Source: Synechococcus sp. C9 (lineage in GTDB: Bacteria; Cyanobacteriota; Cyanobacteriia; Gloeomargaritales; Gloeomargaritaceae). Taken from it: a stretch of DNA of 64,000 nt. Shown here in pieces: positions 1-64,000 of the stretch. Every line of letters begins with the position of its first letter. The first letter of the stretch is position 1. A program made the translations under genes and the position numbers. The notes below the pieces were generated by a model. That model was given only the letters and a program-made list of their open reading frames with translations, did no database searches and was not told the origin of the DNA. Location: positions 1,096,455-1,160,454 of the forward strand of contig NZ_JALAAD010000001.1 of assembly GCF_022984075.1 (NCBI RefSeq), written 5' to 3'.

Positions 1-778
1 TTTCCCGTTCCGTAAAAATTTGATAGAGGGTCAGGAGATTATGGCATTCCGGTCGCTCAGGATGGTCAAATTCCAAGCCCTTGATCGGGTCGGTTTTACA
101 GCGTTTAATTTTTTTCTGAATCAGATCGGGCGGGTCGAGTAAGTTAATCCGGCTCATGTCTGAGGGGTCGGATTTGGACATTTTGCTCGTACCATCGGTC
201 AAACTCATCACCCGTGCGCCTGCCGTGCCAATCAGGGGTTCCGGCACTTTCAAAATCGGTGTCTCCGGCGTGGCAAATAGATAATTGAACCGCTGGGCAA
301 TGTCCCGGGTGAGTTCCAAATGCTGTTTTTGATCCTCCCCCACCGGCACCAAATCCGCCTGATACAGCAAAATATCGGCAGCCATCAACACCGGATAATC
401 CAATAACCCCACCCCCACATCTTCCCCCTGTTTCAGGGCTTTTTCCTTGAATTGAATCATCCGCTCCAACCAATTCAAGGGCGTGATGCAATTTAACAAC
501 CAAGCCAGTTGGCTGTGGGCAGGCACATGGGATTGGATGAATATCACACTGTACTGGGGGTCGAGTCCGCATGCTAAGTACAAAGCCGCTACAGTGTAGG
601 AATTTTGTGCCAGTTCTGCGGGCTGGTAGGGCACGGTCATGGCGTGTAAATCCACCACACAGAAATAATTTTCCCGCTCCTTTTGCCCCATCACCCAGTT
701 GCGGATGGCACCCAGGTAATTGCCGAGATGGAGATTGCCGGTGGGCTGTACCCCCGAAAGCACCCGTGGACGTTGCAT
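1..778 (-). CDS. trpS: Tryptophanyl-tRNA synthetase (3' end cut by window edge)
   Basis: Class I aminoacyl-tRNA synthetase that charges tRNA-Trp in the cytoplasm. About 259 N-terminal residues are visible; the C-terminus lies left of the window. The protein opens MQRPRVLSGVQPTGNLHLGN, which holds the HIGH-type motif of TrpS (TGNLHLGN), and the KMSKS loop is encoded near 169-187. The ATG at 776-778 gives the usual TrpS N-terminus with no extension. The gene diverges from the bestrophin pair across about 110 bp. Family assignment is secure. Confidence 0.95.
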   Translation of the reverse strand, partial: MQRPRVLSGVQPTGNLHLGNYLGAIRNWVMGQKERENYFCVVDLHAMTVPYQPAELAQNSYTVAALYLACGLDPQYSVIFIQSHVPAHSQLAWLLNCITPLNWLERMIQFKEKALKQGEDVGVGLLDYPVLMAADILLYQADLVPVGEDQKQHLELTRDIAQRFNYLFATPETPILKVPEPLIGTAGARVMSLTDGTSKMSKSDPSDMSRINLLDPPDLIQKKIKRCKTDPIKGLEFDHPERPECHNLLTLYQIFTERE

Positions 779-887
779 TCTGTTCTGAAAAAATTAATTA
801 AGGCTGAAACCTATTGTAAGGGGCGGAGGGATGCCCGGCGGGATTCCGTGCTAAAAAGGGAGGGAAGGGGTCAGCGAGTGGGTCGGG

Positions 888-1805
888 GTGGGCAACCGCA
901 CACACCATTGGTTTCGTTTGGCGGTGCAACTGCGGGGGTCGGTGTTGCCACGAATTGCCCCCCGGATTGTCCTATTCATGGGCTACAGTGCTCTGATTGT
1001 TTTTTCCCGGCAGATGGGTTGGAAATTGCCGATCAGTATTTTGGGGGAATTGACCTCAAATGTGGCTTATAATTTGGTACTCGGTCTTTTACTGGTTTTT
1101 CGCACGAATAATTCCTACGACCGCTACTGGGAAGGGCGCAAAGCCTGGGGACAAATTGTGATTTCCCTGCGCAATTTGGCGCGCACGATGCAGGTGAGTA
1201 TCCCGGTGCAAAATGAACAGGAATGGCAACAGAAAAAAAGGGCATTTCAATTACTCATTGCCTTTCCCATTGCGGTGAAACTCCACCTGCGGGAAAACCC
1301 AGATAATCAAGAATTAACGGATTTCCTGACCCCCGCTGAACGTGCGACCCTTGACCAGGTACCCAATCGCCCCATTTATATCACGCTGTGGTTGCAGGAT
1401 TATTTCCAAAAACAAGTGGCGCACCAACGTTTGGATTCCAACCGTGCCTGGGAATTGGATGATTCAGTGAATCAATTGATTCAGGGTTTAGCTACCTGTG
1501 AACGCATCGTCAGTACCCCCCTGCCGATGGCTTATGTGATTTATTTGAAACAATTAATTTTGGTCTATTGCTTGGCGTTGCCTTGGGGGTTGAAACCGGA
1601 GTTGGGCTGGGCAATGGTTTTGATCGTGGGGGTGGTGGCGTTTATTTTAATGGGCGTGGAAGAATTGGCGCGGGAGATTGAAAACCCCTTTGGTTTGGAT
1701 GTGAATGACTTGCCTTTGGAAGACCTCTGCACCATGATTCGCCGGAGTGTTAATATGATTAGCCAGTTTCAGCCCCCCGTGTTCCCTGCTGCCGATGACC
1801 GCTAA
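888..1805 (+). CDS. Bestrophin-like membrane channel, copy 1
   Basis: A 305-residue membrane protein of the bestrophin/UPF0187 family. Bestrophins are anion channels; cyanobacterial members are linked to bicarbonate or chloride passage across thylakoid or plasma membranes, so the substrate here is an inference. Visible marks are a hydrophobic segment near residues 25-45, a second near 55-75 ([16 protein letters not shown]), the family signature SYDRYWEGRKAW next to it, and a C-terminal hydrophobic pair near 220-265. The GTG start at 888 follows the purine-rich AGGGAAGGGG at about 860-870. The stop overlaps the start of a paralogue by 11 bp, so the two are probably translated together. Confidence 0.85.
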   Translation: MGNRTHHWFRLAVQLRGSVLPRIAPRIVLFMGYSALIVFSRQMGWKLPISILGELTSNVAYNLVLGLLLVFRTNNSYDRYWEGRKAWGQIVISLRNLARTMQVSIPVQNEQEWQQKKRAFQLLIAFPIAVKLHLRENPDNQELTDFLTPAERATLDQVPNRPIYITLWLQDYFQKQVAHQRLDSNRAWELDDSVNQLIQGLATCERIVSTPLPMAYVIYLKQLILVYCLALPWGLKPELGWAMVLIVGVVAFILMGVEELAREIENPFGLDVNDLPLEDLCTMIRRSVNMISQFQPPVFPAADDR

Positions 1806-2763
1806 ATCCCCGCCCCCGGCGCACATCTGGCTCTGGTTGCGTACCGTGTTGACCCTGCGGGGGTCGTTACTCCCCAACATTTTACCATTAATGGGTGTAT
1901 TTACATTATACAGTGCAGCAATTGTGGAGGCGTGGCAGATGCATTTCCCTTTACCCATCCGTGTCTTTGGGGAATTGACCAACAACGTGGTGTTTAACCT
2001 GGTGCTGGGGTTACTGCTCGTCTTTCGCACCAATAGTTCCTACGACCGGTTTTGGGAAGGGCGCAAAGCCTGGGGGGATATTGTGGTGAATGTGCGGAAT
2101 TTGGCGCGTACCATTCAACTGTGTATTCCCGTGCAAACCGAGGCGGAATCCCAGCGGCGGCAACGGATTTTACAGATGTTGACCGGGTTTGCGGTGGCGA
2201 CCAAACTGCATTTGCGGGAGGTGACGGACAATCCAGAATTAGTGCCCTATTTTAATGCGGATGAATTAACCCAATTGCAACAGAGTCGCAACCGTCCCCT
2301 GCAAATTACCCTGTGGATTCAGGATTATCTTCAGCAGGAATTTCAACAGGAACGGATTGATACGGTGCGATTGCTGGAACTGAACCAATTTCTCAACGCC
2401 ATTATCCAGGGGTTGACCGCCTGTGAACGGATTCGCCAAACCCCCATTCCCCCCGCCTATTTGATCTACCTGCGCCGATTGATTGCCCTGTACTGCCTAT
2501 GTCTGCCCCTGGCACTGGTGACCCAATGGGGCTGGTGGACGGTTTTGGTGGTGGGCGTTGTGGGGTTTATCCTGTTTGGCATTGAGGAACTGGGGCGACA
2601 GATCGCTGACCCCTTTGGGTTTGACCCCAACGACTTGCCCCTGGAAGCCATTTGTACTACCCTGGCGGAGAATGTGAGTACCATTGCTGGGGTCAATGGG
2701 TTCGACAATAGTCCACCAATGCCGCCAACCCCCAGCGATAGCTCGCTACTCCAAACCCACTGA
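1795..2763 (+). CDS. Bestrophin-like membrane channel, copy 2
   Basis: A second bestrophin/UPF0187 protein of 322 residues and a clear paralogue of the gene it overlaps. Both carry [20 protein letters not shown]-type helices and the [12 protein letters not shown] signature. Hydrophobic segments lie near residues 30-50, 60-82 and 235-270, followed by a family-typical [11 protein letters not shown] stretch and a short variable tail. Bestrophins form pentamers, so two overlapping paralogues could give mixed channels; that is inference. The last 71 bp are antisense to the end of aroQ, a long convergent overlap. Confidence 0.85.
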
Positions 2764-3130
2764 TTTGCCCCACCGCCACCGGCGCAATCCAGGAATGATG
2801 CCGATAGGACTCCCGGGCGTAGATATTGCTCAGATGCACTTCCACTGTGGGAATGCCAGTCCCCCGGATCGCATCGGCAATGGCTAAACTGGTGTGGGTG
2901 TAGGCTCCCGGATTGATCAGCAAACCCTGAAATGTTCCCACCGCCTGGTGAATCCAATCCACCAATACCCCCTCATGGTTGGACTGGCGGCAGGTAATGT
3001 TGACCCCTAAATCCTTAGCCTGAAGTTCTAACTGAGCGTTGATTTCCGCCAGGGATAGGTTGCCATAAATGGTGGGTTCCCGCTGTCCCAGCAGGTTCAA
3101 ATTGGGACCATGCAGGACGAGAATCTGCAC
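2693..3130 (-). CDS. aroQ: 3-dehydroquinate dehydratase, type II
   Basis: Converts 3-dehydroquinate to 3-dehydroshikimate in the shikimate pathway. The 145-residue length is normal for the dodecameric type II enzyme. Visible motifs are [16 protein letters not shown] (catalytic Tyr region), [28 protein letters not shown] and [12 protein letters not shown] (catalytic His). The start is GTG at 3128-3130. Its first base is the last base of the preceding small gene's TAG stop, so translation is likely coupled. The 3' end runs 71 bp into the convergent bestrophin gene. Confidence 0.95.
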
Positions 3131-3243
3131 TAACGGCGGTCGTCCACTGGCACGGGAATCGGCTCCGCTTCGGGCTGGGGACCAAGCAAAATGTCAATCA
3201 AACGTCTCAACAAGTCTCTTAGTTTGGCGAGGATGCTATCCAT
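3130..3243 (-). CDS. Small protein (37 aa) coupled to aroQ
   Basis: A short ORF directly upstream of aroQ with ATG at 3241-3243 and TAG at 3130-3132, the stop overlapping the aroQ GTG by one base. The product begins [20 protein letters not shown], an amphipathic leucine/arginine-rich helix, and continues into an acidic, proline-rich tail ([12 protein letters not shown]). No cysteines or enzyme motifs are visible. The exact stop/start overlap and the two-part composition argue for a real coding sequence. It might be a membrane-surface helix or a small partner protein, but the function is unknown. Confidence 0.5.
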
Positions 3244-3389
3244 AAATGTGATTCCCAAAGCAACAGCCCGATACACCGGTATTTTTTATTATAATCAACG
3301 ACTACGCAACCGTCAGGGGCATCCCATTCCCCACCCCTTGGGGCTATGATATTTTGGGATACTTATGACCAGCCGTAGCCGATGGGGTA

Positions 3390-4280
3390 ATGGGTAGCGA
3401 ATCCACCATTCTGTTCGCCGACATCAGCGGCAGTACCAAACTCTACGAAACCCTGGGGGACGAAGCGGCCTTGGTGCTGGTGAGCGATTGCTTACAACTT
3501 CTGCATCAACTGGGACAAAAGTATCAGGGGCAGGTGGTGAAAACCATTGGGGATGAAATCATGATCCGCTTCCCGAATCCTTCCCTGGCGGCGCAGGCGG
3601 CTTTTGAGATGCAGGATCAGTCCGCCCAATTTTTCCTCAACCGCAAGGTAATTTCTGGATTGAAGGTCGGATTTAACCACGGCACGGTGATCGAGCAGGA
3701 GGACGGGGATGTGTTTGGGGATGCGGTGAATGTGGCGGCGCGCATGGTGCAACTTGCCAAACGCAACCAAATCCTCACCCCGGCGGAGACGGTGCGCCTC
3801 ATCGATCCAGCGTTACCCCTACAAAAACGGCTGGTGGAGCGTACCCTGGTGCGGGGGAAACAGGAACCGGTGGACGTGTACGAAATCCTGGTACACGCCT
3901 CCGATGCCACCATAGTGGGTGCGGACATCACCCCACCGGTCATGCCGCTGCAAGCCCTCCGGTTACGGCTCCAATTTCGGGATCAGGTGCATTATTTGGA
4001 TGAACAACACCATTCCTTGAGTTTGGGGCGGGCACCGGATAATGATCTAGTAATTCGCTCGGATCAGGTCTCCCGCCAGCACGGTCGGATTGAATTTCGC
4101 CGGGGCAAATTTATCCTGGTGGATCAAAGTTCCAACGGCACCCACATCCATCCCCAGGGGGAACCCCCGGTGCATATCCGCCGGGATGAATTTATCCTCC
4201 AAAAAGAGGGCACGATCCACCCCGGTGCTCCCGATACGGAGCCGATTCGCTATCAGTGCCTGGTGAGCCGTTTGGGTTGA
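3390..4280 (+). CDS. Class III nucleotidyl cyclase with C-terminal FHA domain
   Basis: A soluble 296-residue fusion. Residues about 5-165 form a class III cyclase domain: the first metal Asp in ILFADISGSTKLYE, the substrate Lys and second metal Asp in VVKTIGDEIM, and the transition-state Asn and Arg in VFGDAVNVAARM. All key residues are present, which suggests active cAMP synthesis. Residues about 200-290 form an FHA domain (LSLGRAPDNDLVIRS, SRQHGRI, SSNGTHI) that should bind phosphothreonine. No membrane segment or sensor domain is seen, so the likely input is a phosphorylated partner. The ATG at 3390 gives a compact N-terminus. The 3' end overlaps mutM by 28 bp. Confidence 0.88.
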   Translation: MGSESTILFADISGSTKLYETLGDEAALVLVSDCLQLLHQLGQKYQGQVVKTIGDEIMIRFPNPSLAAQAAFEMQDQSAQFFLNRKVISGLKVGFNHGTVIEQEDGDVFGDAVNVAARMVQLAKRNQILTPAETVRLIDPALPLQKRLVERTLVRGKQEPVDVYEILVHASDATIVGADITPPVMPLQALRLRLQFRDQVHYLDEQHHSLSLGRAPDNDLVIRSDQVSRQHGRIEFRRGKFILVDQSSNGTHIHPQGEPPVHIRRDEFILQKEGTIHPGAPDTEPIRYQCLVSRLG

Positions 4281-5092
4281 CAGCGGGGGCAGAAATGGCT
4301 GGAACGACCGGCGATTTTTTGCCGCTGGATCGTCGTACCACAGACCCGACAGGGTTGCCCCGCCCGCCCGTACACCCAGGCTTGGTTCAGATAATGACCG
4401 TTCATGCCTTGCACATGGCGAAAGTGGGCAAAGGTCGTGCCCCCCGCCTGGATGCTGGTTTCTAGGACTTGCAGGATCCCCCGGTGCAGGTGGGCAACCT
4501 GGGCAGGCGATAACAGCGCACTGGGGGTTTGGGGGTCCAGACCGCTCAGGAACAAACACTCATCGGCGTAGATATTCCCCAACCCGGCGATCCAGGTTTG
4601 GTCCAAAAGGGCGGTTTTAATCGGACGCTGGGTTCCTTGGCATTTTTGGTAGAGATGGTCAATGGCACAATCCCAGGGTTCCGGTCCCAGGTTCTGTAAC
4701 CCGGTCACCACCTGGGTTAAAACGTCCCCTGGGGCAACCCACCACAACCGACCAAAGGTGCGCTGGTCCACAAACCGCAATTCCTGTCCGCCGCTGAAAA
4801 AAATCCGTGCCCGGGTGTGTTTGGTCACGGGTTGGGGGGTGGTTAGCCACAACAACTGCCCGGTCATGCGCAGATGCACCACCCACTGACCGCCGTTGGT
4901 TAATGTTCCCAACAGATACTTGCCCCGCCGCTGCCAATCCTGGAGAACTTGGTAACGCAAACCGGCTTGGAATTCCTGGGCAGAACCCGCCACACAGTCC
5001 GGGCGCAGGAGTTCCACCCGGTCAATGGGGAAACCGGAGGTCAGGTTGACCAACCCCCGGCGGATGATTTCGACTTCCGGCAATTCCGGCAA
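4253..5092 (-). CDS. mutM: Formamidopyrimidine-DNA glycosylase (Fpg/MutM)
   Basis: A base-excision repair enzyme that removes 8-oxoguanine and ring-opened purines and cuts the backbone by beta/delta elimination. The protein starts MPELPEVE, giving the catalytic Pro-1 after Met removal and the essential Glu. A helix-two-turn-helix region (WIAGLGNIYADECLF) lies near residue 170, and a C-terminal zinc finger has CRVC and CPRC pairs. The 279-residue length is typical. The gene lies 12 bp downstream of psaE, so it probably belongs to the same transcript, tying oxidative-damage repair to a photosystem gene. Confidence 0.95.
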   Translation of the reverse strand: MPELPEVEIIRRGLVNLTSGFPIDRVELLRPDCVAGSAQEFQAGLRYQVLQDWQRRGKYLLGTLTNGGQWVVHLRMTGQLLWLTTPQPVTKHTRARIFFSGGQELRFVDQRTFGRLWWVAPGDVLTQVVTGLQNLGPEPWDCAIDHLYQKCQGTQRPIKTALLDQTWIAGLGNIYADECLFLSGLDPQTPSALLSPAQVAHLHRGILQVLETSIQAGGTTFAHFRHVQGMNGHYLNQAWVYGRAGQPCRVCGTTIQRQKIAGRSSHFCPRCQPKRLTRH

Positions 5093-5104
5093 GGGAGCGA
5101 CCCG

Positions 5105-5335
5105 TTATTTACCTTTTTTCGGGGGCGGTTCCACTTCCACCAGTTCATCCAGGGCAAAATTATTGGTCGCCACCCCGCCCTGTTCACCGCTGTAGCCGGT
5201 GTAGTTGACTCGGTCAAAGCGCACAATCACCGGATATTTGATCCCGCTTTGATCCACCGACGCCACCGTGCCCACATCCTGATACCAGTAGGACTCTTTG
5301 CGGAGAATCCGTACTTTTGAACCCCGTTGCACCAT
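5105..5335 (-). CDS. psaE: Photosystem I reaction centre subunit IV
   Basis: A 76-residue stromal-side PSI subunit that helps dock ferredoxin and supports cyclic electron flow. The sequence shows the small SH3-like fold of Psa[19 protein letters not shown] at the start, [24 protein letters not shown] in the middle, and [11 protein letters not shown] near the end, followed by a short lysine-rich tail. The length is normal for cyanobacteria. It probably leads a transcript into mutM, 12 bp downstream. Confidence 0.97.
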
Positions 5336-5414
5336 ACTTTCCTCCCATACACAGGCTGTTTTTTAGCTTAAAGCCAGCCCCGCCCCAATGGTAGGGATGA
5401 GGTGCTAAGAATTA

Positions 5415-5678
5415 TTACCAGGTGGGGTCGTGATAGAGGTGAATGGTTAACGTGGCTTCCCCTGGGGGAATCGAGGTCAAACAGGCGCGCACCACCTCCG
5501 GTTCCGCCCCCGGCTGGGTTTCCCAGTCCACCACGCAGGCATGGCAGGAACCCATCAAACAGCCCGTGGGAATCACCACCCCCGCCCGAGCCGCCACCTG
5601 CAACAGGGGTTCCCCCACCGTCGCCGTCACCGTAATATCCTCCGGCAAAAAACGCACTTGCACCGCCATACTGCTCAT
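5415..5678 (-). CDS. [2Fe-2S] ferredoxin-like protein
   Basis: An 87-residue soluble protein of the plant-type [2Fe-2S] ferredoxin fold. The cluster ligands are visible in TGCLMGSCHAC (C-x4-C-x2-C) and a later Cys in VRACLTS. It differs from the main photosynthetic ferredoxin in its basic and hydrophobic N-terminus and in the LMGSCHAC loop, so it is a divergent ferredoxin probably serving a dedicated electron-transfer step. The ATG at 5678 is used; ATG at 5669 is also possible. The gene stands 79 bp upstream of psaE on the same strand. Confidence 0.85.
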   Translation of the reverse strand: MSSMAVQVRFLPEDITVTATVGEPLLQVAARAGVVIPTGCLMGSCHACVVDWETQPGAEPEVVRACLTSIPPGEATLTIHLYHDPTW

Positions 5679-5765
5679 GGGTTAAGGGGTTGCTGTTCAA
5701 TTTTAAGCATGACTTTCCGCATTCGTGTGCCCTGGTGGGTCTAGGCAAGTTTTGCTTAGTGCTTT

Positions 5766-6008
5766 TCATTGATCGCTACTTCTTCCGAGAGCTTGTAACA
5801 CTTGCGGTTCTGGTAGTTTTCTCCCCTCCTCCCTGTGACTTTCAATTAACAACTCCAGGACTTCCTGCGCATTCGTCAATGCTTCTTCGTAGGTGTCACC
5901 ATGGGTAAAGTAGCTTTGTATGGATGTAGCAAACTCTGGCAATTCTACTAGATAACAATTATCTTCTTCCGACCAGATGATATTGATACGATATTTAGCT
6001 GGAATCAT
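5766..6008 (-). CDS. hicB: HicB-type antitoxin
   Basis: An 80-residue protein with the partial RNase H-like fold of HicB antitoxins: YRINIIWSEEDNCYLVELPE at the N-terminus, then GDTYEEALTNAQEVLELLIES, followed by a short charged tail. No ribbon-helix-helix or HTH DNA-binding extension is evident, so this is the short HicB form. Its ATG overlaps the stop of the upstream toxin remnant by ATGA, the normal hicA-hicB coupling. The antitoxin frame is open while the toxin gene is broken. Confidence 0.85.
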   Translation of the reverse strand: MIPAKYRINIIWSEEDNCYLVELPEFATSIQSYFTHGDTYEEALTNAQEVLELLIESHREEGRKLPEPQVLQALGRSSDQ

Positions 6009-6173
6009 TGCTCTTCCTCCTTATCTCTAAGTGCTTGCAGTGCCACTCTAACCAACTTTTCTAAGTAGGGCTTAGCATCGAAGTTCTGGTAGTGCCGCGT
6101 GTATCCAGCGCTCATGACTGCCTCGAATACGCCGACATACAAAACCTGCTAGCTCTCCAATTTTTTTGGGCAT
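6005..6173 (-). pseudogene. hicA: Broken hicA (HicA mRNA-interferase toxin remnant)
   Basis: Reading from ATG 6171-6173 gives MPKKIGELAGFVCRR followed by IRGSHERWIHAALPELRC and a stop. This is the HicA N-terminus with its catalytic GSH motif, but several residues are missing between MPKKI and AGF. The C-terminal HicA part (NFDAKPYLEKLVRVALQALR) follows in another frame and runs to the hicB start. The glycine-rich strand normally found between these two parts is absent. A deletion with a frameshift therefore explains the locus, and the toxin is very likely inactive. The call rests on recognising the family pattern in two frames. Confidence 0.7.
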
Positions 6174-6210
6174 TGACCGCCACCTTCGGTAAAATTGCCT
6201 GGATCAGAAA

Positions 6211-6313
6211 ATATAGCAGTCCTATTTGATTAACAAACAGTAATTCTCCAGAACCAAGTATGGGAGCGGTGCCCCTGCGACCCCTATTCCATTTTCATTT
6301 AGGATTGCTATAT
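6211..6313 (+). repeat. Family B repeat (MITE-like)
   Basis: About 100 bp, starting ATATAGCAGTCCTA and ending in the inverted complement TAGGATTGCTATAT. It contains the shared core AGAACCA...GCGGTGCCCCTGCGACCCC. No coding content is seen. It lies upstream of the secreted-protein gene. Confidence 0.8.
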
Positions 6314-6450
6314 GTCTTTCCCCATCCGTTTGCCGTTGTCGGTCTAGGCAAGACCGGGAAAGTCCCGTATAGTAGAACATAGGATCAATATGCTCATCAC
6401 ATACGCTCCAGCAGTACGTTTCACTTATTCTCCGAGGAGTGAAGATTCCC

Positions 6451-6969
6451 ATGAAACAATTCCTAGTTTTAGCCTTGGGTGGTTTGGTGTTGGGGGTAGC
6501 CACGCCCGCCCAAGCGCAATTTTTTGAACAGTATCCCAACGGGTTCACCCACTTTACCACGGGACCCAATACCCTACCCCTGCAACGGATGTACAACCAA
6601 GTGTACTTCGGCAATACGGGCGGCTACTATTACCAATCCTGGTTGGCGGGGCAGACCCAGACCCTGTTCAATCTGCACATTGGTCGCCTGAAGACTACCC
6701 CCGGGGGCCCGGAAATTGCGGTGCAGACCGATACCCGCAACCTGTCCGAGTTGAATGTGAACATCATGGACATCCAGGGGCAGATTCCCGGCCCGACCTA
6801 CCGGGTGCAGGATTTCCCCAACCCCTACTCCGCATCCCTGTTTAACCTGAATTGCCGTCCCATTGAAACTGGATGCGCCCGGGATGGTGCTTTTTACCCT
6901 CCGGCTCCAGCGGTGGAAGTGCCCCAAGAATTTGTCCCACCCCCTGCACCGATTCGGGGTCGGGGTTAA
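6451..6969 (+). CDS. Secreted or periplasmic protein of unknown function
   Basis: A 172-residue protein that I do not recognise. It starts MKQFLVLALGGLVLGVATPA with cleavage expected after AQA, a clear Sec signal peptide. The mature part is rich in Tyr, Phe, Gln and Pro (GNTGGYYYQSWLAGQTQT), has one Cys pair near the C-terminus (NLNCRP and ETGCARD) that could form a disulfide, and ends in a proline-rich tail. The ATG at 6451 is preferred over an in-frame GTG 12 bp upstream because GAGGAG lies about 11 bp before it. It stands alone between two repeats. Confidence 0.75.
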   Translation: MKQFLVLALGGLVLGVATPAQAQFFEQYPNGFTHFTTGPNTLPLQRMYNQVYFGNTGGYYYQSWLAGQTQTLFNLHIGRLKTTPGGPEIAVQTDTRNLSELNVNIMDIQGQIPGPTYRVQDFPNPYSASLFNLNCRPIETGCARDGAFYPPAPAVEVPQEFVPPPAPIRGRG

Positions 6970-7014
6970 ATTCCTTTGACGTTCCGAACGTTGATTCACT
7001 CCTCACGTAGTCTG

Positions 7015-7126
7015 TTAAGGGCACTTTTAGGTCGCAGGGGCGTAGCCCCCGTCTGTGGTTCTCAATAGTATTGGCATTCTAGGGAGATAACCTTCTGGTA
7101 ATCCAAACAAAGAGAGGTGCCCTTAA
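7015..7126 (+). repeat. Family A repeat (MITE-like), complete
   Basis: A 112-bp element with terminal inverted repeats, TTAAGGGCACTTTT on the left and GAGAGGTGCCCTTAA on the right. The interior has the core GTCGCAGGGGC-GTA-GCCCCCGTC, which can fold into a GC hairpin. No ORF is present. Confidence 0.8.
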
Positions 7127-7137
7127 TTTGACTAATT

Positions 7138-7377
7138 TCACCATTTCAAGAAGGCGGCGGTGGCTCCTTGCTCTCGCCGTATTTTACTATCTTCTTCAAA
7201 CCAGGCGATAATCTGGCTGGGGGTGAGTTGCTCCACCGGCACTTGGTAACTTGCGGCAATGTGGATAAGCAGGCGCAGGGAGGAAATGGTCAACCGAGTG
7301 AGGAATTTTTCGTGGGAGGAGAGCAGGGCGGCATCCACCTGGGCGGATTCGTCCAAAGTCAGAAATTGCTCGTTCAT
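7138..7377 (-). CDS. Conserved-looking small protein downstream of PrxQ
   Basis: A 79-residue, cysteine-free, mostly helical protein (DESAQVDAALLSSHEKFLTR, then SSLRLLIHIAASYQVPVEQL and a C-terminal ITAWFEEDSKIRRE-like stretch). Family not recognised. Its ATG overlaps the stop of the peroxiredoxin gene by 4 bp, which supports real translation and a role tied to that gene or at least a shared transcript. It could be a small regulatory or adaptor protein. Confidence 0.65.
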   Translation of the reverse strand: MNEQFLTLDESAQVDAALLSSHEKFLTRLTISSLRLLIHIAASYQVPVEQLTPSQIIAWFEEDSKIRREQGATAAFLKW

Positions 7378-7829
7378 CGGCTGGCTTTGATCGTGGCAAG
7401 GGCTTTGTCCACATGGGCACGGAAGTCAAACTGGGAATCAAACACCAACCGCACGACCCCCTCCGGGTCAATCACATAGGTCACCCGCCCCGGAATTAAG
7501 CCAAAGGTCGCCGGTACGCCGTAGGTGCGCCGCAGTTGGTTGTTGGCATCGCTGAGGAGGATAAACGGTAAATTGTACTTACTTTTGAACCGCTCATGGC
7601 TGGGGGTATCATCGCCGCTGACCCCGATCACCACGGCTCCGGCATTCTGAAATTCCGCATAACTGTCCCGAAAGGCGCAGGCTTCGGCGGTGCAACCAGG
7701 GGTGTCGTCCTTGGGATAAAAATACAAGACCACCCACTGCCCCCGAAATTGCTGAAGCGTGACCAATTGCCCGCTCGTATCCGGCAGTTGCCAATCCGGC
7801 GCAGGCTGACCAACGGTGATTTTAGCCAT
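7374..7829 (-). CDS. bcp: Peroxiredoxin Q (bacterioferritin comigratory protein type)
   Basis: A thiol peroxidase of 151 residues that reduces hydrogen and alkyl peroxides with thioredoxin as donor. The active site reads DDTPGCTAEACAFRD, with the peroxidatic Cys and a resolving Cys five residues later, the PrxQ arrangement. The thioredoxin-fold start (GQPAPDWQLPDTSGQ, VVLYFYPKD) and C-terminal strand (VTYVIDPEGVVRLVFDSQ) are intact. The ATG at 7829 gives the typical MAKITVGQPAP start. It is translationally coupled to the 79-residue protein downstream. Confidence 0.93.
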   Translation of the reverse strand: MAKITVGQPAPDWQLPDTSGQLVTLQQFRGQWVVLYFYPKDDTPGCTAEACAFRDSYAEFQNAGAVVIGVSGDDTPSHERFKSKYNLPFILLSDANNQLRRTYGVPATFGLIPGRVTYVIDPEGVVRLVFDSQFDFRAHVDKALATIKASR

Positions 7830-7875
7830 GATGGTATTAAGAATTATTACTTAATTTTAGTATAGGTCAAGGCGG

Positions 7876-9555
7876 TCAGGCGTAGAAGCGGAATTTCACC
7901 GTGCCTTTTTGTCCCAGGATGATCACATCTTGATCTTCCAGACGCACTTGGGTAATCCGGGGGTGCTGGACACTATTAATAAAAGTGCCGTTGGTGGAGC
8001 CACAATCCCGCAGGGTGACGTGGGTTTCGCTCACTTCGATACAGGCGTGTTGCCCCGAAACCTGGGGGTCAGGGATGACGATATGACAGCGTTGGCTGTC
8101 CCGTCCCAAGTAATGGGTGCCCACCAGGGTAAATTCCTCCCCTTGGGCGGGCCCGGCGATGCAGACCAGACGGCTGGGGCGGTACTCCTCGGTCGGCAGG
8201 GGGCGGTCAGGTAGGGCGGAGCGGGGGGGCGGGGTAATCACCTGGGTTTCCGGCTCGGGGGGGGGTTCTGGCTCGGCGATGAGAGGCAGCGGTGTGAGCA
8301 TCTGGGTGGGGATGGCTTCCGGGGGGGTAACCGTCGGGTTTTCCGCATGGGGAAGCGTTGGGGGGGTAACAGGGGCGGTCATCTCTACCTGCCCTATCGC
8401 CACGGTCATCGGTTCCGTTGGTATTGCGGGAATTCCCTGCACAGGCGGTACCGGACGGGAACGACGGCTGAACCAAATCGCCAATCCCACCGCCCCGGCT
8501 CCCAGCCCCAAAATACTCGCCCCCACTACCACCAGCCCCATCTGCCACCAATCCACCGGGGAACGGTCCTGCCCTTGCTCGATCTGTTCCTGCGCCTGGG
8601 TCAAGAGGCTTTGGGCGCTGTGGTGCTGGGGATAACGGTTGAGGATGGACTGAAAAACCGGCTGGGCAAGGCGGTAGTGGGCTTCCCAAAAATGGGTTAA
8701 CCCCTCGTGCCACAGGCTGTTCACTGGGCTGTCCTGGTTTTCTACCCCCGCTTGCTGGAGAAATTGCCGGAGGGTGGTGGCGGCAATCAGACGCACCTGT
8801 TTGTCCTGGACAGTAGCCAAGCCCAACACGTCCCCATTAGCCAAAAAGACGATGGCTCCCGCCAACCCCTGCGCCTGCCCTGAGGGAAAAACCATCCCTG
8901 AGCCGTTCCAGGTGCCCGCATCCAGGGTCGGGGTGATTCTATCCTGGGCGTAGGTTTGGGCGAGGGCATAAATGGGGGTGCCCGCTGTGGGGGGCTGGGC
9001 TTCCCGAAACACCAGGGTAGGGGTTTGGGTCAATGGCACCGTGACCAGGGCGAGATTCCGTTGGGGGTCGTACTTGACCACCTGAAATTCATAGGGTTGA
9101 TCCGCCTGTCCCCCGGGGAGCAATACCTGATTAATTCGTTCCAATTGCTCCAGTTGGGCTTCCGGTTCGATCCGGGCGACCGCTGTCTGGATGTTTTCGG
9201 GCGTAATGGGAATTTTTCGCTCGGGGAAGGCTTCGTTGTACAGCATCAACCGTTGCCGGGCTAAATCTTCGAGCAGACGGCGTTTGCCTTGCTTGTCCCC
9301 TTGAACACTCCCCTGTACCACCGTCGCCAGGGTAAGAACTTTGCCGTTGGGATGGACAAATACCCCCGTGCCCTGGGTTTGCACCACCGTCTCCCAGGTG
9401 CGTTCTTCAAACCGCCATTGCCCCTGATAGCCGCTGATCAGATAGACCAGGGTGGGTTGGTGCCACAGCTTCCATTGGTCAGGGGTATTTTGCGCCCACA
9501 CCGGGGGAATCCAGCCCAGGAGCAGGAGGAGCCACCAGCCCCGCAACGTTCCCAT
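7876..9555 (-). CDS. Membrane FHA protein with degenerate trypsin-like domain
   Basis: A 559-residue protein. Residues 1-21 form a signal peptide ending VWAQ. Residues about 45-265 resemble a trypsin-like protease domain, but the usual triad is missing: the His position reads LTLATVV instead of LTxAHVV, the Asp position NLALVTV, and the GNSGGP position GLAGAIV. Residues about 275-330 look like a TPR-type helical pair. A membrane helix (MGLVVVGASILGLGAGAVGL) follows near 340, then a proline-rich linker and a C-terminal FHA domain (HYLGRDSQRCHIVIPD, GSTNGTFIN). This suggests a sensor with the dead protease fold outside and a phosphothreonine reader inside. Confidence 0.8.
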   Translation of the reverse strand: MGTLRGWWLLLLLGWIPPVWAQNTPDQWKLWHQPTLVYLISGYQGQWRFEERTWETVVQTQGTGVFVHPNGKVLTLATVVQGSVQGDKQGKRRLLEDLARQRLMLYNEAFPERKIPITPENIQTAVARIEPEAQLEQLERINQVLLPGGQADQPYEFQVVKYDPQRNLALVTVPLTQTPTLVFREAQPPTAGTPIYALAQTYAQDRITPTLDAGTWNGSGMVFPSGQAQGLAGAIVFLANGDVLGLATVQDKQVRLIAATTLRQFLQQAGVENQDSPVNSLWHEGLTHFWEAHYRLAQPVFQSILNRYPQHHSAQSLLTQAQEQIEQGQDRSPVDWWQMGLVVVGASILGLGAGAVGLAIWFSRRSRPVPPVQGIPAIPTEPMTVAIGQVEMTAPVTPPTLPHAENPTVTPPEAIPTQMLTPLPLIAEPEPPPEPETQVITPPPRSALPDRPLPTEEYRPSRLVCIAGPAQGEEFTLVGTHYLGRDSQRCHIVIPDPQVSGQHACIEVSETHVTLRDCGSTNGTFINSVQHPRITQVRLEDQDVIILGQKGTVKFRFYA

Positions 9556-9584
9556 CCGCTACACTCCCCCAGCTAGGGCAACGA

Positions 9585-9911
9585 CTACCAGCCTTTTTCC
9601 GCCTGCGCCACCACGTAGTTCGCCACATCCTCAATATCGGTAGCACTCAGGCGACCCTTGAAGGCGGGCATGGCATTTTTCCCATTGGTGACTTGATAGA
9701 TGATGGCTTCCAAATCCATGCCATATTTCGCCAAATCTTCCTTTTTCAGGGATTTACTGGCGACGACCACATTCCGACCCCCCGCATGGCAGGCGGCACA
9801 GTTGGCACCGAACACCTTGCCCCCGTGGGCAATATCAGCGGCTTGAGCAGGCATGACCCAGCTTCCCAGCATGATCCCAATGGCGAATAGTACGGTCAAA
9901 ACAACACGCAT
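9585..9911 (-). CDS. petJ: Cytochrome c6 (cytochrome c553)
   Basis: A lumenal electron carrier between cytochrome b6f and photosystem I, an alternative to plastocyanin. The 108-residue precursor has a signal peptide ([15 protein letters not shown], ending AQA) and a mature part with the heme c motif NCAACH and the axial Met in NAMPAF. The C-terminal helix [13 protein letters not shown] is typical. The ATG at 9911 is chosen because AGGGGA lies just upstream; a longer reading to 9959 would add an unlikely segment before the signal peptide. The FHA gene starts 29 bp downstream on the same strand. Confidence 0.95.
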
Positions 9912-10060
9912 GGTTCCCCTCGTATAAAAAAATTCAACGCATGGGGTGATCCCCCCCAATGTATCCTAACTGAATCTTTTTACCCAAGTCACACAAAACT
10001 GAGAAGATATTTAACAATGTTTGTTACGATGCCTGAGGAAGCCATGTGTGGTCATAGGGA

Positions 10061-11152
10061 ATGCTGAAAGCGGGAATTGTCGGTCTGCCCAACGTAGGAA
10101 AATCCACCCTCTTCAATGCCTTGGTGGAAAATGCCAAGGCGGATGCCCAAAATTATCCATTCTGTACCATTGAACCCAACCGGGGGGTGGTGAATGTCCC
10201 GGATGAACGCTTGGCGGTTTTAGCCAAACTCTCCCGTTCCCGGCAGATTGTCCCGGCGCAGATTGAATTTGTGGATATTGCCGGACTGGTGGAGGGGGCG
10301 AGCCGGGGGGAAGGGCGGGGCAACCAGTTTCTCTCCCATATCCGCCAGGTGGATGCGATTGTCCAGGTGGTGCGCTGTTTTGATGACCCGGATATTATCC
10401 ATGTGAGCGGTTCCGTTGACCCGGTGCGCGACATTGGGGTGATTAACCTGGAACTGGCCTTGGCGGATTTGGAGCAGGTGGAACGGCGGCGGGAAAAACA
10501 AAAAAAACTCGCCCGTACCCAAAAAGAGGCGCAGGCAGAATTAGAACTCCTCGACCAGGTGGCCGCCGAGTTGAATGAGGGGCGTTTGGTGCGGCAATTG
10601 GGCTTGACGGCGGAACAACAGGCGATGTTGCGCCCCTTGGATTTGCTCACCGCCAAACCGATGATCTACGCCACCAACGTCAGCGAAACGGATTTAGCCA
10701 GCGGCAATGCTTGGACCCAGCAGGTGGAGGCGCTCGCGCACCAGGAACAGACCCGAGTGGTGCGGGTGTCGGCGCAGGTGGAGGCGGAACTGACGGAACT
10801 CCCCCCCCCGGAACGGGCGGACTACCTCGCCAGCTTGGGGGTGAGCAGTGGCGGCTTACAGGCGTTGATCCGTGCTACTTATGAATTGCTGGGTTTACGC
10901 ACCTTTCTCACCACCGGCGAAACCGAAACCCGGGCTTGGACGATCAAAGCGGGCACCTTGGCTCCCCAGGCCGCTGGGGTGATTCACACGGATTTTGAGC
11001 GGGGGTTTATCCGTGCGGAAACCATTAGCTACGAGGACTTGGTACGGTGCGGTTCGCTGGCGGCGGCCAGGGAAAAGGGACTGATTCGCAGTGAGGGCAA
11101 GGAATATCTGGTGCAGGAAGGGGACGTGATGGTGTTTCGGTTTAATGTCTAA
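10061..11152 (+). CDS. ychF: Redox-regulated ATPase/GTPase YchF
   Basis: An Obg-family P-loop protein of 363 residues that binds ATP as well as GTP and associates with ribosomes. Visible parts are the Walker A GLPNVGKST, the YPFCTIEPN switch, Walker B region VDIAGLVEGAS, a coiled-coil middle segment near residues 130-200 and the C-terminal TGS domain (TFLTTGETETRAW to DVMVFRFNV). The length is normal. It is divergently placed from petJ with about 150 bp between the genes. Confidence 0.95.
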   Translation: MLKAGIVGLPNVGKSTLFNALVENAKADAQNYPFCTIEPNRGVVNVPDERLAVLAKLSRSRQIVPAQIEFVDIAGLVEGASRGEGRGNQFLSHIRQVDAIVQVVRCFDDPDIIHVSGSVDPVRDIGVINLELALADLEQVERRREKQKKLARTQKEAQAELELLDQVAAELNEGRLVRQLGLTAEQQAMLRPLDLLTAKPMIYATNVSETDLASGNAWTQQVEALAHQEQTRVVRVSAQVEAELTELPPPERADYLASLGVSSGGLQALIRATYELLGLRTFLTTGETETRAWTIKAGTLAPQAAGVIHTDFERGFIRAETISYEDLVRCGSLAAAREKGLIRSEGKEYLVQEGDVMVFRFNV

Positions 11153-11284
11153 TTAAGGGCACTTCCTCAAAATGGGTCGCAGGGCACCGCCCCATCTTAG
11201 TTCTTGATAGCCTGCGTAGCCATTAGCATGGGTATTCGAGCCAGATAACCTTCAATCGGTGCAAATAAATAGAGGTGCCCTTAA
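11153..11284 (+). repeat. Family A repeat, complete
   Basis: A 132-bp element with left end TTAAGGGCACTTC and right end GAGGTGCCCTTAA, directly after the ychF stop. The core has a GTCGCAGGGCACCGCCCC hairpin. It may also act as the 3' end signal of ychF, but no U-tract is visible. Confidence 0.8.
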
Positions 11285-11313
11285 GAGTTCCAAATTGGTG
11301 AAAAGCGTTTAGT

Positions 11314-11422
11314 AGCTATAGCTAGGTAGGTTAAGGTTGTCGCCTTAAGATTCTGGGAAACCAATGTGGGGCTACGCCCAACGACCCATATCATGTCAAC
11401 CTTTGTATGCTTAGCTATAGAA
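11314..11422 (+). repeat. Family C repeat, uninterrupted copy
   Basis: About 107 bp beginning TAGCTATAGCTAGGTAGG and ending ATGCTTAGCTATAG, an imperfect terminal inverted repeat. The interior GGTTGTCGCCTTAAGATTC and CAATGTGGGGCTACGCCC match the copy at 60961-61203. At the point where that other copy is interrupted, this one reads straight through, so it is the empty site. Confidence 0.8.
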
Positions 11423-11474
11423 AGATTCGGATGTGTATGACGACACTAATTTGGCACCGTACACAGCATGATAC

Positions 11475-11522
11475 AAGCGGGCAGGGGGAATCGAACCGCC
11501 ATCAACAGTTTGGAAGACTGTA
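11475..11522 (-). repeat. 48-bp copy of the 3' part of tRNA-Gly (att-like)
   Basis: Matches 12208-12255 with two mismatches in 48 bp and covers the T arm, variable loop and most of the anticodon arm of tRNA-Gly(UCC). The D arm and 5' acceptor strand are missing, so it is not a functional tRNA. The copy is in direct orientation on the 3' side of the intact tRNA, the geometry left by elements that integrate into a tRNA 3' end. Confidence 0.75.
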
Positions 11523-11604
11523 ATAAAATAGCGATGCCTACGGGGTTTTAGGACTACCTCTAAAGAAATTACACCGAATCTACACCTATTTCGGGAATTT
11601 GGAG

Positions 11605-11829
11605 TTATCCCCCGCCCCTGATGATGGTGAGGACTACCCCGGCGATAACGGCAATGGTGGCACCGGCGATCAGGGAAGTTGCGAGTCGCTCTAGGCGTTC
11701 CCCCGTTTTCTGGGATGCTTCCATTTCAAATCGGATACGGGAAATTTGCTCTTTGGTTTCCCGTAGCTCTGCCAATACCTGGGCTTGGAAGTCTTGGGGC
11801 GGTAATTCGGATTGCATAATGGAAACCAT
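11605..11829 (-). CDS. Small single-pass membrane protein, unknown
   Basis: A 74-residue product with no recognised family. The first part is charged and helical (AQVLAELRETKEQISRIRFE, coiled-coil-like), followed by one strong membrane helix (LIAGATIAVIAGVVLTIIRG) at the C-terminus. The ATG at 11817 is an alternative start. It is the only plausible gene between the tRNA fragment and the intact tRNA-Gly, so it may be cargo left from an integrated element. Confidence 0.5.
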   Translation of the reverse strand: MVSIMQSELPPQDFQAQVLAELRETKEQISRIRFEMEASQKTGERLERLATSLIAGATIAVIAGVVLTIIRGGG

Positions 11830-11985
11830 CGGTGTATATTTCCACTCTAAGGCTATTGGCTACTAATTCGCTCCAGCAGTCTTTGTATTTTTGCCCTAGC
11901 CGCCACTGGCAATCGGGGCACTCCCCTTCGGCACCTTCGCCGCCCTTGTCCCCATTGGTGTACCTACGTTTGCCTACACCAAAAA

Positions 11986-12109
11986 TACTATGGCAATCTT
12001 ACTTGATTAGTGAACAGAGATTTCCCAGAACCATACACCGCAGGTGCTTCTTGGACGGGGGCGGTGCCCCTGCGACCCCTTTTCCATTCTCATTTAGGAG
12101 TGCTATAGA
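11986..12109 (+). repeat. Family B repeat
   Basis: Starts TATGGCAATCTTACTTGATT and ends TTTAGGAGTGCTATAG, with the core GACGGGGGCGGTGCCCCTGC inside. It carries an extra CACCGCAGGTGCTTCTTG stretch before the core; a related insert (GAAGCACCTGCGGTG) occurs in the repeat at 42888. Confidence 0.75.
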
Positions 12110-12208
12110 TATGGCTACATTTCTGTACTAATCCCTAGCTTTGATGTACTAATGGGGTAAATTCTGTAAGTACCGTAGAATCGGTGTATTCGGCTCTCTG
12201 TGGGAGTA

Positions 12209-12279
12209 AGCGGGCAGGGGGAATCGAACCCCCATCGACAGTTTGGAAGACTGTAGTTTTACCACTAAACTATGCCCGC
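12209..12279 (-). tRNA. tRNA-Gly (anticodon UCC)
   Basis: On the minus strand the 71-nt sequence runs from GCGGGCA to TGCCCGCT. The 7-bp acceptor stem pairs fully, the T arm is GGGGG-TTCGATT-CCCCC, and the anticodon loop CTTCCAA gives UCC, reading GGA codons. CCA is not encoded. The downstream 3' flank (lower coordinates) contains the truncated duplicate at 11475-11522. Confidence 0.95.
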
Positions 12280-12302
12280 ATCGGTACTCTAGTATAGGCA
12301 AT

Positions 12303-12896
12303 ATGGTACAAATTGGCACGATGGCACAGACCTACGAGCAGACCAGTCTGGACTGGCAGACCCGCCTTTTACAACAACGCCTCCAGGAATGGTGGGAGTT
12401 TACCATCGCCCGCTTGAATCCCAATCTGCCCAATTTAGAGGGTATTGGTGTACCGCCATTGTATATTCAATTGTTGCTGTGGCTGGGCTTGGTGGGGATG
12501 GGAGTATTCCTGGGATTGCGCCTGACCCGCTGGTTGCACAATCGTCGCTGGAACCAATGGCGATGGTATTCCCCCAGGAGTGGGAGCGCCACAGTAACCC
12601 ATCAAAATTCCTGGCTAGAGGAAGCCCAAAGGTGGCATGGGCAAGGTGATTATACAGAAGCAGTGCGTTGTTTATACTTTAGCCTGTTGGAATATCTGCA
12701 AATCCGCCGGGGGATTACCCCTTTGGCAAGTCGCACGGATGGGGAATATCGCCGTTTAACCCAGCACCTTGCCCCCCAGGAAAGCTATGATCTGCTCTGG
12801 CGGGTGCATGAACGGATTTGTTTTCGGCAGGACACGGTATCCCAGGAGCAATGGCAAACCTATTGGCAGGCGTATCAACGGGTGGTGAACGATTGA
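12303..12896 (+). CDS. DUF4129-domain membrane protein
   Basis: A protein of about 197 residues with an N-terminal helical segment ([20 protein letters not shown]), one membrane helix ([20 protein letters not shown]) and a C-terminal DUF4129 region ([10 protein letters not shown]-like [30 protein letters not shown]). DUF4129 proteins are often found with transglutaminase-like proteins; none is present here. The start is chosen at ATG 12303, with 12321 as an alternative; anything earlier would run into tRNA-Gly. The 3' end overlaps chlD by about 46 bp. Confidence 0.75.
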
Positions 12897-14815
12897 CCTT
12901 CCCCCTGACGGCGGTGGTAGGACAGGAGCGGTTGAAGCTTGCCCTGCTGTTGGCGGCGGTGGATATGGGGATTGGCGGGGTGTTGCTGGCGGGAGCGAAG
13001 GGTACGGCGAAATCGGTGCTGGCACGGGGGATTCATGCCCTATTGCCGCCGATTGAGGTGGTGCAGGGTTCCCCCTACCAGGATGACCCTCAACACCCGG
13101 AGGAATGGTTGTTTCACCCAGAAACCGTAGTCACTCAGATCACCGCCCCGCCATTTGTCCAAATTCCCTTGGGGGTGACGGAAGACCGGTTGGTGGGGGC
13201 AGTGGATGTGGCGGCTTCTCTGCAACAGGGGGAGGCGGTGTTTCAACCGGGTTTATTAGCCCAGGCGCACCGGGGCGTGTTGTATGTGGATGAATTGAAT
13301 TTACTGGATGATAACGTTGTTAATATTTTGTTAACGGTTTTGAGTGAAGGGGTTAACCGGGTGGAGCGGGAAGGGGTGAGCGTGGTGCATCCCTGTCGTC
13401 CGCTGTTGATTGCCACCTACAACCCGGAGGAGGGGGCGGTGCGGAGTCATTTGCAAGACCGGTTTGCCATCCAACTGGCGGCGGTGCCCTTGGCGGAATT
13501 GGCGGAACGGGCGGAGGCGACCCAGCGGGCGGTGCGGTATGGGGATCAGCCCCAGGCGGTCTGGGCGGAGCAGGAAGAAGAAATGGCGGCATTACGCACC
13601 CAAATCCTCCTGGCACGGGAATGGTTACCCACGGTGCGGATCACGGCGGCACAGGTGCAGTATTTGGTGGAGGAGTCCTTGCGGGCGGGGGTACAGGGAC
13701 ATCGGGGGGAGTTGTTTGCCACCCGGATTGCCCAAGCCCATGCGGCTTTTTGGGGACGGAATCAGGTCACCGCTGAGGATTTGCGGGTGGGGGTGGAATT
13801 GGCAATCATCCCTCGTGCCACAACTGTCCCGCAAACAGAGCCACCGCCGCCCCCCCCGCCTCCGCCCCAGGATTCCCAAACGGAGCAACCCCCGGAAGCG
13901 CAACCGGAGGAGAACAACAGCCTCCCGGAGGAATTTATCTTTGACCCGGAGGGGGTGATTCTCGACCCGGAGTTGCTGTATTTTGCCCAAAAATGCCAAC
14001 CCCGCACCCGCGCCGGTACCCGTAATCAGAGCATTAACCAGCAGAGGGGTCGGTATGTGAAACCGATTTTACCCCAGGGCAATCACCCCCGGATTGCGGT
14101 GGATGCGACCCTGCGGGCGGCGGCTCCCCATCAGCAAAAACGCCGTCAAGCCCAACCGGGGAAAAAAGTGGTGGTCACGGGGGAGGACGTGCGGGCGAAA
14201 CGGCTGGTGCGGAAGGCGGGGGCGTTAATCGTTTTTGTGGTGGATGCCTCGGGTTCGATGGCGCTGAATCGGATGCAGGCGGCAAAAGGGGCAGTGTTGC
14301 GGTTATTGACCGAGGCGTACCAAAACCGGGACATGGTGGCATTGATTCCCTTCCGGGGGGAACAGGCGGAGGTGTTACTGCCGCCCACCCGTTCGATTGA
14401 AGCCGCCCGCCGTCGTCTGGATCAACTGCCCTGTGGGGGTGGCTCGCCCCTGGCGCACGGGTTAACCCAAGCGGTACGGGTGGGGATGAATGCCCGTCAA
14501 GGGGGGGACATTGGTCAGGTGATTGTGGTGGCGATTACGGATGGGCGGGGCAATGTGCCGCTGGCTCGCTCCCTGGGACAACCCCCTGACCCTGGGGTGG
14601 ATATTAAAACCGAACTGCTGGAACTTGCCGGTAAAATGCGTTTGTTGGATTTCCGTTTGCTGGTAATTGATACGGAAAATAAGTTTGTTTCCACGGGATT
14701 TGCGAAAGAATTGGCGCAAAAAGCAGGGGGGAATTATTACCATTTGCCCCGTGCCAACGAACGCACCCTCGCCCAAGTCACCCAAAATGCCCTGCGGGAG
14801 GTGCGGCAAAATTAA
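12851..14815 (+). CDS. chlD: Magnesium chelatase subunit D
   Basis: Together with ChlI and ChlH it inserts Mg into protoporphyrin IX, the committed step of chlorophyll synthesis. The roughly 654-residue protein has an N-terminal AAA+ domain with a degenerate Walker A (AGAKGTAKS), a DELNLLDDN segment, a proline-rich then acidic linker near residues 330-365 and a C-terminal von Willebrand A domain with the MIDAS motif VDASGSM. The start is uncertain: ATG 12851 fits best, but a TTG near 12893 would remove the overlap with the upstream gene. The partner chlI lies at 41441-42505. Confidence 0.93.
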
Positions 14816-14846
14816 ACCCCGTTTGTAATTTATACTCAATTTATAC

Positions 14847-14935
14847 TTAAGGGCATCTCTAAAAATAGGTTGCAGGGGCGTTGTCCCCGTCTTTAGTTCT
14901 GGGGAATTTCGGTTGGCTAATCCCATTATTATAGC
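14847..14935 (+). repeat. Family A repeat, left part
   Basis: Begins TTAAGGGCATCTCTAAAAAT and contains the core GGTTGCAGGGGCGTTGTCCC. The right terminal repeat is missing, so the right boundary is a guess. The rest of the gap up to 15094 holds nothing else except a possible -10 box TATAAT at 15053-15058 for the next gene. Confidence 0.6.
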
Positions 14936-15094
14936 CATTGACAGGATTGACCCCAAAATTGATCGAAACGATAGATACCAGCCAGCGGTCTCAGGGAATT
15001 ACCCAGGCGGCATCCTGCCGACTGCTGGGGGAAAAGCCCCGCACTTGTGCGATATAATCAGATGCAAATGGACACAACTTGAGAAGTTCTTTAG

Positions 15095-15331
15095 ATGTTA
15101 ATCCTGTCTGCTGAACAAGTGGAGCCGATTGGGGCGGACTACCGACAAGCCATGCGGATTCAATACCAATGTAAGGTTTTTGAGCGGTTGTGCTCCTTTG
15201 GTGTCCACCAGCGCCAGCAGGCAATCAAAGAATGCCAAAAGTATTTAGATTCCCATACCCGTGGTTGCTTGGTTGTGGAAGACCCGTCGAGTTATACCCT
15301 TTGGACTTATGTGCCGGATGCCGAACTCTAA
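15095..15331 (+). CDS. Conserved-looking small soluble protein
   Basis: A 78-residue protein of unrecognised family: MLILSAEQVEPIGADYRQAM, then a helical Cys-containing middle (VFERLCSFGVHQRQQAIKEC) and a C-terminal strand region (TRGCLVVEDPSSYTLWTYVP). There are four Cys in all, not in a metal-binding spacing. A TATAAT box at 15053-15058 and the isolated position suggest its own promoter. It is probably a real cyanobacterial orphan protein. Confidence 0.6.
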   Translation: MLILSAEQVEPIGADYRQAMRIQYQCKVFERLCSFGVHQRQQAIKECQKYLDSHTRGCLVVEDPSSYTLWTYVPDAEL

Positions 15332-15558
15332 ACATGATCCCGGCTGAAGGCGAGGCTTAATAGGTTATTACTAGGTTCTTAAAAGTTTAGCAGTATGTAC
15401 TTATATTTTACTTAAGTTTAGCGAAACATTTTGGCTTGGTTCACCGGCTATCCCCCCCAACTGCGTAATCGTACGGAAAGAAGCGGGGAAATTTTTTGCC
15501 ATGATAGGTATTATTGGGTGTTATATTGCACACTATGTCAGCCTGACATAATGCGAGA

Positions 15559-16338
15559 ATGGAACACGTCACCCTTGACCTCGAGCGGATGCCGTTGCAA
15601 TTCAGTGCCCTTTCCCACCCTGGGGTTGTCCGGCAATACAACGAGGATGCCTACCATGTGGATGCCCAAGGGCGATTTTTTATCGTGGCGGATGGCATGG
15701 GTGGCTATTCCGGGGGGGAGCGAGCCAGCCAGTTGGCGGTGGGGGTGATGGCGCTTTACCTGGAGACCTACTGGGGGCAGACCCAGGCGTTGGCGGAAGT
15801 CATGCAACAGGCGGTACTGCGGGCGAATGAGCATTTGCTGGCGGAGCAGGTAGCCAACCCGGTGATCAAGGATATGGGCACGACGGTGGTGATGCTCTGT
15901 CGGGGGGAGGGGTCGCAGGGGTGGTTTTGCCATGTGGGGGACTCCCGTTTGTACCGTCTGCGGGGGAATCATTTGGAGCAACTCACCCGAGACCATACCT
16001 GGGTGGCGCAGGCGATTGAATCCGGGGGGTTGTCCCCCATGCAAGCCCGTTCCCATCCCTGGCGGCATTTGCTCACCCAATGTTTGGGGCGGGATGACCT
16101 GGAGCCGGTGACCGTGCATCCCCTCACCCTGGAACCGGGGGATTGTTATTTGCTCTGTAGCGATGGGTTGACGGAAGAGGTGTTGGACTGGCAGATTGCC
16201 GCTACCTTGCGGTTGATGCGTTCCCCGGAGTGGACGGTGCAAACCCTGGTGGATGCGGCGTGTAAGCGGGGGGGGCGGGACAATATCACGGCGGTGGTGG
16301 TGCAGGTGCCCTGGGAGCAAAAGCCTACGGATACTTAG
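15559..16338 (+). CDS. PP2C-type Ser/Thr protein phosphatase
   Basis: A metal-dependent phosphatase of 259 residues (PPM family). The characteristic motifs are NEDAYHVD, FIVADGMGGYSGGE, GTTVVMLCRG, GDSRLYRLRG, LLCSDGLTE and GGRDNITAVVV, which supply the metal-binding Asp residues. No membrane or regulatory domain is attached. It resembles the Stp/PphA group that reverses Hanks-type kinase phosphorylation. The two FHA proteins and the kinase elsewhere in the window are plausible members of the same signalling layer, by inference. Confidence 0.92.
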   Translation: MEHVTLDLERMPLQFSALSHPGVVRQYNEDAYHVDAQGRFFIVADGMGGYSGGERASQLAVGVMALYLETYWGQTQALAEVMQQAVLRANEHLLAEQVANPVIKDMGTTVVMLCRGEGSQGWFCHVGDSRLYRLRGNHLEQLTRDHTWVAQAIESGGLSPMQARSHPWRHLLTQCLGRDDLEPVTVHPLTLEPGDCYLLCSDGLTEEVLDWQIAATLRLMRSPEWTVQTLVDAACKRGGRDNITAVVVQVPWEQKPTDT

Positions 16339-16377
16339 GCTCCTACGCTATGGTAGAGCTAGCGAGGAGGAGAACCT

Positions 16378-16854
16378 ATGGCAGAGCAGGTGCGGGCGTG
16401 GCTGCAACCAGCGGCGGATTTTTTTGCTGGCTTGAATTTTCCAGAACCGGTTGTCCACTGGGGGCATCCTTTGATGATGGGCATTGTGTTGGTGTTTATG
16501 GGGAGCTTTGCGGCGCTGACGGGCTGGCGGGGGCGGTTGGCAACGGACCCGGAGGTAGCACAAACCGCTTGGGGGGAGCATCGGAAATTAGTCCCCTGGC
16601 TGTACCTTTTTTTGGCTTTGGGCTACAGCGGTGGTCTGCTTTCCTTGGTGATGCAGGGGCAGGAGATTTTCCAGAGTCCCCATTTTGTGACTGGGACGGT
16701 GGTGCTGGCGGGGTTGACGGTGAATGCCCTGTTGTCCTTGGGGATGAAAGGGCAGGCATGGACCCGTACCCTCCACGCCTATGTGGGCAGTGCGACCCTG
16801 GCGGTGGCGGTGGTGCATATGGCTCTGGGGGTGAAATTAGGGTTGTCGTTTTAG
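16378..16854 (+). CDS. DUF4079 integral membrane protein
   Basis: A 158-residue membrane protein with about four helices: WGHPLMMGIVLVFMGSFAAL, LVPWLYLFLALGYSGGLLSL, VVLAGLTVNALLSLGM and ATLAVAVVHMALGVKLGL. Histidines in WGHP, EHRK, LHAY and VVHM are placed as possible heme ligands, in keeping with a cytochrome b561-like fold. This family is found in cyanobacteria and plastids. A strong ribosome site (GAGGAGGAG, about 6 bp before ATG) fixes the start. The Ctp protease gene starts 13 bp downstream. Confidence 0.8.
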   Translation: MAEQVRAWLQPAADFFAGLNFPEPVVHWGHPLMMGIVLVFMGSFAALTGWRGRLATDPEVAQTAWGEHRKLVPWLYLFLALGYSGGLLSLVMQGQEIFQSPHFVTGTVVLAGLTVNALLSLGMKGQAWTRTLHAYVGSATLAVAVVHMALGVKLGLSF

Positions 16855-16867
16855 GAGTAGGTCAGGC

Positions 16868-18073
16868 ATGAGGTGCCGTTGGGGTCGGTGGGTTCTCGTT
16901 TTACTCTTATTTATCCTGAGCTTCACCTGGGCACAGCCCGCCCTGGCACTGACGGAACCGGAACGGCTGGTGGTGGAGGTGTGGCACATTGTCAATCGGG
17001 CTTATGTGGACCCCACGTTCAACGGGCACAATTGGCAGAAGGTGCGGCAGGCGGCACTGCATCCCCCCCCGGAGACGATGGAGCAGGCGCAAGCGGTGAT
17101 TCAGGAGATGCTCAGCCGGTTGGATGACCCCTTCACCCGGGTGTTGCCCCAGAGCCAATACCGGAATCTGCAAACCACTACGGCGGGGGAATTGACCGGG
17201 GTGGGTCTGCAAATTGTCTTGGATACGGAACGGCGGGTGCCCCTGGTGGTAGCGCCCATTGCGGGTTCACCGGCGGCGCAGGCGGGGGTGCAGAGCCAGG
17301 ATCGGATTTTAGCAATTGATGGGGAGTCCACCCTGGGGATGGGGATGGATACGGCGGCCAGTCGGATGCGGGGTCTGCCGGGCACCCAGGTGGTGCTGAC
17401 CCTGGAGCGGGGGGAACGGCGGTGGCCGGTGACCATTACCCGCCAGCGGGTGACCCTACCGTCTCTGACCTGGGACCTGCGTCCGGGGGGGGTCGGCTAC
17501 ATCCAACTCAGCCAGTTTAGTGCCGGGTCGGCGGCGGAGATGGCGAAGGCGATCCAAGCCCTGGAAGCCCAGGGGGTGCGGGGGTATGTGCTGGATTTAC
17601 GGAATAATCCGGGGGGTCTGTTTCAGGCGGGTTTGGAAATCGCCCAGGAATGGCTCGACCAGGGCACGGTGGTCTATACGGTGAACCGGGATGGACTGGA
17701 AACGGATTTTACCGCCGGGGGCAAAGCCCTGACGGACAAACCCCTGGTGGTGTTGGTGAATCATGGTACCGCCAGCGCCAGTGAAATCCTGGCCGGAGCC
17801 TTGCAGGATCATCGGCGGGCGACCCTGGTGGGGGAAACCACCTTTGGGAAAGGCTTGATTCAGTCTGTGTTCAAGCTCAGCAATGGGGATGGGTTGGCCG
17901 TGTCCGTGGCCCGCTACGAAACCCCCCTCCACCATGACATTCACCGGCGGGGGATTGTGCCGGATCAAATGGTTTCATCCCAGTCGGAAGCAACGGCAAA
18001 CGACCCCCAATACGAAGCGGCGGTGGCCTGGCTGGCCAAAAATTTCGTCCCAACCGTAGCGGCGGGGGGGTAA
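16868..18073 (+). CDS. C-terminal processing peptidase (S41, CtpA-like)
   Basis: An exported serine protease of 401 residues. A signal peptide (VLVLLLFILSFTWAQPALA) is followed by an N-terminal helical part, a PDZ domain near residues 105-185 (GVGLQIVLD, SPAAQAGVQSQDRILAIDGE) and the S41 core with the catalytic Ser in NHGTASASEIL and Lys in ETTFGKGLIQ. Cyanobacterial Ctp enzymes mature the PSII D1 protein or turn over periplasmic proteins; which paralogue this is cannot be told from sequence alone. It follows the DUF4079 gene closely and precedes hom by 28 bp. Confidence 0.92.
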   Translation: MRCRWGRWVLVLLLFILSFTWAQPALALTEPERLVVEVWHIVNRAYVDPTFNGHNWQKVRQAALHPPPETMEQAQAVIQEMLSRLDDPFTRVLPQSQYRNLQTTTAGELTGVGLQIVLDTERRVPLVVAPIAGSPAAQAGVQSQDRILAIDGESTLGMGMDTAASRMRGLPGTQVVLTLERGERRWPVTITRQRVTLPSLTWDLRPGGVGYIQLSQFSAGSAAEMAKAIQALEAQGVRGYVLDLRNNPGGLFQAGLEIAQEWLDQGTVVYTVNRDGLETDFTAGGKALTDKPLVVLVNHGTASASEILAGALQDHRRATLVGETTFGKGLIQSVFKLSNGDGLAVSVARYETPLHHDIHRRGIVPDQMVSSQSEATANDPQYEAAVAWLAKNFVPTVAAGG

Positions 18074-18101
18074 ACCTCTATGCTGGAGGGGGAGGTAGTC
18101 T

Positions 18102-19394
18102 ATGACTGAGAACCGAACCATTCGGGTGGGCTTGTTGGGGCTGGGAACGGTGGGGGCGGGGGTGGCCCAAATTCTCCTTGACCCCAAGGGACGGCATCCC
18201 CTGTTGAGTGAATTGACCCTGCATCGGGTGGGGGTGCGCTCCCTGCACAAACCCCGGGCGTTGCATCTCCCCCCCGGACTGCTGACCACGGATTTGACCG
18301 CCCTGGTGCAGGACCCGGAGATTGACCTGGTGGTGGAGGTCTTGGGGGGCTTGGAACCCGCCCGCAGTTTGATGTTGCAGGCCATTGCCCAGGGGAAACA
18401 CGTGGTTACGGCCAACAAGGCGGTGGTGGCCCGTTACGGAGCGGAGCTATTTCAGGCGGCGCAAGACCAGGGGGTGTATGTGCTGATGGAGGGGGCGGTG
18501 GGGGGCGGCATTCCCATCATCCATCCCCTCAAGCAAGCCCTGGGGGCGAACCGGCTGTCCCGGGTGCTGGGGATTGTCAACGGCACCACCAATTTTATCC
18601 TCACCCAGATGGCCCAGGGGCGGGGGGATTTTGCCACGGCCTTGGCCACAGCCCAGTCCCTGGGTTACGCAGAAAGTGACCCCAGTGCCGATGTGGATGG
18701 GGAAGATGCCGCCGATAAAATTGCCATCCTGGCGACTTTGGCCTTTGGGGTGCGGGTGAGTCGGGAGCAGGTCTATTGCGAAGGGATTGGCGGGATTCAG
18801 CCGGTGGATTTGCGCTACGCCGAACGCCTTGGGTTTCAGGTGAAATTGCTGGCCCTGGCGCAACGGCAGGGGGAAGCCCTGGACATCCGGGTCCATCCGA
18901 CATTAATTAGCCACGACCATCCCCTCGCCAGTGTGCAGGGGGTGCAAAATGCCATTGTGCTGGGGGGGGAACCCCTGGGGGAAGTCATGTTCCAGGGGCC
19001 AGGAGCCGGGGCGGGACCGACCGCCAGTGCCGTGGTGGGGGATGTGGTGAATGTGGTGGCGACCCTCCGGGCCAATTCCGGCTACCATCCCCTTTTGGGG
19101 GCACCGGTGGCCACGGCGATTCCCCAACTGGCAATGGATGAGGTGCAAACCCGCTTTTATACCCGCATCCTGACCCAGGACCAGCCGGGGGTGATCGGTC
19201 AATTGGGCACCTGCTATGGTCGCCACGGGGTGAGTTTAGAATCCATCGTCCAGATCAGCACTCAGGAACAGTTGGCGGAAATTGTGGTCGTGACCCACCA
19301 GGTGCGGGAGGGGAATTTCTGGCTGGCGCTGGAGGAAATTCGGCAATTCCCGGCGGTGGCGGCAATTCCGACCGTGTTGCGGGTGTGGTCGTGA
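18102..19394 (+). CDS. hom: Homoserine dehydrogenase
   Basis: Reduces aspartate semialdehyde to homoserine on the way to threonine, methionine and isoleucine. The 430-residue protein has an N-terminal Rossmann motif (VGLLGLGTVGAGVAQ), ANKAVVARYG, the NGTTNFILTQM substrate region, the DVDGEDAADK catalytic region and a C-terminal ACT domain (DQPGVIGQLGTCYGRHGVS) for threonine feedback. GGAGG about 8 bp before the ATG supports the start. The 3' end overlaps the next gene by 10 bp. Confidence 0.95.
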   Translation: MTENRTIRVGLLGLGTVGAGVAQILLDPKGRHPLLSELTLHRVGVRSLHKPRALHLPPGLLTTDLTALVQDPEIDLVVEVLGGLEPARSLMLQAIAQGKHVVTANKAVVARYGAELFQAAQDQGVYVLMEGAVGGGIPIIHPLKQALGANRLSRVLGIVNGTTNFILTQMAQGRGDFATALATAQSLGYAESDPSADVDGEDAADKIAILATLAFGVRVSREQVYCEGIGGIQPVDLRYAERLGFQVKLLALAQRQGEALDIRVHPTLISHDHPLASVQGVQNAIVLGGEPLGEVMFQGPGAGAGPTASAVVGDVVNVVATLRANSGYHPLLGAPVATAIPQLAMDEVQTRFYTRILTQDQPGVIGQLGTCYGRHGVSLESIVQISTQEQLAEIVVVTHQVREGNFWLALEEIRQFPAVAAIPTVLRVWS

Positions 19395-19687
19395 AGGACC
19401 CCCAACTGCTGGCGATTGAGCAATCCGTGCGGGCGGCGGTAGCGTCACGCCAGGGGGATGCGGTGGCTTTATTGGCGGTATTGCGCCTCCTGGAGTCTCT
19501 CCACCGGGAGATTGAGACCGGTGCCTTTGCCGCCGCCTTACCCCAGACCCGCCGAGAGTTGTACGACTTCCTGCTGGACATCGAAACCCAGGGGGGCTGG
19601 CCCTACATTTACCGCCGCAGTCTGGAGAGTTTCCTGACCTATCTCCGCAAAACCGAGGCCAACGCCGGTCACGATGCCCCCGCTTGA
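19385..19687 (+). CDS. Conserved-looking 100-aa protein coupled to hom
   Basis: A cysteine-free helical protein with no recognised family. It reads DPQLLAIEQSVRAAVASRQG, then a leucine-rich helix (LLAVLRLLESLHREIETG), RRELYDFLLDIETQGGWPY and a basic C-terminus. The GTG start overlaps the end of hom by 10 bp; a second GTG lies 6 bp further in. Position and overlap suggest cotranslation with hom, but nothing in the sequence indicates an amino-acid biosynthesis role. Confidence 0.65.
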   Translation: MVVKDPQLLAIEQSVRAAVASRQGDAVALLAVLRLLESLHREIETGAFAAALPQTRRELYDFLLDIETQGGWPYIYRRSLESFLTYLRKTEANAGHDAPA

Positions 19688-19809
19688 GGAATTTTTTGCC
19701 GAAATTGCCCCTTCCCAGTACCCGTTTTAGCAAAAATAACGGTACACTGATGCCATACTCCTGATGTCTGTTCGCCTGCCCACCCATCATCACCCAAGGG
19801 AGAATGGTC

Positions 19810-20733
19810 ATGTTGCCGGAACAACAGCAGAAAATTTTGGTGTACTTCATTGAAGAAGCCAAAGAGCATCTCCAAACCTTAGAACAGGGGTTGATGAATT
19901 TGCAGACCAACTCCCAGGATCAGGAGATGGTGAATGAAATGTTCCGGGCCGCCCACTCCATCAAGGGGGGAGCCGCCATGTTGGGGTATGACAGCATTCG
20001 CCGCACGGCACACCGGCTGGAGGACTGCCTGAAGGTGGTGAAAGAACAACCGGGCACGGCCATTGACCAGGAGTCGGAAGATTTATTTTTGCGGGGATTT
20101 GAAACCCTGGAATCCTTGGTCAACCATCTGGAGCAGGGGAATCTCACGGAAGACTTTGGCCAAACGGCGTTTCAACAGGCGGAGCCGATTTTCGCCCTCC
20201 TCCAACAGCGGCTCACCGGGGAAATGGTGACCGGAGAGAGCAAACCTCTTGTCCCTGCCAATTTCTCCGCCCAGGTGTTGCAGGTGTTGCGGCAGATGCT
20301 GGAACTGATCAAGCAGGGGGCGACCCCGGAACGTACCCAGCAGGTGGCGGCTCTGTGTGGTCGGTTGGGGACTTTCGCTCCCGGCGTAGCCACCTGGCAG
20401 ACCCTCACCCAGACGGCCCAAAAAGCGGTGACCAATCCCCGGGTACCCCTGGCGAAGCTGGCGGGGCCGTTGCTCAATGAACTCAAGCAGGCCAGCGAAT
20501 TGATCCAGCAGGGCAAGGCGCAGATGGTCGTCCCCAGTGCCACCCTCTGTAGTTTGGCGGGGGTGGATGCGGCCAGCGTTGCCCCGACCGTGGCGGCTCC
20601 GGCGGCCCCCAAACAAATTACCATTCCGGTGGAACCCCGGGAGGCGGCCAAGCTCTTGATTGCCAACTTTGAGCCTGCCCAGTTGGCCGCCCTGGCCAAG
20701 TTGTTGGTGCAAGCGCTGAAACGCCCCGCCTGA
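19810..20733 (+). CDS. HPt-domain phosphotransfer protein
   Basis: A soluble 307-residue protein. Residues about 1-110 form a histidine phosphotransfer domain with the phosphorylatable His in FRAAHSIKGGAAMLGY (about residue 49). The remainder is helical and alanine-rich and has no kinase ATP-binding domain, so this is a stand-alone HPt protein, not a CheA kinase. The ATG at 19810 lies about 7 bp after AAGGGAG; the ATG at 19804 would be too close. Its TGA overlaps the ATG of a response regulator, the obvious partner. Confidence 0.82.
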   Translation: MLPEQQQKILVYFIEEAKEHLQTLEQGLMNLQTNSQDQEMVNEMFRAAHSIKGGAAMLGYDSIRRTAHRLEDCLKVVKEQPGTAIDQESEDLFLRGFETLESLVNHLEQGNLTEDFGQTAFQQAEPIFALLQQRLTGEMVTGESKPLVPANFSAQVLQVLRQMLELIKQGATPERTQQVAALCGRLGTFAPGVATWQTLTQTAQKAVTNPRVPLAKLAGPLLNELKQASELIQQGKAQMVVPSATLCSLAGVDAASVAPTVAAPAAPKQITIPVEPREAAKLLIANFEPAQLAALAKLLVQALKRPA

Positions 20734-21106
20734 TGTGTCGCAAAATTCTGATTGTGGACGATGAACCCCACATTCGGTTGTTGTTGGAACAGACCCTCGA
20801 GGACTTGGCGGATGAGGCGGACATTGAACTCCTGACCGCCAGCAACGGCCTGGAGGCTTTAGACGTTATCCAAAATGAACGGCCCAATTTAGTATTTTTG
20901 GACGTGATGATGCCCAAGATGAACGGCTTTGAGGTCTGTCAACGGGTGAAAAAGGAACTCCTGCTCGAAGGTGTCTATATTATCATGCTCACCGCCAAAG
21001 GGCAGGAATTTGACAAGGTGCGGGGGCAGGAGGTGGGTGCCGACCTGTACATGACCAAACCCTTTGACCCGGACCAAGTGGTCAAACGCTCATTGGAGGT
21101 GCTGGG

Positions 21107-21113
<7 letters not shown>
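20733..21113 (+). CDS. Single-domain response regulator
   Basis: A CheY-like receiver of 126 residues with all functional positions: acidic pair in ILIVDDEPHIRLLL, phosphoacceptor Asp in LVFLDVMMPKMNGFEVC, Thr in IIMLTAKG and Lys in YMTKPFDPDQV. No output domain follows, so it signals through protein contacts. The start overlaps the HPt gene by one base and its end overlaps folP by 7 bp. A PatA/TaxP-type or motility role is possible but not shown. Confidence 0.9.
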
Positions 21114-21911
<798 letters not shown>

Positions 21912-21928
<17 letters not shown>

Positions 21929-23099
21929 TATCCTCATTTTGACCACGGGGTGCCTGTCCTTGGCGCACGGAACTGGGGCACGTTTGCTCAGTCACTTTGC
22001 CACCTATCCCCCCGCCCACCTGTGGAATGTGTTTGCCGGTTTTCAGGGGGAACCCGCCCTTCCCCAGCATCTGTGGGTGCGGCGATACGATACGGATTGG
22101 CGGTCAGAATTACGCCGTTGGCGACGCAAATTACTGCAAATTCATTTACCTCACCAGGCGAAAGATATGCGGGAAATTCGGTCGTACTTAAACCGCAAAA
22201 AGTGGTATCCCGATTTAATTTACGCCACCTGTTTGTGTCGAGATGACTTAGAAATTTTGGCTGAAATTTTACGGCAATATCATTATAAACTTCCAGTCAT
22301 TCAACACTTTTTGGATTGGCATCCTGACGATGCTCGCATGATCCCCTTATTGCAACAATTGAATCCCCATTTAAGCCAAGTGTGGGCATTAACCGAAGCG
22401 ATGCAAGCGGACATTAGTCAGATTTTAGACCGGCCGGTGCCGGTGGTGAGCGTCTTTCACTGCGATTTACCAACCCTTTATAAACAAAACCATCCCCCCT
22501 ATAATGCCCATTTTCGAGCGGTGATCATCGGCAACTGTGGTTATACGGAAATCTTAGATGACCTTGCGCAAGCATGGCGTGTTTTGGCTCAGGAATTTGC
22601 TAATTTGCAACCCATTCATTGGTACGCCCATCCCCGCTCCTGGCAATGTTTACAGGAACGCAATTACGAATTACCCCCCGAAATTGACTACCGGGGTTTT
22701 ATCCCGCCAGAGGCATTAATGACACAACTCAGTGGTTATGATTTAGCACTGATTCCCTTTAACCGTTGCGACCAACCCGAATCCTGGTATGCCCGCTATT
22801 CTAGCCCTTCCCGTCTGACGGAATTAGCCAGCGTTGGTTTACCCCTTTGCCTATTAGCCGGAGCAGGAACCGCCGCCGCCCAATATATGGTGAATCATGA
22901 TTTGGGCGTAGTAGTGAACCCCAGCGATCACCCCAAGTTAATTAATACCCTCAAGTTGCTAATTGCAAACCAGGAATTACGGCAAACATTGGGGCAAAAA
23001 AGCCGTCGGTTTGCGGAGGCACATTTCAATGTTTCAGAACACCGCCAATTCCTCTATGAAACCTTCGCCCAACTCTGCCAACGCCCTACTGAAATTTAG
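21912..23099 (+). CDS. GT-B fold glycosyltransferase (GT4-like)
   Basis: A protein of about 395 residues. The N-terminal part (NILILTTGCLSLAHGTGARL) fits the first Rossmann half of a GT-B enzyme. The C-terminal half has YDLALIPFNRCDQPESWYAR, SPSRLTELASVGLPLCLL and a closing helix (ELRQTLGQKSRRFAEAHFNV) typical of nucleotide-sugar binding in GT4 enzymes. No membrane helix is seen. The donor and acceptor are unknown. The ATG at 21912 lies inside the end of folP; an upstream reading would mostly be a shadow of folP. The end overlaps the convergent phosphate-binding gene by 14 bp. Confidence 0.75.
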
Positions 23100-24108
23100 C
23101 CTGTTTACGCAACAGTTCCTCTAGGGTAAGTTGGAAATCAGCTTTACCATCGAATACCGTACCCACTTCCTGTTTGTAGAACGTTACCTCTGCCAAATGA
23201 TAATGCTCATCCGTGAGGGGAATATAACCCACATTGGGCACAATTTTGGCGGCATTTTTTAGGTAAAATCCCACAAAGTCCTTAAGCACTTCTTTCTCTT
23301 GCGCTTTGGCAGCATTCACATAAATAAATAGGGGGCGGGTCAAGGGACGATATTTGTTCAACAACACATTTTGCAATGTGGGTGTCACCGGACCATCCCC
23401 ATTGTCAATGGGAACCGCTTTCATCTTGTCCCGATTCTTCTCAAAGTAAGCAACGCCAAAATACCCAAGCGCATTCGGGTCTTGGATAATTCCCTGGGCG
23501 AGCGTATCGTCATCTTCACTAAAAACCACATCTTTCCGGCTGGCATCCACCTTGCCCACAATGGCTTCCGTGAAATAATCAAACGTACCTGAATCCTCAC
23601 CGGGGCTGAATAAATTCAGGGGACGGTCAGGGAAACTTGGGCGTACTTGGTTCCACTTTTTGATTTTCCCTTGCGCCGCCGGTTCCCAAATCTTTCGCAA
23701 TTCTTCCACCGTCAATTTGTCCACCCAATCATTGCCCTTATTAACCGCTACGGTGAGCGCATCAAATGCAACTGGTAATTCAATATAACGGACATCATTT
23801 CTGTTACACAAAGCCATCTCTTGTTGATTAATCGGACGGGAGGCATTGGCAATATCCACCTTCCCTTCACAAAACTTACGGAACCCCCCGGTTGTCCCAG
23901 AAAATTCCACAGTTAATTCCTCCAAAAGCTTCGGTTGGGTTTTCTTAAATTCCTCTGCCACCGCCTTGCTAATTGGATAAACCGTACTCGAACCGTCAAT
24001 GGCAATACTCGCAGGCTTAGGGGCACCGCCAAAATTACATCCCCAGAGCAGAACCGGGATGCTCAGCATCAGCAATACAAATCTTAACCCCCGACTCCAG
24101 CGTTCCAT
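23086..24108 (-). CDS. Phosphate-binding lipoprotein (PstS/SphX family)
   Basis: Periplasmic substrate-binding protein of 340 residues. The N-terminus is a lipoprotein signal ([15 protein letters not shown], lipobox Cys). Next come [20 protein letters not shown] and [20 protein letters not shown], the phosphate-contact loops of PstS-like proteins, then [19 protein letters not shown]. Sequence style and length match SphX-type proteins of cyanobacteria, which are induced by phosphate starvation. No pstCAB genes follow, so it acts apart from a local transporter operon. GGAGGT 8 bp before ATG 24108 fixes the start. I did not find a convincing Pho box upstream. Confidence 0.85.
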
Positions 24109-24346
24109 CCCCACCCACCTCCGTAATTAGACAGACAAAAGCATTACCAATTAATCCTGAAGTTTACCCTGATTTTTTGTGCAATGAAAACCCTAACGAT
24201 TACAGAAATAACCTACCGGAGCAACCCTGTCAAGTAGGAATCCAGGAGAACATCGAGATAAAGGGAAACCTTCCATTTTTCTTAACCCAATCCCACAGGA
24301 GATTGATTATAATTAGAGCCAACCTAAAAAATCGGCCTTAAAAACG

Positions 24347-25660
24347 ATGGATGAAGTTTTAGAAAAAATTCGTCAACAGTTTAACTACGGTCCCTATCCC
24401 CGTTACCCTTTAGAGAAGTCCCCCAAGGATGACCGAGAATTTTTATGGATTCATAATGTCACCACGCCTTACTATCTGCGGTACCGGCAACGTCCTCCCC
24501 AGGATTTAGTGATTTTGGATGCGGGGTGCGGTTCCGGGTACAAAGCCTTAGCCCTTGCCCTTGCCAATCCGGGGGCTAAAATTGTCGGGATTGACTTTTC
24601 TCCTAACTCGGTGGATTTGGCTATCAAAAGATTCGAGTTTCATGGTCTATCCAACTATGAATTTCATGTCCTCCCGATTGACCAGGTGGGTGAATTAGGC
24701 TTAACGTTTGATTACATTAACTGCGATGAAGTTTTATATCTAATGCCTGACCCGGTAGCCACATTAGCGACTTTTAAGCAGGTCTTAAAACCCCTGGGGA
24801 TTCTCCGAGTTAATGTGCATAATCAATACCAGCGGGAGATGTATTTCAAAGTCCAGGAATTCTTTGGGCTGTTGGGTTTAATGCAGGATAATCCCGAGGA
24901 ATTTGAATTAAAAACCGTTCAAGAGATCATGGGGCAACTCAACGATAGATGTGAACTAAAGCGGATAACATGGAGTAAAAAATATGAGGGCGAATTAAAT
25001 GATCATATCAGCGAATTTATTTTGATGAATTGCCTGCTCCAGGGGGACAAGGGATTTACCATTCCCCAGATATTTGGGTGTTTGGAGGAGGCTGGTTTAG
25101 AGTTTATTGAAATGGTGGCCTGGCCAAAATGGCGTATCAAATCCCTGTTCAAAGACCCTGAGAACCTACCCACCGTGTTAACTTTGGCACTGGCAGAAGC
25201 GACACCGATGGAGGTATTACACCTGGTGAATTTGTTGCATCCAGGGGAGCGACTTTTGGATTTGTGGTGTGGTCATCCCAATGCCGAACCAACGGTTGTT
25301 TCCCAAGGTCAGGCGATGGTTTCTCTGCATCCCCAATTAAGAAACGAAACGGTGCAACAAGCGTGGCAAGCCCATTTGCAGGGAGGGCGGCCTTTAATCC
25401 TGTCAGATTACTTGAAATTCCCTGTCCAGGGCGCATTACAGATTGAGAAAGTGGAAATTGATGCGATTGCCCTTGGGGCTTTGTGGCCTTTGTTTGAGGG
25501 CACCCAATCTTTTGAAAGTCTTTTGCAACGTTGGTTACAACTCTATCCCCGGGATTTACTCACCTTGGAACCGGTGCCTGTTGAAATTGCTCGTACCATG
25601 TTAAGGGAATTACTATTATTTTTAGAACAATCCCTTTATGTGCTACTAACGGTTGAGTAA
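24347..25660 (+). CDS. SAM-dependent methyltransferase with extra C-terminal region, copy 1
   Basis: A 437-residue protein. Residues about 40-190 form a class I methyltransferase (motif I VILDAGCGSGYKALALALA, then IVGIDFSPNSVDLA, FDYINCDEVLYLM and KPLGILRVNVH). An upstream segment FNYGPYPRYPLEKSPKDD is shared with the neighbour. The C-terminal 200 residues are not recognised and end in a leucine-rich helix. A -10-like TATAAT lies at 24308-24313. Its base composition is clearly more AT-rich than nearby genes, a hint of foreign origin. Methyl acceptor unknown. Confidence 0.8.
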   Translation: MDEVLEKIRQQFNYGPYPRYPLEKSPKDDREFLWIHNVTTPYYLRYRQRPPQDLVILDAGCGSGYKALALALANPGAKIVGIDFSPNSVDLAIKRFEFHGLSNYEFHVLPIDQVGELGLTFDYINCDEVLYLMPDPVATLATFKQVLKPLGILRVNVHNQYQREMYFKVQEFFGLLGLMQDNPEEFELKTVQEIMGQLNDRCELKRITWSKKYEGELNDHISEFILMNCLLQGDKGFTIPQIFGCLEEAGLEFIEMVAWPKWRIKSLFKDPENLPTVLTLALAEATPMEVLHLVNLLHPGERLLDLWCGHPNAEPTVVSQGQAMVSLHPQLRNETVQQAWQAHLQGGRPLILSDYLKFPVQGALQIEKVEIDAIALGALWPLFEGTQSFESLLQRWLQLYPRDLLTLEPVPVEIARTMLRELLLFLEQSLYVLLTVE

Positions 25661-25663
25661 GGC

Positions 25664-27013
25664 ATGGCTGACAATGGGAATAACAGCAATAGTAACCTTA
25701 TAAAAATTAGGGAGCAATTTGACTTTGGCCCCTATCCCTATTTCCCCTTGGAGCAATCCCCCCAGCATGAAACAGAATCTTTATTTATTCACAATCTGAC
25801 CACCCCTTACTATTTGAAATATAAGCGACTTCCACCGCAAGATAATTTAATTATTTTGGATGCGGGATGTGGTTCGGGTTACGGTGCCTTAACCCTGGCG
25901 TTGGCGAACCCTAATGCCCGGATTGTGGGGATTGATTTATCTGAAAAATCTATCGAACTGGCCCGCCATCGTCTGCATTATCATGGGATAAAAAACTATG
26001 AATTTCATGTATTACCCATTGAGGAAATTGGTTGTTTGAATTATCAATTTGACTACATTAATTGCGATGAAGTCATCTATTTATCGGATGACCCCAAAGT
26101 AACGTTACAAAAGCTGGCTCAAGCCTTAAAACCCCAGGGAATTATGCGGGTGAATTTTCACGACCAGTACCAGCGTGCTGAGCAATATCGGGGTCAGGAA
26201 TTTTTTGAGTGGCTCGGCTTAAAAAAAAATAACCCTGAAGACCAAGCCATTCATACGGTGCGCCTGATCATGGAACAGTTGCAGGATGAGGTTAATCTCA
26301 AAAAAAACTGTTGGCAACCCGCCTTAGGTAATCGTTTAGACCGATGGGGTCAGGAATATATTTTAATGAATTACCTCTTTCAATGTGATAAAGGATTTAC
26401 GCCCCTGGATGTGAGTCACTATTTAGAGTATGCCGGTTTGGAATTGATTGAAATGGTCTATTGGCGCAAGTGGCGATTAACGGAATTATTTACTGACCCG
26501 GAGAATGTACCGGCGATCATTGGGGCTGTTGAGGCGATTGCTACCCCTTGGGAGCGGTATTATCTCAGGGATTTAATTCATCCTCACGAGCGGCTCATTG
26601 ATTTTTGGTGCGGCTATCCCACCGCCCCACAAGCAACGATATTAACAGCGGAATCTCTGATTTATTTGCACCCCCAACTCTGTACCGATCTGGTCAAAAC
26701 CGCTTGGCGGAGTACCTTGGAACAGGGACAGGCTTTTCCGATTTCTCATTTCTTGAAAACTCCAGCACAAAGTTGTTTTTTTCAAGCGGAAGTAAGCCTC
26801 GATTTTGTGACCGCAAGTGTGCTATGTCCTTTACTGGAAATGCCCATGAGATTCTCTCAAATCAAAGATAGATGGTTGCACTTATACCCCCAGGATTGGT
26901 TAACGTCAAACCCTACGGATGTGCAAGCAATTACCATCAAATTGCAAGAGATATTATTGATGTTAGAAAAATATCTTTATGTACTGATTGTATCTGATTC
27001 ATCTGATTCCTAG
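25664..27013 (+). CDS. SAM-dependent methyltransferase, tandem paralogue, copy 2
   Basis: A 449-residue paralogue of the gene that ends 3 bp before it, with the same layout: N-terminal FDFGPYPYFPLEQSPQHETE, SAM motif LDAGCGSGYGALTLALANPN, YINCDEVIYLSDDP, and an unrecognised C-terminal region with the repeated pattern YLRDLIHPHERLIDFWCGYP. The last part (LEKYLYVLIVSDSSDS) differs from copy 1. A tandem duplication followed by divergence is the simplest history. Substrates could be a peptide, lipid or sugar; nothing local decides this. Confidence 0.8.
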   Translation: MADNGNNSNSNLIKIREQFDFGPYPYFPLEQSPQHETESLFIHNLTTPYYLKYKRLPPQDNLIILDAGCGSGYGALTLALANPNARIVGIDLSEKSIELARHRLHYHGIKNYEFHVLPIEEIGCLNYQFDYINCDEVIYLSDDPKVTLQKLAQALKPQGIMRVNFHDQYQRAEQYRGQEFFEWLGLKKNNPEDQAIHTVRLIMEQLQDEVNLKKNCWQPALGNRLDRWGQEYILMNYLFQCDKGFTPLDVSHYLEYAGLELIEMVYWRKWRLTELFTDPENVPAIIGAVEAIATPWERYYLRDLIHPHERLIDFWCGYPTAPQATILTAESLIYLHPQLCTDLVKTAWRSTLEQGQAFPISHFLKTPAQSCFFQAEVSLDFVTASVLCPLLEMPMRFSQIKDRWLHLYPQDWLTSNPTDVQAITIKLQEILLMLEKYLYVLIVSDSSDS

Positions 27014-27018
27014 GAGCC

Positions 27019-27124
27019 ACTATAGCAATCCTACTTGATTGACGAACGGAAATTCCGCAGAACCAAGAACGGGGGCGGTGCCCCTGCGACCCCCTGTTCC
27101 ATTCTCATTTAGGACTGCTATAGT
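27019..27124 (+). repeat. Family B repeat
   Basis: ACTATAGCAATCCTACTTGA at the left and TTTAGGACTGCTATAG at the right, with the core AGAACCAAGAACGGGGGCGG and its GTGCCCC partner. It follows the methyltransferase stop and overlaps the next repeat by about six bases. Confidence 0.85.
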
Positions 27125-27235
27125 CGTTTCACAAGAAAATGCAACGCTTTGAGGCACTGGTAATCACTGTATCCCCTTCTAGGACAGGGTTTGCAGGTAA
27201 AGGCGAATGTTGCAAACTTGTTTGAAATTACTATA
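27119..27235 (+). repeat. Family D repeat
   Basis: A roughly 117-bp element with ends TATAGTCGTTTCACAAG and CTTGTTTGAAATTACTATA that are imperfect inverted complements. Its right half (GGACAGGGTTTGCAGGTAAA onward) recurs at 61200-61256 with only a few mismatches. Confidence 0.65.
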
Positions 27236-27255
27236 TATCTGATTCCTAGGAGCCA

Positions 27256-27341
27256 CTATAGCAATCCCAAACCATTACGCAACAGAAATTTTCCAGAACC
27301 AAAGACGACCCCTATTCTATTTTCATTTACGATTGCTATAG
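27256..27341 (+). repeat. Family B repeat with core deletion
   Basis: Left end ACTATAGCAATCC, right end TTTACGATTGCTATAG; the hairpin core GGGGCGGTGCCCC has been lost, leaving AAAGACGACCCCTATTC. The preceding 18 bases (GATTCCTAGGAGCCAC region) duplicate those before the copy at 27019. The rest of the gap up to 27455 shows no gene. Confidence 0.75.
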
Positions 27342-27455
27342 CATCTGTTTACAATCCGGTTGCAGGCTGTTCACCAATGAAAGCATACCAAGCATCTTAG
27401 AGCCGGTGGGTTGACAGCCGTATCCCGGAACCACTGCAAAGGCTGACTGCGCCGC

Positions 27456-27977
27456 TTAAATCAAGATGTCAATTGTGGCACGCCCAGTGGTTTTCAGCCA
27501 GTTCTGGGCTTCAATGTAGTTGTTGGGGGCAAGGCGAATCGCCTGTTGCCAATACTGGGCGGCTTGGTCGAATAATTGCTCGGCTCGTTCCAAATCATTG
27601 GCGGCCTTGGCCTGCTCCGCCTGGTAATGGTAAATCACCGCCACATTATTCAACGCCTGGGGCATCCGGGGGTTCAAGTCCAGGGCTTGCTGGTAATAAT
27701 CCAGGGCTTTCTCGTGATCCCCGTTGCTGGTATGAATCAGGGCAATGTTGTACAAAATAAAGCTCCGGTCGTAGGTGTCATCCTCTAGGGCCAGGGCTTC
27801 TTCGTAGTTTTGCAGAGCCTCGGCGTATTCCCCTTCCGCCTGGGCGTTCATGCCATCCCGGTAGTAAACAAAGGCCGCTTTTTGTTTGGGGGTGGCGGGC
27901 AGTACCTTCAGCAAAATATCCGCCAGAACTGTAAAGGTTTTGTCAATGAAATTGTCGTTGCGCTGGGAGCGGGGCAT
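27456..27977 (-). CDS. ycf3: Photosystem I assembly protein Ycf3
   Basis: A 173-residue TPR chaperone needed to assemble PSI around PsaA/PsaB at the thylakoid surface. The start [20 protein letters not shown] is characteristic, followed by three TPR units ([40 protein letters not shown] and [12 protein letters not shown]) and the C-terminal [18 protein letters not shown] 27975-27977 has AGGGGA 6 bp upstream, within the end of the preceding glycosyltransferase gene, so the two are probably translationally linked. Confidence 0.96.
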
Positions 27978-27979
27978 GG

Positions 27980-29311
27980 CTATTCCCCTGAAGTGACATG
28001 GACAGTTTTTACCCATTTTAACCGTTTTGGCCGCACAGCTACCCGCACCATCATGGCCGCCATCACGGGTAACCAATGGGTCATGTAGAGCATGGCCCGC
28101 AGGGAAGCCCCCAGGAGTTGCCAAGGGGAGCGGGGTTCCAGCCGGGACAGCCCCCGCCAGGTAGAACCGCAGAACAAGAGCAACATCACGCTGGTTAAGG
28201 GCCAGAGTAGGGGGGGGTGTTTGCCCCAGATTGCCCACAGACTATCGGGGATGCTGGCCGCCGGGAGCAGGTATTGGCTCACACAAGTTACCCCCGTATC
28301 AAAGCGTTTCCAAGCCCCCCAGGGCCAGAACAGCCAGGGTCGCCAATAGTCTAAATACCGTTGATAGCCCCCTTCTGCCCAACGGTTGCGCTGGTGCCAC
28401 AGGGCCCGGAAATTGGTCACCCCCTCTTCCATGACGCTGGGGGTAAAGAGAAATTCAATATCCCAGGCATCCAAGTGCAGGCGAAAGGTTAAATCCAGGT
28501 CGTCGGTGAGGGTGGCTTCATTCCAGCCCCCCACTCGGTTCAGGGCGGTGCGGCGGACAAATTGCCCATTTCCCCGCAGTTCGGCGATCCCCCCCAGGCG
28601 GCGGCGTTGCTGTTGCAAAAAGGCATCCAGGATCATTTCCACCCGTTGCCCGGCTAACCACCAGTTCGGCGGGCCGGGGGCAATGGCCTTGCGTACCTGG
28701 ACGGCCCCTACCTGGGGTTGCTGAAACAGGGGCACAATCCAGTGCAATAGGTCCGGGGACACCTGGGCATCCGCATCAAACACCCCCACAATCTCCCCTT
28801 GGCTGAGGCGCAGTCCCTCGTTCAGGGCACCGGATTTGCCCCCCCCTGCTCCGGCCGGCCGGTGTAAGACCCGCAGTTGGGGATAATGGGGGCGGAGTTG
28901 ATCCAAAATTTGCCCGGTGGCATCCGTACTGGCATCGTCAATCACCCACAGGTCATAGCAGGGGTAATCCAGTTGACACAGGGAGCGCACCAGCCGTTCA
29001 ATCACCGCTTCTTCATTTTTGGCCGCCACCAGCAGGGTCACGGAGGGGAGCGGGGTGTCTCCCGTCAGGGCGGGGGGCGTTTCCGGGATGGCTTTCCCCC
29101 AGAGCAACCGCAGTACCTGCCAGCCCACCACGCTGGTTAACGCCCATACCACCCAGGTTCCCCAGGAAACCCAATGCAGTGCCAGGGTGCCCCCCCAAAT
29201 CAGGGACAGTACCACTGCGGCTTTGCGGCGCCGTCCTTGCCCGTAGGCGTTAAAATCCTGGGGGGTGGGGTCGTAAAATTCGGGTTGCTCCCAAATCTGC
29301 TCGGCGGCCAT
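27980..29311 (-). CDS. mgdA: Monoglucosyldiacylglycerol synthase-type GT2 glycosyltransferase
   Basis: Membrane glycosyltransferase of about 443 residues. Two N-terminal helices ([20 protein letters not shown] and [19 protein letters not shown]) precede a GT2 catalytic domain with [34 protein letters not shown] and the [13 protein letters not shown] (QxxRW) motif, then C-terminal helices. From memory it closely resembles Synechocystis Sll1377 (MgdA), which makes monoglucosyldiacylglycerol, the precursor of thylakoid galactolipids. The start at 29311 has AGGA 6 bp upstream. It ends 2 bp before ycf3. Confidence 0.78.
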
Positions 29312-29372
29312 AGGCATTCCTACACGTTTGCCCCCACTATACTATGGGAACACGGCACTCCGCACGGCAACT

Positions 29373-30740
29373 ATGCTGGGTCAAATTTTGGATAACCGTT
29401 ATCAAATCCTGCAACAGTTGGGGTCGGGGGGCTTCAGCCGCACCTACCTCGCCCGGGATACCCGCCGGCCGGGGCAACCCCCCTGTGTGGTGAAACACCT
29501 GGTGCATCGAGCCGATGACCCGGAACATTTCGCCCTGGTGCGCCAACTCTTTCGCCAGGAAGGGGAAATTTTAGAACGCCTGGGGGAACACGACCAAATT
29601 CCCCGGCTGTTGGCCTATTTTGAGCAGGGGGAAGAATTTTTCCTGGTGCAGGAATATATTGAGGGAACTGCCCTGGAGCAGGAACTGGCGCAACCGCCGG
29701 TGTGGAACGAAACCCAGGTGGTGAATTTCCTCAAGGATGTCCTGACCATTCTCACCTTCGTTCACAGCCAAAAGGTGATCCACCGGGATATTAAACCCAG
29801 CAATCTGATGCGGCGTTACAGTGACCAAAAAATTGTCCTGCTGGATTTTGGGGCGGTCAAACGCATTGCCACCGGGGATACTCCCAGCGGACAACCCACC
29901 CTGGGCTTAGGTACCACCGGCTATGCCCCCCTGGAGCAGGTGGAAGGTCGTCCCCGCCCCGGCAGTGACCTGTACGCCCTAGGGGTACTGGCAATTCAAG
30001 CGGCAACCGGGCTGAGTCCTTTGCAGATTCCCGAGGATGACCAGGGGGAATTGCTCTGGCAGGTGCCGGACTTTGACCCAGCCTTGACCGCTGTGCTGTG
30101 CCGCCTGACCCGCCGCTATTACTGGGACCGCTACGACCGTGCCGCCGCTGTTTTGGCGGATTTAGCCACGGTGGAAAAACACCTCTATGAACCCCCGGAA
30201 ACCCTCTTTTTGCCCCAGTCCCCAAGCCGTTCCCGTCAAGGGGATATTTTGCTCGTGGACGACCAGCCGGAACGCCTGCGCTGGTTAAGTCTAACCCTAG
30301 CGGAACAGGGGTTTACCGTACGCTCAGCGGTGCATGGACTCCTCGCCCTGGAAGCCGCCCAAGCCCAGCCCCCGGATTTGTTCCTGGTGTCAGCCACCCT
30401 GCCGGGGATGGATGGGTATGAATTTTGCCAACGATGCCAGGGACAACCCGCCCTCCAGGGGATTCCGGTGGTACTGCTCGGTGACCAGGCGGCACCCTGG
30501 GCGGTCGTAAAAGCCTTGAGTGTGGGGGCGGTGGACTATCTGCCCCGTCCTTTCAAGGTGCTGGAACTGATCGCCCGCTTGGAAACCCGCCTCCACCAGG
30601 GGCGCATCTGCCGGGAAGTGCTCTCCCTACGCCAGCAGTTGCAGGAAACCCAGGCACGGTTACAGATGGAAATCCAATGCCGTCAGGATTTGGAACAAAA
30701 ATTAGCCCCAAAACCAGACTCGGAACCCCCCAAAAATTAA
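29373..30740 (+). CDS. Ser/Thr protein kinase fused to a pseudo-receiver domain
   Basis: A 455-residue protein. Residues about 10-275 form a Hanks-type kinase: glycine loop LGSGGFSRTYLARD, the Lys in CVVKHL, HRDIKPSNL and DFGAVKRI, all intact, with the GTTGYAPLEQ activation segment of the cyanobacterial kinase group. Residues about 290-415 are a response-regulator-like receiver that begins ILLVDDQPERLRWL, but the phosphoacceptor Asp is Ser (LFLVSATLPGMDGYEFC) and the usual Thr and Lys are also changed (VVLLGDQA, YLPRPF). A C-terminal coiled coil follows. The receiver cannot be phosphorylated normally and is probably a docking domain. Confidence 0.85.
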   Translation: MLGQILDNRYQILQQLGSGGFSRTYLARDTRRPGQPPCVVKHLVHRADDPEHFALVRQLFRQEGEILERLGEHDQIPRLLAYFEQGEEFFLVQEYIEGTALEQELAQPPVWNETQVVNFLKDVLTILTFVHSQKVIHRDIKPSNLMRRYSDQKIVLLDFGAVKRIATGDTPSGQPTLGLGTTGYAPLEQVEGRPRPGSDLYALGVLAIQAATGLSPLQIPEDDQGELLWQVPDFDPALTAVLCRLTRRYYWDRYDRAAAVLADLATVEKHLYEPPETLFLPQSPSRSRQGDILLVDDQPERLRWLSLTLAEQGFTVRSAVHGLLALEAAQAQPPDLFLVSATLPGMDGYEFCQRCQGQPALQGIPVVLLGDQAAPWAVVKALSVGAVDYLPRPFKVLELIARLETRLHQGRICREVLSLRQQLQETQARLQMEIQCRQDLEQKLAPKPDSEPPKN

Positions 30741-32020
30741 AGTGCCCCGGCTACGGTTTGATCCAATAACCCATCCGTGCGGGTCAAATTCAACATTTGT
30801 AAAACCGGTGCCCCCCCGGCTCCTTCGGGGTAGTCAATCACACTAATCGCACCATTGCCCTGTTTGAATAACCAAAAATGCGCCGGTTCCAGATGAAATA
30901 GCTGGCACAAAATGGCTTTATTGATCGCATCATGGGCAACGACCATGCCCTGTTGACCCTCGTATTGAGTAATGATTTTTTGCCAGACCTGTCCCGCCCG
31001 TTCCCACACTTGGTTGAGGTTTTCTCCCCCCGGCATTTGCACCTGTTCGGGATGCTGATTCCAAGTATCCAACATCCCCGGAAATTCGGCTTCAACTTCC
31101 CGATGAAATTTCCCTTCCCAGTCCCCGTGGCTAATTTCTTGCAGGTCGGGAATGAGGTTAAGGTTCACTTCTGGATGGGAGGCTAATATGATTTCTGCGG
31201 TTTCCCGGGAGCGGCTCAAAGGGCTACTGATGGCAAAATCCAAACTAACTTGGGACAATAATTTTTGGGTTTGTTGGGCTTGGTATTTCCCCTGTGCATT
31301 CAAAGGAATATCCCTCTGCCCTTGAAATTGCCCCTGACGATTCCAATCCGTTTCCCCATGCCGGACGAGATAAATCCGAGTGTTGCCTTTGGTTTTGGGG
31401 AATAGGTTGCCGGTGTGAAAAACCAGATTCAGGGCTTCCAATTGCACCCGTTCCGGTTCCCAATTCAGCACCGTTAAACCACAATTGCTCTGTTGCAGGC
31501 GAAAATAATGCGCCAGTTTGAAGCCCAATAAGCGCACCAGTAACATCCGGTTGATCGTGGCGTGCCCCACCACGAGGATGGTTTCGCCGGGATGCCTGGG
31601 GAGAACCTCCTGCCAAAACTGCTCCGCCTGCGCCGATAACTCCAGCACCGGATACCGCCCCGCCATCACAAACCGTTCCGGCACCTGTCGCCAGTACTGG
31701 TAATCCTGGGGGAACTGGGTGCGTACCTGCTCATGGGTCAACCCTTCCCACTCCGGCAGGTCAATTTCCAGCAGATGGGGGGAGGGGGTGATGGGCACCC
31801 CCGTTAGGTTTAATAGCTGGGCGGTTTCCAGGGCACGACGCAGGGGGCTGACATAGATGTGATCTACGCCCACCCCCTGGAGGAGTTGTCCGGTCGCCAC
31901 CGCCATCTGCCGCCCCCGCTCGGTCAAGGATGCCGTATCCGAACGACCCTGCACCCGGGATTGAACGTTGAAGGTGCTTTCGCCGTGACGGGTGAGCAAG
32001 ATGCGAGTACGGGGGGACAT
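30737..32020 (-). CDS. Two-domain histidine phosphatase (phosphoglycerate mutase-like)
   Basis: A 427-residue protein made of two tandem histidine phosphatase domains. The first has LLTRHGESTFN and VVGHATINRM; the second (from about residue 215) has YLVRHGETDWN and VVAHDAIN. Both catalytic His residues and RHG motifs are intact, so both halves may be active. Cyanobacteria often carry such duplicated proteins, annotated as phosphoglycerate mutase, alpha-ribazole phosphatase or phosphoserine phosphatase; the substrate cannot be chosen here. The stop is antisense to the last bases of the kinase gene. It lies 12 bp downstream of rplL and may share that transcript. Confidence 0.85.
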   Translation of the reverse strand: MSPRTRILLTRHGESTFNVQSRVQGRSDTASLTERGRQMAVATGQLLQGVGVDHIYVSPLRRALETAQLLNLTGVPITPSPHLLEIDLPEWEGLTHEQVRTQFPQDYQYWRQVPERFVMAGRYPVLELSAQAEQFWQEVLPRHPGETILVVGHATINRMLLVRLLGFKLAHYFRLQQSNCGLTVLNWEPERVQLEALNLVFHTGNLFPKTKGNTRIYLVRHGETDWNRQGQFQGQRDIPLNAQGKYQAQQTQKLLSQVSLDFAISSPLSRSRETAEIILASHPEVNLNLIPDLQEISHGDWEGKFHREVEAEFPGMLDTWNQHPEQVQMPGGENLNQVWERAGQVWQKIITQYEGQQGMVVAHDAINKAILCQLFHLEPAHFWLFKQGNGAISVIDYPEGAGGAPVLQMLNLTRTDGLLDQTVAGAL

Positions 32021-32032
32021 GGGCGCAGGGGG

Positions 32033-32446
32033 TTACTTCACCGCCACTGTAGCACCCGCTTCGACCAATTTGGCCTTGACTTTTTCCGCCTCGTCCTTGG
32101 GAATCCCCTCCTTGACCGCCTTGGGTGCCGCTTCCACCAATTCCTTGGCTTCCTTCAGCCCCAGCCCGGTCAGTTCCCGCACCACCTTCAGGATGGCAAT
32201 TTTCTTATCAGCAGGCACTGCTTCCAAAACCACGCTGAACTCGGTCTGTTCCTCCACAGGTTCCGCCGCCGCCGCCGGAGCCGCCCCAGCCCCCGCCACC
32301 GCCACGGGAGCCGCCATCATCATCCCCCCAGCGGGAGCTGCCGCACTCACCCCAAAGGCCTCCTCGATCTGTTTGACCAACTCGGCCGCCTCCAACAGGG
32401 TAAGGCTTTTCAATTCCTCCAAAATCGCATCGGTTTTTGCAGACAT
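32033..32446 (-). CDS. rplL: 50S ribosomal protein L7/L12
   Basis: The stalk protein that recruits translation GTPases, 137 residues. The N-terminal dimerisation domain ([20 protein letters not shown]), an alanine/glycine-rich flexible hinge and the C-terminal domain ([40 protein letters not shown]) are all in place. Last ribosomal gene of the secE-nusG-rplKAJL operon. Confidence 0.97.
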
Positions 32447-32500
32447 GGTTGATTCTCCTGATTAAGTAACGTGATTCAACAACTGACCAAACAACACCCC

Positions 32501-33070
32501 CTAGGAAGCGGCGGCATCCTCCCGTTGGGCTACCGCCTGAATCGCCCGCCCCAGGGAAGCAGGCACCTCGTTGATCCCGGTCGCCAGTTGGGTGGGCACC
32601 GCATGGAGCGCCGTTGCCAACTGGGTGGGCAGGGTTTTCAACATCCCCGCCACCTTGGCCATCAACACCTCTTTGGGGGGTAGTTCCAGGACAGCCTTAA
32701 TGCCCTTTTCATCCAGGGCTTGCCCCTCCATCACCCCGCCCCGCAGTTCGGTTTTTTTGGTGGCTTTTTGGAACTCCTGGTAGGCTTTCACCGCCCCGGG
32801 CAGGTCATCTCGCACCAACAAAAACGCCGTCGTCCCCCGGAGAAAACTCTCCATCGGTTGCCAGGTGGGATTGTCCCGAATCGCTATCCCCATCAGGGTA
32901 TTTTTGGTGACTTTGCAGACCGTCCCTGTGGGGCGCAACCGCCGCCGTAGATCGGTCATTTCCGCCACCGTCAACCCCTGGTAATCAATCACCAAAGTCA
33001 TCTGGGTTTGCCCCAGAGTTTGCTTCAGTTCGGCGACAATCGCCTCTTTATCTGCGAACGTTCGTCCCAT
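32501..33070 (-). CDS. rplJ: 50S ribosomal protein L10
   Basis: Anchors L7/L12 dimers to the ribosomal stalk; 189 residues. MGRTFADKEAIVAELKQTLG, LVIDYQGLTVAEMTDLRRRL and KVTKNTLMGIAI are standard L10 features, and the C-terminal helix that binds L7/L12 dimers is present (LATALHAVPTQLATGIN). L10 is also the autoregulator that binds the leader RNA upstream of this gene (33084-33205). Confidence 0.97.
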   Translation of the reverse strand: MGRTFADKEAIVAELKQTLGQTQMTLVIDYQGLTVAEMTDLRRRLRPTGTVCKVTKNTLMGIAIRDNPTWQPMESFLRGTTAFLLVRDDLPGAVKAYQEFQKATKKTELRGGVMEGQALDEKGIKAVLELPPKEVLMAKVAGMLKTLPTQLATALHAVPTQLATGINEVPASLGRAIQAVAQREDAAAS

Positions 33071-33083
33071 ACATCACTCCCAA

Positions 33084-33205
33084 CAAAAAACCCGGTCATG
33101 GGCCGGGTCACAGCCTTCCATCCCCCAACGGACGGAATCACTGTTGACCTCGGCAGGAAATTTTACGCATTGACGCATCATGCACCTGCGGTCTGCGGTC
33201 AAAGA
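33084..33205 (-). promoter_or_regulatory. Ribosomal protein L10 leader RNA with terminator-like hairpin
   Basis: On the minus strand the 195-bp rplA-rplJ gap contains GACCGCAGACCGCAGGTG and, further on, CCTGCCGAGGT, the conserved bulged strands of the L10 leader (binding site for L10 with L7/L12). It ends in the hairpin ACCCGG-CCCATGA-CCGGGT followed by TTTTT (33084-33108), about 14 bp before the rplJ start. The layout suggests autogenous attenuation of rplJ-rplL. Confidence 0.78.
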
Positions 33206-33265
33206 TTCACTTGGGGGATTGGTCAATAGGCAAACTCCTAACTCACTAAAGTAATGCTGAAATCC

Positions 33266-33976
33266 TTACGCTTCCGCCACCTTCATCTCCCGCAGGATGT
33301 TGAAATCCACCTGGATACTCGGCCCCATGGTAGCGGCAACAAACAAACTGCGCCAGTAGCGACCCTTCGCTCCCGAGGGACGGTTGCGGTCAATGGACTC
33401 CTGCACCGCCTTCAGGTTCACCAACAGGTCATGGGCGGGAAACGTCGCCTTACCAAACAAAAGGTGGACAATGCCGGAACGGTCAGCCCGGTACTCCAGC
33501 TTCCCGCCCTTAAATTCAGCAATCGCCGCCCCCAAGTCAAAGGTCACCGTCCCCCCCTTGGGCGAGGGCATCAACCCCTTCGGCCCCAGCAGTTTTCCTA
33601 GTTTCGCCACCTTGGGCATGATGTCCGGGGTGGCAATCAGCTTATCAAAATCCAATCGCCCCCCGGCAATCTCCTCAATCAGTTCCTCGGAACCATACAC
33701 ATCCGCCCCCGCCGCCTGGGCTTCCGCCACCTTCTCCCCCCGGGCGATCACCGCCACCCGCACCGTCTGCCCCGTCCCCTTGGGCAAGCTCACCGTCGCC
33801 CGCAGTTGTTGATCGTTGAATTTGGGGTCAATCCCCAACCGCACATGGGCTTCCACACTCTCAGGAAATTTAGCCGTGGCCGTTTCCTTGAGTAGGGCAA
33901 TCGCCTCCTCGGGTTCGTAGGCCCGTGGCTCCACCTTGGTTAGCAAAGCCCGCAACCGCTTCGACTGTTTTTTCAT
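33266..33976 (-). CDS. rplA: 50S ribosomal protein L1
   Basis: Binds 23S rRNA at the L1 stalk near the E site. The 236-residue protein begins [16 protein letters not shown] and contains [35 protein letters not shown] and the signature [22 protein letters not shown] 33976 is chosen over an upstream ATG (34033) because GAGGTGAC lies just before it and the longer form adds a non-ribosomal segment. Confidence 0.97.
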
Positions 33977-34064
33977 GGATGTCACCTCTGGGGTGCCAAC
34001 GAAGGTAATCCTTCTCCCCCAAAATAAATGCAATTTTTTATCTTACAACGGCATAAGAATCCTG

Positions 34065-34490
34065 TCAATCCACAATCGTGATCCCCATTTGCCGAGCGGT
34101 GCCAGCGATGGTCTTCATCGCCGCTTCCACGTTCTCCGTATTCAGGTCAGGGAGTTTGGTCTGGGCGATTTCCCGCAGTTGCGCCCGGGTGACCTGACCC
34201 ACTTTTTTCCCCTTCGGATCGCCGGAACCCTTGGCCACCCCAGCCGCCTTCGCCAACAGCACCGAAGCTGGGGGGGTTTTCAGGACAAACGTAAAACTGC
34301 GGTCCTCAAAAATAGTAATTTCCGCCGGAATGATCATGCCTGCCTTGTCAGCGGTTTTGGCATTGTACTCCTTGCAGAACATCATGATATTCACCCCATG
34401 TTGCCCGAGGGCAGGGCCGACCGGGGGCGCAGGGTTGGCTTTTCCCGCCGGTAGGGCCAGCTTGACAATCGCCGTGACTTTTTTGGCCAT
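34065..34490 (-). CDS. rplK: 50S ribosomal protein L11
   Basis: Component of the GTPase-associated centre, 141 residues. [40 protein letters not shown] and the C-terminal RNA-binding domain ([20 protein letters not shown]) are canonical, with the flexible proline-rich linker intact. It sits between nusG and rplA in the standard order. Confidence 0.98.
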
Positions 34491-34517
34491 GGTAGTTAGC
34501 TTCCTTGTTGAAAAAAA

Positions 34518-35147
34518 TTAACTCTCTTTTTGAATCTGGGTAAATTCCAGTTCCACCGGGGTTTCCCGCCCAAAGATGGAGAGCAGGGCCTTGAGTTTGC
34601 TCCGCTCCGGGCTGACCTCGATCACTTCCCCTCGGAAATCCTTGAATGGGCCAGCAATGACCAGGATCAAATCCCCCGGTGCCATGTCCACCTTCACCTT
34701 GGGTTCCTCCACCGCCACCGACTGGAAGACCCGCTCCACCTCCGCTTCCGACAGGGGCATGGGTTTCACATGGCTCCGGCCCCCGGCGCGCAACTGTTGG
34801 GAGCCCACAAAATTGATCACATGGGGGGTGTTGCGCACCAACTGCCACGCCTCGTCGTCAATTTCCCATTGCCCTTGCTCGTTCGCCACCGCCAGCATTT
34901 GCACATAGACATAGCCGGGGTAGATTTTTTCCTCCGCATTTTGACGGCTCCCATCCTTGCGAATCCGTACCACCGGGGCCTGGGGAATCGCCACCTGCAA
35001 AATTCGATCCGTCATGTCCAGAGTACGACTGCGTTGCTCCAGGGTGCTTTTCACCTTCTGTTCACAACCAGAGGCCACCTGCACCACATACCAACAGGGG
35101 CGACCAACCAGTTCTTCCCCTTCCACCGGGTCCGCCGAATAGGTCAT
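34518..35147 (-). CDS. nusG: Transcription termination/antitermination protein NusG
   Basis: RNA polymerase elongation factor. About 209 residues with an NGN domain (WYVVQVASGCEQKVKSTLEQ, EKIYPGYVYVQM, VRNTPHVINFVG) and a C-terminal KOW domain (DLILVIAGPFKDFRGEVIEV). ATG 35147 overlaps the secE stop as ATGA, a strong sign of coupling, and is preferred to an upstream start at 35171 that would lie inside secE. Confidence 0.96.
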   Translation of the reverse strand: MTYSADPVEGEELVGRPCWYVVQVASGCEQKVKSTLEQRSRTLDMTDRILQVAIPQAPVVRIRKDGSRQNAEEKIYPGYVYVQMLAVANEQGQWEIDDEAWQLVRNTPHVINFVGSQQLRAGGRSHVKPMPLSEAEVERVFQSVAVEEPKVKVDMAPGDLILVIAGPFKDFRGEVIEVSPERSKLKALLSIFGRETPVELEFTQIQKES

Positions 35148-35359
35148 GCAAATACCTGCCGGGACAACCATGCAAATAAGGAATCCACCAGGTAAATCAA
35201 CAGGGTGGACGCCACCACCATTAAAATCACCGCAAAGGACTCGCTGATGAGTTGTTGCCGGGTCGGCCAGATGACCTTCTTCAACTCATTCCGCACATCA
35301 TTGATAAATGCCAATGGTCCACTCCCCGGGGGAGCCGCCATCGTTTCTTTCTTTTCCAT
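35144..35359 (-). CDS. secE: Preprotein translocase subunit SecE
   Basis: A small single-pass subunit of the SecYEG translocon, 71 residues. It shows FINDVRNELKKVIWPTRQQL, the conserved amphipathic helix, followed by one membrane helix (SFAVILMVVASTLLIYLVDS). ATG 35359 is favoured; a longer form to 35401 is possible. First gene of the operon and coupled to nusG by ATGA. Confidence 0.93.
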   Translation of the reverse strand: MEKKETMAAPPGSGPLAFINDVRNELKKVIWPTRQQLISESFAVILMVVASTLLIYLVDSLFAWLSRQVFA

Positions 35360-35494
35360 GCAGGCGCAACGGGTGAGCAGAACCCGCTCATTTTTGGGCA
35401 TTGACTATATTAGCATACCTTTCCCAAATTCGTACCTCTTGCTGGAATGAAAAGCCCATGCTACTATTAGAGACTGTTGCAAAATTCTAACCCT

Positions 35495-36106
35495 ATGTCT
35501 CGTTATCGTGGCCCCCGGGTGCGGGTGATCCGCCGGTTGGGGGAACTGCCTGGTTTGACCCGCAAAGCCGCCCGCAAGCGACCCAACCCCCCTGGTCAGC
35601 ATGGGCAAGCGCCCCGCAAGCCCTCGGAGTACGCCAAACGGCTGGAGGAAAAGCAAAAACTGCGGTTCAACTATGGACTTTCGGAGCGGCAACTCCTGCG
35701 CTATGTCCGCAAAGCCCGGCGGGTGAAGGGTTCCACGGGACAGGCATTGTTGCAGTTATTGGAAATGCGCCTGGACAATACGGTATTTCGTCTCGGCATG
35801 GCCCCCACGATTCCGGCGGCCCGGCAGTTGGTCGGACACGGGCATATTCAAGTGAATGGCCGCACGGTCTATTCCCCCAGTTATGAGTGCCGTCCGGGCG
35901 ACCAGATCACCGTCAAACCCCAGGCATCCTCCCGCAAATTGGTGGAAGCCTACGCCGAATACCCCGGTTTGGCGACCCTGCCCACCCACCTGGAATTTGA
36001 CAAAAACAAACTGGAAGGCAAGGTCACGGGGGTGGTTGAGCGGCAATGCGTGGCACTCCAAGTGAACGAACTGATGATCGTGGAATTTTACTCCCGCAAG
36101 GGTTAA
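35495..36106 (+). CDS. rpsD: 30S ribosomal protein S4
   Basis: A primary rRNA-binding protein and assembly initiator, 203 residues. [20 protein letters not shown], the basic stretch [35 protein letters not shown] and the S4 RNA-binding domain ([35 protein letters not shown]) are all typical. ATG 35495 gives the cyanobacterial N-terminus; the six extra codons upstream are unlikely. The gene is alone, divergent from secE. Confidence 0.97.
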
Positions 36107-36174
36107 GCAGGGGGAAGGACAGGTACCGGGTAACTTTTGGGTGCTTGGAACTGTTTTAACCTTCACCTGTTTAT

Positions 36175-36260
36175 GGGCACTTCTAAAAATAGGTCGTAGC
36201 CCCCGTCTCTGGTTCTCAATTGGCATTCCAGGGAGATAACCTTCTCGTCCCTAGTTCTGG
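36175..36260 (+). repeat. Family A repeat, truncated
   Basis: GGGCACTTCTAAAAATAGGT at the left, the shortened core TCGTAGCCCCCGTCTCTGG, then GGGAGATAACCTTCT as in the copy at 7015. The right terminal repeat is missing. The rest of the rpsD-permease gap has no gene. Confidence 0.65.
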
Positions 36261-36303
36261 ATGACATCAGTATCTTGCAGGAAGTTTCATATCCTGACAT
36301 TTC

Positions 36304-37077
36304 CTAATTTTTGATGCCACTGGTAGCGATACCCTGAATAAGGGCATTTTGTCCCCAAAGAAATAGCCCCATAATCGGCAAAGTTGTTAACACAATCGCC
36401 GCCATCAATACCCCCCAATCACTGGTAAATTGTTCCTGCAATCCAGCCAGAGCCAGTTGCACTGTCCGCAATTCTGGTCGGGTTGTAAAGACCAGGGGTT
36501 TGAATAGGTCATTCCACTCCCCAATAAAGGCCAACAATCCTACCGTCACCAAGGCCGGTCGGGACAAAGGCAGGATAATTTCCCACAGAATTTGCCAGGG
36601 CTTTGCCCCATCCAAAAGGGCTTGAGCTTCTAATTCGATGGGAATGGTGAGGAAATACTGGCGCAACAAAAAAATGCTAAACCCACTGGCACTACTGGGT
36701 AAAATTAACGCTCCTAGGGTATTCAGTAAATGCCCGGTTTTCAATACTAAAAATACAGGAATGACCAGCACGGGTAAAGGCACCACGATACTGGCAATAA
36801 TCAAGGATAAAATCAACCTTTTGCCGGTAAATTCTCCCCGGGCGAGGGCATACCCCGCCAGTACCGCCGTCAATCCTTGGGTCAGTACCACCCCCATCGC
36901 CACCCCCAGGGAAATGAACAAAGCGGGCAAGAGTTGCGCCTGTTGCCAGGCCAGGACGTAGTTTTGCCAGTGCCACCCAGGGGCGAGGGAGGTCTGCACC
37001 ACAATCACCCCCGGCCAGAGCAACACCACGGCTCCTAGGGCGAGGATACCCGTCAGTAGGAGAGAACGAGGGGACAT
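36304..37077 (-). CDS. Sugar-type ABC transporter permease (MalG family)
   Basis: An inner-membrane permease of 257 residues with about six helices (LLLTGILALGAVVLLWPGVI, GVAMGVVLTQGLTAVLAGYA, LILSLIIASIVVPLPVLVIP and others). The coupling loop that docks to the ATPase has the EAA-like sequence EAQALLDGAKPWQILWEIIL. It belongs to the carbohydrate uptake group (CUT1), but no binding protein, second permease or ATPase is nearby, so it is either an orphan or part of a dispersed system. Substrate unknown. Confidence 0.87.
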   Translation of the reverse strand: MSPRSLLLTGILALGAVVLLWPGVIVVQTSLAPGWHWQNYVLAWQQAQLLPALFISLGVAMGVVLTQGLTAVLAGYALARGEFTGKRLILSLIIASIVVPLPVLVIPVFLVLKTGHLLNTLGALILPSSASGFSIFLLRQYFLTIPIELEAQALLDGAKPWQILWEIILPLSRPALVTVGLLAFIGEWNDLFKPLVFTTRPELRTVQLALAGLQEQFTSDWGVLMAAIVLTTLPIMGLFLWGQNALIQGIATSGIKN

Positions 37078-37170
37078 GGGCTAAACGGCAGAGAAAAAGC
37101 GATCCAAGTCGGTTGGTAAATGATCGTCATTTTACTCGACTAACAAACCAAAATTGCCCAAAATTTCGAT

Positions 37171-37281
37171 CTAGCAATCCTACTTGATTAGTGTTAGCTT
37201 GCGTGCCGTAGGCATACAGGGATTTCCCAGAACCAAGGGCGGGGGGTGTCCCCTGCGACTGCTAATTTTGAATTGCTAGAG
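37171..37281 (+). repeat. Family B repeat with extra module and A-like right flank
   Basis: Left end CTAGCAATCCTACTTGATTA and right end AATTGCTAGAG. Between them a 20-odd-base module (TTAGCTTGCGTGCCGTAGGC) precedes the core. Immediately after the right end comes GAGGTACCCTTAG, close to the family A right end GAGGTGCCCTTAA, so this copy may lie inside an old family A element. The remainder of 37078-37336 shows no gene. Confidence 0.7.
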
Positions 37282-37336
37282 GTACCCTTAGTATATTTGG
37301 ATTCATAAAGATACCCCAAAAACACTAATTCTTTTC

Positions 37337-38680
37337 ATGACCACCATTCATGTCATTGGCGGCGGTTTAGCCGGGACGGAGGCCGCTTGGCAGATTGCCC
37401 AGATGGGATTTCCCATCACCCTGTGGGAAATGCGCCCCACCACCCCAACCCCTGCCCACCACACCGGGGACTTGGCGGAACTGGTCTGTAGTAATTCCTT
37501 TGGCGCGCGGGCGGTGGATCGGGCAACCGGTTTGCTCCAACAGGAATTGCGGGAGTTGGGTTCCCTAGTCATGCAGGTGGCGGATGCCCAGGCCGTACCC
37601 GCTGGCGGTGCCTTGGCGGTGGACCGGGTGCAGTTTAGTCGGGAGTTGACCCACCGGTTAGCCCAGCATCCCTTGGTGACCCTGCGGCGGGCGGAGGTGC
37701 GAGACATTCCCCCTGGCATCGTGGTTTTGTCCACCGGCCCGCTGACCAGTCCCCCCCTAGCGGCGCAACTGCAACGCTTGACTGGCCAGGAATACCTGAG
37801 TTTTTTTGATGCCGCCAGCCCCATCCTGCTGGGGGAGAGTATTCACCGGGAGATTGCCTTTCTCGCCAGCCGTTATGACAAGGGGGAAGCGGCCTACCTG
37901 AATTGTCCCTTGAACCCAACGGAATACGAAACCTTTTGGCAGGCGTTAATTACCGCCGAACAAGCCCCCCTGAAAGAATTTGAGCAGGAGGAAAAACGGT
38001 TTTTTGAAGCCTGTTTGCCGGTGGAGGAACTGGCACGGCGGGGGAAAGATACCCTGCGGTTTGGGCCGTTGAAACCGGTGGGACTGCGAAACCCCCAAAA
38101 CCCAGCCAGCCGGCCCTATGCGGTGGTGCAACTGCGACCGGAAGACCGGGCGGGGCAGTTGTGGAATATGGTCGGGTTTCAGACCAACCTGCGTTGGGGC
38201 GAACAGCAACGGGTGTTTCGTCTGATTCCCGGTCTAGCCCAGGCGGAATTTGTGCGCTATGGGGTAATGCACCGGAATACGTTTCTCAATGCCCCCCGTC
38301 TGCTCCACCCCACCTTGCAGTTCCGGGCCTATCCCCACCTGTTTGCCGCCGGTCAACTCACGGGCACCGAGGGCTACATCGCCGCCGTGGCCGGGGGTTG
38401 GCTGGCCGGGGTGAATGCCGCCCGTTTTGCCCAGGGGTTGCCCTTGCTCACCCTGCCGCCGACGACCATGATGGGGGCGTTATTGCACTTCATCAGTACC
38501 GCAGAAGCCAAATTTTTTCAGCCCATGCCCGCCAATTTTGGGATTTTGCCCCCCCTAGCGACCCCGGTAAAACAGAAGTCCGCCCGGTACCAAGCCTACA
38601 GTCAACGGGCGTTGGCGGATTTGGCGGTTTGGCAGAGGCAATTGAACCTCCAGATACCGCTGGGTCATCCTTCGTCCTAG
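37337..38680 (+). CDS. trmFO: tRNA (uracil-54-C5)-methyltransferase, folate-dependent (TrmFO)
   Basis: A FAD enzyme that makes ribothymidine at tRNA position 54 using methylenetetrahydrofolate. The 447-residue protein opens [20 protein letters not shown] (FAD-binding Rossmann), then LWEMRP and [13 protein letters not shown] with the conserved catalytic-site Cys, and later [18 protein letters not shown] and [20 protein letters not shown]. Length is normal. It is followed by mtnA 31 bp downstream. Confidence 0.96.
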
Positions 38681-38711
38681 ACTGGGAAATGTTCCTCCTG
38701 CATTGGCGTAT

Positions 38712-39746
38712 ATGTCTATCCTGCCGGTCGCTTGGGCCTATGACCATGTGCGTTTGATTGACCAAACCCGCTTGCCTACGGAGTTTGCCTATGTGGAAAT
38801 CCGGCGAGCGATGGATATGGTGACGGCGATTCAAACCATGATTGTCCGGGGTGCCCCGGCCATTGGGGTGGCGGCGGCCTTTGGCATGGCTCTAGCCGCT
38901 CAGGAAATTGAGACCGAAGACCGGCAGGAATTTTTGGACCACCTGGAGAGCGTCGCCAATGCCCTGCGCCAGACCCGCCCGACAGCGATTAACCTGTTTT
39001 GGGCAATTGACCAGATGTTGAATACGGCACGGCAAACCGTCGGCCCGGTCAGCTTTCTCAAGGAAAAAATGGTCGCCACTGCCCAAGCCTTGGCGGTGGA
39101 TGAATACCAAACCTGCGTCGCCATCGGGGAAAAAGGCTTAGCCTGCCTGCCTGCTGAACCCCAACGCCTGACCCTGATGACCTACTGCAACGCTGGCGCT
39201 CTGGCGACCGCTGGCTATGGCACCGCCCTGGGCGTGATCCGCTCGGCCTACCGTGCCCAACGTTTACTACAAGTGTACATCTGCGAAACCCGCCCCCGCC
39301 TGCAAGGTGCCCGACTCACCGCCTGGGAATGCGTACAAGAAGGGATTCCCGCCACCCTGATTACCGACAACATGGCTGGCTATTGTCTGCACAAAGGCTT
39401 AATCCATGCCGTGGTGGTAGGAGCAGACCGCATTGCCAGCAACGGGGACACAGCCAACAAAATCGGCACCTACAGCCTCGCCGTCCTCGCCCACGTCCAC
39501 CAAATTCCCTTCTATGTGGCCGCCCCCCTGTCCAGCATTGACTGGAGCATCAGCGACGGCTCCCAAATCCCCATCGAAGAACGGAGCATCGAAGAAGTGT
39601 ACAAAATCGGCGACCAATGGCTGACCGCCCCCGGCATTGACATTTTTAACCCCAGCTTCGATGTCACCCCCGCCCGCTACATCACCGGCATCATCACCGA
39701 ACGGGGCATGATCCCCCCCGACCAACTCCACCAACTCCACGCCTAA
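38712..39746 (+). CDS. mtnA: Methylthioribose-1-phosphate isomerase
   Basis: Isomerises 5-methylthioribose-1-phosphate in the methionine salvage pathway; 344 residues. Clear motifs are RGAPAIGVAAAFGMALAAQE, TYCNAGALATAGYGTALGVI (catalytic Cys) and VVVGADRIASNGDTANKIGT (catalytic Asp). ATG 38712 gives the usual short N-terminus. No other salvage genes are adjacent, and the pairing with trmFO is probably positional. Confidence 0.95.
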   Translation: MSILPVAWAYDHVRLIDQTRLPTEFAYVEIRRAMDMVTAIQTMIVRGAPAIGVAAAFGMALAAQEIETEDRQEFLDHLESVANALRQTRPTAINLFWAIDQMLNTARQTVGPVSFLKEKMVATAQALAVDEYQTCVAIGEKGLACLPAEPQRLTLMTYCNAGALATAGYGTALGVIRSAYRAQRLLQVYICETRPRLQGARLTAWECVQEGIPATLITDNMAGYCLHKGLIHAVVVGADRIASNGDTANKIGTYSLAVLAHVHQIPFYVAAPLSSIDWSISDGSQIPIEERSIEEVYKIGDQWLTAPGIDIFNPSFDVTPARYITGIITERGMIPPDQLHQLHA

Positions 39747-39826
39747 ACTCAAAATCGTTATGAGTATGATATAGTCATAAATGTTAAGGATTTGTGATCG
39801 CACACCATCGTTTAGGAGTGGAACCT

Positions 39827-40420
39827 ATGGAAGGTTGTTTACAGGTGGGGCAAATGGCGCCCGATTTTGAGGCCACCGCCGTGGTGGACATGGAATTCAA
39901 AACCATCAAGCTCTCGGATTATCGGGGCAAGAAATATGTAGTGTTGTTTTTCTATCCCTTGGATTTCACCTTTGTGTGCCCGACGGAAATCACGGCCTTT
40001 AGCGACCATTATGAGGAATTTGCCAAGCTGGACACGGAAATTTTAGGGGTGTCGGTGGACAGTCAATTTTCCCATTTGGCCTGGATTCAAACCGACCGCA
40101 AAGACGGGGGTTTGGGGGAATTGAAGTATCCGTTGGTAGCGGATTTGAAAAAGACCATTAGTGCCGCCTACAACGTGTTATCCCCTGAAGGGGTGGCCTT
40201 GCGGGGTTTATTTATTATTGACAAAGAGGGAGTCATTCAGCACGCCACGATCAACAACTTGGCCTTCGGGCGGAGTGTGGATGAAACCCTGCGTACCTTA
40301 CAGGCGATTCAGTATGTGCAAAGCCACCCGGACGAGGTGTGTCCCGCCAACTGGCAACCGGGTGAAAAAACCATGAACCCCGACCCGGTGAAGGCTAAGG
40401 AATACTTCGCCGCCGTGTAG
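39827..40420 (+). CDS. 2-Cys peroxiredoxin (typical AhpC/Prx1 type)
   Basis: A 197-residue thiol peroxidase, abundant in cyanobacteria and plastids, that reduces hydrogen peroxide using thioredoxin. The peroxidatic Cys is in [12 protein letters not shown] and the resolving Cys in [12 protein letters not shown] near the C-terminus, so it works as a head-to-tail dimer. ATG 39827 follows AGGAGTGG at about 39814 and gives the start [14 protein letters not shown]. Second peroxiredoxin type of the window, distinct from PrxQ. Confidence 0.95.
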
Positions 40421-40454
40421 GTTATTCAACCCAATGGGGTGATCCGAGCCAGTC

Positions 40455-41444
40455 CTAGTTCCCTGGGGCTGGTTTTGTATTGGGTGAACGCCGCTGGGTT
40501 TCCCCCAGGTACTGACGCACGCCGGGATGGTAATTTAAGCCCGTGAGAAATGGATTTTGTTGCGCATCCAAGGTGAATAACGCCCAAAACGGGTCGGTCT
40601 GCCGGAGGGTTGCTTGTTGTTCATACAATACACGGGCAAGGCGATACACCAGGGGTTGCTCCAGGGAACGGCGGGCAAAGAGACAGGAATAGGTCGCCAA
40701 AGCGGTTACGGGTTGGGTCTGCCAGGGATAGGTACCGGCGGGGATGGGGGTGGGACGATAGAGTGCCGCCGCTTCGGGAAATGTTTTCTGGGCTTGCTTC
40801 AGCACCTCTTGCCCCATCGGCAGGAGTTGAATTTTAGACTGGGCGGGCATGGACTTGAGGGCGGGCGACCCCACCGCACTGGTGACAAACACCGCATCCA
40901 GTTTCCCGGCTAACAAATCCTGAATCTGTTGACGCACTTCCCCGGTGATCAGCCGCTCCCGGGTGACATCCAAATCCGCCATCTGGAGCATCAATAACGC
41001 ACTCACATAGGTGCCCGAATCCTGGGGGCCAACCCCGATCCTTTTGCCGCTTAAATTCGCGAGGGACTTGACCCCTGGGCGGGTGAGGAGATGCACCACT
41101 TCCTGATTGACCGGCCCGATGACGGTGAGGTTTTCCGCTAAGGCCCGTTCCTTACCCCCCAAATTTTTGAACAGGACAAAGGCATCTTTTTGGGCAAAGG
41201 CTAAATCCCCCTGTCCCTTCGCCAATTGCTCCAGATTGAACATGGAACCCGGCGATTCCTTGAGGGTGAGGTTAAATCCCTGGGGTTTCAGAACTTTTTG
41301 CAAGGACTTTCCCGCCCGTTCATACACACTACCGGGGCGAGCGGTGAAGAGGGTTAACGGGGTGGTCGCCCCTGCCGTTCCTCCTATCAGTAAACTGCCC
41401 AGTAAGCTCGCAACCCCCCACCCCCACAGTTCCCGGCGTTTCAT
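40455..41444 (-). CDS. TAXI-family TRAP transporter solute-binding protein
   Basis: Periplasmic binding protein of 329 residues. A signal peptide ([20 protein letters not shown]) is followed by [40 protein letters not shown] and [20 protein letters not shown], the pattern of TAXI proteins. TAXI proteins normally work with a fused DctQM permease, which is not in the window. Its ATG overlaps the chlI stop as ATGA, so it is co-translated with the chelatase subunit, an unexpected partner. Ligand unknown. Confidence 0.82.
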
Positions 41445-42505
41445 TCGTCCTCCCATTGGAATACTTCTTTGCCCACTTGCAGTACCCGATAGCCCGAATC
41501 CACCGGCTCCAGGGGGTCTTTGCGTAAGCGATGGCGCAGACACAGCACCAGCACCCGCCGAATATCCGCCACCGTCGCCAGGGTACGCCCTTCCCAAGCC
41601 GCCAGCGCCTTGGCCGCCCGGTTGGTGACAATATCCCCCCGCAGACCGTCCACATCCAACGTGGCACAGACTTGGGAAATACCCACCCGCAGGTCGTAGT
41701 CCATCTGCACTTGGGGTAAGAGGGTGCGCGCCTGGATGATCTGCATCCGTAGGGACGTTTGCCGCTCCTGGTATTGTTCCAGAAAATCCCAGGGGTTGCG
41801 GTCAAAGGCGGTTCGTTGTTCCACAATTTGCACCCGCAGGGCTGGGTCTTTCACCGTGCGAATCTCGGCGTGCATCCCAAACCGGTCCAATAACTGGGGG
41901 CGCAATTCCCCCTCCTCCGGGTTGCCCGAACCCACCAGTACAAACCGAGCCGGGTGACGCAGGGAAATCCCCTCCCGTTCCACCGTGTTCCAGCCCGAGG
42001 CGGCGGCATCCAGCAGGACATCCACCAGGTGGTCATCCAGGAGATTCACCTCATCCACGTAGAGAATCCCCCGGTTCGCCCGTGCCAGCAGTCCCGGTTC
42101 AAAGGCTCGCACCCCTTCCGTCAGGGCTTTTTCAATGTCAATCGTGCCGCACACCCGGTCTTCCGTCGCCCCCAAGGGCAAATCCACCATCGGCACCTTT
42201 TGTTTCACCACCCGCAGGGGTTCGCCCCGTTCTTTGGCTTGGCGCACGGTTTCCGCCATCAACTCCGGGTCCTCCGGGTCAGAGTTAAAGGGGTCACCTT
42301 CGACGACCGTAATTTCCGGCAGGACATCCACCAAAGCCCGAATGGTGGTTGATTTCCCCGTCCCCCGGTCGCCCATGATCATCACCCCGCCGATTTTGGG
42401 GTCAATCACATTCAGCAATAGGGCTAATTTCATCTCCTCCTGGCCAACGATGGCACTGAAGGGAAACACCGGACGGGTCAGGGGGCGAGTGGCGGTAGCA
42501 GGCAC
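41441..42505 (-). CDS. chlI: Magnesium chelatase ATPase subunit I
   Basis: The AAA+ motor of Mg-chelatase, 354 residues. Visible motifs are [20 protein letters not shown], the Walker [15 protein letters not shown], the [20 protein letters not shown] insert, Walker B with [20 protein letters not shown] and [20 protein letters not shown]. The start is GTG at 42503-42505. Unlike the ChlD copy, its ATP site is intact. The stop overlaps the TAXI gene. Confidence 0.97.
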
Positions 42506-42579
42506 AGGTTTCTCGATGATTAAGACTAACCATCCATTCTGCCATAGGGAGCGGGTAGTATTACATGGGGCGTGTCAAC

Positions 42580-42825
42580 TTACTCGGAAAACCGACGCAA
42601 AAGGTATAAAACCAGAGAAAAAATGAAAGAAAGCCCCAGAGAAATCAGAATGGATGTGCCCAGGGGGAAATAAAAACTAAAATTCTCCCGCTCGATTTTG
42701 AAATCCAGGGGCAAACGACCCAACCAATTCAACACAGGCACCTTGGGCGCTAAGTAAAGCCCTAAACCAATCAGTAGCAGAACTGCCCCAAAAAAGATCA
42801 GAGACTTACCAAGTTCGGACATCAT
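42580..42825 (-). CDS. DUF2905 small membrane protein
   Basis: An 81-residue protein with two membrane helices (SLIFFGAVLLLIGLGLYLAP and ILISLGLSFIFSLVLYLL) joined by the family-typical linker LNWLGRLPLDFKIERENFSF and ending in a basic tail. DUF2905 proteins are widespread in bacteria and their function is unknown. A second Met one codon in (42822) is an alternative start. It precedes chlI by about 75 bp on the same strand. Confidence 0.8.
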   Translation of the reverse strand: MMSELGKSLIFFGAVLLLIGLGLYLAPKVPVLNWLGRLPLDFKIERENFSFYFPLGTSILISLGLSFIFSLVLYLLRRFSE

Positions 42826-42887
42826 CGGTTTCTGGTTTATGGAATTTATCTTGATTTTAATTTTATTTTAATTTAATTTATTTTATT

Positions 42888-43090
42888 TTAAGGGCACTTC
42901 TAAAAATGAGTTGCAGGGGCGTAGCTCCCGTCAAAGAAGCACCTGCGGTGTATGGTTCTCGATAGGATTGGGTATCTCAGCAAAATATAGCCATCCTCAC
43001 TAAATTTAGAATAGGGGTCGCAGGGGCACTGCCCCCGTCCTTGGTTCTGGAAAAGTTTTGTATGCCTACGCACGCAAGCTAACTACAAAA
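42888..43090 (+). repeat. Family A left end followed by an inverted family B copy
   Basis: 42888-42980 starts TTAAGGGCACTTCTAAAAAT with the GCAGGGGCGTAGCTCCCGTC core, carrying an AGAAGCACCTGCGGTG insert. From about 42986 a family B copy in reverse orientation begins TATAGCCATCCT, then the GGTCGCAGGGGCACTGCCCC core and a TATGCCTACGCACGCAAGCT module. The rest of the 42826-43358 gap (533 bp) has AT-rich sequence and no gene I can support. Confidence 0.65.
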
Positions 43091-43358
43091 TCGAAAAACA
43101 GCCTATTTTAGGGGATTTCAACCTTATAGGTGTAAAATTTTTACTCACAATTTATCTGAAACTACCCGCTCCAGTTGGTGAATCATCCCCTGGTCGGATA
43201 AAATTTCTAAGTACTTACACCATACATTCCCATCTCCTGGGTAGATGAGCCGCCCAAGGGTACTCGTGGGGAAAAATACTTATTGCTCGAACGAGTCTCC
43301 AAGTGAGTCCCGGAGTGTGGGAAGATTCTAAAATAACCGCAATTTCTTTGGTTCCCGC

Positions 43359-44951
43359 ATGGCTATTGGCTATCTGGCGCTTGTACTCCACGCTCACCTA
43401 CCCTTTGTCCGCCACCCCGAGAGCGATTACGTTTTAGAGGAAGAGTGGCTATATGAAGCCATTACCGAAACCTATATCCCCCTGATTCGGGTCTTTGAGG
43501 GACTGCAACGGGATGGGATTGATTTCAAAATGACCATGAGTTTGACCCCGCCCCTGGTGCAGATGTTGCGGGACCCGCTACTGCAGGAACGGTATGACGA
43601 ACACCTGGCAAAACTGGAAGAATTGGCGGAATTAGAAGTCGAACACAATCAGTACAACGGTCATATTCGTTATCTGGCGGAGCATTACGCCCGGGAATTT
43701 AATCTGATCCGGCAGACCTGGGAAGAGTACGACGGGGATTTGATTACCGCTTTTAAGCAATTTCAGGACACCAATAATCTGGACATCATTACCTGTGGGG
43801 CGACGCACGGCTATTTGCCCCTGATGCAGATGTATCCCCAGGCGGTGTGGGCGCAGTTGCAGGTGGCGTTTGAGCATTACCAGGAGCATTTTGGGCAACC
43901 CCCCCGGGGCATTTGGATACCGGAGTGTGCCTACTACGAGGGCTTGGAACGAATGCTGGCGGATGTGGGGATTCGGTACTTCATTTGTGATGGACATGGG
44001 TTGCTCTATGCTCGTCCCCGTCCCCGTTATGGCACCTATGCCCCCGTATTTACCGAAACCGGTGTGGCGGCTTTTGCCCGGGATCACGAAACTTCTCAGC
44101 AGGTGTGGTCCTCGGAGGTGGGCTATCCGGGCGACCCGGTGTATCGGGAATTTTACAAAGATATTGGTTGGGAGGCGGACTACGAGTACATCAAGCCCTA
44201 CATCATGCCCAACGGTCAGCGCAAAAATGTGGGGATTAAGTACCACCGCATTACCCATCGCAACGGCAGTTTATCCGATAAAGCCCTCTATGACCCCTAC
44301 TGGGCAAAGGAAAAAGCCGCCGAACACGCTGGCAATTTTATGTACAACCGCACCCAACAAATTGGGCATTTAGCGGAACTGATGCAACGTCCGCCGATTG
44401 TCACCGCCCCCTACGATGCGGAATTGTATGGACATTGGTGGTACGAGGGACCCTGGTTTTTGGATTATTTATTCCGTAAATCCCACTACGACCAGGATGT
44501 GTATGAGATGACCCATTTGAGCGATTATTTACGCCGTCATCCCACCCAGCAGGTGTGCCGTCCCGCCCAATCCAGTTGGGGTTACAAGGGGTTCCATGAG
44601 TATTGGTTGAACGAGACCAACGCCTGGATTTATCCCCACCTGCACAAGGCGACCGAGCGGATGATCGAACTCAGCCAGCGGGAACCCCAGGATCAATGGG
44701 AATGGCGTGCCCTCAATCAGGCGGCGCGGGAATTGCTGTTGGCGCAGTCCTCGGATTGGGCGTTTATCATGCGGACCGGCACGATGGTGCCCTATGCGGT
44801 GCGGCGTACCCGTTCCCATTTGCAACGGTTGAATCGCCTGTATGAGGACATCCGGGCTGGCAAGATTGACCGGGACTGGTTGACCCAAGTGGAACAAATG
44901 GATAACATTTTTCCTCATATCAACTACCGGGTGTATCGCCCCTTGGCTTAA
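43359..44951 (+). CDS. GH57 1,4-alpha-glucan branching enzyme (DUF1957 type)
   Basis: A glycoside hydrolase family 57 enzyme of 530 residues that introduces alpha-1,6 branches in glycogen. The N-terminal motif LVLHAHLPFVRHPESDYVLE, the GIWIPECAYYEGLERML region with the catalytic Glu nucleophile, and PYDAELYGHWWYEGPWFLDY with the catalytic Asp are all recognisable. The length matches this subgroup, which coexists with the GH13 GlgB in many cyanobacteria. Isolated gene with about 370 bp of repeat-bearing sequence upstream. Confidence 0.92.
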   Translation: MAIGYLALVLHAHLPFVRHPESDYVLEEEWLYEAITETYIPLIRVFEGLQRDGIDFKMTMSLTPPLVQMLRDPLLQERYDEHLAKLEELAELEVEHNQYNGHIRYLAEHYAREFNLIRQTWEEYDGDLITAFKQFQDTNNLDIITCGATHGYLPLMQMYPQAVWAQLQVAFEHYQEHFGQPPRGIWIPECAYYEGLERMLADVGIRYFICDGHGLLYARPRPRYGTYAPVFTETGVAAFARDHETSQQVWSSEVGYPGDPVYREFYKDIGWEADYEYIKPYIMPNGQRKNVGIKYHRITHRNGSLSDKALYDPYWAKEKAAEHAGNFMYNRTQQIGHLAELMQRPPIVTAPYDAELYGHWWYEGPWFLDYLFRKSHYDQDVYEMTHLSDYLRRHPTQQVCRPAQSSWGYKGFHEYWLNETNAWIYPHLHKATERMIELSQREPQDQWEWRALNQAARELLLAQSSDWAFIMRTGTMVPYAVRRTRSHLQRLNRLYEDIRAGKIDRDWLTQVEQMDNIFPHINYRVYRPLA

Positions 44952-45018
44952 ATTATCGCCGGGTCGCCCTGTACGCTAAATTAATCCTAGAGTCCTGTTT
45001 GTACTGCTTTGCACATCT

Positions 45019-45606
45019 ATGACCAAGTTAGACCAACGCCCGAACGATAAATCAGCGAAACCAACCAACGAAAATAGTGCGGTTGAATGGGGCAAAACCA
45101 TTGGGGTGAGTTTACTGCTCGCCTTTGGGATTCGGACGTTTGTGGCGGAAGCTCGTTATATTCCCTCCGAATCCATGTTGCCCACCCTGGAGGTGAATGA
45201 CCGGTTGATTATTGATAAAGTCACCTATGATTTTCGCACCCCAGAGCGGGGGGAAATTGTGGTTTTTCAGCCCACCGTTGCCCTCAAGGAACAGGGATTT
45301 CGGGATGCGTTTATCAAGCGGATTGTGGGCTTACCGGGTGAACAAGTGCAGGTCAAAAAAGGGATAGTTTTTATCAATGGTAAACCGTTGGCGGAACCCT
45401 ATTTAGCCGCTCCCCCGGATTATGAGTATGGTCCAGTGGTGGTGCCTGCCGATCATTATTTGGTGTTGGGGGATAATCGCAATCACAGTTTCGATAGTCA
45501 TTTTTGGGGTTTTGTCCCCCGTAAAAACATCATTGGGCGGGCGGCGGTGCGGTTTTGGCCACCCCATCGGATTGGTGGCATTGGCTCCCCCTCACAGCCC
45601 CAGTAA
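45019..45606 (+). CDS. lepB: Signal peptidase I
   Basis: Membrane serine protease that removes Sec and Tat signal peptides; 195 residues. One N-terminal membrane helix (TIGVSLLLAFGIRTFVAEAR) leads into the catalytic Ser in YIPSESMLPTL; the catalytic Lys is in FIKRIVGLPGEQV, and the final box is LVLGDNRNHSFDSHFWGFV. The length is typical of cyanobacterial LepB. It is followed by a repeat array, not a gene. Confidence 0.95.
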   Translation: MTKLDQRPNDKSAKPTNENSAVEWGKTIGVSLLLAFGIRTFVAEARYIPSESMLPTLEVNDRLIIDKVTYDFRTPERGEIVVFQPTVALKEQGFRDAFIKRIVGLPGEQVQVKKGIVFINGKPLAEPYLAAPPDYEYGPVVVPADHYLVLGDNRNHSFDSHFWGFVPRKNIIGRAAVRFWPPHRIGGIGSPSQPQ

Positions 45607-45640
45607 AGGGTTAAATTCGTAATTTTTGTATTGTTATCTA

Positions 45641-46075
45641 TAGCAATTTTACTTGATGAACAAATAGAAATTTTCCAGAACCAAGGACGGGGGCGATGCC
45701 CCTGCGACCCCTATTCCATTCGCATTTAGAGTTACCATACATAGCAATTTTAATTAATAAACAAATAGAAATTTTCCAGAACCAAGGACGGGGGCGATGC
45801 CCCTGCGACCCCTATTCCATTCGCATTTAGAGTTACCATACATAGCAATTTTACTTGATGAACAAATAGAAATTTTCCAGAACCAAGGACGGGGGCGATG
45901 CCCCTGCGACCCTTATTCCATTCGCATTTAGAGTTACCATACATAGCAATTTTAATTAATAAACAAATAGAAATTTTCCAGAACCAAGGACGGGGGCGGT
46001 GCCCCTGCGACCCCTATGTTATCTATAGCAATTTTATTTGATTAATGAACAGAAATTTCCCAGAACTATAGTCAT
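45641..46075 (+). repeat. Tandem array of family B repeats, 101-bp period
   Basis: Four units begin at 45641, 45742, 45843 and 45944 (period 101 bp), and a fifth, shortened unit begins at 46026. Units 1 and 3 read TTTTACTTGATGAACAAATA, units 2 and 4 TTTTAATTAATAAACAAATA, so the pattern alternates. Each full unit has the GGACGGGGGCGATGCCCCTG core (the last full unit has GGTGCC). It fills most of the 681-bp gap before the photoreceptor gene; 46076-46287 shows no gene. Confidence 0.9.
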
Positions 46076-46287
46076 TTTTAATAAAAATGCAACATTTTAT
46101 GAGAGGAGGGTGTCAGATAGAGAAGAAGTATAGTTTTTTCAGATTTTTTGCTTCCCTTACCCAACCATTACAAAAATAACACCACTGGCGGGTCACAGAT
46201 TACTTGTTGAACTACACATCACCCATGAGTAATACGGCATCATAGAATGGAAACATTCACCCATCACCTTTTTTCACCCCGACCCCC

Positions 46288-49200
46288 ATGACTCGTACCC
46301 CCACCAAACCCACGGTTCCTGCCCCTACGAACCCGACCAGTCTCAACGGTTCTCGCTCAGACACGGCACCGATTTTGCCCAACGAACCCCCTGTCCCGGT
46401 GCGTTCCCTGGGCAGTCGTCTCGCCATTTTAGCCATGATTACCGGCTTGTGTGGGGCGGTGGCGGGGGTGGCGACCTATGCGGCTTTGTCTCCCCAAACC
46501 CCGACTACTCGGATGGAGCAAAAGACCCTGGCGGGTGGGGCGGCGGCGGTGGTGGGCTTGCTGATTGGCTTGGCGGCGGCGGCGTTGTTGGGGCAGGGCT
46601 TGACCAAACCGGCACTTTTACTCATGCAGATGGCGCAACGTCTGCGGCGGGGGGACTGGCAGGCACGGGTGTCCTTGCCGGGGGAGGATGAGTTGACCCT
46701 GGTGGGGCAGGAATTAAATGCCTTGGCGACGACCCTGCAAACCCTCCAGGAGCAACAGCAGGCGGAACAACAGCGCAGTCAAAAATTTCAGGAATTGGTG
46801 CGGCAATTGCGCCAGACCCAAGACCCCCAGACAATTATGGACACGGCGGTGCGGGAAGTGCGTCAGGTGTTAGCCTGCGACCGGGTGGTGGTCTATCGGT
46901 TTGACTCCCAGTGGGTGGGGACGGTGGTGGCGGAATCGGTCGGTCGGGGCTGGGTAGCCGCCTTGAGTGAAAAAATTGATGACCCCTGTTTCCGGGGGCA
47001 ATACGTGACCCAGTACCAGGCGGGGCGGGTGCAGGCGACGGCGGACATTTACCAGGCGGGGTTGAAAGATTGCCATATTAAAATCCTGGAGCGGTTCCAG
47101 GTGAAGGCGAATCTGGTCACCCCGATTCTGGTGGAAGGGCGTTTGTTGGGGTTGCTGATTGCCCACCAGTGCAGTGAACCCAGGGAGTGGCGTGCCGGGG
47201 AACAGGAATTTTTAGCGCAGGTGGCGGTGCAGGTGGGGTTTGCCCTGGACCAGGCGCAGTTGTGGCAGGCGCAACAGACCCAGATGACCCAGGCGAATCT
47301 GTTGAACCAAATCATTGCCAAAATGCGGGAATCCCTCAACCGCCAGACCATTTACCAGACCACCGTGCGGGAACTGCGCCAGGCACTCAAATCCGACCGG
47401 TGTGTGGTGTATTTATTTGATGAAAAATGGCAGGGTACGATTGTGGCGGAATCGGTTCTGCCGAGCTTTCCCAAGGCATTGGGGGCGCAGATTCTGGACC
47501 CCTGTTTTGCGGATAAATATGTGGAACAGTACCGCTCCGGGCGGGTGAAACCGACGGCGGATATTCACAATGCGGGCTTAACGGAATGCCATTTGCAACA
47601 ACTGGAACCGTTTCAAGTAAAAGCCAATTTGGTGGCACCCATTTTGGCAGAAGGAAAACTACTAGGGTTGCTCATCAACCATCAATGCAGTGCCCCCCGG
47701 GAATGGCAAACCCCAGAGATTGAACTTGCCCGCCAAGTGGCTTTACAAATGGGATTTGCCCTAGATCAGGCGATTGCCTTGGAACGGCAGGAAGAACTGC
47801 GGCGGGAACAGGAAACCAAGGCGAATTTGGCGCAATTATTAAACGACATTACCCTGCGGATTCGGCAATCTTTGGATCGGGAAGCCATTTTCCAAACAAC
47901 GGTGCAACAGATGCGGGAAGCCCTGGAAAGTGACCGCTGTGTGGTGTATTTGTTTGATGAAAAATGGCAGGGCACGGTGGTGGCAGAATCGGTGGCTCCC
48001 GGCTGGCCGAGGGCGTTAGGGGCAAGGATTGCTGACCCCTGTTTTGCGGATAAATATGTGGAAAAATACCAACGGGGACGGGTGCAGGCGACCCCGGATA
48101 TTTACCGGGCGGGGTTGACGGAATGCCATTTGCAACAACTCGAACCCTTTGCCGTGAAGGCGAATTTAGTGGCACCAATCCTATTAGAAAATAAGCTATT
48201 CGGCTTACTCATTGCCCACCAATGTAGTGGTACCCGGCAGTGGCAAAGCGGCGAAATTGAATTAATGAAACAGGTGGCGGTGCAGGTGGGATTCGCTCTG
48301 GATCAGGCGAATTTACTTGCCCAACAAAAAGCCAAGGCGGAGCAGGAGCAATTACTCAACCGGATTACCTCAAAAATTCGGGAATCTCTGCAACGTGCCA
48401 CCATCTATGAAACCACCATTTGGGAAGTCAAAACCGCCCTGAAATGCGACCGTTGTGTGGTGTATTTGTTTGACGAAAAATGGCAGGGCACGGTGGTGGC
48501 GGAAGCCTTGACCCCCGGTTATCCCCCGGCATTGGGGGCATTGATTGCCGACCCCTGTTTTGCCGACAAATATGTGGAGCAGTACCGGGCGGGGCGGGTG
48601 AAAGCGACCCCAGATATTTACCAAGCGGGCTTAACCCCCTGCCATTTGCAACAGTTGGAACCCTTTGCGGTCAAAGCCAATTTAGTTGCCCCAATTTTAT
48701 TAGGAAATAAACTGTTTGGGTTGCTGATTGCCCACCAGTGTGACGGGCCCCGCCAGTGGACAGAATTGGAAATTGATTTCCTGGGCAAAGTAGCGGTGCA
48801 GGTGGGGTTTGCCCTGGATCAGGCGGTGGCCTTGGAAGAACAGGAAACCCTGCGGCGACAACAGGAATTGGCGGCGATGCAAGCCCAAGCGGTGAATGAT
48901 ATTACCTCGAAAATTCGCCAAAGTTTGGAACGTACCGCCATCTACAATGCCACAGTGCAAGAGGTACGCAAAGCCCTACAAGCGGATCGCTGTGTGGTGT
49001 ATTTGTTTGATGAAAACTGGAAAGGGACGGTGATGGCGGAAGCGGTGGCGGGGGCGTGGCCACGGGCATTGGGGGTGCAAATTCTCGACCCCTGTTTTGC
49101 GGACAAATATGTAGAAAAATACCAACGGGGACGGGTGCAGGCCACCCCAGATATTTACAACGCCGGTTTGACCGAGTGCCATTTGCAACAGTTGGAACCC

Positions 49201-50427
49201 TTTGCGGTCAAAGCCAATTTGGTCGCCCCGATTCTCGCCGAAGGCAAACTCTTGGGGTTACTGATTGCCCACCAGTGCAGTGGCCCCCGGCAGTGGCAAC
49301 CTGGGGAAATTGAATTGATCAAACAGGTGGCTTTGCAGGTCGGATTTGCCCTGGATCAGGCGATTTTGCTGGAACAGGTGGAGCAGGCACGGCAAAAAGC
49401 GGAGGCGGTTTCCGAAGAACAAAAACGCCAGCGGGAGGAAATTCAAGGTCAATTGGCGCAATTCTTAGGCGACATTGAAGGGGCATTCAAAGGGGATTTG
49501 ACGGTGCGGGCCCGGGTGACTTCCGGGGAAATGGGCACAGTGGCAGACTTTTTCAATGCGATTGTGGAGAGTTTGCAACAGATTGTGCAACAGGTGCAGA
49601 CGGCGGCCCAGGCGGTGGCGGATACGGCCCAGAAGAGTGCCCCCCCGGTGAATGCCCTGTCCTCGGAGGCGGCCCGGCAAGCCCAGGTGATTGGGGTCGC
49701 CCTGGATCAAATTCAGCAGATGGTGCAGTCCATCCAGCAGGTGGCGGCCAATGCCCACAGTGCGGAACTGCAAGTCCAGCAGGCCAACCAAACGGTACAG
49801 GAGGGGGATGAGGCCATGAACCGGACGGTGGCGGGGATTTCGGCGATTCGGGACACGGTGGCGGCCACGGCCAAAAAGGTCAAACGCCTCGGGGAAGCGT
49901 CGCAAAAAATCTCCCGGGTGGTGAACCTGATCAGCAACTTTGCCGCCCAAACCAATTTGCTGGCGTTGAATGCCGCCATTGAAGCCGCCCGGGCGGGGGA
50001 AGAGGGCCGGGGGTTTGCGGTGGTGGCGGAGGAGGTGCGTTCCCTGGCCCAACAGTCCGCCAGTGCCACCGGGGAAATCGAGCAGTTGGTGGAGGAAATT
50101 CAAGCGGAGACCAACGAGGTGGTAGCAGCGATGGAAGCGGGGACGGAGCAGGTGGTGGTGGGTACCCAGTTGGTGGCGGAGGCCCGCCAGCGGTTGAGCC
50201 AGATTGCCGCTGTGACCAGCCAAATCAGTACCCTGGTGGGGGAAATTGCCCAGGCCGCCCAAGCCCAGTCCCAAACCTCCGCAGTTGTGAGCCGCACCAT
50301 GCAGGAAGTGGCAGGGATTGCCAACCAAACCTCCCAGCAATCCGTGGGGGTGGCGGACTCCTTTACCCATCTGCTGGGGGTCGCCGCCGAATTGCAAGAA
50401 AACGTGGCGCAATTCAAGGTGAGTTAA
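46288..50427 (+). CDS. Methyl-accepting phototaxis receptor with five DXCF cyanobacteriochrome GAF domains (PixJ/PtxD type)
   Basis: A 1379-residue membrane chemoreceptor. Two helices ([20 protein letters not shown] near residue 35 and [20 protein letters not shown] near 90) and a HAMP region precede five tandem GAF domains. Each GAF has the cyanobacteriochrome DPCF motif and a later CH motif: C234/C262, C406/C434, C585/C613, C757/C785 and C936/C964, always 28 residues apart, as in TePixJ. All five should bind bilin, with the second Cys tuning it to short wavelengths. A second HAMP-like part (near 1065) and a signalling domain with [20 protein letters not shown] follow. No pix/tax partner genes are adjacent. 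Closest known designs are PixJ/TaxD1 (two GAFs) and PtxD (seven GAFs). Confidence 0.92.
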
Positions 50428-50470
50428 CCGCACCGAGCGCAAATCGCCTACATTAGTCGGGGTGACGTAA

Positions 50471-51328
50471 TTGGTGGCTATGCCCTGGGTTCGGATTGTC
50501 AGTGGTGCCGTGGCACTGGTGGTGGCACTTGGTTGGGTCACCTTGGGGGGATGGGTGTTCACTGCGGGGGTGTCCCTGATGGTGTTTCTGGGGCAGAGGG
50601 AATATTTTGAATTGGCGCACATCAAGGGCATTTTACCGGCGACCAAAACCACCCTAGTGGTGAGTCAAATTCTGGTCATGGTGGCAACAATTGCCCCGCA
50701 ACTCACGGAACCGGTGCTGGCGGTAGGCGGCAGTTGGATTTGTTTTTATCTATTATTTCAACCCAAATTGGCGACGATTGCCGATATTGCTACGTCAATT
50801 TTAGGGCTATTTTATGGGGGCTATTTGCCCAGTTTTTGGGTGCGTTTGCGGGGGATCGAACAAGCGGATTTTAGCAATTTACCCCTGTTGGGATTTTGGC
50901 CGCAGGGGGGGGCATGGCCCTTGGGCTTAAAAGTGACACTATTAACCTTTGGTTGTATTTGGGCATCGGATATTGGGGCTTATTTTTTTGGGCGTGCCTT
51001 CGGGAAAACCAAACTATCGGAAATCAGCCCGAAAAAAACCGTAGAAGGTGCCGTGTTTGGGGTCAGTGCCAGCATGGTTGTGGGGGCAGTGGGAGCCTTC
51101 CATTTGGCTTGGCCGTTTTGGTTAGGCATCGGCTTGGGGCTGATGACCGGCATTGCCAGTTTGCTAGGGGATTTAACGGAATCCATGATGAAACGGGATG
51201 CGGGGGTGAAAGATTCGGGTCAGTTAATCCCTGGACATGGGGGTATTTTAGACCGGGCGGATAGCTATGTGTTTACCGCACCTTTGGCTTATTATTTTGT
51301 CACCCTGTTGGTGCCGCTGGTCGGATGA
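50471..51328 (+). CDS. cdsA: Phosphatidate cytidylyltransferase
   Basis: Makes CDP-diacylglycerol for phosphatidylglycerol synthesis; integral membrane protein of 285 residues with about seven helices. The C-terminal family signature is complete: LLGDLTESMMKRDAGVKDSG followed by QLIPGHGGILDRADSY. The start is GTG at 50471, with an ATG 6 bp further in. The end overlaps the convergent DUF2993 gene by 29 bp. Confidence 0.93.
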   Translation: MVAMPWVRIVSGAVALVVALGWVTLGGWVFTAGVSLMVFLGQREYFELAHIKGILPATKTTLVVSQILVMVATIAPQLTEPVLAVGGSWICFYLLFQPKLATIADIATSILGLFYGGYLPSFWVRLRGIEQADFSNLPLLGFWPQGGAWPLGLKVTLLTFGCIWASDIGAYFFGRAFGKTKLSEISPKKTVEGAVFGVSASMVVGAVGAFHLAWPFWLGIGLGLMTGIASLLGDLTESMMKRDAGVKDSGQLIPGHGGILDRADSYVFTAPLAYYFVTLLVPLVG

Positions 51329-51950
51329 GCAAATCCCCGGATAAATGGATCGAACCGGCCTGTAATTTTAACTCCTGAATCTGCACATCGGTACCGAGAT
51401 CAACGATAATTTGTTTGTCATCAGAACGTAGCATTAATTCCTTGGGCGTAACCAGATGAACTTGGGTAACTAATTGGGTCTGATCATCTAATAACCAACG
51501 AATCCCATCCAGGTAAATGGTTACAGCTTGAATGTTGCCAATTTCTGAGTAAAATTCCTGGAGATAAGAACTTAGGGCTTCCTGAATATAGGGCAGGGAA
51601 GCATTCAAATTTTCTTCAGTGATCATCGCCTGTATTTCGACGGTAATCGGTTCTATAAATGGCTGTCCTTTTTTCTGTAAAAATGGCAAATGCAACCGGA
51701 TTGCTTGGGCGGTTAAAGCCACTTCTTGCAGGTGCATATTTTGGTAAATAATGTTTTGGGCACTGACCTGAATATAGGGCAAACAGCCGGATAACCAGAC
51801 CTGGGATGCGCCCTGGAGCGAGACCTGGAGTGCTTGGGCTTGGGTCACCTGCCGTTGTAGCCACCAGCGCAGGAGGGCGGCCAGGGGACGGCTGAACCCC
51901 CGATTAGCGGGCAAAGGCACCGACTCCGTAGAGACATTCTGGGGCGGCAC
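51300..51950 (-). CDS. DUF2993 (LmeA-like) protein
   Basis: A 216-residue protein of the DUF2993 family, which includes LmeA-type phospholipid-binding proteins. Visible are RWWLQRQVTQAQALQVSLQG, a beta-rich middle (GCLPYIQVSAQNIIYQNMHL), NLNASLPYIQEALSSYLQEF and a C-terminal strand block. No signal peptide or membrane helix is evident. The GTG start lies within the last 47 bp of the secreted-protein gene upstream, and the end overlaps cdsA on the other strand. Confidence 0.78.
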   Translation of the reverse strand: MPPQNVSTESVPLPANRGFSRPLAALLRWWLQRQVTQAQALQVSLQGASQVWLSGCLPYIQVSAQNIIYQNMHLQEVALTAQAIRLHLPFLQKKGQPFIEPITVEIQAMITEENLNASLPYIQEALSSYLQEFYSEIGNIQAVTIYLDGIRWLLDDQTQLVTQVHLVTPKELMLRSDDKQIIVDLGTDVQIQELKLQAGSIHLSGDLLIRPAAPTG

Positions 51951-52350
51951 AATGGCTCATAATCGCCTGTATCCGAAAGGTGGCGGTGCGCCGTGGGGTG
52001 ACAGAAACCACCGGAATTGCATCAGGGCGCATATCTTCATCAATGAAATTGCGGTTTTCATCAAACAAACGCAAATCCATATCCCGGCAATCCTGGTCAC
52101 ACACGGCAACAATAATGTAGTTTACCCCCGCCCGCAGGGTAATGGTAATAAATTCCGCATCCCGGGGACGCAACTTACCGGTAAATGGGTCGTGGGACAA
52201 CCGATAGCCTTCCCGTTCCGCCGCCCGTCCCGCTTCCCGCAACTGTTGCCGCACACTCGCAAGAAAGGGGTTCGGCTGGGCTTGAGCAACCCCCACTCCG
52301 CCAATTAGCAAAACCAAACCCATCAGCCCAAACCGCCACTGTCCCGCCAT
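51904..52350 (-). CDS. Secreted protein, pre-peptidase-like beta domain
   Basis: A 148-residue exported protein. Signal peptide: WRFGLMGLVLLIGGVGVAQA. The mature part has a helical lead (FLASVRQQLREAGRAAEREG) and a beta-sandwich stretch FITITLRAGVNYIIVAVCDQ, then DCRDMDLRLFDENRNFIDED, which resembles bacterial pre-peptidase C-terminal domains. Four Cys (two pairs) could form disulfides. ATG 52350 follows AAGGGG by about 8 bp and is preferred to 52386. Function unknown; coupled to the DUF2993 gene by a 47-bp overlap. Confidence 0.72.
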   Translation of the reverse strand: MAGQWRFGLMGLVLLIGGVGVAQAQPNPFLASVRQQLREAGRAAEREGYRLSHDPFTGKLRPRDAEFITITLRAGVNYIIVAVCDQDCRDMDLRLFDENRNFIDEDMRPDAIPVVSVTPRRTATFRIQAIMSHCAAPECLYGVGAFAR

Positions 52351-52600
52351 GACCTTGCCCCTTTTAACACTTGAAGATATATTCACTGTAACTTGACTAT
52401 TAATTATTCCCTCTTAATGACAGAATTCTTTTAGAGTTAGTCATGATTATTACGAACAATTTATTAAAAATAATTAATAGGGTGGATTACAGCCTGTTCA
52501 TAAATTAAAGGATACAAAGAATCTTATTTCCAAGGTCTATTTGCTTAGCGCCAGTGGGTTTACAGATTTATCCCGTAATCACTTAAAAGGCTGTAACACT

Positions 52601-52769
52601 AGGGCACTTCTAAAAGTAGCCATCATCCTCATCCCTGCGTTAGTGAATATAGCAATCCTAAATGAGAATAGAATAGGGGTCGCAGGGGCACCGCCCCCGT
52701 CCTTGGTTCTGGAAAATCTCTGTATGCCTACGGCACGCAAGCTAACACTAATCAAGTAGGATTGCTATA
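52601..52769 (+). repeat. Family A left-end fragment and inverted family B copy with extra module
   Basis: 52601-52620 (AGGGCACTTCTAAAAGTAGC) matches the left end of family A. At 52648-52769 is a complete family B copy in reverse orientation with good terminal repeats, TATAGCAATCCTA and TAGGATTGCTATA, the core GGTCGCAGGGGCACCGCCCC and the module TATGCCTACGGCACGCAAGC. The remainder of 52351-52849 is AT-rich with no gene. Confidence 0.8.
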
Positions 52770-52849
52770 TCATTAATTAAAGCGGATTCTCAATGGTTAT
52801 GAATTAAATTGATGAGTTTCCTGAATTCCATGAGAAATCAAGAAATTAT

Positions 52850-54154
52850 TTACCCATTCATTTGAAATTTGACCCGTAATCCATCCCGGGGGTGGGGCGT
52901 CGGTATGGTCACCAAATTTAGGTCTTGATTGGGCAAAAGTTCCCACTGGGCATGACGTAGCAGATAGCTGGCAAAAATTTTCATCTCTAGGCGGGCAAAT
53001 TCTTTACCCAAACACTCCCGGATGCCGCCGCCAAAGGGGATATAGCCATATTTCGGCACTGGCGTGGCTTGGGATTCATTAAACCGCTCAGGGTCAAATT
53101 TTTGCGGCATGGGGTAGAGATGTTCATCCGCATGGGTCAAGCCAATTTGGTATAACACATTCCATCCGCTTGGGATTTGATACCCTTGAAATTCACAGGT
53201 TTGTAATACTTTGCGAAAGCCGCCACCGACTGGGGGTATTTTACGCATGACTTCTTTTAATACCTGTTCTAAATAGGTCATCTGTTTGAGAGTTTCTAAG
53301 CTCAAAACTTGGGAATCGAATTGTGCTTGTTCCTGCCTAAGTTGTGCCAAAATTGCCGGATGTTGGCTCACCAGTAAACAAAAAGAAGCGATGGCAGAGG
53401 TGAGGGTTTCATGACCGGCAAATAGTAGTAATAATACTTGGTCTTTGAGTTCGGCTAATTCTAAATGGTTGCCAGATTCATCCACCGCATCGAGCAAGAG
53501 ATCGAGGGCATTATCCCCAGTACCAGAGGGGTTTTGCTGTCTGGTTTGGATGATATGGGTTAATTCTTCTAGGAGCAATTGACGTGCCCGTTGGGCTTTA
53601 CCAAAACGAGTCCAAGGCAAATTAATGGGCAGGGAAAATAGTCCTGCACACCAGGTTTCAAACAGCGTTCCCAAGCGGGTTTGTGAGCCGTTATCCACCC
53701 CCACCAGCAATTTACACGCCACATCCAGGGTGTAATGACGCAGTTCGGGATACCAAGTCAATTCCCCGATTTCATGCCATTTGTGACAATAGGTACGGGT
53801 GATGCTCTCGATGGTGGGAATGTAACTACTGAGGGCACGGGGCATAAATGCCTGGACAAGGATTTTTCGCCGGGATTGATGGGTGGTTCCCGTTTGCAGT
53901 GCCAGGGAAAGATTGCCTAATAAACGGCGGGTACTCGGGGGCCAAGTGACTTGAAAATAGCGATTTTCATTTTCTAAGATAAATTGATTGGCGGCAACAC
54001 CTTGTATGAAAACCGTATTTTGACCAAGTAAATGGGTGCGAAAAACGGCTCCAAATTCTTGATGACGTTTGCGGGAAAAATCTGGGTCTGTAAAAAATGC
54101 AATGGTTTCACCAAGGAGGGGTAAACCAGAACGACCGGGAGGGAGGGGATTCAT
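52850..54154 (-). CDS. Cytochrome P450 (CYP120-like)
   Basis: Heme monooxygenase of 434 residues. It has the I-helix region LLLFAGHETLTSAIASFCLL (AGxET), the ExxR motif in KEVMRKIPP and the heme Cys in PFGGGIRECLGKEFARLEMK. The overall style (MNPLPPGRSGLPLLGETIAF start) fits the CYP120 group of cyanobacteria, whose Synechocystis member hydroxylates retinoids; that substrate is only a suggestion here. No membrane anchor is seen. It is a single gene flanked by repeat-bearing gaps. Confidence 0.9.
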   Translation of the reverse strand: MNPLPPGRSGLPLLGETIAFFTDPDFSRKRHQEFGAVFRTHLLGQNTVFIQGVAANQFILENENRYFQVTWPPSTRRLLGNLSLALQTGTTHQSRRKILVQAFMPRALSSYIPTIESITRTYCHKWHEIGELTWYPELRHYTLDVACKLLVGVDNGSQTRLGTLFETWCAGLFSLPINLPWTRFGKAQRARQLLLEELTHIIQTRQQNPSGTGDNALDLLLDAVDESGNHLELAELKDQVLLLLFAGHETLTSAIASFCLLVSQHPAILAQLRQEQAQFDSQVLSLETLKQMTYLEQVLKEVMRKIPPVGGGFRKVLQTCEFQGYQIPSGWNVLYQIGLTHADEHLYPMPQKFDPERFNESQATPVPKYGYIPFGGGIRECLGKEFARLEMKIFASYLLRHAQWELLPNQDLNLVTIPTPHPRDGLRVKFQMNG

Positions 54155-54224
54155 AAGTAAGGGATCAGATGGGCAAACTTTTTCCTTTTAGATTATAGAA
54201 CAGCCGCATTTTTTGGATTTTTGT

Positions 54225-54346
54225 ACTTACATTTCCGGTGATGAAGTAAGGAGTGAGAAGTGAGATTCCCTAGAACCAAATACGGGGCGATGCCCTGCAA
54301 CCCTGCACTCCCTGAGTACAAAATTTTCACTTACATTTCCGGTGAT
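54225..54346 (+). repeat. 18-bp direct repeats flanking a family B core fragment
   Basis: ACTTACATTTCCGGTGAT occurs at 54225-54242 and again at 54329-54346. Between them lie TCCCTAGAACCAAATACGGG and GCGATGCCCTGCAACCCTGC, a worn family B core without its terminal repeats. No gene is seen in the rest of 54155-54565. Confidence 0.6.
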
Positions 54347-54565
54347 ATGGCTATGACAATCCCAGACGATTACTGCGAATAAAAAGGTTACATGGCTACA
54401 CCACCCAGGAGAGGAGAACTAGGGCGGGGCAGTGCTTTGAAAACCCTAAATTTTCTGAGGTTTCCTAAGTGAAAAGATGCACTCACAACGCAAAGGGGAT
54501 GGCTGGGGCGACCGCATCGTATCGCCCGGTTAGGGTTGCCATCATGACATCATCCAAGGGGCGGG

Positions 54566-55690
54566 TTAACGGATATATTCCTTAAGAATGCTGTTGCGGT
54601 TGGGATGGCGCAGTTTCCGCAGGGCTTTGGCTTCGATTTGGCGGATACGCTCCCGGGTGACATTAAACGTTTGACCGATTTCTTCTAGGGTCTTCATACG
54701 ACCGTCATCTAACCCATACCGGAGGCGTAACACATCCCGCTCCCGGGCACTCAAGGTACTCAACACACTTTCCAAATCTTCCCGCAGGAGATGCTTTGCC
54801 ACCTGATCCTCCGGGGTCTCCCCATCCGCCTCAATAAAATCCCCCAACCGGGAATCCTCTTCCTTACCGATGGGGGTTTCCAGGGAAATGGGTAACTGGG
54901 CAGATTTGGCAATAAACCGGAGCTTTTCGATGGTAATTTCCATGCGGGTAGCAATTTCCTCTTCCGTCGGTTTGCGCCCCATTTCCTGAGAGAGAATTTT
55001 GGTGGTTTTTTTGATGCGAGAAATGGTTTCGTAGAGATGCACCGGCAGACGAATGGTGCGGGACTGGTCGGCAATCGCCCGGGTGATGGCTTGGCGTATC
55101 CACCAGGTGGCATAGGTGGAAAATTTGTAGCCTTTTTCGTGGTCAAACTTTTCGGCGGCACGGATCAAACCCAAACTGCCCTCTTGGATCAAATCCTGAA
55201 ACGATAACCCCCGATTCATGTATTTTTTGGCAATGGAAACCACCAGCCGCAGGTTGGATTGCACCATTTTTTCCTTCGCCCGATACCCCTGGCGCAACCG
55301 CCGCTGAAAATCCGCCAACGGTAAACCCACCAATTCCGCCCAGGTGCTTTCGCTCGGGAGACAGCCGTGCTGGTGAATCCAGTTCTCCCGCTGCCGTTCA
55401 AATTCCAGCAATTCCGCAATCTGCCGAGCCAGTTCAATCTCCTCATCCGCCCGCAACAGCCGAATCCGCCCAATTTCCTGCAAATACAGCCGAATTGAGT
55501 CTTCCGTATAGGGATTTTTCTTCGCCCCCGCCCGTTTGCGCCCGGAACGGCTCGGCGTACTGCTTTCCTCCTCTGGATCGTCCAATTCGTCCAGGAGTTC
55601 CAGGTCGCTCAGGTCATCTCCAGGGGCATCGCCCAAGTCATCGAGGGAAGGGTCGGCAAGGGTGGGGAGAGCATCACGCACCTGGGTCAT
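54566..55690 (-). CDS. rpoD: Principal RNA polymerase sigma factor (group 1, RpoD/SigA)
   Basis: Sigma-70 of about 374 residues for housekeeping promoters. It has an acidic N-terminal part, region 1.2 ([20 protein letters not shown]), region 2 ([40 protein letters not shown]), region 3 ([20 protein letters not shown]) and region 4 ([40 protein letters not shown]). The C-terminal [11 protein letters not shown] is typical of cyanobacterial group 1. ATG 55690 is preferred to 55729 because [11 protein letters not shown] is the more usual beginning. Confidence 0.95.
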
Positions 55691-55905
55691 CTTAATGGGT
55701 ACTCCTTGGTCTAAAATGAAGGTGGACAACCGCCTATATTAGCAGGGGAAAAGCGGAATGGCAGGGCTAGTTTCCCTATTTTCCCGCAAGGCACTTTTAT
55801 TGTAATCCCGGCAACAACGAAACCAACTTTATTTTGCCCTTTTTTTGGGGTTTTGACCGTAAAACCACCGAAAAATATCCAGTTAATTGTCATATATCGT
55901 TACAT

Positions 55906-56670
55906 TTAACTGGCGGTAGTTGCACCAATTTGGGCGGCCACCTTGCGTACCTCTTGGGTGAAGGGGTGGTCGGGGTAGCGCAGGCAGAATACGCCACTAC
56001 TGGCGAGTTGCAACATTTCCTCATTTTCAAAGAAAATGCCCGCCACCGTCGCCTGGTAGCTCTGTTCCACCTGTTGGCGAATTACCTCCGGGGCAAAGGA
56101 CTGGGGCATTTTATTGACCAGGAGCAAAAGTTGGGGAATGTCCAGCTTGCGGGCGACTTCCACGGTGACGGCGGTGCCCTGGTAGTCCTGGCGGTCGGGG
56201 CGCAGAATCAGGAGTAAACAGTCGGAAATGGCAATGGAGAGCAGGGTTTCCTCATTCAAGCCCGGGTGGGTGTCAATAAATAGGTAATCCAATTGGAGGG
56301 TGTCGATCAGTTCATCAAACCCTTCGCTCAGCAAACTCATGTCGAAGCCTTCCCGCAACACCCGGGCAATTTCCCCCGCTCGCAAACTGGAGGGGATCAA
56401 AAAAATTTTCCCGGATTCTGAGGGCACCACCTCGGTGACATCCACGGCGGCTTCTTCGATACGACAGCGACCCCACAGGTAGTCATTCAAGGACAGGCGC
56501 ATATCGTCCTCATCCAGACCGAAGATGGCATGGATGCCCGGGGATTGAATATCCGTATCCACAATGCCGACCCGCCGTCCGCCCAGAGCCATCGTAACGG
56601 AAAGATTGGCGGTGAGATTGGATTTGCCCGTCCCCCCCCGGAAGGAATGGACAGAGATGATTTGGGACAT
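55906..56670 (-). CDS. MinD/ParA-family ATPase
   Basis: A 254-residue deviant Walker A ATPase. The P-loop reads HSFRGGTGKSNLTANLSVTM, followed by GIVDTDIQSPGIHAIFGLDE and LDYLFIDTHPGLNEETLLSI. It lacks the C-terminal amphipathic helix of true MinD, and no minC, minE or parB gene is near, so it is not the cell-division MinD. Related cyanobacterial proteins are annotated only as MinD/ParA-like; a role in positioning or partner assembly is plausible. Divergent from cax. Confidence 0.85.
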   Translation of the reverse strand: MSQIISVHSFRGGTGKSNLTANLSVTMALGGRRVGIVDTDIQSPGIHAIFGLDEDDMRLSLNDYLWGRCRIEEAAVDVTEVVPSESGKIFLIPSSLRAGEIARVLREGFDMSLLSEGFDELIDTLQLDYLFIDTHPGLNEETLLSIAISDCLLLILRPDRQDYQGTAVTVEVARKLDIPQLLLLVNKMPQSFAPEVIRQQVEQSYQATVAGIFFENEEMLQLASSGVFCLRYPDHPFTQEVRKVAAQIGATTAS

Positions 56671-56773
56671 AACTTGGCTCCTCCGCCACCCTCTGGGCTG
56701 ATCTTACCAGGTCTGGGTCGGGTATATTGAAAACGGCACTGGCACCCAACGCCTGTTGGTGAGGAGAGGATTG

Positions 56774-57859
56774 ATGTCGCTGAAAACCAAGATTTTTCTG
56801 GGGTTATTAGTTTTTGTGCCGGTCGCCTTTTGGGTGGAAACCCTGCCCGTTTCGCCGCTGGTGGTGTTTGCCATTTCGGGGTTGGCGATTGTACCTTTGG
56901 CGGGATGGATTGCCAATAGTACCGAGGAAATTGCGGTGGTGACGGGACCAACCATTGGCGGTCTGCTGAATGCCACGTTTGGGAATGCGACGGAATTGAT
57001 TATTGCCATTGTGGCTCTGCGGGCGGGTTTGGTGGAGATTGTCGAAGCCAGTATCAGCGGTTCGATTATTGCCAATTTGCTGTTAGCCCTGGGGTTGGGG
57101 GCCCTGCTGGGGGGCTTGCGGGTGCCGGAGTTGACGTTTCAATCCAATACTGCCCGTATGAATGCCTCGTATTTATTACTGGCGGTGACGGTGCTGTTGA
57201 CCCCGACGTTGATTGTGGTCACGTCCCCCACCTTGGAGGCGGGTTCGATCCAGGGATTTTCGGTGGTGACTTCGGTATTACTGCTCATTTTCTACGGCAT
57301 GAGTGTCTTGTTTTCCATCAAACGCTCCCAAGAGACAGAGGAATTGGTGTCCGCCAAAGCCAATGGGACGGGGCATGGGGAAGCGACCCATCACCATAAC
57401 ATCAATATCCCGCTTCAGGTGGGAATTTTGCTGGTGGCGACCGTGGGCATGGTGTTTGTTTCAGAAATTTTGGTGGGCAGTTTGGAAAAAGCGACAAAGG
57501 ATTTGGGGTTGAGTGAGTTATTTAGCGGCGTGATTTTGATTCCCCTCTTCGCTGGGGTGGTGGAATACATTGCCTGTGTAACTTTTGCCTGGAAAAATAA
57601 AATGGATTTGGCGTTTAATGTGGCGATTGGTTCCACGGTGCAAATCACCATGTTTGTCGCCCCCCTGTTGGTCTTAGCCAGTTCCTTTTTCCCGAAACCA
57701 ATGAGTTTGCAGTTTAATCTCTTTGAGGTGTTGACGGTGGCGATGACGATTTTGATTACTAATTCCATTGTGAATGATGGGCAAATGAATTGGCTGGAGG
57801 GGCTTTTATTATTGGTAACCTATGCGGTGTTGGGGACGGCCTTTTACTTTCATGCTTGA
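56774..57859 (+). CDS. cax: Calcium/proton exchanger (CaCA family, Cax)
   Basis: Exports Ca2+ (or loads it into a compartment) in exchange for protons. The 361-residue membrane protein has about 11 helices and the two alpha repeats: GLLNATFGNATELIIAIVAL in the N-terminal half and GVVEYIACVTFAWKNKMDLA with AIGSTVQITMFVAPLLV in the C-terminal half, which supply the conserved acidic ion-binding residues. A His-rich loop (GHGEATHHHN) lies between halves. GAGGAGAGG about 5-9 bp before ATG 56774 fixes the start. The next gene starts inside its last codons. Confidence 0.92.
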   Translation: MSLKTKIFLGLLVFVPVAFWVETLPVSPLVVFAISGLAIVPLAGWIANSTEEIAVVTGPTIGGLLNATFGNATELIIAIVALRAGLVEIVEASISGSIIANLLLALGLGALLGGLRVPELTFQSNTARMNASYLLLAVTVLLTPTLIVVTSPTLEAGSIQGFSVVTSVLLLIFYGMSVLFSIKRSQETEELVSAKANGTGHGEATHHHNINIPLQVGILLVATVGMVFVSEILVGSLEKATKDLGLSELFSGVILIPLFAGVVEYIACVTFAWKNKMDLAFNVAIGSTVQITMFVAPLLVLASSFFPKPMSLQFNLFEVLTVAMTILITNSIVNDGQMNWLEGLLLLVTYAVLGTAFYFHA

Positions 57860-58628
57860 GGAACTGGCGGTTTTAGAACGGGCGTTACGTCAGGCTGGGC
57901 AGGCGGTGCGCCAAGTCGTCCAAACGGGGTTAAAAACTACCTATAAAACCGGGGATGACCCCCTCACCCAGGCGGATTTGGCGGCGAATCAGGTACTACA
58001 GGCAACCTTGCTGGGGGCGTTTCCCACCGATGGCTGGCTCTCGGAGGAAACCCGGGATGACCCAGGGCGGTTGACCCAAGGGCGGGTGTGGGTGGTGGAC
58101 CCGATTGACGGCACCCGGGAGTTGGTGCAGGGGATTCCCGAATATGCCCTGTCGGTGGCGTTGGTGGTGGCGGGGGCACCCCGGTTGGGCGGCGTGTACA
58201 ACCCGGCGCAGGATGAATTGTTCCTGGGGGTGGTGGGGGAGGGGGTGACCTGCAATGGTCAAGCGGTGCGGGCGGATCATGCCTTGGGCGAGATTCCCCT
58301 GGTGTTGGCGAGCCGCTCGGAGGTGCAACGGGGGGAATGGGAACGGTTTGGGGGACAGGTGCAGATTCAGGTGGTGGGTTCGATTGCCTACAAGTTGGCG
58401 TTGGTGGCGGCGGGGCGGGCGGATGCGACCTTTAGCCTGGGGCCGAAACATGAGTGGGATGTGGCGGGGGGCGTGGCGTTGGTGTTGGCAGGGGGGGGGG
58501 TGGCGACGACCGCCGGGGGACAGGTTTTGCAATTTAATCAAATGCCTCCCCTTGTACCCAATCTGGTGGCGACGACGGTGCAGGCGGCAGGGGTCATGGG
58601 GCAGATTTTGGCTCCCGCATTAGGATAG
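57852..58628 (+). CDS. Inositol monophosphatase/CysQ-family phosphatase
   Basis: A metal-dependent phosphatase of 258 residues in the FIG superfamily. Metal-binding motifs are WLSEET, VWVVDPIDGTRELVQGIP and, near the end, HEWDVAGGVAL. The set fits 3'(2'),5'-bisphosphate nucleotidase (CysQ) or inositol monophosphatase; substrate cannot be told apart here. The ATG overlaps the end of cax by 8 bp, so the two are co-translated, and a link to ion-sensitive phosphatase activity is possible. Confidence 0.87.
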   Translation: MLEELAVLERALRQAGQAVRQVVQTGLKTTYKTGDDPLTQADLAANQVLQATLLGAFPTDGWLSEETRDDPGRLTQGRVWVVDPIDGTRELVQGIPEYALSVALVVAGAPRLGGVYNPAQDELFLGVVGEGVTCNGQAVRADHALGEIPLVLASRSEVQRGEWERFGGQVQIQVVGSIAYKLALVAAGRADATFSLGPKHEWDVAGGVALVLAGGGVATTAGGQVLQFNQMPPLVPNLVATTVQAAGVMGQILAPALG

Positions 58629-58652
58629 AAGGGAGCAGTGCGGGGGGCGGGG

Positions 58653-58973
58653 ATGAAAACGGCGGAGGACTTGCGGCAGTTGTTGCAAAGCAAGTGGGGT
58701 TATGCCTACGATGTGCAACTGCGGCCATTACGCAATCGGATGTACTTTCAGGTGATGTGGCGGTATTTGGAGCAGGTATCGTTTCCCTTGACTGAGGAGG
58801 AATATCTGGCACATTTGCACGAGGTGCTGTTGTACTTGCATGAATGGCAGGTGGTGGAGCAGGTGTGGCATTGGTTGGAGCAGACCCGGGAACGGCCTCG
58901 GCTGGGGCGGGCGGTGAGTTTGCCGCTCAATTTGGGGCAACGGGCGGGGGAGTGGCTGGGGGAACCGGGATAA
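58653..58973 (+). CDS. DUF3067 protein
   Basis: A 106-residue soluble protein of a family restricted to cyanobacteria and plastids. The conserved block LRQLLQSKWGYAYDVQLRPL and NRMYFQVMWRYLEQVSFPLT is clear, followed by EEEYLAHLHEVLLYLHEW. The C-terminal part is variable. ATG 58653 follows GGGGCGGGG; an earlier Met at 58638 is possible. It abuts the next gene with no spacer (TAAATG). Confidence 0.82.
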   Translation: MKTAEDLRQLLQSKWGYAYDVQLRPLRNRMYFQVMWRYLEQVSFPLTEEEYLAHLHEVLLYLHEWQVVEQVWHWLEQTRERPRLGRAVSLPLNLGQRAGEWLGEPG

Positions 58974-60218
58974 ATGCCCACAGCGGATGTCCTGATTTTG
59001 ACCAATGGGCCGGGGGAGGTGGCGACCTGGGTGCGGCCGGTGGTGGCGCAATTACATACGCTTTGGGGTTCAGCCCTGCGGATTTCGGTGGTGTTGTCCC
59101 CCTGTCCCCACAGCACCGGGGCGGAGACGCATATCCTCCAGCAGATGCCGGGGGTGGCACGGGTGCAGGCGGCAAAGGATTTTTGGCCGTTTCTGCTCTG
59201 GGGGCGCACGGCGCAGGGGTGGGATTGGTTGCCCCGGGGGGTGGTGCTGTTTTTGGGGGGGGACCCGTTCTATTCCCTGGTGTGTGGCCGCCGGTTGGGT
59301 TATGCGACCTTGGCCTATGCGGAGGTGCAGGTGCGCTGGCCCGGTTGGTTTACAGCGCTGGCCTTGGCAAAAAAACACCTGTTGAACCAGGTTCCCCAAC
59401 CCTATCGCTCTCGGGCTAAGGTGGTGGGGGATTTGATGGTGGCGGCGGCGGCGGAAGCCACTCCAACTCCTCGCCTGGGGCACCTTGGCCTCCTCCCCGG
59501 CTCCAAGCCCAACAAACTCACCCAGGGGGTGCCCTTTTGCCTGACGGTGGCGGCGGGATTGTTTGAGCGTGATCCGGACGTGACTTTTGTCCTGCCTGTG
59601 GCTCCGACGTTGACCCTGCAAACCTTGGCTCGCTATGCCGACCCCCAGCACAATCCCATCATTTCCCGGTTGGGTTGGCAGTCGGCGACCCTGGCGCAAA
59701 TCGGTCAAGACCATTACTTTGTCCTGAAGAATGGCCTGCGGGTGCGGTTGGTGCAGGCGTTTCCGGCCTATGAGTGCTTGCGGGAATGTTGCGCTTGTAT
59801 TACCACGGTGGGGGCGAATACGGCGGAACTCTGTGCCCTGGGGGTGCCGATGATTGTCCTGGTGTTGACCCATCAGACGGTGGGGGAGGTGGCCCGGGCG
59901 TGGGATGGGATTCCGGGGATATTGGCGAATCTACCGGGCTTGGGTCAGGCATTTGCCACGGCCTACGGGGGGTGGATGCGTCAGCGGCTGGGGCTGTTGG
60001 CTTGGCCGAATATCTGGGCGGGGCGGCGGATTGTCCCGGAGTTGGTGGGGGCGATTGCCCCGCAGGCGGTGGTGGAAATGCTCTGCCAATGGTTAACCCA
60101 ACCGGAGACCCTCGCTCAGATGCGCCAGGAACTTTTGCAGGTGCGGGGGCCCTTGACCGCTGACCGGGCAGTGGCGGCGATGGTGGGGGAACTGCTGACC
60201 AATGGTAGGATAGAGTGA
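58974..60218 (+). CDS. Lipid-A-disaccharide synthase-like protein (GT-B)
   Basis: A 414-residue protein related to LpxB, of the kind found in cyanobacteria and plant plastids. It opens ADVLILTNGPGEVATWVRPV, continues VVLFLGGDPFYSLVCGRRLG, and has a GSKPNKLTQGVPFCLTVAAG nucleotide-sugar region with ITTVGANTAELCALGVPMIV near residue 285. It differs from true LpxB in several places, and the product is unknown; it might glycosylate an outer-membrane or thylakoid lipid. ATG 58974 directly follows the DUF3067 stop. Confidence 0.83.
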   Translation: MPTADVLILTNGPGEVATWVRPVVAQLHTLWGSALRISVVLSPCPHSTGAETHILQQMPGVARVQAAKDFWPFLLWGRTAQGWDWLPRGVVLFLGGDPFYSLVCGRRLGYATLAYAEVQVRWPGWFTALALAKKHLLNQVPQPYRSRAKVVGDLMVAAAAEATPTPRLGHLGLLPGSKPNKLTQGVPFCLTVAAGLFERDPDVTFVLPVAPTLTLQTLARYADPQHNPIISRLGWQSATLAQIGQDHYFVLKNGLRVRLVQAFPAYECLRECCACITTVGANTAELCALGVPMIVLVLTHQTVGEVARAWDGIPGILANLPGLGQAFATAYGGWMRQRLGLLAWPNIWAGRRIVPELVGAIAPQAVVEMLCQWLTQPETLAQMRQELLQVRGPLTADRAVAAMVGELLTNGRIE

Positions 60219-60237
60219 TGGTATTTGCAGGTTCACC

Positions 60238-60609
60238 GTGTATTTTTACTACGAACCCCCCTACTTACTGCTGGTCATGGGGCTATTGGCGGCTCTGACG
60301 GCGGGCACAGCGTTTAATGCCCTGCTCAAACAGTCGGTGCAGTCCTGGCAAGCCCAACATTCCACCCGGACGTTGGCGGATTTGCGGCGACAGCTTCAGC
60401 TTCCCATTGTCGGTATTGCCGGGGGGATGACCAGTTTTTTGACCGCCGGGGTGAATATCTTTGGTTTTCCCTGGCAGTGGGCGTTGGGGGTGGCGATGGG
60501 GTTGACCGTGGTCACGACCCTGCTGATTTGGGCACAGTTGAACCGCCTGTTGGTGGAGTTAGAGCGGGGCAATGGGTCAGCCCTGTCCTTGGATAATTTA
60601 TTCATGTAG
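60238..60609 (+). CDS. Small membrane protein, unknown
   Basis: A 123-residue protein of unrecognised family with three membrane helices: YLLLVMGLLAALTAGTAFNA, IVGIAGGMTSFLTAGVNIFG and WALGVAMGLTVVTTLLIWAQ. The linker after helix 1 is basic and helical (LADLRRQLQL). The GTG start at 60238 gives MYFYYEPPY; an ATG at 60274 would remove part of helix 1. It follows the LpxB-like gene by 19 bp, same strand. Confidence 0.65.
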   Translation: MYFYYEPPYLLLVMGLLAALTAGTAFNALLKQSVQSWQAQHSTRTLADLRRQLQLPIVGIAGGMTSFLTAGVNIFGFPWQWALGVAMGLTVVTTLLIWAQLNRLLVELERGNGSALSLDNLFM

Positions 60610-60636
60610 CGGCTCCTCCTATGAGGAATTGCCCCC

Positions 60637-60858
60637 ATGTTCCATCCAAATGATGGTAGGGTTGCCTCCCCGGAATTGAGTCCCCAAGACCGTATCCTCT
60701 GGCAACAACTTCTCATGGAATTAAATCGGCATAATCTGTATTGTGTTTGTGGTCAATGTGGCTATGAATGGGTGGATTCTCAAACCGAGATGCCCTGTCC
60801 CCGTTGTCACTCTCAGCAAATTCAGGTCATCCCCTGTTGGCAATTTCCCGATGATTGA
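60637..60858 (+). CDS. Small zinc-ribbon protein
   Basis: A 73-residue protein with CVCGQCGYEW and, 15 residues on, MPCPRCHSQ, giving two CxxC pairs of a zinc ribbon (rubredoxin-like knuckle). A helical N-terminus (SPQDRILWQQLLMELNRHNL) precedes it. Such proteins may bind nucleic acid or other proteins; function unknown. ATG 60637 has CTCCTATGAGGAATTG upstream, with GAGGAA about 9 bp before the start. Confidence 0.6.
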   Translation: MFHPNDGRVASPELSPQDRILWQQLLMELNRHNLYCVCGQCGYEWVDSQTEMPCPRCHSQQIQVIPCWQFPDD

Positions 60859-60898
60859 TAACCGCACTAGACCGTACAAAACTGTCTAAAAATCAATC

Positions 60899-60961
60899 CA
60901 TAGCAATTCCTTGAACAGAACTTTTGCAAAACCAAATACGGGGACGATGCCCCTGCGACCT
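60899..60961 (+). repeat. Family B repeat, shortened
   Basis: CATAGCAATTCCTTGAACAG then CAAAACCAAATACGGGGACG and GATGCCCCTGCGACC; it stops where the next repeat begins (TATAGCTAGG), so its right end was lost or replaced. Confidence 0.65.
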
Positions 60962-61203
60962 ATAGCTAGGTAGGTTACAGTCTTTTAAGTGCTTATGGGA
61001 TACAGTTGAACCCCACTTGCCGTAAGTCAATTATTATTCTGAGCCTTAAGAATGATGGAGGCTTTTTGTATCCTTTAATTGATAAATAGACTGTAAGGTT
61101 GTCGCCTTAAGATTCATGGCTACGCCACGCAAGCTATGGGAAACCAATGTGGGGCTACGCCCAGCGACCCATATCATGTCAACCTTTGTATGCTTAGCTA
61201 TGG
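60961..61203 (+). repeat. Family C repeat interrupted by a smaller insertion
   Basis: Starts TATAGCTAGGTAGGTTA and ends ATGCTTAGCTAT, the same ends as the copy at 11314. It is interrupted at 60978-61093, then resumes TAAGGTTGTCGCCTTAAG as in the other copy. It also carries an ATGGCTACGCCACGCAAGCT insert absent from that copy. No gene is present in the 60859-61317 gap. Confidence 0.8.
60978..61093 (+). mobile_element. 116-bp TA-flanked MITE nested in a family C repeat
   Basis: The 116 bp between 60978 and 61093 begin CAGTCTTTTAAG and end AATAGACTG, about 18 of 26 positions of the two ends being inverted complements. The insertion is bordered by TA on both sides, while the uninterrupted copy at 11314-11422 has a single TA at that position (GGTTAAGG). 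This fits a target duplication of TA, as made by IS630/Tc1-mariner elements. No ORF is present. Confidence 0.75.
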
Positions 61204-61256
61204 GACAGGGTTTGCAGGTAAAGGCGAATGTCGCAAACTTGTTTGAAATGACTATA
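61200..61256 (+). repeat. Family D repeat, right half
   Basis: GGACAGGGTTTGCAGGTAAA, then AGGCGAATGTCGCAAACTTG and TTTGAAATGACTATA match 27181-27235 with a few mismatches. The left half is missing where the family C repeat ends. Confidence 0.65.
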
Positions 61257-61317
61257 ACCGCCCTGTTTGATTGTCCAAATCTCTAGATTTTACAGAAACC
61301 CTCTGCCTAACTCTCAG

Positions 61318-63432
61318 TTAAACGTTCACCGCTAACAACAAAATCATCTCCATATCTGCCCCATAGGTTTCTAATTCCAGAGTGACCAAAGCCACAATCT
61401 GAGCGGGGGTCACTAACCCGGAAAAGTCCAAAATCCGCTCTGGCAGGAGAACCCACACCGCTGGGTACAATTCCCCCCCATCCCCATAGGTTTTGTGGGT
61501 ATTAAGCAGGTCGGGGAGTATGGCGATCCCTTGTCCAACGGTGGTGGCGTGAACCACAGCCCGGCGCAGTTGCAACACAATCACCCCGTCCCGGTGGATG
61601 ACCCGCAGTGGTGGATAACCCTGCCCCCAGCGGGAAGCCTGCCGTTGATAAATCCGGTAGTCCCCCTGCACTGCCACCAACTGAACCTGCTCTTTGCGAC
61701 AGCCTAGGGATTGCGCCGCCAGGGTCAGTAAATGCGCCGGTTCTGGGGCAGAACTCTCCCGCCGGGTTTGCAATTCCAACGCCCCCGTGCCTATGGCAAT
61801 GATCTTCTGCTGTCGTTGATCCACCTCCACCCGCACACTAATGGTGGCTGGATGCGCCCCCATCCGGGTGACCGCCTGCACGACCTCCTGGCGTAACTGC
61901 CGCACCTCCGCTGGGGTGGGATTGACTACACTCCGCTCGATGGTTTCCTGGATCAAGCCCAGGGCAACCCCAATGGCGGCAATCACCTCCGCATCGGGAG
62001 CCAACCAGTGCGGTAGCCCCATCTTTTGCGCCACGTAGGGCACCAACGCCCCCGCTCCCCCGCCTCCGCCCACCAAAACCACGCTGTCCCGTTCCAGTTC
62101 ATACTCGGCGATCAGCCGCTCGATCACCCGTTGCACCTTCCGGCTGGCTAAATCCAGCACCCGTTGCGCCAGGGCAGTGGGGGTCATGCCCAAATCCTCA
62201 GCCAACCAAGTCACCCGGGTTTTGCCCGCTGCATCCAGGGTCGGTTCAGCCAATAACCCCAACACCACCGCCGCATCCGTCGGGGTAAAGGTCCAAGCGG
62301 GTTGTCCCCCTTCTGCCACCGCTAAATAATGCTGAGATGTTAATGTCTGCCGTTGCCATTGGTCGGGTGCCGGGGCGGTATCGGTAAAGCTCATGTACTG
62401 CAAGTTAGCAATATGGGCACTGCGGGGTCCCACGTCCACCAGCCGGTTTCGCTGCAGGCGGGGTACAGAACCCCCGGCAATCCCCAGGGTACGCACATCC
62501 AAGGCTTTCAGGTACAACCGTTTGCCCGCCACCTCCGCCGTTTTCACCTGGGGTCGCCCCTGGAGAATCACGGAAATATCGGTACTGGTGCCACCCACAT
62601 CCAAAAACAACCCCTGGGAAACCCGGGCATAGCCCAGAGCCGCCGCTACTCCTGCCGCTGGCCCCGAAAGAATGGTCAAAATCGGGCGTTGGCGCATTTC
62701 CGCAATCCCCATCACCCCCCCATCGCTCCGCATGATCATCACCGGTGCCGTAATGCCACTGGCTCGCACTGCCTGTTCCGTACGGTTGGCGGTTTCCAGC
62801 ATCCGGGGCAAAATCGCCGCATTGATCACCGCCGTGCGGGTGCGTAACCCCAGCCCATAGAGTTGGGACAATTCACAGCCCGCCGTTGCCAAAAAACCCT
62901 GCTGGCGCAACCAGTCCACCACCTGCTGTTCCGGCTCGGGGTCATCCACCGCAAAGGCACCACTGACGGCAAACACCTGTGCCCCTTGGGATTGGAGTGC
63001 AGTCACCAACTTTTCTAAATCCGCCCCATTCACCCCCCCATCCGTCGCCAGCCAGCCGTGACAGGTGGGTAAAAACTGCCCCGGTGCCAGTTCCACATCC
63101 CGTACCCGGGTTTGCGCCTGCGTCACCCATCCCAACAGGCGATTGCTGAGGGCAATAATGCCAACCGTCGCCACATCCCCCTCCAGGAGCGCATTGGTGG
63201 CTTGGGTCGTACTGTGGGCAATCAGTTGAATTTGCGTTGGTTCCAACCCCGTGACCCGCAATAATTCCTGTAAGGACTGGACAACCCCCTCGGCCACCCC
63301 CAATGCCGCCCGGTGGGTCGTAGGCACCCGCACCTTCCCCAACAAGTGATGGCTGAGGGTATCCACCGCCACCGCATGGGTAAACGTGCCCCCCACATCA
63401 ATGCCAATTTTGATCCCCGCCGGGATGGTCAT
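61318..63432 (-). CDS. Hydantoinase A/oxoprolinase A-family protein
   Basis: A 704-residue ATPase-fold protein of the HyuA/OplaH A-subunit family, which with a B subunit hydrolyses cyclic amides such as 5-oxoproline or methylhydantoin. N-terminal domain: KIGIDVGGTFTHAVAVDTLS and IAHSTTQATNALLEGDVATV. Core: MIMRSDGGVMGIAEM, ILSGPAAGVAAALGYA and FLDVGGTSTDISV, the family's phosphate loops. The C-terminal part has VVLVGGGGGAGALVPYVAQK. No hyuB-like gene is present on either side in the window, so a partner must be elsewhere. The right neighbour is an insertion sequence. Confidence 0.85.
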   Translation of the reverse strand: MTIPAGIKIGIDVGGTFTHAVAVDTLSHHLLGKVRVPTTHRAALGVAEGVVQSLQELLRVTGLEPTQIQLIAHSTTQATNALLEGDVATVGIIALSNRLLGWVTQAQTRVRDVELAPGQFLPTCHGWLATDGGVNGADLEKLVTALQSQGAQVFAVSGAFAVDDPEPEQQVVDWLRQQGFLATAGCELSQLYGLGLRTRTAVINAAILPRMLETANRTEQAVRASGITAPVMIMRSDGGVMGIAEMRQRPILTILSGPAAGVAAALGYARVSQGLFLDVGGTSTDISVILQGRPQVKTAEVAGKRLYLKALDVRTLGIAGGSVPRLQRNRLVDVGPRSAHIANLQYMSFTDTAPAPDQWQRQTLTSQHYLAVAEGGQPAWTFTPTDAAVVLGLLAEPTLDAAGKTRVTWLAEDLGMTPTALAQRVLDLASRKVQRVIERLIAEYELERDSVVLVGGGGGAGALVPYVAQKMGLPHWLAPDAEVIAAIGVALGLIQETIERSVVNPTPAEVRQLRQEVVQAVTRMGAHPATISVRVEVDQRQQKIIAIGTGALELQTRRESSAPEPAHLLTLAAQSLGCRKEQVQLVAVQGDYRIYQRQASRWGQGYPPLRVIHRDGVIVLQLRRAVVHATTVGQGIAILPDLLNTHKTYGDGGELYPAVWVLLPERILDFSGLVTPAQIVALVTLELETYGADMEMILLLAVNV

Positions 63433-63564
63433 GCGCTCCCCATTCGCAAAAGACGCTTAGAATGATGGTATCGGGCAGTAGTGTTGAATGTTAACGAAAG
63501 GGTGGAAAAGGGAGACTAAAAATGGTATTTTAGATTGGTAGAAACCACGAGTAACAGTATTTTT

Positions 63565-64000
63565 ATGAGACGACAAATTCAGGGACTTATCAAGCCCTTG
63601 CTGAACCTTCTTCCCAAAAACGACTATCCAGTCTTGGATACTCGCTTGTTTGTACTCATATGGATGCACTTCATTTTAGATGCAAGAGTCGCCACCATGC
63701 GGGGCTTATTCTTCCTCTTGAATCATCTCAATTTTAAAGTTGACATATCAACGTTTTCTAAGGCGTGTAAACATCGTAGCACCGAGCCGTTTCAAGTGAT
63801 CCTAAGAGAACTGCAAAAACGGCTTAAACATCATCAAGGTGAATTTAAGCACTTATTCCCATTAGATTCTACCATTATCACCCTGACCAGCAAATTATTC
63901 TGGCACTACAAGCAGGTAAAATTGACGCTTGGCCTGGATATAAATGAGGGCAATATCGGTGACGAATCAATTATATTTGGAAAGACTAATGACCATAAAA
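63565..64000 (+). CDS. IS4-like transposase (3' end beyond the window)
   Basis: The 145 visible codons read MRRQIQGLIKPLLNLLPKND, then LDTRLFVLIWMHFILDARVA, MRGLFFLLNHLNFKVDISTF, and LFPLDSTIITLTSKLFWHYK, which holds the first catalytic Asp of an IS4-type DDE transposase. The last visible part is NIGDESIIFGKTNDHK. The frame is open to the edge. Codon use is AT-rich compared with neighbours. The left end of the element must lie between 63433 and 63565, but no inverted repeat can be assigned without the right end. Confidence 0.8.
   Translation, partial: MRRQIQGLIKPLLNLLPKNDYPVLDTRLFVLIWMHFILDARVATMRGLFFLLNHLNFKVDISTFSKACKHRSTEPFQVILRELQKRLKHHQGEFKHLFPLDSTIITLTSKLFWHYKQVKLTLGLDINEGNIGDESIIFGKTNDHK

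Follow-up and report, generated by a model that had tools for sequence, protein, structure and literature searches.

A PixJ-type receptor of Gloeomargarita with five apparently intact DXCF cyanobacteriochrome GAF domains in tandem

The window, i.e., the whole stretch of 64,000 nucleotides that we analyzed, codes for a PixJ-type receptor in which five tandem cyanobacteriochrome GAF domains of the DXCF type, all of them apparently functional, precede one MCP signaling domain. We consider it probable that this is a phototaxis receptor with a multiplied light-sensing unit, the output of which would be summed along a stalk and passed on through a CheA. The kind of receptor is already known, and what is new is the homogeneous and intact array, not the number of GAFs. 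An intact five-copy array kept throughout a genus is unusual, and it raises the issue of what can be achieved by many copies of a light switch but not by a single one.

The gene (46288..50427, plus strand, like all the features given below) is that of an orphan MCP. The frame starts with ATG, has zero internal stops, and codes for 1,379 amino acids arranged as 2TM-HAMP-GAF1-5-MCP. Two hydrophobic segments, read by eye at about residues 44 to 67 and 82 to 102 (46417..46593), putatively cross the membrane, and the gap between them is so short that a periplasmic sensor would not fit. They are followed by a HAMP domain (46591..46740, residues 102 to 151; Pfam PF00672, 26.4 bits with a cut-off of 25) and by the five stretches matched by Pfam PF01590 (E value of 2.9e-106 over the whole protein), which are GAF1 (46807..47259; C234, codon 46987-46989, and C262, codon 47071-47073), GAF2 (47323..47775; C406 and C434), GAF3 (47860..48312; C585 and C613), GAF4 (48376..48828; C757 and C785), and GAF5 (48913..49365; C936 and C964). 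The MCP domain (49777..50319, residues 1164 to 1344; Pfam PF00015, 148.9 bits, E value of 1.7e-43) has a hairpin tip that looks intact. Thus, the layout of PixJ/TaxD1 is present, with transmembrane segments (by eye), cyanobacteriochrome GAFs, and a C-terminal MCP domain. Synechocystis PixJ1/TaxD1, a blue/green phototaxis photoreceptor (PMC5812497), likewise has two transmembrane segments, GAFs, and a C-terminal MCP domain, but it has two GAFs, of which the second alone binds bilin, and its gene belongs to the tax1 cluster. By analogy with such proteins, the Gloeomargarita receptor would be located in the membrane and act in phototaxis.

The sequence-only reading had claimed that each GAF has a DPCF motif and a Cys-His pair spaced by 28 residues, as in TePixJ (PixJ of Thermosynechococcus; PDB 3vv4, 4fof, 4glq, and 6p58), and that none of the five is degenerate. 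We could confirm the motifs and their spacing to the residue in 5/5 domains, the spacing is indeed that of TePixJ, and all of them have both cysteines as well as the checked pocket residues intact. From these pairs, which do not prove attachment, we predict that the GAFs bind bilin covalently. The best PDB matches by sequence were TePixJ chains (3vv4, 4fof, 2m7u, and 6p58), and a fold search matched single TePixJ GAFs at 52 to 56% identity over the GAF; together with the position inside the DXCF radiation of the tree described below, this bears out the assignment as DXCF cyanobacteriochrome GAFs fused to an MCP domain, the output that TePixJ also has according to its record names. Among themselves, the five GAFs are 58 to 81% identical, with GAF1 as the most divergent. 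For the pocket, we aligned ten positions to named TePixJ residues, a partial list chosen through PMC6955287 and partly from the motifs themselves, and taken from the sequence alignment, not from computed contacts. All 35/35 Gloeomargarita GAFs share the residues equivalent to TePixJ D492, C494, F495, R507, C522, H523, and N535. The position of H498 is variable, and that of W499 is occupied by Tyr, which is common in the surveyed set. At that of Q526, GAF2 to GAF5 have Gln, and GAF1 has Ile in all Gloeomargarita species. Apart from this Tyr, the receptor differs from TePixJ in having five DXCF GAFs and no linked pix operon.

The five-GAF receptor was present in 7/7 Gloeomargarita genomes examined, its own included, with all 35/35 cysteine pairs kept. 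The six other receptors are 80 to 97% identical to that of the window; the closest named relative is that of Gloeomargaritales cyanobacterium VI4D9 (97% along its full length), and that of Gloeomargarita sp. SKYG116 is 84% identical. An assembly artifact or repeat collapse was ruled out, as the same five-GAF open reading frame was found in seven genomes. In a genome of the sister genus (G007), the receptor has at least five GAFs, the first of them cut by the contig end and the other four with DPCF/CH. Each of the five GAFs is under purifying selection, with dN/dS values of 0.01 to 0.12 that are similar across all five in the three less saturated comparisons (window versus VI4D9, G004, and G005); against more distant relatives, dN/dS is saturated and unreliable. 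Gloeomargarita is frequently regarded as the cyanobacterial genus nearest to plastids, and our findings on the receptor do not bear on plastid origin.

The distribution of such arrays was surveyed with a GAF profile run against 390 cyanobacterial genomes, 310 of which had strong matches at a threshold of 1e-40; the fetched sample was drawn from the best matches listed and is, therefore, biased towards close relatives. Most receptors among the 139 GAF-bearing frames obtained have a single DXCF GAF or two of them, in many cases accompanied by a degenerate GAF. All-DXCF arrays of at least four GAFs were found in these frames in Gloeomargarita (five), G037 (five), G018 (six), and G357 (four). The phylogeny of each GAF, a check named beforehand, placed all five within a maximum-likelihood tree of 175 DXCF GAFs including TePixJ, which is a weak test in a tree built without a red/green outgroup. 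In this tree, GAF2 to GAF5 of Gloeomargarita and its sister genus form one clade (100/99) and GAF1 of the Gloeomargarita family another (100/100), a pattern that points to an amplification of GAF2 to GAF5 inside the Gloeomargarita lineage. The receptors of G037 and G018 are similar in having only DPCF/CH GAFs, an MCP output, and 70-residue linkers, but their GAFs form a third, separate clade (100/92) adjoining TePixJ (94/92), and a CheA lies in the same locus, so their arrays and that of Gloeomargarita arose independently. The earlier suggestion of a distinct design holds for the lineage's own amplification of GAF2 to GAF5, but not for the array as such, since G037 and G018 built all-DXCF five- and six-GAF arrays of their own. 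It had relied on known PixJ/TaxD1 proteins having two GAFs, which is contradicted by a 2025 paper in which PixJ proteins carry one to five (PMC13383048). As a separate observation, the amino acid sequences of GAF1 and GAF2 do not differ in a three-GAF DXCF receptor of G095 (L224), and GAF3 and GAF4 of G018 are nearly identical, which may reflect very recent tandem duplication or conversion, or an assembly effect.

The linkers are another regular component of these receptors. We counted each linker from the Trp close to where one GAF ends up to the Arg in the DR motif of the following GAF, so that the linkers overlap the GAF ends by definition. Those of the window have 70 (linker 1, 47188..47400, W301 to R371), 77 (linker 2, 47704..47937, W473 to R550, one heptad extra), 70 (linker 3, 48241..48453), and 77 residues (linker 4, 48757..48990). 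The alternating lengths and the resemblance in sequence of linkers 2 and 4 suggest the duplication of a two-GAF block (GAF2-GAF3 and GAF4-GAF5). However, the domain tree pairs neither GAF2 with GAF4 nor GAF3 with GAF5, and some sites are common to GAF3 and GAF4 and others to GAF2 and GAF5, so that gene conversion or another order of duplication is possible instead of a clean block duplication. Among 230 tandem linkers surveyed, 166 have 70 residues, 41 have 77, 2 have 84, and 9 have 71, with multiples of seven in 210/230 and, after clustering at 60% identity, in 93/108. If the modal length of 70 is left out, 16/31 clustered linkers are still multiples of seven (binomial P of ~1e-6, the significance of which is overstated because the lineages are related, and the counted heptad linkers do not represent independent events). 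The spacing between the final GAF and the MCP tip also moves in steps of seven, with 215, 222, or 229 residues in 75/82 receptors. In an AlphaFold model of GAF2-GAF3, a single helix of 51 residues (151 to 201 in the model), lying mostly within linker 2, connects both GAFs with a mean pLDDT of 78.9; the prediction was made for a monomer with eight close sequences and has a pTM of 0.59 and part of the second GAF below a pLDDT of 50. Regular tandem-GAF spacing in cyanobacteriochromes and heptad-periodic photoreceptor linkers had been noted earlier (PMC6798134), so the general phenomenon was known and only the figures for this group of receptors come from the present analysis. The simplest reading of the heptad steps is that signals reach the MCP domain only if the register of the stalk is preserved. 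We also observed that the DTCF receptors of one family (L213 and L224, from G104 and G095) have linkers of 71 residues between DXCF GAFs and deviate by a single residue from the heptad rule that nearly all others follow.

The gene is not surrounded by a pix/tax (Che-like) cluster, and both of its neighbors, a signal peptidase I upstream (45019..45606; NCBIfam TIGR02227) and a phosphatidate cytidylyltransferase-like gene downstream (50471..51328; NCBIfam NF008635, below its cut-off), are unrelated to chemotaxis; we therefore refer to the receptor as PixJ-type and not as pixJ. Family searches, from which the inventory of photoreceptor and Che genes was derived, gave for this genome of 2.96 Mb four strong MCP domains, four CheA-type kinases, one bilin reductase gene (PF05996), two PilT-family genes above the cut-off, and orphan CheW genes that could serve any of its systems. 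A CheA adjoins 3/4 of the strong MCPs, the exception being the receptor of the window, and the only CheA of the genome without a linked MCP is a frame coding for 1,486 amino acids at G000:C1:2407166-2411623. In G007, an open frame starts 20 bases behind the homologous receptor, and the nearest to it of the four CheAs is this orphan one (53%, versus 35% for the next). The orphan CheA is also the best match of 41/50 CheA genes located near DXCF receptors elsewhere. By elimination and homology, this hybrid, PixL-like CheA is the likely partner of the receptor. Since the G007 receptor sits before a CheA, an ancestral pix-like operon was probably split in Gloeomargarita, with both parts still cooperating; receptor and CheA lie far apart in G002 and G004, the single-contig genomes of the genus. 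In G002, G005, and G004, the matches to the orphan CheA (L254, L255, and L256) contain a stop codon within the matched span, which could mean that aligned blocks are separated by a gap, that a frameshift occurred, or that the gene is decaying. Our literature search returned no report on phototaxis or cyanobacteriochromes of Gloeomargarita.

The mechanism that we propose takes its chromophore chemistry from TePixJ and PixJ1. Each of the five GAFs would attach phycocyanobilin through the cysteine of its Cys-His pair and isomerize it to phycoviolobilin, while the DPCF cysteine would provide a reversible second bond, so that the unit would switch between blue and green as TePixJ does. Two chains would stack their GAFs on a long and mostly continuous helical stalk, a presumed dimer whose register the heptad-length linkers would hold. 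Any GAF that switches would then alter the common stalk, and the shared MCP domain would report the sum, probably to the hybrid PixL-like CheA encoded elsewhere on the chromosome and from there to type IV pili. Chromophore, color, dimeric stalk, partner, and behavior are all expectations in this mechanism, and the summation is deduced from the array itself. An array of this kind is more likely to add light capture, a graded response, or thresholding at one color than to provide five colors, as the pockets of GAF2 to GAF5 look alike. A bolder version, which we regard as doubtful, is a gain or photon-counting device that evolved at least twice and whose output is steep or stepped with the number of switched chromophores out of five (ten per dimer); if true, it would give sensitivity or dynamic range beyond those of a single GAF.

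It had been proposed that the receptor could report five short-wavelength photostates, and the five GAFs could indeed be spectrally diversified for the comparison of several colors, as in PtxD (NpF2164) of Nostoc punctiforme. PtxD is also a phototaxis receptor with many cyanobacteriochrome GAFs and an MCP output (PMC5812497), but its seven GAFs are of mixed kinds and cover six colors, and its gene lies in the ptx cluster with CheA/CheW/CheY. Here, all five GAFs are DXCF/CH by sequence and belong to one subfamily. Differences that could carry color do exist, as GAF1 is set apart from GAF2 to GAF5 by its residue at the Q526 position and by several further fixed sites, so that its color was possibly retuned by Q526I, and 13 sites consistently differ among GAF2 to GAF5 across the seven species. 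However, 0/13 fall on the checked pocket positions, and the beta-2 strands, GT(V/I)(V/M)AE in the alignment, are close to that of TePixJ and lack the Phe that has been linked to teal photoproducts (PMC5578081). Because GAF2 to GAF5 agree at the checked positions, where they share a TePixJ-like pocket, one color repeated in these four is the better expectation, and we consider both the five photostates and a PtxD-like diversification unlikely, though possible.

It is also conceivable that only one or two GAFs, e.g., the last one beside the MCP domain, are photoactive in the cell, the rest being structural or redundant copies kept by gene conversion. PixJ1, which binds bilin in GAF2 only (PMC5812497), is a precedent, the mosaic sharing of sites among GAF2 to GAF5 hints at conversion, and in many multi-GAF relatives degenerate GAFs sit in front. 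Those degenerate GAFs, however, lack the cysteines, whereas 35/35 Gloeomargarita domains retain the cysteine pair along with the checked pocket residues and dN/dS is comparably low in all five, which makes this explanation quite improbable. We give equally little credence to the control of a non-movement process (adhesion, aggregation, or gene expression) through a Che-like system. The location of the gene outside any che/pil operon and the four CheA systems of the genome would allow it, but DXCF receptors of the sister genus and of dozens of further cyanobacteria adjoin a CheA that most resembles the orphan one, and the characterized PixJ and PtxD govern phototaxis (PMC5812497).

In many multi-GAF receptors, mixed colors or dead copies obscure how several sensors feed one output. 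The receptors described here provide a natural series of one to six apparently intact DXCF copies with the same kind of output and linkers in heptad steps, with which one can directly test whether sensors in tandem add, vote, or amplify. The genome that carries the five-GAF receptor contains two other candidate light sensors. A second DXCF-type GAF (DHCF/CH) is present in a frame coding for 1,061 amino acids (L240, G000:C1, ~1919 to 1920 kb, minus strand) whose domains, by eye, are PAS-GAF-PAS-GGDEF-EAL, probably a light-regulated cyclic di-GMP enzyme, and a PAS-rich histidine kinase (L239, G000:C1, ~345 to 348 kb) has a cyanobacteriochrome-like GAF with an insert before the Cys-His pair, also by eye.
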